In this document: positions 1-35,243 of the stretch, in pieces
How positions within the stretch are numbered: the stretch's first letter is position 1
How the letters are laid out: each line of letters opens with the position of its first letter
NCBI GenBank assembly: GCA_947089915.1
Contig: CAMUMB010000008.1
Location: forward strand, 1-35,243
Origin: an uncultured Caryophanales bacterium
GTDB taxonomy: Bacteria; Bacillota_I; Bacilli_A; RF39; UBA660
Direction: 5' to 3'
Length of the DNA: 35,243 nt
The notes under the pieces: model-generated
The model's database searches: none
What the model was told of the DNA's origin: nothing
What the model saw: the letters and a program-made list of their open reading frames with translations, nothing else
Program-made: the position numbers and the translations under genes

Positions 1-28
1 GGTTCCAATGGAAGGTATAAATTACTAT

Positions 29-601
29 TTACACAACTTTTTCGAAAGTCTCTTCTTTTAGTAATTCAATATTTTCTTCTTGAAATTTCAGTAATGATTT
101 TGCAAGTTTATGAATATCCTTATTTACTTCACCTTCAAAATGATCTAATCTTTTTTGAATATCAATTGTCCCCATTGTCATTCCACGAATGAGTAAGTCG
201 GCAATTTTACTATCACTATTGTCTTTTGCAACCTCAATCTGCATAGAAATATCAGCCATAAGAGAGGCAAATAATCCTTTTGTTTTCGGTTCTACCTTAT
301 TCTTTTTTAGTAATTTATCACTTTCTTTATAAAAAGATTCATACTCTTTTAATCGAAACAATAACAGTTCAGTGAACTGTTATTGTTAAGGGTTTAATTC
401 CCCGCTGCTTGCAGCGAATTATAGATAACATACCTTGTGATACCCCGTCTGCTCTGCAGCGGGGTGGTTCATTTCTGATTCTAGTACTTTTTTGATTTTA
501 TTATCCTTTTCTTTTAATATCTTTAACAATTTTTCGGTCGATTTCATGCCCATATCTGCACATGCATAAATGTATTCTAATAGTTCTAAACTTTCATCCA
601 T
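29..601 (-). pseudogene. Conserved helical-bundle protein split by an insertion
   Basis: Two minus-strand fragments look like one protein. The first begins MDESLELLEYIYACADMGMK (start ATG at 601, with AAGGA about 9 nt upstream; an ATG at 610 is also possible) and runs to ..LESEM near 468. The second resumes at RLKEYESFYKES near 356 and ends at 29. Together they would give a protein of roughly 150 aa, predicted all-helical and charged. It resembles a clostridial/Bacilli family of small uncharacterised four-helix proteins that I know only by its general sequence pattern. Between the halves lies a 111-bp palindrome-rich segment that brings in-frame stops. Removing 357-467 joins GAAATGAA to TCGATTAAAAGAG and restores E-M-N-R-L-K-E in frame. 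No function is assigned. The join is seen in the sequence; the family link is from memory. Confidence 0.65.
357..467. mobile_element. 111-bp palindromic insertion (MITE/PATE-like)
   Basis: This insert interrupts the preceding gene. It opens with a near-perfect palindrome at 357-387 (15-nt arms, AACAATAACAGTTCA, around one central G). It also carries hairpins at 403-416 (CGCTGC-TT-GCAGCG) and 443-464 (CCCCG-CTGC/GCAG-CGGGG). The insert is clearly more GC-rich than its host gene, encodes nothing, and shows no obvious target-site duplication. Subterminal hairpins without duplication fit a non-autonomous IS200/IS605-type element. That class assignment is inference. Confidence 0.6.
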
Positions 602-652
602 TGGATTCATTCCTTTCTTTTTTTATTATAATCAAAAATACGGAATCGATAC

Positions 653-1045
653 TTATAGATTTGGATTGGATATACCGGAAATAATACTGTATTGTTCTCC
701 TTGACTTTTGATGACAACATAGAGGACAATCAAAGTAGAAACCAAAGAAATCTCTGATGCCATTACTTGTAAGTTAAAGTTTTCTAACTTTTCTCCCTTT
801 ATTTTTGCCAGTCTTCTTGTTTCATAACTTGCATATAAAAATACAAGGGTTAAAATAACCACCAAAAAACGGTTAAAAATCGATAGATTGCGATTTTGCT
901 TTTCTGTGAATATTTTATCTAAATTTAAGACATCCATTTTATCATTATAAGTAAGAAAAATAGAAATGATTAAACTACCAATATAAACGATGGTTGCGAC
1001 TAATTGTAGGTCTAATACGTCTGTTTCCTGCTTTTGTGTATTCAT
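653..1045 (-). CDS. Small membrane protein, function unknown
   Basis: A 130-aa protein with three likely membrane segments: about residues 14-32 (LVATIVYIGSLIISIF), 57-76 (NRFLVVILTLVFLYASY) and 95-112 (EISLVSTLIVLYVVIK), separated by charged loops. I do not recognise a family. It starts 15 nt downstream of the deacetylase stop on the same strand and may be co-transcribed with it. No good Shine-Dalgarno is visible before the ATG, so translation would rely on coupling or on an AT-rich leader. The C-terminal tail after the last helix is short. Confidence 0.6.
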   Translation of the reverse strand: MNTQKQETDVLDLQLVATIVYIGSLIISIFLTYNDKMDVLNLDKIFTEKQNRNLSIFNRFLVVILTLVFLYASYETRRLAKIKGEKLENFNLQVMASEISLVSTLIVLYVVIKSQGEQYSIISGISNPNL

Positions 1046-1060
1046 ATTGTATTATATTAA

Positions 1061-2353
1061 TCAATAAGGAATATTAGAATTCCTTAATTGTTTTATTTCT
1101 TTTAATTCACTTACTGTAACAAATTCAAATCCTTGTTTTTGTAATTCAAGAATGATTTTTTTGAGTGCATCTACAGTTCTTTTATGGGTATCATGCATAA
1201 GGATAATATCAAGATCTTTTGTATTTTTTGTAGCTTCTTTTACAATACGATCTACCGAATTATATTTCCAATCGCTGGTGTCTACTGTCCACATAACGAT
1301 ATCAAGTGATAATTGCTTCCTTAACTTCTCACTAATGGAACCATAGGTAGGACGAATTAAAGTGGGGGTAAATCCTGTTGTAGATTGAATGATTTCTTGT
1401 GTCTTTGTAATTTGTTCTTGTAAATCTGTTTCTGTTAATTTGGTTAACCATTTATGGTTATAAGAATGGTTTCCAATTTCGTTTCCATAAGCAACCATTT
1501 TTTGCATCGTTTCTTTATAGATTTCAACCTTATTACCAATCACAAAGAAAGTTGCACAGGCATCATTTTCTTTTAAAATTTCTAGGATTTCACCTGTATA
1601 TTTACTTGGCCCATCATCGAATGTTAATGCGACTACTTTTCGTTCTGGGTCAATTACTTTACTCGGCATTAATAGATTGATGGTTGTATCTAGTTTAACC
1701 TCTGGTGTAATCGGAAGTTTTAATTTGAGCTGATCCATTGGAATATCAATATCCAAAATATCACAATAGGAAGCTGTGATTTGTGCTGGATTAAAATAGA
1801 TAGTAAGTGTTTCATGGTCAAACGTAAATAAAGGATAATTGTACTTTTCTGTAATCGTTGCTTTGAACTCATCTAATAAAATGCAATCTTTATATTTTTG
1901 AAGCAGTTCCGTTTTTAATAAACTGACAAATTTTGAAAAATCTTCATCGGCAATCAAATCATGAAGTGTGAGAAGTTTATTTTGCAATTTATCATAAACA
2001 TAACTTTTCATATAATGGTCTGGATTAGCAAGGGTAGAACTATCGATAAAGATATGTAGGGTAATATTGATATAACGGTCATTAATGATTTCATAGGTGT
2101 AATCGATATTGAGTTCTGATTTTTCATGGATTGTATCAAATTTTTCATATTCTTTTTTGAAACTATTGTAGATCGTTTCTACGTCTTTTTGGACGATACG
2201 ATCTAGTTTTTTTACCGTAGTAATAGGATAGTTGATTCCTACTAATATGTTTTTTTCTTCTTCAATAATAGTATCAATATTGTGTGTTTCTTTTTTAGAA
2301 GCACATCCAGTTATCAATAGAATGCAAACTAGTAAGAATACATATTTTTTCAT
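1061..2353 (-). CDS. PdaC-like polysaccharide deacetylase lipoprotein
   Basis: A 430-aa secreted lipoprotein. MKKYVFLLVCILLITGC is a lipoprotein signal with the lipobox cysteine at residue 17. Start 2353 is chosen because GGTGAG lies just upstream and the signal peptide begins there; the frame stays open 14 codons further. Residues about 80-215 look like a DUF3298/RsiV-type domain. Residues about 235-425 form a NodB deacetylase domain with TFDDGP (244-249), metal-binding H296/H300 in GNHSYNH, RPTYG (334-338), a D-W pair in TVDTSDW and the catalytic H387 in LMHD. This architecture matches Bacillus PdaC, which deacetylates peptidoglycan N-acetylmuramic acid. The likely role is extracellular deacetylation of wall glycan. 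All five NodB motifs are present, so it is probably active; the exact substrate is inferred. Confidence 0.9.
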   Translation of the reverse strand: MKKYVFLLVCILLITGCASKKETHNIDTIIEEEKNILVGINYPITTVKKLDRIVQKDVETIYNSFKKEYEKFDTIHEKSELNIDYTYEIINDRYINITLHIFIDSSTLANPDHYMKSYVYDKLQNKLLTLHDLIADEDFSKFVSLLKTELLQKYKDCILLDEFKATITEKYNYPLFTFDHETLTIYFNPAQITASYCDILDIDIPMDQLKLKLPITPEVKLDTTINLLMPSKVIDPERKVVALTFDDGPSKYTGEILEILKENDACATFFVIGNKVEIYKETMQKMVAYGNEIGNHSYNHKWLTKLTETDLQEQITKTQEIIQSTTGFTPTLIRPTYGSISEKLRKQLSLDIVMWTVDTSDWKYNSVDRIVKEATKNTKDLDIILMHDTHKRTVDALKKIILELQKQGFEFVTVSELKEIKQLRNSNIPY

Positions 2354-2454
2354 AATCTCACCTATATCAATATATTCAGATAAAATAGATAACATACGGG
2401 TTTTTATAATGGCTATTCTGGTAGTATTCCCATATGATACTATCAGGTGATACT

Positions 2455-2793
2455 ATGTATGTGATTCCAGAAAGTTTATTACAGATATTATTTGTGAGTA
2501 TGGTATTTAGTGTTGTTTTAATGGCTTTGATTCAGAAGTTAAAAACATTTACTTTAATTAAGAAAAAATGGCAAATTTGGATACTTAATTTGATATTTTC
2601 CTTTGTGCTTGGAGTTCCTTTTGGAATGATGTTTTATCATTTCAATATAGAAGAAAGTATATGGGTAGGTGTTTTTAGTTTCATTGGTGCTTCTACTATT
2701 TATGACAAACTAGAATCTTATAGTCCAGTATCTTTTAGTGAGGTAAATGGACAAACAGAGAAAAAAGAAAAAGAATCGGAGAAAACATTGTGA
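2455..2793 (+). CDS. Small two-to-three-helix membrane protein, holin-like
   Basis: A 112-aa protein with hydrophobic segments near residues 7-25 and 43-61 and a weaker one near 70-82, then a charged, Lys/Glu-rich C-terminal tail. The start at 2455 follows AGGTGA with 4-nt spacing; an ATG at 2434 lacks such a site. Size and topology recall small phage-type holins, including the segment FSFIGASTIYDKLES, but no lysin or phage gene lies nearby. Treat it as an uncharacterised membrane protein. It is divergent from the deacetylase. Confidence 0.6.
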   Translation: MYVIPESLLQILFVSMVFSVVLMALIQKLKTFTLIKKKWQIWILNLIFSFVLGVPFGMMFYHFNIEESIWVGVFSFIGASTIYDKLESYSPVSFSEVNGQTEKKEKESEKTL

Positions 2794-2830
2794 AAAATTG
2801 CTTGTTTTTCAAATAAAATACATAAATCTA

Positions 2831-2859
2831 TTGATTTTACTTTTGAAAAATGTTATTCT
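2831..2859 (+). promoter_or_regulatory. Sigma-A promoter of hup
   Basis: TTGATT (2831-2836) and TATTCT (2854-2859) are separated by 17 nt and lie about 45 nt before the HU start. Confidence 0.6.
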
Positions 2860-2904
2860 GTAAATGTAAGCAAGATAGCTTATTAATATGAGGAGGTAAA
2901 TATT

Positions 2905-3177
2905 ATGTCAAAAGCAGAATTAGTAAATTTTATGGCTGAAGAAACAGGGTTAACAAAAGCTGATGCAACTCGTGCTTTAGATGCTATGATGAAAGGTGTA
3001 GAAAAAGGATTAAAAGAAAGTGGTAAAGTAACTTTAACTGGTTTCTGTACTTTCGCAAGTAAGAAAAAACCAGCTACTACTGGACGTAATCCAAGAACTG
3101 GAGAAACAGTTCAAATTGCTGCAAGAACTGCTGTTACAATCAAAGCTGGTTCTAAATTAAAAGATGCTTTAAACTAA
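2905..3177 (+). CDS. hup: HU family nucleoid DNA-binding protein
   Basis: A 90-aa HU/IHF protein, full length for the family. HU dimers bend and compact DNA and support replication, repair and recombination. The signature RNPRTGE occupies residues 61-67 at the base of the beta-arm, and the N-terminal helical dimerisation region is typical (MSKAELVNFMAEETGLTKAD). A small oddity is GFCTF (46-50) where most HU proteins have GFGTF. A strong AGGAGGT lies 8 nt before ATG 2905, and the gene has its own promoter and terminator, so it is monocistronic and probably highly expressed. Confidence 0.97.
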   Translation: MSKAELVNFMAEETGLTKADATRALDAMMKGVEKGLKESGKVTLTGFCTFASKKKPATTGRNPRTGETVQIAARTAVTIKAGSKLKDALN

Positions 3178-3201
3178 GAAACTGAAAAGTTTCTTTTTTT
3201 T
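3177..3201 (+). terminator. Rho-independent terminator of hup
   Basis: Stem AGAAAC/GTTTCT with loop TGAAAA followed by a run of eight T. It begins at the last base of the stop codon. Confidence 0.85.
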
Positions 3202-3232
3202 GCTTATTTGATAGTAGCATCTACTTAAAAAA

Positions 3233-3241
3233 TGTTATAAT
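3233..3241 (+). promoter_or_regulatory. Extended -10 promoter for the PHP-cca operon
   Basis: TGTTATAAT (TG at 3233-3234, TATAAT 3236-3241) lies 21 nt before the PHP start. No -35 at normal spacing; TTGATA at 3208 is 22 nt away, so the extended -10 probably dominates. Confidence 0.6.
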
Positions 3242-3262
3242 TGGATTGAAAGAAGGTCTAAT

Positions 3263-4189
3263 ATGATTGATATACATTCACATACTATATATTCTGATGG
3301 GAGTTCGAATGTAGAAGAACTCTTGAATGAGGCACAAAAAGTTGGATTAAGTTTATTATCGATAACCGATCATAACACGATAGAGGCATATTCTGAACTA
3401 CAAAACCCGAATATAAGGAATAAATTTGATGGTCAAATAATACATGGAATTGAAATTACTACAACATACAATGGTGAAACAATAGAAGTGCTGGGATACG
3501 GTTTTGATTTGGAAATAATGCAACAGTTTTTGAATAATAACGTATTAACATTTGAAGAAAAACAATTAAAAGAATATGAATTAATCAAAAATCAATATAA
3601 AAAAATCGGTGTTATTTTTGATGAAAATAGTATTCAATTTGATCCAAAATTGGAATCTTGTAGGCCTGCTTTTGCAGTAGAAATAAAGAGGCATCCTGAA
3701 AACTATAAATTTTTCTTAAATCAAGAATCTATAAAAACAGATAGTGGATTTACTAGAAATGAAGTGTACAATCCTAAAAGTTTATTATATGTTGATGAAT
3801 CATCGTTATTTCCTAGCTTAGCAAAAGCAATCGAAATGATACATAAATCAGGTGGGCTTGCCTTTTTAGCTCATACATTTGCCTATTCTCCTAATATTGC
3901 AAACGATTTACTTAATATAATAACGAATTATGAATTGGATGGCGTAGAGTGTTTTTATACCACTTTTACAAAGGAACAATCGGATTATCTCGTAAAAGTA
4001 TGTGAAGAAAAAGGCATGTATATGAGTGGTGGCAGTGATTTTCATGGTACGAGAAAAATCAACCATAATTTGGGAATTGGACATGGTAATTTGTGCATTG
4101 ATGAAAATATAGTGAAAGATTGGATTCATAGATATTTACCAGATTTTGATGATTCCAAGTATAAGAACAAATCTATAGTAGATAGGTGA
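3263..4189 (+). CDS. PHP-domain metal-dependent phosphoesterase
   Basis: A 308-aa PHP-fold protein. Metal ligands are visible as HSH at residues 5-7 (MIDIHSHTIYSDGS), ITDHNT near 38-43, GIEIT near 67-71, LAHTFAY and the C-terminal GSDFHG. The family (YciV/TrpH-like) includes 3',5'-nucleoside bisphosphate phosphatases and 5'-3' RNases/oligonucleotidases; which substrate applies cannot be told from sequence. Length fits a single PHP domain with an insertion of about 80 residues around 90-190. The stop TGA lies inside the AGGTGAT Shine-Dalgarno of cca, whose ATG comes 4 nt later, so the two genes are likely translationally coupled. Confidence 0.85.
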   Translation: MIDIHSHTIYSDGSSNVEELLNEAQKVGLSLLSITDHNTIEAYSELQNPNIRNKFDGQIIHGIEITTTYNGETIEVLGYGFDLEIMQQFLNNNVLTFEEKQLKEYELIKNQYKKIGVIFDENSIQFDPKLESCRPAFAVEIKRHPENYKFFLNQESIKTDSGFTRNEVYNPKSLLYVDESSLFPSLAKAIEMIHKSGGLAFLAHTFAYSPNIANDLLNIITNYELDGVECFYTTFTKEQSDYLVKVCEEKGMYMSGGSDFHGTRKINHNLGIGHGNLCIDENIVKDWIHRYLPDFDDSKYKNKSIVDR

Positions 4190-4193
4190 TAAT

Positions 4194-4844
4194 ATGTATG
4201 AAGTAGCGCTTTCTCTACTCAAAAAAATCAATCAATTAGGATATGAGGCATATATCGTTGGAGGCTATCCTAGGGATATGTATATGGGTATTCCTAGCAC
4301 TGATATTGATATTTGTACTTCTATGTTACCAGATAGGATAGAAAAGAATTTTTCTATCGTAGAAAGTCATTCTGAATATGGGTCTTTTGTAATTGAAGAA
4401 GGTCAATTTCAATTTGAAGTAACCACCTATCGTAGGGATTATTATATCAACAATCGTTATCCCAAAATTGAATTTGTAGATTCTTTAAAAGAAGATTTAA
4501 ATAGAAGAGACTTTACAATGAATACATTATGTATTGATCAAAATGGTGAATATATAGATTTATTAGGGGCTAGAAAAGATATAGATCAAAAACAAATTCG
4601 TATGTTAGGAGATCCCAATATGAGACTGAAAGAGGACCCTCTTAGAATGATACGTGCACTTAGATTTGCCTCGGATTTTAACTTTGAAATCGAAAAGTCT
4701 TTATATGAAAGTATGATTCAAAATAGGAAATTATTAACTACACTTTCTTTATCTAGAATAAAAAAAGAAATGATAAAAATTCGCAATCAAAAGAAATGGA
4801 ATGAATGGATTCAATTACTTGATTTGTCTTCTTATTTGCCGTAA
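4194..4844 (+). CDS. cca: CCA-adding tRNA nucleotidyltransferase, C-terminally short
   Basis: A 216-aa class II nucleotidyltransferase. Visible motifs are GGYPRD (23-28), catalytic DID (37-39), RRDFTMN (104-110), DLLGARKDI (122-130) and EDPLRMIRALRFA (147-159), followed by SLSRIKKEM (185-193) of the neck. Bacillus-type CCA enzymes are about 390-400 aa; the body and tail domains that bind the tRNA elbow are absent, and the stop is followed directly by dnaD. The head and neck motifs needed for CTP/ATP addition all remain. It may be a minimal enzyme, an enzyme working with a separate partner, or a truncated gene. I see no remnant of the missing part in the 29 nt before dnaD. Position next to dnaD-nth-ponA-recU matches Bacillus gene order. 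Confidence 0.85.
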   Translation: MYEVALSLLKKINQLGYEAYIVGGYPRDMYMGIPSTDIDICTSMLPDRIEKNFSIVESHSEYGSFVIEEGQFQFEVTTYRRDYYINNRYPKIEFVDSLKEDLNRRDFTMNTLCIDQNGEYIDLLGARKDIDQKQIRMLGDPNMRLKEDPLRMIRALRFASDFNFEIEKSLYESMIQNRKLLTTLSLSRIKKEMIKIRNQKKWNEWIQLLDLSSYLP

Positions 4845-4873
4845 AATAATAACTATGGATTAGGGTGGTTTCT

Positions 4874-5521
4874 ATGATGGAAAAAATAATGAATTTATTA
4901 AAAGGAAATACAATGCAAATTCCTAAATTACTATTACTTAATTATAAAAAATTTGGTTGTAATGAAAAGGATTTGATTGTATTAATTTATTTATACAATG
5001 AGAAGGATATAAGCTTTAATCCAAAGAAGATTAGTGATGGACTCAATATTACTTTGCCAGAAGTTTTGGAATCCATTGATCATCTTTCTACTAATGGCAT
5101 TTTATCCATTCAGTTGAAGAAAAGCAGTGGAATTCGAGAGGAACAAATTGTGTTAGATGGTTTATATGAAAAAATGGCTTATTTGATATTAAATGAAGAA
5201 GAATCGGAAAATCAGTCTAAAACGATTTATGATTTATTTGAGCAAGAGTTTGGAAGAACGTTGTCACCAATGGAATATGAAATTATTGGAGGGTGGCGTG
5301 ATGCTGGTTTTGAACAAGATGTGATTGTTTTGGCTCTAAAGGAAGCAACTTATAATGGGGTATCCAATTTGCGTTATATCGATAAAATATTGTATGAATG
5401 GAAGAAAAAGGGAATTCATACCAAGGAGGATATTGAAAAGGATAGGGCTTCTTATCAAAATAAAAAAATAGAGAAAAAAGAATTATTTGATTACGATTGG
5501 TTGAATGATAACGATGAATGA
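4874..5521 (+). CDS. dnaD: DnaD-like replication initiation protein
   Basis: A 215-aa protein. The N-terminal half (about 1-100) looks like the winged-helix DnaD oligomerisation domain. The C-terminal half carries the DnaD/DnaB_2 helical domain: IYDLFEQEFGRTLSPMEYE, then IIGGWRDAGFEQDVIVLALK and YIDKILYEWKKKGI with the conserved YxxxILxxW element. In Bacillus, DnaD helps remodel DnaA/oriC and PriA forks and recruits the helicase loader. Start 4874 follows AGGGTGG with 5-nt spacing; a GTG at 4865 lies inside that site. The 3' end overlaps nth, as in Bacillus, where dnaD and nth are adjacent. Confidence 0.9.
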   Translation: MMEKIMNLLKGNTMQIPKLLLLNYKKFGCNEKDLIVLIYLYNEKDISFNPKKISDGLNITLPEVLESIDHLSTNGILSIQLKKSSGIREEQIVLDGLYEKMAYLILNEEESENQSKTIYDLFEQEFGRTLSPMEYEIIGGWRDAGFEQDVIVLALKEATYNGVSNLRYIDKILYEWKKKGIHTKEDIEKDRASYQNKKIEKKELFDYDWLNDNDE

Positions 5522-6137
5522 AGTAATGACTTATTTAGATGAATTGATACCGAGTCCTGTCTGTGAACTAGAATTTCACAAAGACTATGAACTATTGATG
5601 GCAGTTATGCTAAGTGCGCAAACAACCGATAAACGGGTTAATATGGTAACTCGGATATTATTTCAAAAATATCCTAATTTAGAAGCTTTGAGTAAGGCTG
5701 ATATAGAAGATATCAAGCAAATTATCAAACCGATTGGAACTTATCATAAGAAAGCCAGTAATGTGATTTTGATTGCTAAAGCATTGTTAGAAGATCAAAA
5801 CGGTGTTGTTCCCTATAATCGTAGTTATCTAGAAAGTCTGCCTGGAGTTGGAAGAAAAACAACGAATGTCGTTTTGAGTATGCTATATAATGAACCTTGT
5901 ATTGCAGTTGATACTCATGTATCTAGAGTAAGTAAACGGCTTGGATTTGCAAAGGAAAATGATGATGTTCTTGTAATTGAAAAAAAATTAATGAAAAAGA
6001 TTCCAAAAGATCAATTAAATAAAATGCATCATCAATTGCTTTTATTTGGTAGATATTATTGTAAGGCTCAAAATCCTTCTTGTTCTGTTTGTCAGTTACA
6101 GGAAAAATGTAAATATTATAAGAAAAAAGATAGTTGA
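5505..6137 (+). CDS. nth: Endonuclease III (DNA glycosylase/AP lyase)
   Basis: A 210-aa base-excision repair enzyme that removes oxidised pyrimidines and nicks the abasic site. Helix-hairpin-helix LPGVGRKTTNVV holds the catalytic lysine K118, and the catalytic aspartate D136 is in AVDTHVSRV. The C-terminal 4Fe-4S loop is intact: cysteines 186, 193, 196 and 202 in the C-x6-C-x2-C-x5-C pattern. Length is normal. The start overlaps the end of dnaD; ATG 5505 or 5514 are both possible, and neither has a strong ribosome site, so coupling to dnaD is likely. Confidence 0.95.
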   Translation: MITMNEVMTYLDELIPSPVCELEFHKDYELLMAVMLSAQTTDKRVNMVTRILFQKYPNLEALSKADIEDIKQIIKPIGTYHKKASNVILIAKALLEDQNGVVPYNRSYLESLPGVGRKTTNVVLSMLYNEPCIAVDTHVSRVSKRLGFAKENDDVLVIEKKLMKKIPKDQLNKMHHQLLLFGRYYCKAQNPSCSVCQLQEKCKYYKKKDS

Positions 6138-6151
6138 TTAGCTATCTTTTT
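6124..6151. terminator. Bidirectional terminator between nth and ponA
   Basis: Stem AAAAAGATAG/CTATCTTTTT with an 8-nt loop. A-run and T-run flank it, so it can serve both convergent genes; it overlaps both stop codons. Confidence 0.8.
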
Positions 6152-9125
6152 CGTCTGGTTTTACAACTGGTTTTTCTGTTCCCTGAGAAGGATTACTTGG
6201 AGTAGATGGTTTTTCCTCTGTTTTTTCTTTAATTATAACTTTTCTTGTTAAGGTATCTGTAAATTTTTTATAACTAATACTATAAGTAATTGTATACGTT
6301 TCTGCTTTATCCGTTTTGATTGCAGTAACTTCTTTTCCAGCACTATCCTTAATTACTTTTTTGACTGTTGATTTGTCCGTGACATTAGTCAAATCTTCTA
6401 GAACAATAACAGCAGGACTTGGTTCTTTATAAGTATCTCCAACAGTTAAAGTTGCTTCCTTTTGACCAGATAATTCAGCGGTAATTACTGTTTCGATTTC
6501 ATTTAGAGAAATCTTTGTTTCTGCACCACTACTACGATTGGCTTTAAAGATGGTATAAGCTGTTTTGACAACATATGTGGTTGGAGATTTTGAACTTACT
6601 GGAATATCAATTGTAGTTTTATCCGTTGTTTTGATTAATGTTAGTTCTCCTTTCTCATCTTTAGAGTATACTTCATAAACAACTGTTCCTAGTTGTGTAC
6701 TATTCGCATTTTTTCTGTTGTTAATCAATTCGTTGATTCCGTTTTCACTCATGGCAATACTTCTAGCCCATGCATTGATGGATTCATCATTAATTGCATT
6801 TGGTAAAACAGCATCCCAAGTAAGTGTTAATGTTTTCTTGTTGATTGTTGATTTTAGGTTCGTAACATTTTCTAAAGTATTATAACGGTCAGAAACTTCT
6901 GTAGGTTCTGTACCACTTTTGAATAATTCAGTTGCACGCATTTCTGTTGGTGTATATTGACTTGCTAATTTAATTGGTTCTGTTTCTTTTTCAATTTCTA
7001 CTTCAATAACGCCTGCTGGCTTTGACCAATTACTTCCAGCTTTGAAGACTCCTTTTCCAACTGCTTGGAATAATCGTCTATGACCAATAGAGTAGGCTGT
7101 ACTGGTATAATCACAAGGTATATCTTTGTATCCATACCATACAGAAATAGCATAGTCAGGTGACACTCCATTTACCCATAAATCGTTGATTGCGTCGGCA
7201 GGATATCCTGGGCATTTATTAAATACTTCTTGTGGGTAATTTGAAGTACCAGTTTTGGCACCATAGACAGCGCCATTGATATAAGATTGGTTTCCTAATC
7301 CATATTGTGCGGAACTTTTTAGTAAGTCAGTCATCATGTAGGCGGTTTCTTCACTCATTACTCTTGTTTTTGTGACCTGTTTTTCTGTTACTTCCTTTGT
7401 ATCACGATCAACTATTTTTGTATAACTATGTGGCGTAATATAATATCCACCATTTCCAAATGCTGCATAAGCAGCTGCCATAGTAAGAGGTGTTTCTCCA
7501 TTATATCCACCAATAGAATGTGCTTCATGAATCAATCCACTTGCATCGATATCTGGATTTAAATGTAGGCTTGTAGTAAAGTTTTTAATATTACTATTTT
7601 GATTTAATTGGAATGCTTTTAGGGCAGGAATGTTACGGGATTGTGCGAGTGCTTCACGTAAGGTAAGAAGTCCATTGTATCTTCGATCCCAGTTATTGAT
7701 ATTAGTTCCATTAGAATAAGTATATGGTTCATCCACAAATAATTTACCCGTAGACCAGTTTTCATATTCAATTCCTGGTCCATAATCAAATACTGGTTTT
7801 GAAGTGGACCCAATTTGATTTTTTTCTCTTGTAGCGTTTACCCATTGCAATTTACCTGTTCTATGACGATCTCCGCCTACAGCAAGTAGTGCACCTGTAT
7901 TGACATCTACTACTGCAATCCCAGCTTCTACGGCATCATTTTCCCAGTTAAATGTTTCGCCATTTGTAATTTTGTTAAGATAAATTTGTTTTTCTGCATC
8001 TAATGTTGTCCATATTTCCATAGGATATAAACTAGGATCTTTTCCAGTATCTTCTTTTACTTCTTTAATTACTACATCAATAAATGCTTGATAATCATCG
8101 TTCTCGTTCGCAGGTTTTGTATAGAGTAGTTTATCGACTGTTAATGCGGATGCGATTTCTCTTTCTTCATGTGTAATATATCCATGTCGTTCCATTAGAT
8201 ATAAAACAGTTTGTCTTCTTTCCTCTGCACCTTCTGGATTTTGATTTGGATCATAATAATCAGGTGCTTGGAAAAGACCTGCAATTAAGGCTGCTTCCGC
8301 TACATTAATATCTTTTGCGGATTTTCCAAAATAAGTTTGGCATGCTTGTTCAACACCATAAGCCCCACTGCCTAAGTAGTTAGAATTTACATAAAACTCA
8401 ATAATCTCTTTTTTTGTATATTTTTTTTCAACTTGGAAAATTGCCATATAAATATCAGTAAATTTTCGTGTAATAGTTTGATCTTTGGATGTAAAACTGT
8501 TTTTAACTACTTGCATCGTTAAAGTAGAAGCACCACCACCACTATGGGTTAAGACCTGTTTTACACTTGCCACTAAGAATCTTGGTAAATCAAATCCATT
8601 ATGTTGGAAGAAACGAGAATCTTCTGTTGCGACAATCGCATCTACCAATATCTCAGGAAGTTCATCATAGGTAATATTTTCTCTTTTTTCAGCCCCTAAC
8701 TTCGCAAATATAGTTCCGTCTGCCATATATAAAATAGAAGATTCTTGATGGTATAAATTATCCGGATTAAATTCAGGCGCCTTTTTGACAATATACATTG
8801 CAAAAGCAATACATGCACCAATGATTAAAATGCCGATTGAAAAACAGATAATTAAGATAATTTTAATAATCTTTCTTCGTTTTCTTTTCTTGTCTGTTTT
8901 CGATACTTTCTTCTTTGACTTGTTGTTTACCAATGGTTTTGCCTTAGATGGCGTTCTTTTCTTTTTTCTCGTCTGCAAGAAATTCGGTAAGAATAAAATC
9001 GCATCGGCAATTCCAATAATACAAAGTGCTTTTAACCAACCAATCGCAAAACAACCAGTTATAAAAGCAACAAGGCTTACGATTAAAATTACAATATTCT
9101 CCTTATTTTTTAGTATTTTTTTCAT
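6138..9125 (-). CDS. ponA: Class A penicillin-binding protein (PBP1-like)
   Basis: A 995-aa bifunctional peptidoglycan synthase. Start 9125 is chosen for GAAGGAGG 5-6 nt upstream and its ATGA overlap with recU. Order: hydrophobic segments at about 8-50, a very basic linker (about 53-86), a third membrane helix (about 87-113), a GT51 glycosyltransferase domain with ATEDSRFFQHNG (catalytic E168), then the transpeptidase domain with STSK (nucleophile S440), SRN (496-498) and KTGT (624-627). A C-terminal tail of about 250 residues contains fibronectin/Ig-like beta segments and ends in a Pro/Lys/Glu-rich stretch. All catalytic residues are present. Compared with Bacillus PonA it has extra N-terminal membrane segments before the usual single anchor. 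It should polymerise and crosslink glycan at the membrane. It is coupled to recU, as in Bacillus. Confidence 0.95.
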   Translation of the reverse strand: MKKILKNKENIVILIVSLVAFITGCFAIGWLKALCIIGIADAILFLPNFLQTRKKKRTPSKAKPLVNNKSKKKVSKTDKKRKRRKIIKIILIICFSIGILIIGACIAFAMYIVKKAPEFNPDNLYHQESSILYMADGTIFAKLGAEKRENITYDELPEILVDAIVATEDSRFFQHNGFDLPRFLVASVKQVLTHSGGGASTLTMQVVKNSFTSKDQTITRKFTDIYMAIFQVEKKYTKKEIIEFYVNSNYLGSGAYGVEQACQTYFGKSAKDINVAEAALIAGLFQAPDYYDPNQNPEGAEERRQTVLYLMERHGYITHEEREIASALTVDKLLYTKPANENDDYQAFIDVVIKEVKEDTGKDPSLYPMEIWTTLDAEKQIYLNKITNGETFNWENDAVEAGIAVVDVNTGALLAVGGDRHRTGKLQWVNATREKNQIGSTSKPVFDYGPGIEYENWSTGKLFVDEPYTYSNGTNINNWDRRYNGLLTLREALAQSRNIPALKAFQLNQNSNIKNFTTSLHLNPDIDASGLIHEAHSIGGYNGETPLTMAAAYAAFGNGGYYITPHSYTKIVDRDTKEVTEKQVTKTRVMSEETAYMMTDLLKSSAQYGLGNQSYINGAVYGAKTGTSNYPQEVFNKCPGYPADAINDLWVNGVSPDYAISVWYGYKDIPCDYTSTAYSIGHRRLFQAVGKGVFKAGSNWSKPAGVIEVEIEKETEPIKLASQYTPTEMRATELFKSGTEPTEVSDRYNTLENVTNLKSTINKKTLTLTWDAVLPNAINDESINAWARSIAMSENGINELINNRKNANSTQLGTVVYEVYSKDEKGELTLIKTTDKTTIDIPVSSKSPTTYVVKTAYTIFKANRSSGAETKISLNEIETVITAELSGQKEATLTVGDTYKEPSPAVIVLEDLTNVTDKSTVKKVIKDSAGKEVTAIKTDKAETYTITYSISYKKFTDTLTRKVIIKEKTEEKPSTPSNPSQGTEKPVVKPDEKDS

Positions 9126-9694
9126 GATTTTCCTCCTTCGAAACAGATTTTGTCTATCCAAGTTAAATAGTCAATTCGTGGGTTTAGTTTTTCAGATATG
9201 CGATATCCTTTTTCTTGTATATATGTATATGGAATAGATTTTCTAGTTTCTCGTTCTATAAATTCAAATAACGTTTTTCCTTCTAATAAATAGGTTTCAT
9301 TTTTTTGCGTAAAACGGATGATAAAAAATCCAATACCACCATGACGAATGATTTGTTTCATATGTGTAATTTGGTGAGCATGTATATTGCTAAGTGGAAA
9401 TCGATTTTGTTTGGTTTCCTTTGCTTCAAAGTCAATATATTTTCCCCTATAAATACCGTTATAATCTGTTGTCGATGGAGTCTTGAAATAGGCTTCCTTA
9501 ATCACAGCTTCCTTTCGATTTGGATAATCCACTTTGGTAATGGTAATAGGGGTTGGTTTTTTATAGATGACTGCAATGTCTTGTTCTCTATAATAAGCAT
9601 TGGTTATGTTGATATCTTCTTCTAATGACATGCCACGATTTCCATAATTGGTTACCTTTTTTGTTTGTTGTTTGATACCCGTTGGATACTTCAT
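9122..9694 (-). CDS. recU: RecU Holliday junction resolvase
   Basis: A 190-aa RecU, near the usual 200 aa. Recognisable blocks are NRGMSLEEDINITNAYY near residues 19-35, the nuclease core STTDYNGIYRGKYIDFEAKET (acidic metal ligands D and E, then the Lys of EAK), and HAHQITHMK. RecU resolves Holliday junctions with RuvAB during recombination and chromosome segregation. GGTGATG lies directly upstream of ATG 9694. Its TGA overlaps the ponA ATG by 4 nt, so the two are translated as a coupled pair, as in Bacillus. Confidence 0.95.
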   Translation of the reverse strand: MKYPTGIKQQTKKVTNYGNRGMSLEEDINITNAYYREQDIAVIYKKPTPITITKVDYPNRKEAVIKEAYFKTPSTTDYNGIYRGKYIDFEAKETKQNRFPLSNIHAHQITHMKQIIRHGGIGFFIIRFTQKNETYLLEGKTLFEFIERETRKSIPYTYIQEKGYRISEKLNPRIDYLTWIDKICFEGGKS

Positions 9695-9709
9695 ATCATC
9701 ACCACTATC

Positions 9710-9715
9710 ATTATA
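9710..9715 (-). promoter_or_regulatory. Probable -10 of the recU-ponA operon
   Basis: TATAAT on the minus strand about 15 nt before recU. No clear -35. A direct repeat, CTATAAAAAT, lies just upstream. Confidence 0.4.
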
Positions 9716-9856
9716 CTATAAAAATTTTGAATTTACTATAAAAATGAGCGTAAATGAATAAAATGTCATCTTAGATAAAAATACTTTTTTTCTCTAGTTT
9801 TGTCGAATATATGATGACGAAATAGATTTTATGTTAAAGTAAAAATAGGTGAGAGT

Positions 9857-9985
9857 ATGAAAAATGATAGACGACTGAGTATGTTATTTGATGAGATGTT
9901 AGAAGATGTCAAATATAGTAAAATTGCAGCATTTACAAGAACACTACATCAGATAGAGGCAAGAAAAAAAGAGACTATTCATTAG
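9857..9985 (+). CDS. Small 42-aa charged protein, unknown
   Basis: A 42-codon frame beginning MKNDRRLSMLFDEMLEDVK and ending in ARKKETIH. It is preceded by AGGTGA with 4-nt spacing before ATG 9857, the same Shine-Dalgarno style as neighbouring real genes. It is predicted helical and strongly charged. Its last codons form part of the bidirectional terminator shared with rnjA, and the genes overlap tail to tail by 11 nt. I know no family. The ribosome site and the matching terminator are the case for it being real. Confidence 0.55.
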   Translation: MKNDRRLSMLFDEMLEDVKYSKIAAFTRTLHQIEARKKETIH

Positions 9986-9992
9986 TTTCTTT
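9968..9992. terminator. Bidirectional terminator, small gene / rnjA
   Basis: Stem AAAGAGACTA/TAGTTTCTTT (one G-T pair), loop 9978-9982, flanked by A-run and T-run. Stop codons of both convergent genes fall in the hairpin. Confidence 0.75.
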
Positions 9993-11666
9993 TTTGTTTT
10001 TCTTAATATCCATGATGACAGGTAGGATAATTGGTTTTCTGCCTGTTTTTTCATATGCATAAGTTGATAATTCTGTGATGATTTCTTGTTTGATATCAGC
10101 ATAATTAACAGGTGGTTTTAGTTTCGATAAAATTGCATTTTTACAAATCAGTTCTAGATTTTTCAACAATTCTTCATTTTCATTGACCAAAACAAATCCC
10201 CTTGTTGTGATATTGACCTTTCCAAGTAGCTTTGTATTTTTGGTATCAATATTGGCAATTACAACAATAATACCATCATTGGCCATGATTTTACGGTCTT
10301 TGATGACAGCTGCTCCAACATCTCCAATGCGATTTCCATCAACATAGACATCCCCTGCTGGAATCATGCCTGCTTTTTTGATATTGCCTTTATACATGGA
10401 TAAAATTTCGCCATTTCCTAAAATGAAGCTATTTTCTTTTGGAATACCACATAAGATACCTAAATCAGCATGTTGTTTTAACATACGATATTCTCCATGG
10501 AATGGCATTAAATATTTTGGTTTCATAAGTCGGATCATTAATTTTAGCTCTTCTTGATAAGCGTGTCCAGAAGTATGGATATCACTTAAAGAAGTATTGG
10601 TATAGACATCGGCACCTTGTAAATAAAGTTTATTAATGGTTCTAGAAATACTAAGTGCATTTCCAGGAATTGCCGATGATGAGAAAATAACGGTATCATC
10701 TGGTTGTAGTTTAATGGAGCGATGTACTCCATTCGCGATACGGGATAGGGCCGCTAATGGTTCTCCTTGACTACCAGTACAAAGTAAGCATACTTGATTT
10801 GGTGGTAAGTGATTGGCTTCTTCTGGGGTGATGAAGATATCTTTATTTTTGATATATCCACCTTGGATTGAAATTTCGATATTATTTTCCATACTTCTAC
10901 CGAATGTCGCAATTTTTCTACCATTTTTCTTACAAGTATCTACAATGTGTTTTAACCGGTAAATATTAGAAGCAAATGTAGCAATAATAATTCTACCATT
11001 TTTTCTTCTAAAAATTTCTTGTAAGGCATTATCGACACGGGATTCACTCGCACTCATTCCTTCATTTAAAGCATTGGTACTATCACTCATGAGTAGGGTG
11101 ACACCTCTTTTTCCAATCGCAGCCATTTTATGAATATTTGCCATTGGTCCAATAGGGGTAAGATCAAATTTGAAGTCCCCTGTTGTAACGATAGTTCCAT
11201 TTGGTGTTGTAATACAAATTCCATGTGAATCTGGAATGGAATGGGTGGTTCTAAAAAATTCAACTTCAATATATTTGAATTTTACTTTTGTTCTTTCATC
11301 GTATACAACAATATTTTTATATTGAATATTCCGATCTTCTAATTTTTTCTTGATGAGACCTACTGCTTGATTTGGTGCATAAATCACTGGAATTTGAACT
11401 GTCTGTACTAAAAATGGAATCGCACCAATATGATCTTCATGCCCGTGTGTAATAAATAAAGCTTTGATTTTTGATTCATTCTTTTTCAAAAAAGAAAAAT
11501 CTGGAATGACATAGTCAACTCCCATCAATTCCCCTTCTGGGAAAGTAATACCCGCATCCGTTATAATGAGTTCGTTATTATGCATTACACAATACATATT
11601 TTTTCCGACTTCACCAAGGCCACCTAAAGCAAAAATTTTAGTGTCCTCGTTGTTAAAAAATTTCAT
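9975..11666 (-). CDS. rnjA: Ribonuclease J (RNase J1 type)
   Basis: A 563-aa beta-CASP metallo-beta-lactamase ribonuclease. The zinc motif HGHEDH is at residues 74-79, with the dimetal ligands TTHSIPDSHG and TGDFKFD, then the beta-CASP block (FATFASN, GRSMENNIEIS), the signature CTGSQGEP, HTSGHA and PFHGEYRM, and the C-terminal dimerisation domain. The sequence follows Bacillus RNase J1 closely over its full length. It performs 5'-3' exonucleolytic and endonucleolytic turnover and maturation of mRNA and rRNA. AAAGGAGT precedes ATG 11666. It is transcribed alone from a good sigma-A promoter. Confidence 0.96.
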   Translation of the reverse strand: MKFFNNEDTKIFALGGLGEVGKNMYCVMHNNELIITDAGITFPEGELMGVDYVIPDFSFLKKNESKIKALFITHGHEDHIGAIPFLVQTVQIPVIYAPNQAVGLIKKKLEDRNIQYKNIVVYDERTKVKFKYIEVEFFRTTHSIPDSHGICITTPNGTIVTTGDFKFDLTPIGPMANIHKMAAIGKRGVTLLMSDSTNALNEGMSASESRVDNALQEIFRRKNGRIIIATFASNIYRLKHIVDTCKKNGRKIATFGRSMENNIEISIQGGYIKNKDIFITPEEANHLPPNQVCLLCTGSQGEPLAALSRIANGVHRSIKLQPDDTVIFSSSAIPGNALSISRTINKLYLQGADVYTNTSLSDIHTSGHAYQEELKLMIRLMKPKYLMPFHGEYRMLKQHADLGILCGIPKENSFILGNGEILSMYKGNIKKAGMIPAGDVYVDGNRIGDVGAAVIKDRKIMANDGIIVVIANIDTKNTKLLGKVNITTRGFVLVNENEELLKNLELICKNAILSKLKPPVNYADIKQEIITELSTYAYEKTGRKPIILPVIMDIKKNKKETNE

Positions 11667-11706
11667 AAATACTCCTTTCTTCTCGATTTGAAATCTAACG
11701 TATTAC

Positions 11707-11735
11707 ATTATAAACGTTTTTTTTAAGTTTGTAAA
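11707..11735 (-). promoter_or_regulatory. Sigma-A promoter of rnjA
   Basis: On the minus strand, TTTACA (11735-11730) and TATAAT (11712-11707) are separated by 17 nt, about 40 nt before the start. Confidence 0.75.
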
Positions 11736-11810
11736 TGGGGAAAATTGTTATATAAAATAAGGGTAAATTTATAAATTATGAGTTGTACAATAAAGTCATA
11801 GCAAAATATA

Positions 11811-11840
11811 TTGTACTATTAGTGAATAAATGATTATAAT
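11811..11840 (+). promoter_or_regulatory. Toxin promoter, copy 1
   Basis: TTGTAC (11811-11816), 18-nt spacer, TATAAT (11835-11840). The RNA would start near 11847. Confidence 0.7.
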
Positions 11841-11871
11841 CAACATAGGGATACTTATCTGTTGAGTACTT

Positions 11872-11895
11872 GCCTGCTTCTATGAGGAAGGAGGC
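11872..11895 (+). promoter_or_regulatory. Hairpin sequestering the toxin Shine-Dalgarno, copy 1
   Basis: GCCTGCTTC (11872-11880) pairs with GAAGGAGGC (11887-11895) around a 6-nt loop, with one central G-G mismatch. The GGAGG ribosome site is fully inside the right arm. Copies 2 and 3 keep the same fold with different bases. Confidence 0.7.
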
Positions 11896-11903
11896 TTGAT
11901 ATT

Positions 11904-11984
11904 ATGAAGCGAAGAGAAAATTTTCAATTTATAATTATCATTTTATTAATAGTCTCTATTATGATTCTGTCGATAAAAAAATAG
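11904..11984 (+). CDS. Small hydrophobic peptide, putative type I toxin, copy 1
   Basis: A 26-aa peptide: basic head MKRRENFQF, a hydrophobic helix of about 14 residues rich in Ile/Leu (IIIILLIVSIMIL), then SIKK. This is the build of membrane-acting type I toxins. I recognise no named family (not Fst/Ldr, TxpA or BsrG by sequence). GGAGG lies 8 nt before ATG 11904 but inside a hairpin. A convergent antisense RNA begins downstream and overlaps the 3' end of this transcript. Copy 2 encodes the same peptide with a few silent changes, which supports coding. Toxicity is inferred from architecture. Confidence 0.75.
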   Translation: MKRRENFQFIIIILLIVSIMILSIKK

Positions 11985-12014
11985 TACTCAATTTACTTAC
12001 GTAGATTAAGTACT
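11975..12014 (-). terminator. Terminator of antisense RNA, copy 1
   Basis: On the minus strand, stem AGTACTTAA/TTGAGTACT (12014-12006 with 11991-11983) is followed by ATTTTTTT. It lies over the end of the peptide gene. Confidence 0.7.
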
Positions 12015-12095
12015 TTAACAATTAACTTTGGGTAAGTACTCAACATGGAAAAGTTAAGTATTCCCATTTTTATTTTATGAGGTTTTCCTCATCTA
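11976..12095 (-). ncRNA. Convergent antisense RNA (antitoxin), copy 1
   Basis: A predicted RNA of about 120 nt between a strong minus-strand promoter (12101-12129) and a terminator (11975-12014). Its 5' end would form hairpin ATGAGG-AAAA-CCTCAT. It overlaps the 3' roughly 95 nt of the peptide mRNA, which suggests duplex formation and decay as in TxpA/RatA or BsrG/SR4. The ends are predicted, not measured. Confidence 0.65.
12030..12071 (+). terminator. Terminator of toxin mRNA, copy 1
   Basis: GGGTAAGTACTCAAC (12030-12044) pairs imperfectly with GTTAAGTATTCCC (12053-12065), followed by ATTTTT. The left arm can instead pair with GTTGAGTACTTGCC in the 5' leader (11861-11874). Confidence 0.6.
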
Positions 12096-12100
12096 TATAC

Positions 12101-12129
12101 ATGATAACATAAGTTTTAAAACGTGTCAA
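12101..12129 (-). promoter_or_regulatory. Antisense RNA promoter, copy 1
   Basis: Minus strand TTGACA (12129-12124), 17-nt spacer, TATCAT (12106-12101). It has a perfect -35 and is probably stronger than the toxin promoter. Confidence 0.75.
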
Positions 12130-12135
12130 ATCATA

Positions 12136-12164
12136 TTGCACCAATAGTGAATAAATGATATAAT
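12136..12164 (+). promoter_or_regulatory. Toxin promoter, copy 2
   Basis: TTGCAC (12136-12141), 17-nt spacer, TATAAT (12159-12164). It is back to back with the copy 1 antisense promoter. Confidence 0.7.
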
Positions 12165-12196
12165 CATTATAGGAATATTTAACTGTTTGAGTACTT

Positions 12197-12220
12197 GCCA
12201 ACTTTCTTATGAAAGGAGGC
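12197..12220 (+). promoter_or_regulatory. Hairpin sequestering the toxin Shine-Dalgarno, copy 2
   Basis: GCCAACTTTC (12197-12206) and GAAAGGAGGC (12211-12220) pair as GCC/GGC plus CTTTC/GAAAG around loop TTAT. Compared with copy 1 (CTTC/GAAG) both arms changed together. Confidence 0.7.
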
Positions 12221-12228
12221 TAGATATT

Positions 12229-12309
12229 ATGAAGAGAAGAGAAAATTTTCAATTTATAATTATCATTTTGTTAATAGTCTCTATTATGATTCTATCAATA
12301 AAAAAATAG
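12229..12309 (+). CDS. Small hydrophobic peptide, putative type I toxin, copy 2
   Basis: A 26-aa peptide identical in sequence to copy 1 although several codons differ silently (GCG AGA versus AGA AGA at the head, ATT TTA versus ATT TTG, CTG TCG versus CTA TCA). Synonymous-only change indicates selection on the peptide. GGAGG lies 8 nt before ATG 12229 within a hairpin. The paired antisense gene is downstream. As in copy 1, a membrane toxin role is inferred. Confidence 0.75.
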   Translation: MKRRENFQFIIIILLIVSIMILSIKK

Positions 12310-12337
12310 TACTCTAATCAAGCATTGATTAAAGTAC
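12300..12337 (-). terminator. Terminator of antisense RNA, copy 2
   Basis: GTACTCTAATCAA (12309-12321) and TTGATTAAAGTAC (12325-12337) make a 13-bp stem with loop GCA. On the minus strand it is followed by a T-run (12306-12300). The stem sequence differs from copy 1 but the fold is kept. Confidence 0.75.
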
Positions 12338-12415
12338 ATAACCAAATCTAGGCAAGTACTCAACGCGGAAAAGTTAAGTATTCCCATTTTTTATTGTATG
12401 AAGTTTTCTTCATCC
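12301..12415 (-). ncRNA. Convergent antisense RNA (antitoxin), copy 2
   Basis: A predicted RNA of about 115 nt from promoter 12422-12450 to terminator 12300-12337. The 5' hairpin is ATGAAG-AAAA-CTTCAT, a compensated variant of copy 1 (ATGAGG/CCTCAT). It overlaps the 3' part of the copy 2 peptide mRNA. Its terminator-proximal sequence differs from copy 1, which could give each antitoxin specificity for its own mRNA. Confidence 0.65.
12351..12392 (+). terminator. Terminator of toxin mRNA, copy 2
   Basis: GGCAAGTACTCAAC pairs imperfectly with GTTAAGTATTCCC, followed by ATTTTTT. GGCAAGTACTCAA is also an exact 13-nt complement of the 5' leader TTGAGTACTTGCC (12187-12199). Confidence 0.6.
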
Positions 12416-12421
12416 ATATAC

Positions 12422-12450
12422 ATGGTATCATAAGTTTTAAAACGTGTCAA
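12422..12450 (-). promoter_or_regulatory. Antisense RNA promoter, copy 2
   Basis: Minus strand TTGACA (12450-12445), 17-nt spacer, TACCAT (12427-12422). Confidence 0.7.
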
Positions 12451-12608
12451 ATTATATTGCACTTATAGTATAAAATTATTGTAGCTTGTTGTGTAAGCCA
12501 AAAGGTTTGATATATATTTTTTGTATGAATCAATTGAGATTGATATCAGTCAACGCGATAAGAAAATTCAGACTTCTAAGTTTCTTGTCAAGGTTGAGAT
12601 GCTTATAA

Positions 12609-13358
12609 TTATTGTTCTTCTATTTCAAAATTTAATAATTCCTCACAAATTTTTTGATATAAATCTTGTTCATGCTTTATGGTATCAATTAAAAACATTT
12701 TATCATGCTCATATTCTTTTAGTCCTCTCATGTAGTAGGACTTATCGCTATTTAAGACAATAAATGACATAATATTATTTTTTAAGCATTCTTTAAACAT
12801 AATAATTCTTCCAACGCGACCATTTCCATCTCCAAAGGGATGAATTTTTTCAAATTTATAATGGAAATCAAGAATATCCTCTAGGCTAATGTCCGTTTTC
12901 AAATTATATTCAAGAAGCAACTTATCAATTTCTTTTTCTACATCTTTTGGATCAGTTGTATTAATTATATTAATAATTCCAATTATATTAGGAACGATTT
13001 TAAATCCAACAACATTATATCTAGGGTTTTCTTCATAACTTGTATTTCTCTTTAATATTTTATTCATCTCTATAATCATTTTTTTCGATAATTGTTTATC
13101 AACATTATCTAACATATAATCAAATAGTTTAAAGTGATTTTTAGATTCAATTAGATCATCTAATTTTATCAAATCATCACTTTTTGGAATGAAAGAGGAG
13201 GTATCAAATATCGCTTCTGTTTGGTCACTAGTTAGTCTACTTCCTTCTATTTTATTTGAATTATAAGAAAAATTTACTTGTGAATAATGGTATATATTTC
13301 CTTTGAATTTTGATTCTTTTTGACCAATTAACTCTTTTTTGATTTTATCTATATCCAT
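12609..13358 (-). CDS. Class II Fic-family (AMPylase-like) protein
   Basis: A 249-aa Fic protein. The active-site loop HPFGDGNGRVGR (173-184) matches HPFx[D/E]GNGRxxR, with catalytic H173 and the acidic metal ligand D178, so it should transfer AMP or a related group from a nucleotide to a hydroxyl on a target protein. The N-terminal inhibitory motif S-x-x-x-E-G is present as SNKIEG (34-39, inhibitory E38), which makes it class II, self-inhibited. Its start (13358) lies 3 nt after the stop of a 79-aa gene and its GGAG lies in that gene's last codons, so they are coupled. The target is unknown. It may be a regulatory AMPylase or the toxin of a Fic toxin-antitoxin pair. Confidence 0.88.
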   Translation of the reverse strand: MDIDKIKKELIGQKESKFKGNIYHYSQVNFSYNSNKIEGSRLTSDQTEAIFDTSSFIPKSDDLIKLDDLIESKNHFKLFDYMLDNVDKQLSKKMIIEMNKILKRNTSYEENPRYNVVGFKIVPNIIGIINIINTTDPKDVEKEIDKLLLEYNLKTDISLEDILDFHYKFEKIHPFGDGNGRVGRIIMFKECLKNNIMSFIVLNSDKSYYMRGLKEYEHDKMFLIDTIKHEQDLYQKICEELLNFEIEEQ

Positions 13359-13361
13359 ATA

Positions 13362-13601
13362 TTAACTCCTATTAATTAACGATTTCGCAAGTCTTTTTCT
13401 ACTTGCTTCTGTTATTTTAGGAGACTTTCCATCACCAGATTCATTCATAAATGTACAGTATGGAGTTTGCATTCCTTCCTCAATCATTTTTCCAATGTTT
13501 TCAATATTTGAGTGATCAAAATTTTCTTTGCTAAAGTTTGGTTCTACGTTATAAAATTGTCTATAAGCTTTACAAATTATTTTTGTTTCCTTATTTTCCA
13601 T
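13362..13601 (-). CDS. Small protein upstream of Fic, unknown
   Basis: A 79-aa soluble protein starting MENKETKIICKAYRQFYNVE and ending in a basic stretch (SRKRLAKSLINRS). AGGAGG is 9 nt before ATG 13601. It is the first gene of a two-gene operon with fic, separated by 3 nt. It shows no S/T-x-x-x-E-G/N motif like the VbhA antitoxin, and the Fic protein already has its own inhibitory helix, so calling it an antitoxin would be a guess. It could be a partner, target adaptor or regulator. Confidence 0.7.
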   Translation of the reverse strand: MENKETKIICKAYRQFYNVEPNFSKENFDHSNIENIGKMIEEGMQTPYCTFMNESGDGKSPKITEASRKRLAKSLINRS

Positions 13602-13622
13602 AGATAAATTCCTCCTATAAAT

Positions 13623-13652
13623 ATTATACTACATGAAAGATATTCACTTCAA
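13623..13652 (-). promoter_or_regulatory. Promoter of the fic operon
   Basis: Minus strand TTGAAG (13652-13647), 18-nt spacer, TATAAT (13628-13623), about 20 nt before the first start. Confidence 0.65.
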
Positions 13653-13726
13653 TTGAATTTGCACTTTTTTTCTTGATATATTTGTCTATTATAAATCATC
13701 TGAGTGTGTATTTACATTATCTTTTT

Positions 13727-13758
13727 AAAAGAACTGAAATAAAGTTCTTTTACTTGTA
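13727..13758 (+). repeat. Orphan hairpin repeat, left copy
   Basis: AAAAGAACT-GAAATA-AAGTTCTTTT hairpin followed by ACTTGTA. It is nearly identical to 14758-14792. No plus-strand gene ends just before it, so it does not serve an obvious terminator role here. Confidence 0.6.
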
Positions 13759-13765
13759 GGAATAC

Positions 13766-13794
13766 TTGACAAAAATAGAAAATAAATGTAAGAT
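13766..13794 (+). promoter_or_regulatory. Promoter of the 296-aa unknown gene
   Basis: TTGACA (13766-13771), 17-nt spacer, TAAGAT (13789-13794). The TTG that could be read as a start codon is the -35 element. Confidence 0.65.
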
Positions 13795-13822
13795 AAAATC
13801 ACTTTTTAAAAGGAATGGTTAT

Positions 13823-14713
13823 ATGTTGAATGATAATAAAAAAGTTATTCCTAAAGTGATATTTAAAAATAAAAAAATAGAAGATGAAATTAGTGAATGG
13901 ATTACTCAAAGTACTATTTCTACTCACAATGTGGATAAAAGTTTTGGATTGTTATTAAAAATTTGCGATATAGAACCTACAGAAACATGCACCCTATCTT
14001 CGAGTGAATATGGATATCAGTGTTATTTAAAAAATGCAAAAGAAACTGCAAATATATTGCTATATTTTGGTGATAATGAGGATTATCCAAAATTTTTAAT
14101 CAGATACCAGAATGTGGAAAAATTGTACGATTATTATCCTAAAGGGGACAATCGCGATATGCATTTTGAATTACAACGTTATGAAGCACAAAACCCAATT
14201 AATGGGAACGTGTATACAAAATATCCGTTAAGTTCACAACAAATATTGCAAAATGGAATCACTAAACTTCTGATAGATATAAAGTTAAAAGATAATGAGC
14301 ATTGTTTAGCAGATGAAGAAAATTTAAAACAATATTTATTAAATTTGGCTTTTCCAATTGAAATTGAAAGTGTGTATAAAAGAATTTGCGAATATCATCT
14401 TTCAAATATTAATTGTGCAGTTATACGACTAGAAATTACTAGAGAAAATAAAATAACGGACTTAATTTCTGTAGTCGATGGGCAATGGGAACAATTTACA
14501 AAAACAAAAAATGGAAAAACAGTTTCAATCTATAAAAGTAATAAGGAATATAGTTATCATGATGAAACAAAACAATATCAACAAGGCGTACTAAATATTC
14601 AAATACCAACAACTTTATGTGGGGTAGTATTAAATTCAACAGAGGTACTTGAAGAAATTGAGAGAGAAGTACAGAAGGTAAGATGTATTTCTCAAACTAT
14701 ATTTAAAAATTAG
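13823..14713 (+). CDS. Uncharacterised 296-aa soluble protein
   Basis: I do not recognise this protein. Start 13823 (MLNDNKKVIPKVIFK) is chosen because AAAGGA lies about 8 nt upstream and the promoter is placed just before it. It has no membrane helix or signal peptide. Composition is Asn/Lys/Tyr-rich and acidic in parts; the middle (about residues 60-120) and C-terminus (about 190-270, SVVDGQWEQFTKTKNGKTVS and following) look like mixed alpha/beta. It is a single gene with its own promoter, bracketed by two near-identical hairpin repeats about 1.03 kb apart. This suggests it arrived as a cassette. A and T content looks even higher than in neighbouring xfp, consistent with accessory DNA. Confidence 0.65.
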   Translation: MLNDNKKVIPKVIFKNKKIEDEISEWITQSTISTHNVDKSFGLLLKICDIEPTETCTLSSSEYGYQCYLKNAKETANILLYFGDNEDYPKFLIRYQNVEKLYDYYPKGDNRDMHFELQRYEAQNPINGNVYTKYPLSSQQILQNGITKLLIDIKLKDNEHCLADEENLKQYLLNLAFPIEIESVYKRICEYHLSNINCAVIRLEITRENKITDLISVVDGQWEQFTKTKNGKTVSIYKSNKEYSYHDETKQYQQGVLNIQIPTTLCGVVLNSTEVLEEIEREVQKVRCISQTIFKN

Positions 14714-14757
14714 AAAATGATAGTATGTCGTTATAGTAACATATAAAATTTTATATG

Positions 14758-14792
14758 AAAAGAACTGAAATAAAAGTTCTTTTTGCTTGCTA
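14758..14792 (+). terminator. Terminator / hairpin repeat, right copy
   Basis: AAAAGAACT-GAAATAA-AAGTTCTTTTT followed by GCTTGCTA. It is placed 45 nt after the unknown gene, where a terminator is expected, and is a near copy of 13727-13758. Confidence 0.7.
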
Positions 14793-14814
14793 TTTGAAAT
14801 CAATTTATGTACAA

Positions 14815-14820
14815 TATAAT
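14815..14820 (+). promoter_or_regulatory. -10 element of xfp
   Basis: TATAAT 31 nt before the start. The -35 is ambiguous: TTGAAA gives a 15-nt spacer, or TTGCTA pairs with TACAAT at 17 nt. Confidence 0.5.
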
Positions 14821-14850
14821 TAGGGTAAAAGAATAGAAAAGAGGGGCTAT

Positions 14851-17262
14851 ATGTTTAGTTTTTATAATCCAACGCCAATTCTTGAGGCGAAAAATACATT
14901 AGAACCTGATATGTTAAAAAAAATGGATGCTTATTTTAGGGCAGCAAACTACCTATCAGTGGGACAACTTTATCTGCTAGATAATCCTTTATTACATGAA
15001 CCGTTAAAAAAAGAACACATCAAACGTAAAATTGTGGGACATTGGGGAACAGTACCTGGACAGAACTTTATTTATGTCCATTTAAATCGTGTCATTAAAG
15101 AGTATGACTTAAATATGATTTATGTATCTGGACCTGGGCATGGTGGAAATGCAATTGTTTCCAATGTATATCTAGAAGGCAGTTACAGTGAAGTTTATCC
15201 AGATGTCAGTGAAGATTTAGAAGGTATGAAAAAATTATTCAAGCAATTTTCATTTCCGGGTGGAATTTCTAGCCATGTTGCTCCAGAAACACCTGGTTCT
15301 ATTAACGAAGGAGGAGAACTTGGTTATTCTTTAGCGCACTCTTTTGGAGCAGTCTTTGATAATCCTGATTTGATTGCCGCTTGTGTAATTGGGGATGGAG
15401 AAGCGGAGACAGGACCACTCGCAACCTCTTGGCATTCCAACAAATTTTTAAATCCGATCACCGATGGAGCAGTTTTACCTATTTTGCATTTAAACGGTTA
15501 TAAGATAAGTAATCCAACTGTTTTCTCTCGTATCTCAGATGAAGAATCTAAGAAATTTTTTGAAGGATGTGGATGGAAGCCTTACTATGTAGAAGGCGAT
15601 GATCCAATGGTAATGCATGAAAAAATGGCAGCTGTTATGGATCAAGTCATTACAGAAATCAAAGAAATACAAAATCATGCACGTACAACGAATGATGCTT
15701 CAAGACCTATGTGGCCTATGATTGTTTTCCGTTCTCCAAAGGGTTGGACGGGGCCAAAAGTAGTGGATGACAAGCAAATTGAAGGAACATTCCGTGCGCA
15801 TCAAGTGCCGATTCCAATGGATAAAGAAGAACATATTGGAATGTTAGAAGCATGGATGAAAAGTTATCATCCAGAAGAATTGTTTGATGAGAATGGTGCT
15901 TTAATTCCAGAACTTAAGGAACTTGCCCCTACTGGTAATCATCGTATGGGTTCTAATCCGCATACCAATGGTGGTATCTTATTAAAAGAACTAAGAATGC
16001 CAGATTTTCGTAATTATGGGCTTGCAGTAGAAAAACCAGGAGCCGTAGAGGCACAAGATATGTTAGTACTTGGTAATTTTGTAAGAGATATATTTGCTCG
16101 TAATGAAGAAGAACATAATTTTCGCATTTTTGGACCAGATGAAACGATGTCCAATCGGTTGAGTAAAGTATTTGAAGAAGTAAACCGTGCTTGGAATGTC
16201 AAAACAAAAGACAACGATGAGTTTTTAGCGCCTGATGGTAGAGTTATGGATTCCATGCTCAGTGAACATTTGTGTGAAGGCTGGCTAGAGGGTTATTTAT
16301 TAACAGGACGTCATGGATTTTTTGCAAGTTATGAAGCATTTGCGCGCATTATCGATTCTATGTTCAGCCAGCATGCCAAATGGTTAAAGGTAACCAAAGA
16401 ATTGCCATGGAGGCAAAAAATTGCATCTTTGAATTACATATTAACTTCCAATGTTTGGCAACAGGATCATAATGGGTATACGCATCAAGATCCAGGTTTC
16501 TTAGACCATGTTGCAAATAAAAAAGCTGATATTGTTCGTATGTATCTGCCACCAGATGCGAACTGTTTATTATCTGTATTTGATCATTGTATTCGCAGTA
16601 AAAACTATGTCAATGTTATTGTTGCTTCCAAACATCCACGTCCACAATGGTTAACCATGGAACAAGCAGTTCGTCATTGTACGCAAGGAATTGGTATTTG
16701 GAACTGGGCTAGTAATGATCAGCACGTAGAACCAGATATTATTTTGGCTACTTGTGGAGATACCCCTACTTTAGAAGGACTTGCAGCGGTAACTTTAATG
16801 CGAAAATATTTACCAGAAGTGAAAATTCGTTTTATCAATGTTGTGGATTTGATGAAATTGGTTCCTCATGAAGATCATCCACATGGTCTTACAGATCAAG
16901 ATTATGATATTTTATTTACGAAAAATAAACCAATCGTCTTTGTTTTCCATGGATATCAATCTTTAATTCATGAACTTTTATATCACCGTCATAACCGAAA
17001 TTTACACGTATGTGGGTACAAAGAAGAAGGAACTATCACAACTCCATTTGATATGCGTGTTCAAAATGAGATCGATCGATATCATTTAGTTATGGATATG
17101 ATTCAAAGATTACCACAACTTGGCAATCGTGGTGCTTATGTATTCCAATTAATGCGTGATAAGTTAGTAGAGCATAAGCAATATATAAAAGAGTATGGCG
17201 AAGATATGCCAGAGGTAAAAGATTGGAAATGGGAAACCATTCATTCAGATGTTACGCAATAA
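14851..17262 (+). CDS. xfp: Xylulose-5-P/fructose-6-P phosphoketolase
   Basis: An 803-aa thiamine-diphosphate enzyme of full family length. It splits xylulose 5-phosphate (and usually fructose 6-phosphate) with phosphate to acetyl phosphate plus glyceraldehyde 3-phosphate or erythrose 4-phosphate. Family signatures are visible: catalytic GHWGT (H64), GPGHGG (H97), [16 protein letters not shown] (153-168) and the ThDP/Mg motif GDGEAETG (181-188) with WHSNKFLNP. The C-terminal transketolase-like domain is intact ([26 protein letters not shown]). It suggests heterofermentative sugar breakdown with ATP gained through acetate kinase. GAGGGG precedes ATG 14851. The following ABC transporter starts 15 nt after its stop and may be co-transcribed. 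Confidence 0.97.
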
Positions 17263-17277
17263 TAGGATGTGTTGAAA

Positions 17278-19770
17278 ATGATTGAACTCAAAAATGTCAG
17301 TAAAATTTATCATTCTAAAAAAGGCAATGATACCGTTGCCTTAAATCATATCCATTTAAAAATTGGTAATAAGGGAATGTTATTTATCATTGGAAAAAGT
17401 GGAAGTGGGAAATCTACATTACTCAATTTATTAGGGGGACTCGATAGTTTAACCAGTGGTGAACTTTTTATCAATGGTAACAATATCAGTCGTTTTCGTA
17501 AAAGGAAATATGATGCATATCGTAATACTTATGTTGGATTTATTTTTCAAGAATTTAATGTTTTAGAGCAATATAATGTCTATGAAAATATCGAATTGGC
17601 ATTGCAACTGCAAAATCGAAAAAGTCAAAGAGAACAGGTTGACCATTTATTAAATCAATTGGGGTTAAGTGAATTAGGAAATCGAAAAATCAATGAGTTA
17701 TCTGGAGGTCAAAAACAAAGAGTTGCAATCGCGAGAGCATTAATCAAAAAACCACAGATTATTCTTGCGGATGAACCAACTGGAAATCTAGATAAAAATT
17801 CGGGAGAACAGATTTTTGATATTCTAAAAGAAATCAGTAAAAATCAGTTAGTAATTGTTGTATCTCATGATAAAGAAGCAACGCTCAAATACGCAGATCG
17901 TATTGTTGAAATGGAAGATGGAACTATTATTCATGATTCGAATGAAACGGTAAATTTTGAAGAAGAAAACTTTGAATTGAAAAAATCAAAATTACCAATT
18001 TCGTATGCACTCAAAATGGCATTTACTAATTTTAAACGAAAACCTTTTAAATTATTCATGACCGTTTTATTAACTGCAATTTCCCTTATTTTTATGGGGA
18101 TAACAGTAAATTGTGCGTTGTTTGATGACACGATGCTTGTGGTAAACACGATGAAGGATAATCAAAATTATATTTATGATGTCTATTATTCTAAGTTTGA
18201 ATTAAGGGGAGCTATGACACCACTTAGTTTAACAGAATCAAATATCCATCAGATTCAAACAATTACCAAACAAAAAGGAAATCCTGTATATGAATTAATC
18301 GATAATGGTAAAGGGTTAACATTCCAATTTGGAGATAATCTAAATCCAAATGCATATTATAGAGATTACTTTACCAATTTTCGATTTGTAGAAGTAAATG
18401 ACTCTAATATTTTAGGAAATATGATTGGAAAAGAACCAACACAAAATAATGAAATTGTAGTACACAAATATTTTGCCGATTATGCAATGAAATTTGGAAT
18501 TTTAGCATCAAATAACGAGCTTTATTTTCCAAAAAGTTATGAGGAATTAGTCAATTCTAAAATGGAGCTTCAGTTAGGAGAAAATAAAGTTATCATTACA
18601 GGTATTATAGACGATGATGATACTTTATATCAAAAAGCGAAAGAAACAGGAATTTTTGAAAGTGATCGATTGCAGCACTATTTTGAAATGCATTATAGAG
18701 GTAAAGCCCAAAATATCTATGTGAAAGGTTTTACAGAAAATGTCGGTTTAAGAATGAATCAAGAAGAAATTTTAAATTATATGAGTATTACAAATAGTGA
18801 TTATGAGAAGTATCAGCAATCTATTTTTGGAAATATTCATAGTTTGAAAGATATGAGTACCATTGTAACTCGTAATGGTATAGAAACAATTTCCTCATTA
18901 GAAAAGGATGAAATCATTCTTTCTATTGCTTCTCTGAAAAAATTTGATCGAACATTTGAGGAAAAATGGAATCATTATTTAGAAGAACATAAATATGGAG
19001 TGTATGATGACACTTTAAAAGCGTTTATTCGTATTTATTTAAATGAACTGGATTCCTCTTTCTATATTAGAATTCCACTACAGGAGGATACTTCTTATCA
19101 GTATATAGAGGCAAAATTAGTTGGGGTATCATTGGATGAAACTAATTATATTAGTACACAATATGTAGAAGAATATCATCCGATATTAAAAAAAGTAACT
19201 GCTCTCAAAATCTATGATAACAATACCAAAAATTTAACGGAAGCATTTCAAAAGATGAAATATAGAGAAGCGATGAATGAGGAACAAGAATCAGGAACTT
19301 ATTACAACTATGTTACCGATATTGGAAAAGAGGATATGGCATTTGTTATGAACTCTTATAAATTTTTAACTATTTATATTTTGATTGTGAGCCTGATATT
19401 TGTGTTATTTACATTTCTCTTGTTTTCTAATTTTATATCAGTATCCATTTCTTACTCAAAAAAGGAAATTGGAATTTTAAGAGCTTTGGGTGCGAATCAC
19501 ATGGATGTCATTAAAATATTTGGATATGAATCTGTTATGATTGGTATTCTAGCTTGGATTTTATCTCTTGTTGGATTTAATATTACATGTAATGTTTTAA
19601 ATCGTTCTATGTTTGGACATTTATATTATACATTAAATGGAATTGTAGTTCATCCGCTTATTCCAGTGATTATGCTCGTTTATACGATTTGTATTGCGAT
19701 ACTGATTACTGTCTTTTCCATTCATAGAATTGTAAAAATAAAACCAATTGACGCTATTTTAAATAAATAA
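17278..19770 (+). CDS. ABC transporter, fused ATPase and FtsX/MacB-type permease
   Basis: An 830-aa single-chain ABC protein. Residues 1-225 form the ATPase: Walker A GKSGSGKST (39-47), Q-loop FIFQEF, signature LSGGQKQR, Walker B IILADEPTGNLD and H-loop VVSHD, of the LolD/MacB class. A membrane helix follows near 255-275 (FMTVLLTAISLIFMGI), then a large extracytoplasmic domain of roughly 400 residues, and three C-terminal helices of the FtsX fold (about 695-825). MacB-type machines act by mechanotransmission from outside the membrane and export peptides or drugs or control cell-wall enzymes. The substrate here is unknown. ATG 17278 follows AGGATGT; a GTG nine bases earlier is less likely. Confidence 0.88.
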   Translation: MIELKNVSKIYHSKKGNDTVALNHIHLKIGNKGMLFIIGKSGSGKSTLLNLLGGLDSLTSGELFINGNNISRFRKRKYDAYRNTYVGFIFQEFNVLEQYNVYENIELALQLQNRKSQREQVDHLLNQLGLSELGNRKINELSGGQKQRVAIARALIKKPQIILADEPTGNLDKNSGEQIFDILKEISKNQLVIVVSHDKEATLKYADRIVEMEDGTIIHDSNETVNFEEENFELKKSKLPISYALKMAFTNFKRKPFKLFMTVLLTAISLIFMGITVNCALFDDTMLVVNTMKDNQNYIYDVYYSKFELRGAMTPLSLTESNIHQIQTITKQKGNPVYELIDNGKGLTFQFGDNLNPNAYYRDYFTNFRFVEVNDSNILGNMIGKEPTQNNEIVVHKYFADYAMKFGILASNNELYFPKSYEELVNSKMELQLGENKVIITGIIDDDDTLYQKAKETGIFESDRLQHYFEMHYRGKAQNIYVKGFTENVGLRMNQEEILNYMSITNSDYEKYQQSIFGNIHSLKDMSTIVTRNGIETISSLEKDEIILSIASLKKFDRTFEEKWNHYLEEHKYGVYDDTLKAFIRIYLNELDSSFYIRIPLQEDTSYQYIEAKLVGVSLDETNYISTQYVEEYHPILKKVTALKIYDNNTKNLTEAFQKMKYREAMNEEQESGTYYNYVTDIGKEDMAFVMNSYKFLTIYILIVSLIFVLFTFLLFSNFISVSISYSKKEIGILRALGANHMDVIKIFGYESVMIGILAWILSLVGFNITCNVLNRSMFGHLYYTLNGIVVHPLIPVIMLVYTICIAILITVFSIHRIVKIKPIDAILNK

Positions 19771-19778
19771 AGCTAAAT

Positions 19779-19812
19779 AAAAAATCTTTCCAAATTCTGA
19801 AAAGATTTTTTT
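19779..19812 (+). terminator. Terminator after the ABC transporter
   Basis: AAAAATCTTTCC / GAAAAGATTTTTTT hairpin with a short loop and T-run. Confidence 0.75.
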
Positions 19813-19840
19813 GTAGAAAATGAAAATTTGTAAAAAGTAA

Positions 19841-19869
19841 TTTACATTTATATATACTGTTGGTATAAT
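19841..19869 (+). promoter_or_regulatory. Toxin promoter, copy 3
   Basis: TTTACA (19841-19846), 17-nt spacer, TATAAT (19864-19869). Confidence 0.7.
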
Positions 19870-19907
19870 ATTTATAGGATATGTTTGATTTACGTCAGAT
19901 GCTTTTT

Positions 19908-19935
19908 CCTTTCTTTTACTTTTGTAAATGAAAGG
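19908..19935 (+). promoter_or_regulatory. Hairpin sequestering the toxin Shine-Dalgarno, copy 3
   Basis: CCTTTC (19908-19913) pairs with GAAAGG (19930-19935), continuing as TTTAC/GTAAA around a TTTT loop. It hides the AAAGG part of AAAGGTGG. The placement is the same as in copies 1 and 2, with unrelated bases. Confidence 0.7.
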
Positions 19936-19947
19936 TGGTGATGTATT

Positions 19948-20025
19948 ATGAGAAAGAATGAAAAATGTCTTTACTTCATAATCTTGCTATTATTTCTAGT
20001 AATTTTTATATTATTATGTAAATAA
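19948..20025 (+). CDS. Small hydrophobic peptide, putative type I toxin, copy 3
   Basis: A 25-aa peptide: basic head MRKNEKCLYF, hydrophobic core IILLLFLVIFILL, tail CK. It follows the same charge-hydrophobic-Lys pattern as copies 1 and 2 with little residue identity. AAAGGTGG is 9 nt before ATG 19948; an ATG at 19941 is too close to the site. Sense promoter, leader hairpin, terminator and convergent antisense gene are arranged as in the tandem copies. It is a diverged family member. Toxin function is inferred from architecture. Confidence 0.7.
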   Translation: MRKNEKCLYFIILLLFLVIFILLCK

Positions 20026-20141
20026 TAAAGGCATCTGCAATTCACATCTGTGCTTTGTTAGATGCCAGTTCTCATAGGGAATGCATTTGACTCTCTACAA
20101 TCAAATGTATCTTTTTTTATTGTATGAAGTTTCCTTCATCT
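20024..20141 (-). ncRNA. Convergent antisense RNA (antitoxin), copy 3
   Basis: A predicted RNA of about 118 nt. It runs from promoter 20148-20176 to a terminator made by AGATGCC (20060-20066) and GGCATCT (20030-20036), followed on the minus strand by TTTATTATTT. Its 5' hairpin ATGAAG-GAAA-CTTCAT is shared in form with copies 1 and 2. It overlaps the 3' end of the peptide mRNA. Confidence 0.65.
20077..20118 (+). terminator. Terminator of toxin mRNA, copy 3
   Basis: ATGCATTTGA (20081-20090) pairs with TCAAATGTAT (20101-20110), followed by CTTTTTTT. Confidence 0.65.
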
Positions 20142-20147
20142 AAATAC

Positions 20148-20176
20148 ACTATAGCATATTTTTTTGAAGCTTTCAA
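20148..20176 (-). promoter_or_regulatory. Antisense RNA promoter, copy 3
   Basis: Minus strand TTGAAA (20176-20171), 17-nt spacer, TATAGT (20153-20148). Confidence 0.7.
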
Positions 20177-20268
20177 TTATTTTTGATTTATCCTCAGCTA
20201 TTTGTATACAATTTTAGAAAAGATAGATTTTTTGAAGAGAGTCGTGTACAATAGTAATAGGTGATAGC

Positions 20269-21249
20269 ATGGGAATGTTTGATAAATTCAAAAACTTATT
20301 TCAAAAAGAAAGTAAAGAAGAAGTAGAGAAATATGATGTTGGCTTAGAAAAAACAAGAAAAGAATTTACTTCAAAATTAAACTTACTGACAATGAAACAT
20401 AACCGTATTGATGAAGAATACTATGAAGAATTAGAAGATATATTAATTGAGGCTGATATTGGGGTGAACACGGTAATCCATTTTATCGATCAGCTAAGGG
20501 CAAGGGTAAAAAAAGAAAATATTTTAAACGTAACTGATTTGAAGGAAATTATTGTGGATGAGATGTTTATCATCTATGTACAGAATCAGATTATTGTTAA
20601 CAAAATTAATTATAGTCAGGAAGGACCAACTGTGATTTTATTTGTAGGAGTAAATGGTGCAGGAAAAACGACAACGATTGGGAAACTCGCCTATCAGATG
20701 AAAAACCAATGTAAAAAAGTGTTACTCATTGCAGGAGATACCTTTCGAGCTGGAGCAGTAGAACAATTGGTAGAATGGGGAGAACGTACATCTTGTGATG
20801 TTGTTTATAAAATGGAAGCAGATCCTGCAAGTGTAATTTATGATGGTCTAGAAAAAGCAAAAAAAGAATCTTATGATGTGGTATTAATTGATACAGCAGG
20901 TAGACTTCAAAATAAAGTGAATTTGATGAATGAACTTGAAAAAATCAATAAAGTCATTGGCAAAATCATTCCAAATGCACCACATGAGACATTGCTTGTT
21001 ATGGATGCGACAACAGGTCAAAATGGAATTCGGCAAGCGAAAAGTTTTCAAGAAATTACGAATATTACAGGGATTGTGTTAACAAAATTAGATGGAACTG
21101 CGAAAGGCGGTATTGTACTGGCAATCAAAGATAGTGTTGGAATTCCTGTCAAATATGTAGGCCTTGGAGAACAAAAAGAAGACTTACGTGTCTTTGATAT
21201 TGAAAAATATATTTATGGATTATTTAAAGAAATGGATGAAGAAAAATGA
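20269..21249 (+). CDS. ftsY: FtsY, signal recognition particle receptor
   Basis: A 326-aa SRP-type GTPase. P-loop GVNGAGKTTTIGKL (127-140), GDTFRAGAVEQL, DTAGR and TKLDGTAKGG are all present, as is the closing GLGEQKEDLRVF. It has only a short acidic N-terminal region (about 25 residues, MGMFDKFKNLFQKESKEE) ahead of the NG domain, as in most Gram-positives. It docks ribosome-SRP complexes at the membrane for co-translational insertion. AGGTGAT precedes ATG 20269. Its TGA overlaps the ATG of the next gene by 4 nt, so the three genes ftsY-membrane protein-ylxM look like an operon. Confidence 0.96.
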   Translation: MGMFDKFKNLFQKESKEEVEKYDVGLEKTRKEFTSKLNLLTMKHNRIDEEYYEELEDILIEADIGVNTVIHFIDQLRARVKKENILNVTDLKEIIVDEMFIIYVQNQIIVNKINYSQEGPTVILFVGVNGAGKTTTIGKLAYQMKNQCKKVLLIAGDTFRAGAVEQLVEWGERTSCDVVYKMEADPASVIYDGLEKAKKESYDVVLIDTAGRLQNKVNLMNELEKINKVIGKIIPNAPHETLLVMDATTGQNGIRQAKSFQEITNITGIVLTKLDGTAKGGIVLAIKDSVGIPVKYVGLGEQKEDLRVFDIEKYIYGLFKEMDEEK

Positions 21250-21521
21250 AAGAAAACAGTACAGTATTTGAAAGATTAAAAGGAAGAGAAGCCATTTATT
21301 CTTCGGGATTATTTTTCCAATTTGTACTTTTAATCGCACTCATTATACTTGCGGTTTGTACTTTATTTGTATCTGAGTTTAAAGTGGCATTACAGGTACT
21401 TGTGGTACTATTATTACTTACTATGGGTTTTAACAATCATACAATTTTTAAAAGAAAAGGATTTACCTTGCTATATATAATTGCAGGCTTTGCTTTTCTA
21501 TTTACGACTATCACGGGGTGA
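21246..21521 (+). CDS. Small membrane protein between ftsY and ylxM
   Basis: A 91-aa protein with a charged N-terminus (KENSTVFERLKGREAIYSS) and three hydrophobic segments at about 22-42, 48-60 and 74-90. It overlaps ftsY by ATGA. No family recognised. The operon position suggests a role linked to membrane protein insertion, but that is only context. Confidence 0.7.
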   Translation: MKENSTVFERLKGREAIYSSGLFFQFVLLIALIILAVCTLFVSEFKVALQVLVVLLLLTMGFNNHTIFKRKGFTLLYIIAGFAFLFTTITG

Positions 21522-21525
21522 TTAT

Positions 21526-21816
21526 ATGCAAGATAGACTATATCTGATTGATTTATATGATTTATATGGAGAACTTTTAACGGAAAAGCAACAGGCCTAT
21601 TTTGAAGATTACTATTTTTCTAATTTATCGTTAGCTGAAATAGCCGAAAATATGGATGTTAGTAGAAATGCAGTTCATAATCAAATTAAAGATGCTGAAG
21701 AAAAATTGTCTTATTATGAAGCGCATTTACATTTATATGAACGAAATGTCAAAATAAAAGAAATAGTAAAATCATTAGATGATAATCTGCAACATCAAAT
21801 AGAAGAACTGCTATAG
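21526..21816 (+). CDS. ylxM: YlxM/p13-like SRP-associated HTH protein
   Basis: A 96-aa protein with a sigma-70 region-4-like helix-turn-helix: LTEKQQAYFEDYYFSNLSLAEIAENMDVSRNAVHNQIK, with the SRNAV recognition helix. YlxM normally sits with ffh and ftsY and is thought to modulate SRP GTPase activity. Start 21526 follows GGGGTGA; an earlier in-frame codon lies within the preceding gene. Here ffh is about 4 kb away, beyond unrelated genes. Confidence 0.85.
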   Translation: MQDRLYLIDLYDLYGELLTEKQQAYFEDYYFSNLSLAEIAENMDVSRNAVHNQIKDAEEKLSYYEAHLHLYERNVKIKEIVKSLDDNLQHQIEELL

Positions 21817-21830
21817 ATTTATAGAATAAA

Positions 21831-21859
21831 TTGAATTAATTTTGTTAACAGTGTATAAT
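21831..21859 (+). promoter_or_regulatory. Promoter of the prepilin-like gene
   Basis: TTGAAT (21831-21836), 17-nt spacer, TATAAT (21854-21859). Confidence 0.7.
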
Positions 21860-21894
21860 AATTGTATTAAGTAAAAATAGTGGGAGATGTTGTT

Positions 21895-22857
21895 ATGAAA
21901 AAGAGTGGATTTACTTTAATTGAATTATTAGCAGTTATTGTAATATTAGCAATTATAGCATTAATTACAGTGCCAATGATTATGGATACAATTGGAAAGG
22001 CAAGAGAACAATCATTAGTCGATAGTGCCTATGGAATTATTGAAGCTGGAGAATATTTCTATGCTGAGAATATTTTGAATGATCCAAATCAAACACAAGA
22101 ACGATATGATTTTGAAGTGAGAAATAAACAATTTGTATACACAAGGGATAATACGAAAACATTATCTTTTAAAGGAGAAGTTCCAAAAACAGGAATGTTA
22201 CAAATCAATACGAACGGAAAAACGGCGATTGCGATTTGTAATGATACGCATTGCGCATGTAAGAGTGTTAGTGAATTAAAAGTGACATTAAAGGAATCTA
22301 ACTGTAATATTGATAAGGAAACTGGAGAAATTGGAGATGCTATCGTAAAAGATGGAACACCAACTGGAACAGTAATTTCTTATCTTGCAGGGAATATAGC
22401 ACCAGAGGGTTATTTAACTTGTGATGGAAGTATTTATCAGATTAGTGAATATCCCATTTTGGCAGAGACCATCAAAACTGGGTTGGGTTCTTATAACTAT
22501 TACGGAGGAGATGGAGTTACTACGTTTGCAGTACCAGATTTAAGAGGAGAGTTTCTAAGGGGGACAGGAACTGCTACACGGAATACAGGTAGTGGCTCAG
22601 ATGTGGGTATACATCAAGATGCAACTCAAATTCCATATGTTCAGGGATATAATAATTATTTATATATATATAAGAATACGTTAGGTAATTCTGCACAAGT
22701 ATGGCCTTTAGATATGGATATAGTAGCACAGTATGGAACTGCCGGGCTCATTAGGGCAAGAACAGCTAGTAGCGATACGCAGAGCAGACCAACCGCAATT
22801 TCTACTTATACATCAAGACCAACTAATACATCGGTTTTATATTGTATTAAATATTAG
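21895..22857 (+). CDS. Type IV prepilin-like protein fused to a phage tail-collar domain
   Basis: A 320-aa protein. The N-terminus MKKSGFTLIELLAVIVIL is a class III (type IV pilin) signal: cleavage after G5, F6 becomes residue 1, with E at +5 and a hydrophobic helix. A pilin-like stalk region follows to about 155, with a cysteine cluster (CNDTHCACKS...SNC). Residues about 160-320 match the phage tail-collar pattern: GTVISYLAGNIAPEGYLTCDG, YPILAETI, YGGDGVTTFAVPDLRGEFLRG. Start 21895 follows GGGAG. No pilus ATPase, prepilin peptidase or phage genes lie in the window. It could be a surface-displayed adhesin that uses a pilus or competence-type secretion apparatus encoded elsewhere. It has its own promoter and terminator. 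Confidence 0.85.
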   Translation: MKKSGFTLIELLAVIVILAIIALITVPMIMDTIGKAREQSLVDSAYGIIEAGEYFYAENILNDPNQTQERYDFEVRNKQFVYTRDNTKTLSFKGEVPKTGMLQINTNGKTAIAICNDTHCACKSVSELKVTLKESNCNIDKETGEIGDAIVKDGTPTGTVISYLAGNIAPEGYLTCDGSIYQISEYPILAETIKTGLGSYNYYGGDGVTTFAVPDLRGEFLRGTGTATRNTGSGSDVGIHQDATQIPYVQGYNNYLYIYKNTLGNSAQVWPLDMDIVAQYGTAGLIRARTASSDTQSRPTAISTYTSRPTNTSVLYCIKY

Positions 22858-22864
22858 TAAATTT

Positions 22865-22899
22865 AAAAAATGGATAAAGGTATTGTTATTCATTTTTTT
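22865..22899 (+). terminator. Terminator of the prepilin-like gene
   Basis: 13-bp stem AAAAAATGGATAA/TTATTCATTTTTT (one G-T pair), 8-nt loop, trailing T-run. Confidence 0.7.
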
Positions 22900-22918
22900 A
22901 TTACCAATATTTTGAATT

Positions 22919-22948
22919 TTGTACAAAGTTGTAGCGTAATATTATAAA
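22919..22948 (+). promoter_or_regulatory. Probable promoter of the HerA-like gene
   Basis: TTGTAC (22919-22924), 18-nt spacer, TATAAA (22943-22948), about 40 nt before the start. Confidence 0.45.
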
Positions 22949-22987
22949 ATAGTGTAAAATAGGATTATAAGAATATAAGGTGGTTAT

Positions 22988-24739
22988 ATGTTAGGAAAAA
23001 TCATTTATATGAGTGATAATATGGCTCATGTGCAAATAGGATCAGGCGTTCAGGTTGCAACCAATTTGATTAATTTTTATGTTGTTTTAGAAGATGAGCA
23101 ACATAAAATTGTAGGAGAAATTGAAGATATTAGTGAAAATATTATAAAAATTCATTTTTTAGGAGAATTATATCCAAACAAATTTGTGACAGGAGTACTC
23201 CAAAAACCTAGTTTTTCTGCAAAAGTTCGCATGATTACAAAAGAAGAAATGAATCTACTGGTTGGGACAGATAGTGATGGTGCGATGTATGTTGGATTGT
23301 CTCCTCTATATAATTATCCCATTTATGTAGATATCAATGATTTATTTAGTAATCATATGGCAATTTTTGGAAATACAGGAAGTGGTAAATCGTACGGAGT
23401 TGCTCGTTTGTTACAAAATGTATTTACAAAATCTAGAATCCAACCCATTCGTTCTAACTTCTTTATCTTTGATGCATATGGGGAATATCATAACGCATTT
23501 CAAAATATTAATCAGGTGAATCCAAATTATAAATTTAAATATTATACAACTAATACTCATGATAAAGAGGGTAATATTTTACATATTCCATTATGGCTAC
23601 TCGGTTTAGATGATATGGCTTTATTGCTTGCGGCAGAAACGCATTCGCAACTTACAATTATAGAAAAAATGTTGAAGTTAACCGCTATTTTTGCAGAATC
23701 AGATGAACAAGCAATTCGTTATAAAAATCATATGATTGCCAAAGCAATTATGACGATTTTGTATACCAGTCAATCTTCTCCTGCGAAACGTGATGATATT
23801 TTCTCTATATTGGCTACTTGTTCTACATCTCAGTTTAATCTTGAGGCGCCTGTTCAAGGAGTTGGCTATGTTCGTAAGTTTAGAGAATGTTTTGTGATTG
23901 ATAAAGAGGGAGAGTTTGTAGAAAGTATTTTAGTGACACAATATATCTCAAATTTTATTGATGAATCCTTGGATAAATATGAAGCATCTCATACTAAATT
24001 TTATACTTTAGAAGATATGGAAAAAGCACTTAATTTTACTTTGATTTCAGAAGGCCTTCTTAGAAATGATAAACTATATAATGAAGCTATTACATTAAGA
24101 GTAAGGTTACATGCTTTAGCAATTGGAGAAAATGCAAAGTATTTTTCTTATCCTAATTATTGTACAGTAGAAGAGTTTATCTCTAGTCTAGTAACTGGAC
24201 CAAATGGTATAAAAGCCCAAATTGTCAATTTCAATTTAGAGGATATTGATGATTCGATTGCCAAAGTCATTACTAAAATTATGACGAGAATGTTATTTGA
24301 ATTTGTAAAACGATTACCAGATCGTGCCTCAATTCCATTCCATATCTTTTTGGAGGAAGCACACCGTTATGTTCAAAATGACTCTGATCAATATTTAATC
24401 GGTTATAATATTTTTGATCGTGTTGCGAAAGAAGGTAGAAAGTATGGTCTTATCTTCAATTTGATTTCGCAAAGACCGGTCGAAATTTCTGATACGGTCA
24501 TTTCACAATGTACTAATTTTATGATTTTTAAAATGAATCATCCAAGAGATTTAGAGTATATTAAAAAAATGCTTCCGAATATTAATGCAGAAATCGTAGA
24601 AAAACAAAAAAGCCTACAACCAGGAACTTGTGTGGCCTTTGGAAAAGCATTTCGTGTGCCAATGATTATTAAAATGGATTTACCTGATCCAGAACCATAT
24701 AGTAGTAACTGTGATGTTATAGGTAGATGGAAAGCATAA
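22988..24739 (+). CDS. HerA-like (DUF87) hexameric ATPase
   Basis: A 583-aa FtsK/HerA-superfamily ATPase. The N-terminal HAS-barrel-like region covers about 1-100. Walker A GNTGSGKS is at 128-135, followed by NFFIFDAYGEY. Walker B with the double acidic residue is FHIFLEEAHRY in the last quarter, followed by sensor-like FNLISQRPVEIS and ISQCTNFMIFKMNHPRDL. HerA proteins pump DNA, often with NurA in end resection or with other nucleases in antiphage systems. No NurA or nuclease is adjacent; the next gene is a convergent HipA-like kinase. GGTGG precedes the ATG at 22988. Role inferred: DNA translocation. Confidence 0.88.
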   Translation: MLGKIIYMSDNMAHVQIGSGVQVATNLINFYVVLEDEQHKIVGEIEDISENIIKIHFLGELYPNKFVTGVLQKPSFSAKVRMITKEEMNLLVGTDSDGAMYVGLSPLYNYPIYVDINDLFSNHMAIFGNTGSGKSYGVARLLQNVFTKSRIQPIRSNFFIFDAYGEYHNAFQNINQVNPNYKFKYYTTNTHDKEGNILHIPLWLLGLDDMALLLAAETHSQLTIIEKMLKLTAIFAESDEQAIRYKNHMIAKAIMTILYTSQSSPAKRDDIFSILATCSTSQFNLEAPVQGVGYVRKFRECFVIDKEGEFVESILVTQYISNFIDESLDKYEASHTKFYTLEDMEKALNFTLISEGLLRNDKLYNEAITLRVRLHALAIGENAKYFSYPNYCTVEEFISSLVTGPNGIKAQIVNFNLEDIDDSIAKVITKIMTRMLFEFVKRLPDRASIPFHIFLEEAHRYVQNDSDQYLIGYNIFDRVAKEGRKYGLIFNLISQRPVEISDTVISQCTNFMIFKMNHPRDLEYIKKMLPNINAEIVEKQKSLQPGTCVAFGKAFRVPMIIKMDLPDPEPYSSNCDVIGRWKA

Positions 24740-24770
24740 AAGAAACCCTTTAGGTTAAGAGTTTCTTTTT
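24739..24770. terminator. Terminator after the HerA-like gene
   Basis: AAAGAAAC (24739-24746) pairs with GTTTCTTT (24761-24768), then a T-run. Confidence 0.7.
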
Positions 24771-24898
24771 TTCTTTTGATAATCTTCCAAATTATAGTTC
24801 CATACATATTCAAAGAATTGCATTTGTCTATTTGAAATCCATATATTGTATTGTTGCAATGTATAAAATAGTTCATTTATTTGAAGTAAGTTTATGTC
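24755..24898 (-). other. In-frame open extension beyond the kinase stop codon
   Basis: Directly after the TAA of the kinase-like gene (24901-24899) the same frame stays open for 47 codons to a second TAA at 24757-24755. The encoded stretch (LLQINELFYTLQQYN... to ...EDYQKKKRNS) is amphipathic and protein-like. It may be the original C-terminus cut off by a nonsense mutation, or chance. No good start or ribosome site lies inside it. Confidence 0.35.
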
Positions 24899-25672
24899 TT
24901 AATTTCTTTTTTTAGTGGAGGGTATTGTTTGCCGCATAATCTCTAGTATATCTTCTTTAGTATTATAAAGAAAGTCCACCAGTTCTTCCATAGATGATTG
25001 AAAGCCAGAATTAGGCGTAATTTTTAATTTTGTTCTTGTCCCCTTGAATCTTTTTATAAGTGTTTCTTTATCTAGAGCGTATAGAAAGTGATCCATTTTA
25101 GCGGTATCAAATATATTGAGAAAACTATTTGCAGAATCATGCCTTGGCGCAAGTAGATGATTATGTTCTCTTTGAATAAAACCTGTATTGTGAACATTTC
25201 TATCAAATTGTGAGGTAAAAACATCCTGTACTTGATTTTCCATTAGCTTTTGTATATTGGTCCTAATATGTACATTATTTACTTGTTTTTGTTCTAATGC
25301 CTGTAATATAGTATAAATGTCGTTTGAAATTTTATGCATATGATCACCACAAAGTAAGCATATTGTTGGTTTGTACTGATCTTCTGGTTGTAAAAATTGT
25401 TTGGCAATTACACCATCCATTCCTTGATAAGTTGCCAAATCGTATGATACACATTCAATTCCTAAAAATTGAGAAATCAGTTCATTTATAATTTCAGTTA
25501 TATCTTCATTTATGCGCATATTTTTTTTGAACAATATTTGTTGCTTTTTTACTTGAAACCATATCTTTTGTCTCGAACCATAGGTTGGTTTTTCGATGAC
25601 CTTGATTTCTGGAATTTTTTCTAGTTCAATACGACCAGATTGATTTCTATATAGATTGAATGTATCGATCAT
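24899..25672 (-). CDS. HipA-like / protein-kinase-fold protein
   Basis: A 257-aa protein. The C-terminal half has a kinase-type catalytic block: QFDRNVHNTGF (Asp followed by Asn five residues on) and LAPRHDSANSF (metal-binding Asp), as in HipA-related kinases. VSYDLATYQGMDGVIAKQF in the N-terminal part resembles the region before the catalytic domain in that group. The N-lobe is short, with no clear glycine-rich loop, so activity is uncertain. ATG 25672 follows AGGGAAG; a GTG nine bases upstream is an alternative. It stands alone, convergent with the HerA-like gene, with no HipB-like antitoxin next to it. The frame continues open after its stop. The assignment rests on two motifs. Confidence 0.55.
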   Translation of the reverse strand: MIDTFNLYRNQSGRIELEKIPEIKVIEKPTYGSRQKIWFQVKKQQILFKKNMRINEDITEIINELISQFLGIECVSYDLATYQGMDGVIAKQFLQPEDQYKPTICLLCGDHMHKISNDIYTILQALEQKQVNNVHIRTNIQKLMENQVQDVFTSQFDRNVHNTGFIQREHNHLLAPRHDSANSFLNIFDTAKMDHFLYALDKETLIKRFKGTRTKLKITPNSGFQSSMEELVDFLYNTKEDILEIMRQTIPSTKKRN

Positions 25673-25760
25673 GATTGGCACTTCCCTTTATATGTGGTTA
25701 TTATTTTATCTTAATTTTATAAAATGAGCAAGAAAATTCGCTTTTTCCCATTTTTTAGTA

Positions 25761-25766
25761 TATAAT
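25761..25766 (+). promoter_or_regulatory. -10 element of ffh
   Basis: TATAAT preceded by AGTA, 15 nt before the ffh start. The -35 is poor (TTCGCT at 18 nt). Confidence 0.45.
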
Positions 25767-25781
25767 GTTACTGGTGATAAC

Positions 25782-27089
25782 ATGTTTGAAAATTTAGGAG
25801 AACGTTTACAAAATGTAATGAGTAAAATCAAAGGTTATGGCAAAATAACAGAAGAAAATATAGGTGAAATGACAAGAGAGATTCGTCTTGCTTTATTGGA
25901 AGCGGATGTGAACTATAAAGTCGTCAAAGAATTTATTAACAACGTCAAAGAAAAAGCTTTAGGAGAAGAGGTTGCGAAATCTTTAAAACCTGGAGAAGTT
26001 TTTGTGAAAATTGTCAAAGATGAGCTTGTTGAATTATTAGGTGGAGAAAAACAAGAATTAAATATTACTGGAAATCCTGCAACCTTGATGTTAGTTGGAC
26101 TACAAGGTAGTGGTAAAACAACGACAATTGCCAAACTTGCAAATCACTTAAGAAAGAAACACAAGAAAAAACCATTGTTAGTTGCCTGTGATGTATATAG
26201 ACCTGCTGCGATTGAACAATTAGAACAGTTGGGGCGTGAACTTGGAATTCCTGTCTATACAGAGGGAAAAGGAAATCCTGTAGAAATTGCTGGTAATGCA
26301 GGTAATTATGCGAAAGAGAATGGATATGATTATGTACTAATTGATACTGCGGGGCGCCTACACATCGATGAAGAATTGATGTTAGAACTTAAAAATATAA
26401 GTGAAGTCATTCATCCAAATGAAGTATTACTTGTAATTGATAGCATGACAGGTCAAGATGCAATCCATGTGATTGAAGGATTTCATCAAGAATTAAGTTT
26501 AACTGGTGCAATTTTAACCAAATTAGATGGGGATACCCGTGGTGGGGCTGCTTTATCGATTCGTCATTTAACGAATGTTCCAATTAAATTTATCGGTGTT
26601 AGCGAAAAAATGGATGGATTAGAGGAATTTTATCCAGATCGCATGGCAACTCGTATTTTAGGTATGGGTGACTTAATGTCCATTGTAGAAAAAGCAGAGC
26701 AGGTAATGGATGAAGAAGCTGCCATTAAAGCTGCCAAAAAAATGCAAAAAGGAAATTTTGATTTAGAGGACTTTTTAGAACAATTAAATCAGATCAAAAA
26801 ACTAGGGCCCCTTGAAAATTTACTGAAAATGATTCCAGGTGCCTCTAAAATGGGATTAAATAAAGTTCAGATTAATCCTAAAGATATGGCACATTTAGAA
26901 GCAATTATACAGTCCATGACGAAAGAAGAGAGGAAAGACCCTTCCATTATCAAAGCTTCACGTAAGGTAAGAATTGCGACTGGTTCTGGCAGAACGGTAG
27001 AGGAGGTCAATCGGTTACTAAAACAATTTGAGCAAATGAAAACTATGATGAAACAATTTAAAAATGGAAAATTTAAGATGCCCTTTTAG
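25782..27089 (+). CDS. ffh: Ffh, signal recognition particle protein (SRP54)
   Basis: A 435-aa SRP GTPase. Order: N domain (1-90), G domain with GLQGSGKTT (106-114), CDVYRPAAIEQL, DTAGRLHIDE and TKLDGDTRGGAALS, then the methionine-rich M domain with the RNA-binding SMTKEERKDPSIIKASRKVRIATGSG segment. It binds SRP RNA and hydrophobic signal sequences and delivers ribosomes to FtsY. The C-terminus is short, ending MMKQFKNGKFKMPF. Start 25782 follows GGTGATA. It is not adjacent to ylxM as in most Bacillota. Confidence 0.97.
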   Translation: MFENLGERLQNVMSKIKGYGKITEENIGEMTREIRLALLEADVNYKVVKEFINNVKEKALGEEVAKSLKPGEVFVKIVKDELVELLGGEKQELNITGNPATLMLVGLQGSGKTTTIAKLANHLRKKHKKKPLLVACDVYRPAAIEQLEQLGRELGIPVYTEGKGNPVEIAGNAGNYAKENGYDYVLIDTAGRLHIDEELMLELKNISEVIHPNEVLLVIDSMTGQDAIHVIEGFHQELSLTGAILTKLDGDTRGGAALSIRHLTNVPIKFIGVSEKMDGLEEFYPDRMATRILGMGDLMSIVEKAEQVMDEEAAIKAAKKMQKGNFDLEDFLEQLNQIKKLGPLENLLKMIPGASKMGLNKVQINPKDMAHLEAIIQSMTKEERKDPSIIKASRKVRIATGSGRTVEEVNRLLKQFEQMKTMMKQFKNGKFKMPF

Positions 27090-27171
27090 TTTTTTTCTTT
27101 TATTTGAGGCAAATACCATATGCAAGAAGGAGCTAGCAACATAAGATAAACTAGATAAGGGGGAATTAATT

Positions 27172-27471
27172 ATGTTATCAAACAGAGGATGCTGCTCATG
27201 TAGACAAAATGGTTTCGGTATGCAACCAATGCCTTATGGAAACCAAATGATGAATGCACAACCTATGATGGAATGTCAAGTAGTAGAGCCAACAATTACA
27301 CAATGTCAAGAAAGAGAATTCTATCATGAAGTACCACATGTATGTCCAATTCATACACATACAGTAAACCGTCACATCTATAAACATACTTATACACCAC
27401 AATATTCTTGTTCAGAAGAAAACCAAGTATGCAATATAGATTGTGGAAAATGCTCTGGTTTCCTAAGATAA
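27172..27471 (+). CDS. Cys/His/Met-rich protein, CotD-like
   Basis: A 99-aa protein rich in Cys, His, Met and Gln. The N-terminus has CCSC and repeated QPM/QMM. The C-terminal half holds HVCPIHTHTVNRHIYKHTY, close to the histidine-rich core of spore coat protein CotD homologues (H-x-H-T-x-x-V-N-x-H). It ends with CNIDCGKC. GGGGG precedes ATG 27172. The composition also fits a metal-binding structural protein. Whether this organism sporulates cannot be judged here; CotD-like proteins also occur outside classic spore-formers. Confidence 0.6.
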   Translation: MLSNRGCCSCRQNGFGMQPMPYGNQMMNAQPMMECQVVEPTITQCQEREFYHEVPHVCPIHTHTVNRHIYKHTYTPQYSCSEENQVCNIDCGKCSGFLR

Positions 27472-27492
27472 GCAGCTTTATGCTGTTTTTTT
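27471..27492 (+). terminator. Terminator after the CotD-like gene
   Basis: AGCAGC-TTTAT-GCTGTT hairpin with a T-run, starting at the stop codon. Confidence 0.75.
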
Positions 27493-27506
27493 CTTTTTAA
27501 CAGTTA

Positions 27507-27535
27507 TTGTCAAAGTGAATAAAATATTGTAAAAT
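27507..27535 (+). promoter_or_regulatory. Promoter of yebC
   Basis: TTGTCA (27507-27512), 17-nt spacer, TAAAAT (27530-27535). Confidence 0.65.
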
Positions 27536-27559
27536 AAAAAAGTCAGAAAGAGTGATTAG

Positions 27560-28297
27560 ATGAAATTAGAATTACAATTATTTGGAAGAGCCTATGAAGT
27601 TAGAAAAGCAAGTATTCAAAAAACGGGAGCTGCAAAAGCAAAATTATACTCTATGTATGCTAGAGAAATTTATGATGTTGCGAAAAAAGGTGGGGCAGAT
27701 CCGCTTTCCAATGCACCTTTAAAACGTTTAATGGAAAAGGCTAAAAAGGAACAAGTGCCTGCCGATATCATTAAAAGAGCCATTGATAAAGTAAATAGTG
27801 GTGTAGATGAAACTTACGATAAAGTAAGATATGAGATTTTTGGACCATCTGGATCTACTGTTTTAGTAGACTGTTTAACAGACAATGTCAATCGTTCCAT
27901 TAGTAGTGTGAGGGCCGCTTTAAATAAATGTAAATGCAAGTTAGGGGTAACAGGAAGTGTTGCATTCCAATATGACCATTTATGTATTGTAAGTTTTAGT
28001 GGTTTAACAGAAGAAGAAACATTAGAAACCTTGATTGAAGCTGGGATTGATGTAGAAGACATTGAAATGGAAGATAATCAGATTGTAATTTATGGAAATC
28101 CACAAGATTTATTTGCAATCAAAGAATCCATTCAAACGAAACTTCCAAATGTTGACTTTGATATGGATGAGATAACAATGTTACCAAAGGATAAAATTAC
28201 GTTAGCGGGAGATGATTTAGAAATTTTCAATCGCTTACTTACAATGTTGGATGATATTGAAGATGTACAAACTGTTTATCACAATGTTGCATTATAA
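27560..28297 (+). CDS. yebC: YebC/PmpR/TACO1-family protein
   Basis: A 245-aa protein covering all three YebC domains. GRAYEVRKASIQKTGAAKAKLYSMYAREIY replaces the common GHSKWANIKHRK head and is typical of one subgroup. KKEQVPADIIKRAIDK, YEIFGPSGSTVLVDCLTDN and the C-terminal ferredoxin-like parts follow. Members act as transcription regulators or, as shown for TACO1 and some bacterial homologues, help ribosomes through difficult (for example proline-rich) stretches. The start carries eight extra residues (MKLELQLF) compared with usual homologues; the ATG at 27560 is the only nearby start, preceded by AGAAAGAG. Confidence 0.92.
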   Translation: MKLELQLFGRAYEVRKASIQKTGAAKAKLYSMYAREIYDVAKKGGADPLSNAPLKRLMEKAKKEQVPADIIKRAIDKVNSGVDETYDKVRYEIFGPSGSTVLVDCLTDNVNRSISSVRAALNKCKCKLGVTGSVAFQYDHLCIVSFSGLTEEETLETLIEAGIDVEDIEMEDNQIVIYGNPQDLFAIKESIQTKLPNVDFDMDEITMLPKDKITLAGDDLEIFNRLLTMLDDIEDVQTVYHNVAL

Positions 28298-28319
28298 AAA
28301 GAGAATTATTTCTCTTTTT
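28296..28319. terminator. Bidirectional terminator, yebC / XRE gene
   Basis: Perfect 9-bp stem AAAAAGAGA/TCTCTTTTT with 6-nt loop between convergent genes. Confidence 0.8.
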
Positions 28320-28551
28320 CTGTTGTAAATAATTGTTGTATGCTAACATTTAAGGACTTTGCTAATTTCTGCATCACCAATAATGATATATTCTTATATT
28401 CTTTTCCTGTTTCTATTTGTTTGATATAAGAGATACTAATATCTGCTTTTTCTGCTAGTTTTTCCTGTGTATAATGTAATTTCTTTCTATAAAACCTAAC
28501 GTTGTTCGCAAAAATATTATATTCTTCCATTAGTTCCTTATTTCCGATCAT
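28306..28551 (-). CDS. XRE-family transcriptional regulator
   Basis: An 81-aa single-domain helix-turn-helix protein of the Cro/C1 type: VRFYRKKLHYTQEKLAEKADISISYIKQIETG, with TQEKLAE and SISYIKQIE as helices 2 and 3. GGTGAAG precedes ATG 28551. It is transcribed divergently from a second, smaller XRE gene, so the two may share and regulate the intergenic region. Targets unknown. Confidence 0.88.
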   Translation of the reverse strand: MIGNKELMEEYNIFANNVRFYRKKLHYTQEKLAEKADISISYIKQIETGKEYKNISLLVMQKLAKSLNVSIQQLFTTEKEK

Positions 28552-28623
28552 TACTTCACCACATTTCCAAAATTTTCCATATTGTTCTTGGCTTTATTTT
28601 CTCATAGATTGGTTTAAAAAACA

Positions 28624-28640
28624 GTACACTATTAGTGGAC
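28624..28640. promoter_or_regulatory. Candidate XRE operator
   Basis: Inverted repeat centred on CACTA-T-TAGTG (28627-28637), extending to GTACACTATTAGTGGAC with one mismatch. It lies at the -35 position of the promoter below, a usual site for repressor binding. Confidence 0.5.
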
Positions 28641-28644
28641 TATA

Positions 28645-28653
28645 TGTTATAAT
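28645..28653 (+). promoter_or_regulatory. Extended -10 promoter of the 72-aa XRE gene
   Basis: TGTTATAAT, 29 nt before the start; the operator-like repeat lies 10 nt upstream of TATAAT. Confidence 0.55.
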
Positions 28654-28682
28654 AAGTGTCATAAAGAAGTAGGAGGAGCAGT

Positions 28683-28901
28683 ATGTACCGAAAATTGAAG
28701 GAATTGAGAAAGAAGAAAGGATATACATCTCAAGATATGGCAGAAAAGTTAGGAATTAGTAAGCCATTTTATTCACAGATTGAAAATCAAATGCGAAAGT
28801 TATCTTATGACATGGCAGTACAAATTGCCGCTGTTCTTAATAAAAAGCCAGATCAGGTTTTTTTAGAAGATCATAAGGAAAATCAAAACAAAATCGATTG
28901 A
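28683..28901 (+). CDS. XRE-family transcriptional regulator (72 aa)
   Basis: A 72-aa single HTH domain: MYRKLKELRKKKGYTSQDMAEKLGISKPFYSQIEN, with the rest of the five-helix fold (LSYDMAVQIAAVLNKKPDQVF). AGGAGGAG precedes ATG 28683. Divergent from the 81-aa XRE gene. It probably represses its own promoter through the inverted repeat at 28624-28640. Other targets are not known, but a similar sequence occurs in the toxin copy 1 promoter. Confidence 0.88.
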   Translation: MYRKLKELRKKKGYTSQDMAEKLGISKPFYSQIENQMRKLSYDMAVQIAAVLNKKPDQVFLEDHKENQNKID

Positions 28902-28926
28902 CACTTTTTTGAATTTAGAATATAAT
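28898..28926 (+). promoter_or_regulatory. Consensus sigma-A promoter of the glyS T-box leader
   Basis: TTGACA (28898-28903), 17-nt spacer, TATAAT (28921-28926): full consensus. It overlaps the end of the XRE gene. Confidence 0.85.
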
Positions 28927-28932
28927 ACTAGT

Positions 28933-29050
28933 ATCAATGTGATGATGGTGTGGAAAGCCGGAGCAATAATTAGAAAGATGATTCTTCTAGAATAAGTAAG
29001 GTGGAACCGCGGGGAAACTCGTCCTTACAACTTCTAGGAGTTTTTTCTTT
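28933..29050 (+). promoter_or_regulatory. T-box riboswitch of glyS, unusually short
   Basis: The T-box AAGGTGGAACCGCGG (28998-29012) is followed by the usual partner segment CTCGTCCTTAC (GTAAGG pairs with CCTTAC) and a terminator ending GGAGTTTTTT at 29037-29046. A stem III-like hairpin AGAA-AGATGA-TTCT lies just upstream. Only about 65 nt separate the predicted RNA start from the T-box, too little for a normal Stem I of about 100 nt. Uncharged tRNA-Gly should stabilise the antiterminator and allow glyS transcription. Confidence 0.85.
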
Positions 29051-29074
29051 CTATGTTGAGAAAGGAAGATTTAT

Positions 29075-30445
29075 ATGAATGAAATGAACATGGAAAAAAT
29101 GGTCAATTTATGTAAGCAGTATGGATTTATATTTCAAGGTAGTGAGATTTATGGAGGTTTAGCAAATACATGGGATTATGGACCTTTGGGAAGTCGTCTT
29201 AAAAATAATGTCAAAGATGCATGGAGAAAGCGTTTTATTCAAGAAAGACCCAATGCGTATGAATTAGATGCCGATATTTTAATGCATCCAAGGGTATGGG
29301 AGGCAAGTGGTCATGTTGCTAGCTTTTCAGATCCTCTGATTGATTGTAAAGGTTGTAAGATGCGACATCGTGCGGATAATTTAATTGATGATTTTGACGC
29401 AAATGCACATGCGGATTCTATGACACAAGAAGAAATGATTGCCTATATCAAAGAACATAAAGTACCATGTCCAAAATGTGGTGGAACTGATTATACGGAT
29501 ATTCGTCAGTTCAATTTGATGTTTCAAACCTATAGAGGTGTTACAGAAGATTCTAAAAATGTCGTTTATTTAAGGCCTGAAAATGCGCAGGGAGAATATG
29601 TCAATTTCTTGAATGTGCAAAGAAGTATGAGAACCAAATTACCATTCAGTATTGGTCAAATTGGAAAAGCCTTTCGTAATGAAATTACACCTGGTAATTT
29701 TACATTTCGAACAATTGAATTTGAACAAATGGAGTATCAAACATTCTGTAAGGAAGGTATGGATAGTGAACTATACCAATATTTTAAAGAATATGGAAAG
29801 AAATTCTATATGGATTTAGGAATTCCAGAAAATAAATTAAGATTCCATGATCATGAGAAATTAGCACATTATGCCAAAGAAGCTTGTGATATTGAGTATC
29901 TTTTCCCATTTGGTTGGGGAGAAATCAATGGTACCCATAATCGTACCAATTATGATTTATCGCGTCATCAAGAATATTCGAAAGTATCACAAGAATACTT
30001 TGATCCAGAAACGAATGAAAAATATATTCCTTATATTATTGAATCTACCTATGGATTGGATAGAAGTGTACTGGCCTTACTTTTCAATGCTTACCATGAA
30101 GATACATTAGAAGATGGTACCACAAGGGAAGTTTTAAGTTTACATCCTTATTTGGCTCCTTATAAAGTAGCGGTGTTACCACTTGTGAAAAAATATCACA
30201 CAGAAAAAGCAACTGAAATTTATCAGTTACTTTCAAAAGAATTTATGACAACTTATGATGAATCTGGCAATATTGGAAAACGTTATCGTAGACAAGATGT
30301 AATTGGTACTCCTTACTCCATTACGATCGATGATGATACATTAAATAATGGAACGGTAACAGTAAGAGACCGCGATACTATGGAACAAATCACACTCAAA
30401 ATAGAAGAGTTAAGTACTTATATAAAAGAGAAAGTTCAATTTTAG
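29075..30445 (+). CDS. glyS: Glycyl-tRNA synthetase, single-chain (alpha2) type
   Basis: A 456-aa class II synthetase that charges tRNA-Gly. The N-terminal catalytic core starts CKQYGFIFQGSEIYGGLANTWDYGPLG. Two CxxC pairs (DCKGCK and PCPKCGG) sit in the insertion near residues 90-135. Motif 2 is visible in FRNEITPGNFTFRTIEFEQME and motif 3 in STYGLDRSVLALL. The C-terminal anticodon-binding domain is complete (APYKVAVLPLVKK, GKRYRRQDVIGTPYSITID). This is the eukaryote/archaeon/Bacillota-type enzyme, not alpha2beta2 GlyQ/GlyS. AAAGGAAG precedes ATG 29075. It is controlled by the T-box leader directly upstream. Confidence 0.97.
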   Translation: MNEMNMEKMVNLCKQYGFIFQGSEIYGGLANTWDYGPLGSRLKNNVKDAWRKRFIQERPNAYELDADILMHPRVWEASGHVASFSDPLIDCKGCKMRHRADNLIDDFDANAHADSMTQEEMIAYIKEHKVPCPKCGGTDYTDIRQFNLMFQTYRGVTEDSKNVVYLRPENAQGEYVNFLNVQRSMRTKLPFSIGQIGKAFRNEITPGNFTFRTIEFEQMEYQTFCKEGMDSELYQYFKEYGKKFYMDLGIPENKLRFHDHEKLAHYAKEACDIEYLFPFGWGEINGTHNRTNYDLSRHQEYSKVSQEYFDPETNEKYIPYIIESTYGLDRSVLALLFNAYHEDTLEDGTTREVLSLHPYLAPYKVAVLPLVKKYHTEKATEIYQLLSKEFMTTYDESGNIGKRYRRQDVIGTPYSITIDDDTLNNGTVTVRDRDTMEQITLKIEELSTYIKEKVQF

Positions 30446-30458
30446 ACTTTCTTTTTTT
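30428..30458 (+). terminator. Terminator of glyS
   Basis: GAAAGT (30430-30435) pairs with ACTTTC (30446-30451), followed by seven T. The stop codon lies in the loop. Confidence 0.75.
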
Positions 30459-30503
30459 CCTAAATAATTTTCCTATTTCATATAATCAAAGTAGGAGGGT
30501 GTT

Positions 30504-31118
30504 ATGAAAAAGAAAATAGGTATTTTGGTTAGACCAAATATGGATCAGCTTACAATTAACCGTGAAATAAGTGATGTTATTATTGAACATAATTGTATAC
30601 CCATTGGAATCGTTCCTACTTGTGATGAAGGCAAGATGACGTTAGATTCTTTTCAGGATATGGTGGATATTTTATCCTTTTGTGATGGAGTGATTTTGCA
30701 AGGTGGAACAGAGTTTTATGATTATGATGTACAGACGGTAAGATATTTATATGACCATGATATTCCTACTTTAGGAATATGTTTGGGAATGCAGACAATG
30801 GGGTGTGTTTTTGGCGGAAAATTGGAAAAAATAGAGAACGATACCCATCATCATTTTGTCGATTATGTGCATTCTGTTGTGATTCATTCTAATTCTAAAT
30901 TATATTCCATTTTGCAAAAGGAGACTATTGTTGTAAATAGTAGACATCATGAGCAAGTTGTCAATACACATTTACCAATTGTTGCATCTGCTTGTAATAT
31001 CATTGAAGCAATAGAGGATACTTCTAAGAAATTCTTTATTGGGGTACAGTGGCATCCAGAATCTATTGATGATGAGAATAGCCGTGCTTTATTTCAAGCC
31101 TTCTTTCATAGCATTTAA
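30504..31118 (+). CDS. Class I glutamine amidotransferase-like hydrolase (peptidase C26)
   Basis: A 204-aa protein of the PuuD/gamma-glutamyl-GABA hydrolase type. The nucleophile cysteine is in LGICLGMQTMG. The catalytic His-Glu pair is in QWHPESID near the C-terminus. GVILQGGTEFYDYD gives the oxyanion region, and SRHHEQVV is the family's SxHHQ-like block. It likely cleaves gamma-glutamyl amide bonds of a small metabolite; the exact substrate is unknown. At 204 aa it is slightly shorter than the usual 240. GTAGGAGG precedes ATG 30504. Monocistronic. Confidence 0.85.
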   Translation: MKKKIGILVRPNMDQLTINREISDVIIEHNCIPIGIVPTCDEGKMTLDSFQDMVDILSFCDGVILQGGTEFYDYDVQTVRYLYDHDIPTLGICLGMQTMGCVFGGKLEKIENDTHHHFVDYVHSVVIHSNSKLYSILQKETIVVNSRHHEQVVNTHLPIVASACNIIEAIEDTSKKFFIGVQWHPESIDDENSRALFQAFFHSI

Positions 31119-31129
31119 AAAAATCCAAT

Positions 31130-32916
<1,787 letters not shown>

Positions 32917-32917
32917 G

Positions 32918-32946
32918 TTGAATTTTAAGTGAAAGTATGTTAAAGT
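32918..32946 (+). promoter_or_regulatory. Promoter of the 124-aa gene
   Basis: TTGAAT (32918-32923), 17-nt spacer, TAAAGT (32941-32946). Confidence 0.5.
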
Positions 32947-32968
32947 AACTACTACAATGAGGTGTAGT

Positions 32969-33343
32969 ATGTGTAGTAATTTAAGAACAAATCCGAAAAC
33001 CTTATATGTAAAAATATTAAAAAAGGTACCGTTCAAAGAAATTTCCCAAAGTTTAATGAGGGGTTTATTATGTGTCATCTTTATCGATCGTGATACCAAT
33101 GATCTAAAACTGTCCATACCTTCTTATAAAGGAATTGGAAATTATGCACAGGAAAAATCATTGGCAAAATCTCATTATCATAGTGGTTTTATTGATATTA
33201 CTTCAGATGTGTTAGACAGAATTGAAGAAGATATGTTTGTAATTATATATGAACCAGAAACAAGAAAAATTGTAAGGATGACACAGTTATGTAATTTTTT
33301 TCTAGATTGCAAAGCCTATATTCAAGATGTTTCAGACTCATAA
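32969..33343 (+). CDS. Uncharacterised 124-aa soluble protein
   Basis: A small protein without membrane segments (MCSNLRTNPKTLYVKILKK ... YIQDVSDS). GAGGTG is 5 nt before ATG 32969; another ATG at 32957 overlaps that site. The central part (VIFIDRDTNDLKLSIPSYKG and FVIIYEPETRKIVRM) suggests a small beta-rich domain. It lies where yajC sits in Bacillus (tgt-yajC-yrzE), but it lacks the YajC membrane helix and is not YajC. Family unknown. Confidence 0.65.
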   Translation: MCSNLRTNPKTLYVKILKKVPFKEISQSLMRGLLCVIFIDRDTNDLKLSIPSYKGIGNYAQEKSLAKSHYHSGFIDITSDVLDRIEEDMFVIIYEPETRKIVRMTQLCNFFLDCKAYIQDVSDS

Positions 33344-33385
33344 AATTCCAAATGTAAAATAATAGAATTTCAGGCCTATAAAAAT

Positions 33386-33407
33386 AAGAGATAACTGTTT
33401 ATCTCTT
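33386..33407. terminator. Bidirectional terminator
   Basis: AAGAGATAA/TTATCTCTT stem with a 4-nt loop, with T-rich or A-rich flanks, between the 124-aa gene and the convergent membrane protein. Confidence 0.7.
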
Positions 33408-33776
33408 TTCTTTTTCCCCATTTTTATTAATACCAATCATACCACCAAACATACAAGTGATAGTTAAGATGAAATAATAAATTAGATTTTTCATTTCTAT
33501 ATGATTCCTAAGCCCTAAATAGTTAAATAAAACGATGAAAGCGATGAAGATAAGCGCTAGTTTGAGACCCTCTAGCCATCCTTTTTGTTTACTTTCTTTC
33601 CCCATTAGAAAACCGCCAATGAATAGGGTTAGAACAGGGCCTATAATTTCTAATATAGTAATAGTTTTCTTTCCAATTATATTAAAGTAGTTGAAAAAAG
33701 TAATCAGCAATGTAAAAATGAGTAAGGTTGCTATCATAATTCCAACTATTTTAACACTTGTTTTTAAATATTTCAT
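33399..33776 (-). CDS. TIGR04086-type membrane protein (YrzE-like)
   Basis: A 125-aa protein with four predicted helices at about 9-30, 41-57, 70-86 and 99-116. The GGFLMGKESKQKGWLEGL loop between helices 2 and 3 is the conserved part of this Bacillota family. Function unknown. AGGAGGA precedes ATG 33776. In Bacillus yrzE sits between yajC and yrbG near tgt; here it has the same neighbours but opposite strand to tgt. Confidence 0.8.
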   Translation of the reverse strand: MKYLKTSVKIVGIMIATLLIFTLLITFFNYFNIIGKKTITILEIIGPVLTLFIGGFLMGKESKQKGWLEGLKLALIFIAFIVLFNYLGLRNHIEMKNLIYYFILTITCMFGGMIGINKNGEKEKR

Positions 33777-33850
33777 AATATCCTCCTGATTAAAATATAT
33801 GAAAATGTATAAAACAATATGATTGACACATAAGAAAATAGGTGATTCAT

Positions 33851-34480
33851 ATGTATTTTATTTTAATGGCTAAAACGTTATTCTTGTATTTGTTTATTAT
33901 TTTTGTATATCGTTTAATGGGAAAAAAGGAAATAGGAGAGTTAGGAGTAGGTGATTTAATTGTTACTGTTTTGGTTGCGGAACTTGCGGCCCTTTCTATT
34001 GAAGATACGAGTAAATCTATATGGATTTCTATTGTTCCAATTCTTGTATTAGTGATATCGGAAATTGTTATAAGCTATATCAGTTTAAAAAGTGAAAAAT
34101 TTAGAAACTTTATTGATGGACATCCTACCGTTATTATTAAAAATGGAAAAGTCAATTTTAGTGCAATGACGAAACTTCGTTATACTTTAGATGATTTGAT
34201 TACACAATTACGTGGAGAAGGAATTAAGAGTATTGAGGAAGTGGATTATGCGGTTTTAGAAACGAGTGGAGATTTATCTGTTTTCCAAAATACAACCGAT
34301 TATCCAATGCCTGTTATTCTAGATGGTGTGATTCAGGAAAAAATATTACCTGAACTCAAAAAGGACAAACAGTGGATTTTACATATGCTCAAAAAACAAA
34401 ATGTAGATTTAGAAAATGTTTTCTATGCATTTTACACACAAAATAAATTATTTGTCATAAAAAAAGAGGAACTTTTATAA
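33851..34480 (+). CDS. DUF421 membrane protein (YetF/YrbG family)
   Basis: A 209-aa protein. Three N-terminal membrane helices (about 2-20, 35-50, 55-75) contain YRLMGKKEIGELGVGDLIVTVLVAELAA, the family core with the GD-[LF]-[IV] pattern. A cytoplasmic YetF-type alpha/beta domain follows with FIDGHPTVIIKNGKVN, LTLDDLITQLRGEGI-like helix and VDYAVLETSGDLSVF. Family members are linked in Bacillus to spore and envelope functions; the mechanism is unknown. Start 33851 follows AGGTG. Confidence 0.9.
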   Translation: MYFILMAKTLFLYLFIIFVYRLMGKKEIGELGVGDLIVTVLVAELAALSIEDTSKSIWISIVPILVLVISEIVISYISLKSEKFRNFIDGHPTVIIKNGKVNFSAMTKLRYTLDDLITQLRGEGIKSIEEVDYAVLETSGDLSVFQNTTDYPMPVILDGVIQEKILPELKKDKQWILHMLKKQNVDLENVFYAFYTQNKLFVIKKEELL

Positions 34481-34544
34481 AGAGATTGTTAATTGTCTTC
34501 TATCTATGATAAAATGTTAGCATAGAATTTAAGGGTGATGCATT

Positions 34545-35060
34545 ATGGTAGAAAGTTTAGTAGAATCCTTGGTGGATTTATTCAGTAGTATTAGTAATAT
34601 TCCTTTTGGAAAAGAAATGACTATTTTCTTTATTTCTTGTTTACCTATTTTGGAGTTAAGAGGAGGTATTTTAGCTGCTTCCTTACTACATGTGAATCCA
34701 GTAGTGGCTTTTATCATTTGTTCTCTTGGAAATATACTTCCTATTCCATTCATTCTATGGTTTATTACACCTATTTTTAATAAACTAAAAAAATGGAAAA
34801 GAATTGAACCTTTTATTACAAAATTAGAAAATAAAGCTTTGTCAAAAAAAGATAAAATTGAGCATATTCAGTTTTGGGGGTTATTCTTCTTTGTAGGAAT
34901 TCCGCTTCCAGGTACAGGAGCATGGACAGGAACGCTAATTGCTTCTATGATTAACATGAATAAGAAAAAAGCGCTTGTAGCTTCTATATTGGGTGTTGTA
35001 CTTGCGGGTATTATCATGCTTATTATGTCTTATGGTGTATTGGGCGCTATTATAGGTTAA
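34545..35060 (+). CDS. Small multidrug-export family protein (PF06695 type)
   Basis: A 171-aa membrane protein. Features are MTIFFISCLPILELRGGILA near 26-45 (the conserved PxxELRGG motif), NILPIPFILWF, and the second half LFFFVGIPLPGTGAWTGTL followed by a glycine-rich helix (LGVVLAGIIMLIMSYGVLG). Two inverted halves suggest a DedA/LysE-like transporter fold. Despite the family name, the substrate is unproven. GGGTGATG precedes ATG 34545. Confidence 0.88.
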   Translation: MVESLVESLVDLFSSISNIPFGKEMTIFFISCLPILELRGGILAASLLHVNPVVAFIICSLGNILPIPFILWFITPIFNKLKKWKRIEPFITKLENKALSKKDKIEHIQFWGLFFFVGIPLPGTGAWTGTLIASMINMNKKKALVASILGVVLAGIIMLIMSYGVLGAIIG

Positions 35061-35151
35061 TTTGACAAAACAATATAAATGATCATAAAGTTGTCTATTC
35101 ATTGATGTTAAAATAGATAATTTTCTATCATAGTTTTTTAAATTGATATAG

Positions 35152-35175
35152 CATCTTGAATAAAAGATGTTTTTC
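35152..35175 (+). terminator. Terminator-like hairpin in the 3' flank
   Basis: CATCTT-GAATAA-AAGATG stem followed by TTTTTC, about 100 nt after the export protein. A possible promoter (TTGACA at 35063, TAAAGT 18 nt on) lies between, so a short RNA here cannot be excluded. No gene is seen from 35061 to the end. Confidence 0.5.
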
Positions 35176-35243
35176 TTTTATAATAAAATATGGATAGTGT
35201 GAAAAGTTTTATGGAAAATCATCAACACTAGATGAAAAAGATA

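What the first reader, a model, noticed from the sequence alone, without database searches (positions are those of the whole stretch)
4194..4844. CCA-adding enzyme reduced to head plus neck
At 216 aa it keeps all visible nucleotidyltransferase and nucleotide-selection motifs but lacks the body and tail domains of about 180 aa. The gene is in its usual place and followed at once by an intact dnaD, so this looks like a clean loss rather than decay. It raises the question of how the tRNA elbow is recognised, or whether it adds only part of CCA.
Basis: partly seen in the sequence, partly recalled or inferred. Interest (0 to 1): 0.6.

Follow-up and report, generated by a model that had tools for sequence, protein, structure and literature searches.

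The report
Head-and-neck-only CCA-adding enzyme, clade-wide
In two groups of small-genome bacteria the enzyme that builds and repairs the CCA end of transfer RNA has lost the half that grips the tRNA yet keeps its active site under selection, which suggests a stripped-down repair enzyme and makes it testable how much of this enzyme is really needed.

Summary
ORF 4194-4844 encodes 216 aa that match head and neck of class-II CCA-adding enzymes and stop where the body domain begins; the predicted model superposes on the B. stearothermophilus enzyme at TM 0.91. It is the only such gene in the assembly. It is not an error: all five species of the genus have it, as do many genera of the family, mostly with intact dnaD next to it, too close to leave room for the missing ~150 aa. 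No stand-alone body/tail was found in 12 genomes of the family with short forms. A second family of the same class (f7) has 199-270-aa open frames in 101 of 109 genomes with a hit. Catalytic, NTP-selecting and flexible-loop residues are invariant or nearly so; dN/dS between the two closest species is 0.16, like dnaD. Nearly all tRNA genes of these genomes encode CCA, so the enzyme need only repair. Most likely it restores A76 (perhaps CA/CCA) through acceptor-end contacts alone. Complete CCA addition, broader RNA tailing and slow decay remain rivals; no activity was measured. I found no report of a natural head+neck-only class-II enzyme, but only open-access text could be searched. New variant of a known kind.

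The parts
4194..4844 (+). cca, head+neck-only class-II tRNA nucleotidyltransferase, 216 aa
   Evidence: ORF; Pfam/NCBIfam; fold TM 0.91 to 1miv
4248..4601 (+). head (palm/NTase) domain, PF01743
4260..4310 (+). motif A, GGYPRD...DID (metal-binding Asp37/Asp39), invariant in short, mid and long forms
4455..4457 (+). flexible-loop Arg88, conserved in 17 of 18 short rows and 25/25 f7 proteins; by motif position the residue that PMC11784652 calls R105 in the human enzyme (inferred equivalence)
4503..4523 (+). motif B, RRDFTMN
4632..4646 (+). motif D, EDPLR amino-acid template for CTP/ATP
4680..4823 (+). neck domain, PF12627 positions 1-48 of 64; contains motif E with invariant Glu192
4874..5521 (+). 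dnaD (ancestral downstream neighbour; ORF list starts it at GTG 4865)
5505..6137 (+). nth, endonuclease III (ancestral neighbour)

Best explanation
A functional, minimal class-II tRNA nucleotidyltransferase that has lost body and tail by deletion and now works as a CCA-end repair enzyme. Shown: intact head and neck, no body/tail in the genome, genome-encoded CCA on nearly all tRNA genes, purifying selection. Inferred: because tRNAs are born with CCA, the enzyme only has to put back A76 (sometimes CA or CCA) after 3' nibbling; it docks the acceptor end between head and neck, picks CTP or ATP with the EDxxR template, and no longer needs the tail to grip the elbow or count nucleotides over three steps.
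For: One PF01743 gene only. All catalytic, template and flexible-loop residues invariant or nearly so in 18 short f1-type rows and 25 f7 proteins. dN/dS 0.157 for G000-G003, against dnaD 0.140 and nth 0.079; f7 pairs pN well below a near-saturated pS. Model pLDDT 94.9, TM 0.91 to 1miv and 0.82-0.86 to human chains. 22 of 23 tRNA genes recovered in G000 end in CCA; CCA-pattern counts match or exceed tRNA counts in short-form genomes. Literature: CCA enzymes are kept for repair where CCA is encoded (PMC11784652); body/tail recognise acceptor and T helices and the tail anchors the elbow (PMC3925840); mini- and microhelices and non-tRNA RNAs can be substrates of the full-length human enzyme (PMC4477674); in nematodes a catalytic-core element can compensate for missing elbow contacts (PMC7730189).
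Against: No activity or 3'-end data. Genome-encoded CCA is general in this class, also in long-form and enzyme-less genomes, so it permits but does not predict truncation. The short head+neck is less basic than that of long forms (net charge 0.8 and -1.8 vs +5.5), so no compensating basic patch is evident. G000 is 91% complete.
Confidence: 0.55

Rival explanations
1. The short enzyme still adds the whole CCA to tRNA; head and neck suffice, perhaps as a dimer or with an unrelated partner.
For: Flexible-loop Arg and EDxxR, needed for the C-to-A switch, are kept (PMC11784652). The flexible loop is present, only one or two residues shorter than in 1miv, so it is not the CC-adding type.
Against: No tRNA gene class requires full CCA synthesis here. 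Tail anchoring is considered needed to hold tRNA through the steps (PMC3925840). No partner identified; the upstream PHP gene is adjacent only in G000 and G003.
Confidence: 0.2
2. Repurposed as a less specific RNA 3' nucleotidyltransferase (poly(A)- or oligo-tailing) after losing the tRNA-reading half.
For: Loss of the elbow-reading part should relax substrate choice; bacterial poly(A) polymerases arose from this family (background knowledge). TIGR01942 pcnB matches at 131 bits.
Against: CCA model scores far higher (216 bits); the recalled PAP-type signature is absent in all 18 short and 25 f7 sequences; CCA-specific motifs unchanged.
Confidence: 0.12
3. An eroding gene on its way to loss, as in genomes of the class that have no CCA enzyme at all.
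For: Full (about 360), mid (about 260), short (about 216) and absent states coexist in the family; f4 and f15 lack PF01743; short forms have longer branches in the tree.
Against: dN/dS 0.157; invariant active site; 199-270-aa form kept across most of about 35 genera of f7.
Confidence: 0.1
4. Assembly or frameshift artefact at about 4840.
For: MAG-type assembly (79 contigs).
Against: Same end point in five species; dnaD about 30 nt downstream; no body/tail coding anywhere in G000.
Confidence: 0.01

Closest known systems
Class-II CCA-adding enzymes of Bacillota (PRK13299; B. stearothermophilus 1miv, Planococcus halocryophilus 6ibp)
   Same: Head and neck fold, motifs A-E, flexible loop, gene order with dnaD and nth within the family
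   Different: Body and tail absent; all solved relatives found by fold search are full length (target chains 342 aa or more)
CC-adding and A-adding tRNA nucleotidyltransferases (Aquifex type)
   Same: Family, head/neck core
   Different: Those enzymes keep body and tail; CC-adding enzymes have a short loop, here the loop is kept; the A-adding type may be the nearest functional analogue
Bacterial poly(A) polymerase PcnB
   Same: Head/neck fold
   Different: Lower model score, no PAP-type signature, no PAP-specific C-terminal parts
Nematode CCA-adding enzymes adapted to armless tRNAs (Romanomermis, Ascaris)
   Same: Enzyme works without normal elbow contacts
   Different: There the tRNA is reduced and the enzyme keeps or extends its C-terminus; here the tRNAs are normal cloverleaves and the enzyme is reduced

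Membership tests
Class-II CCA tRNA nucleotidyltransferase | Head domain with motif A (GG..R..., DxD) and motif B (RRDF..N) | tested here: met
Class-II CCA tRNA nucleotidyltransferase | Neck with EDxxR template and motif E | tested here: met
   PF12627 only 48 of 64 positions
Class-II CCA tRNA nucleotidyltransferase | Flexible loop with conserved Arg for A-addition | tested here: met
   R88 kept; loop one or two residues shorter than in 1miv
Class-II CCA tRNA nucleotidyltransferase | Body and tail domains that bind acceptor/T helices and elbow | tested here: not met
   ORF ends at the neck; no separate body/tail in G000 or 11 other short-form genomes of family f1, long controls E<=1.6e-32
Class-II CCA tRNA nucleotidyltransferase | NCBIfam equivalog cut-off (PRK13299) | tested here: not met
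   216.2 vs 290 bits
Class-II CCA tRNA nucleotidyltransferase | Adds CCA to tRNA | not testable with these tools
   needs an assay
CC-adding enzyme | Shortened flexible loop without the Arg | tested here: not met
   loop and R88 present
[quoted passage not shown]
   no sequence hallmark established; needs an assay
Bacterial poly(A) polymerase (PcnB) | PAP-type signature after motif A ([LIV][LIV]G[RK][RK]F.[LIV].[LIV], recalled from the literature, not re-read) | tested here: not met
   0 of 18 short, 0 of 25 f7

The most novel reading that the evidence does not exclude
Head plus neck alone is a complete CCA-adding enzyme in these bacteria: template, C-to-A switch and termination all work without reading the tRNA elbow, and the form was fixed twice independently, in one case over most of a bacterial family.
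Probability: 0.25. Interest if true: 0.75.

Novelty: new variant of a known kind. Interest (0 to 1): 0.6.

Why it matters
Current models give the body and tail an essential part in choosing tRNA and keeping it in register. A natural enzyme family without them, still under selection, gives a ready-made system to ask which step (CC, A, termination, tRNA choice) really needs those domains. It also shows an intermediate between full CCA enzymes and the genomes that have dropped the gene.

Tried and rejected
Second cca copy: none. Stand-alone body/tail: none in 12 short-form f1 genomes, also none in G042 and G053 although the profile was built from f1 sequences and may be blind to f7. Truncation tracking tRNA-encoded CCA: rejected, CCA is encoded in short, long and enzyme-less genomes alike. 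Basic-patch compensation as in nematodes: not seen, short forms are less basic. Single origin of all short forms: the gene tree nests 14 of 18 short and all 9 mid forms in a 29-row clade of f1 (SH-aLRT 99) away from f7, but an AU test does not reject one clade of all short forms (p 0.27), so independence rests on taxonomy and on the local gene context; f1 short forms alone fit one clade (p 0.49); short plus mid as one clade is borderline (p 0.073). Literature searches for a natural head+neck-only enzyme found none; PMC3248509 was not held. Organism names for the G-handles, including f7, are not given; named relatives are uncultured Bacilli/Bacillales MAGs.

Full report
What is there. The reading frame 4194-4844 (+) is intact and encodes 216 aa. 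Pfam places the nucleotidyltransferase head at residues 19-136 and the first 48 of 64 neck positions at 163-210. The best NCBIfam model is the CCA enzyme PRK13299, matched over positions 6-216 of 396, below its cut-off because the second half is missing. The nearest solved proteins are the CCA-adding enzymes of B. stearothermophilus (1miv) and a psychrophile (6ibp), aligned over residues 2-197. An AlphaFold model from 24 locus-derived sequences has mean pLDDT 94.9 and superposes on 1miv with TM 0.91 over the query, rmsd 1.5; the 46 PDB chains with E<=0.001 are all 342 aa or longer.

Not an artefact. All five genomes of the genus end at the same place, L-D-L-x-x-Y-L-[PS]-stop, and dnaD begins about 30 nt later. 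The order cca-dnaD-nth is found in most long-form relatives as well, so the missing 150 codons were deleted while the neighbours stayed; in L118 and L121 the cca frame runs into the start of dnaD. There is no other PF01743 gene in the assembly, and a profile of the body/tail half finds nothing in 12 short-form genomes of the family while it finds five long-form controls at E 1e-32 or better. The assembly is 91% complete, which is a limit for one genome but not for twelve.

How widespread. In the family (f1) the gene has three sizes: about 360 aa, about 250-280 aa (head, neck and the beginning of the body) and about 200-240 aa. Open frames of 278 aa or less were listed for about 31 genomes in 17 genera (the list is cut, a few may be contig ends, and in at least two of these genera, g59 and g70, other members are long). 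In a second family of the same class, f7, 101 of 109 genomes with a hit, over about 35 genera, have open frames of 199-270 aa (counted); three are over 400 aa, three about 300, two are split or cut. A sample of 144 genomes of the class shows full-length frames in nearly all other families and none at all in f4 and f15. In the tree of head plus neck, 14 of 18 short and all 9 mid forms fall into one f1 clade with 5 long forms (SH-aLRT 99), away from f7. The gene tree alone does not reject one clade of all short forms (AU p 0.27), so I infer two losses from taxonomy and gene context rather than from the tree.

Is it functional. Positions invariant in long forms are invariant in short ones where they belong to catalysis: G23, G24, R27, D37, D39, R80, D101, R104-D106, N110, D129, D148, R151, R154, R157, F158, E192; R88 of the flexible loop is kept in 94%. 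In 25 f7 proteins the same residues are kept almost without exception. Positions that face the lost half, such as W205/Gly and L208, are free to vary (that they face it is inferred). dN/dS between G000 and G003 is 0.157 against 0.140 for dnaD and 0.079 for nth; deeper comparisons are near saturation. The gene evolves faster than its neighbours but is clearly constrained.

What for. 22 of the 23 tRNA genes recovered in G000 end in CCA. A T-arm-plus-CCA pattern gives 26 matches in G000 against 24 tRNA matches, and similar ratios in short-form, long-form and enzyme-less genomes (the pattern has a background of 0-3 per genome in most cases). So the enzyme has no synthesis task here, only repair, and this precondition is shared by the whole class. 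Where CCA is encoded the enzyme is kept for repair and quality control (PMC11784652). The body and tail normally bind acceptor and T helices, the tail anchoring the elbow (PMC3925840). If the main job is replacing A76, one addition without holding tRNA over several steps, these parts could become dispensable. Full-length class-II enzymes already accept acceptor-like hairpins and mini/microhelices (PMC4477674), and a nematode enzyme works on armless tRNAs through a core element (PMC7730189). That the short enzyme works this way is inference; no basic patch compensating for lost contacts was seen.

Comparison with the known. It works like, and descends from, class-II CCA-adding enzymes, but a defining part was tested and is missing, so I call it a head+neck-only variant rather than a standard member. 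It is not a CC-adding enzyme by its loop, nor a poly(A) polymerase by its score and signature. I found no report of such a natural variant in the open-access library; subscription papers could not be searched.

Noticed in passing
L018:1500-1572 (G000 contig 19, about 5115-5186): tRNA-like gene with a four-letter anticodon call (aatt) and no CCA, the only one of 23 in G000 without it; could be a degenerate or mobile-element tRNA.
   Followed up: no
window 3263-4189: PHP-domain phosphoesterase (best NCBIfam RNase RNM-like, far below cut-off) 4 nt upstream of cca; adjacent in G000 and G003 only, not in the other three species of the genus.
   Followed up: partly
G005, G029, L115, L120, L123, L127, L131, L136, L140: Mid-length cca forms (about 250-262 aa) that end just after a conserved Y-[PE]-[FY]-[ST] stretch at the start of the body; a recurrent second truncation point.
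   Followed up: partly
G028, G117, G121, G274 and others: More than 20 genomes of family f1 have no detectable cca at all though tRNA genes encode CCA; some are over 90% complete.
   Followed up: partly
G434, G452, G512 (family f7): Three f7 genomes carry 413-457-aa cca instead of the short form; ancestral copy or replacement by transfer not resolved.
   Followed up: no
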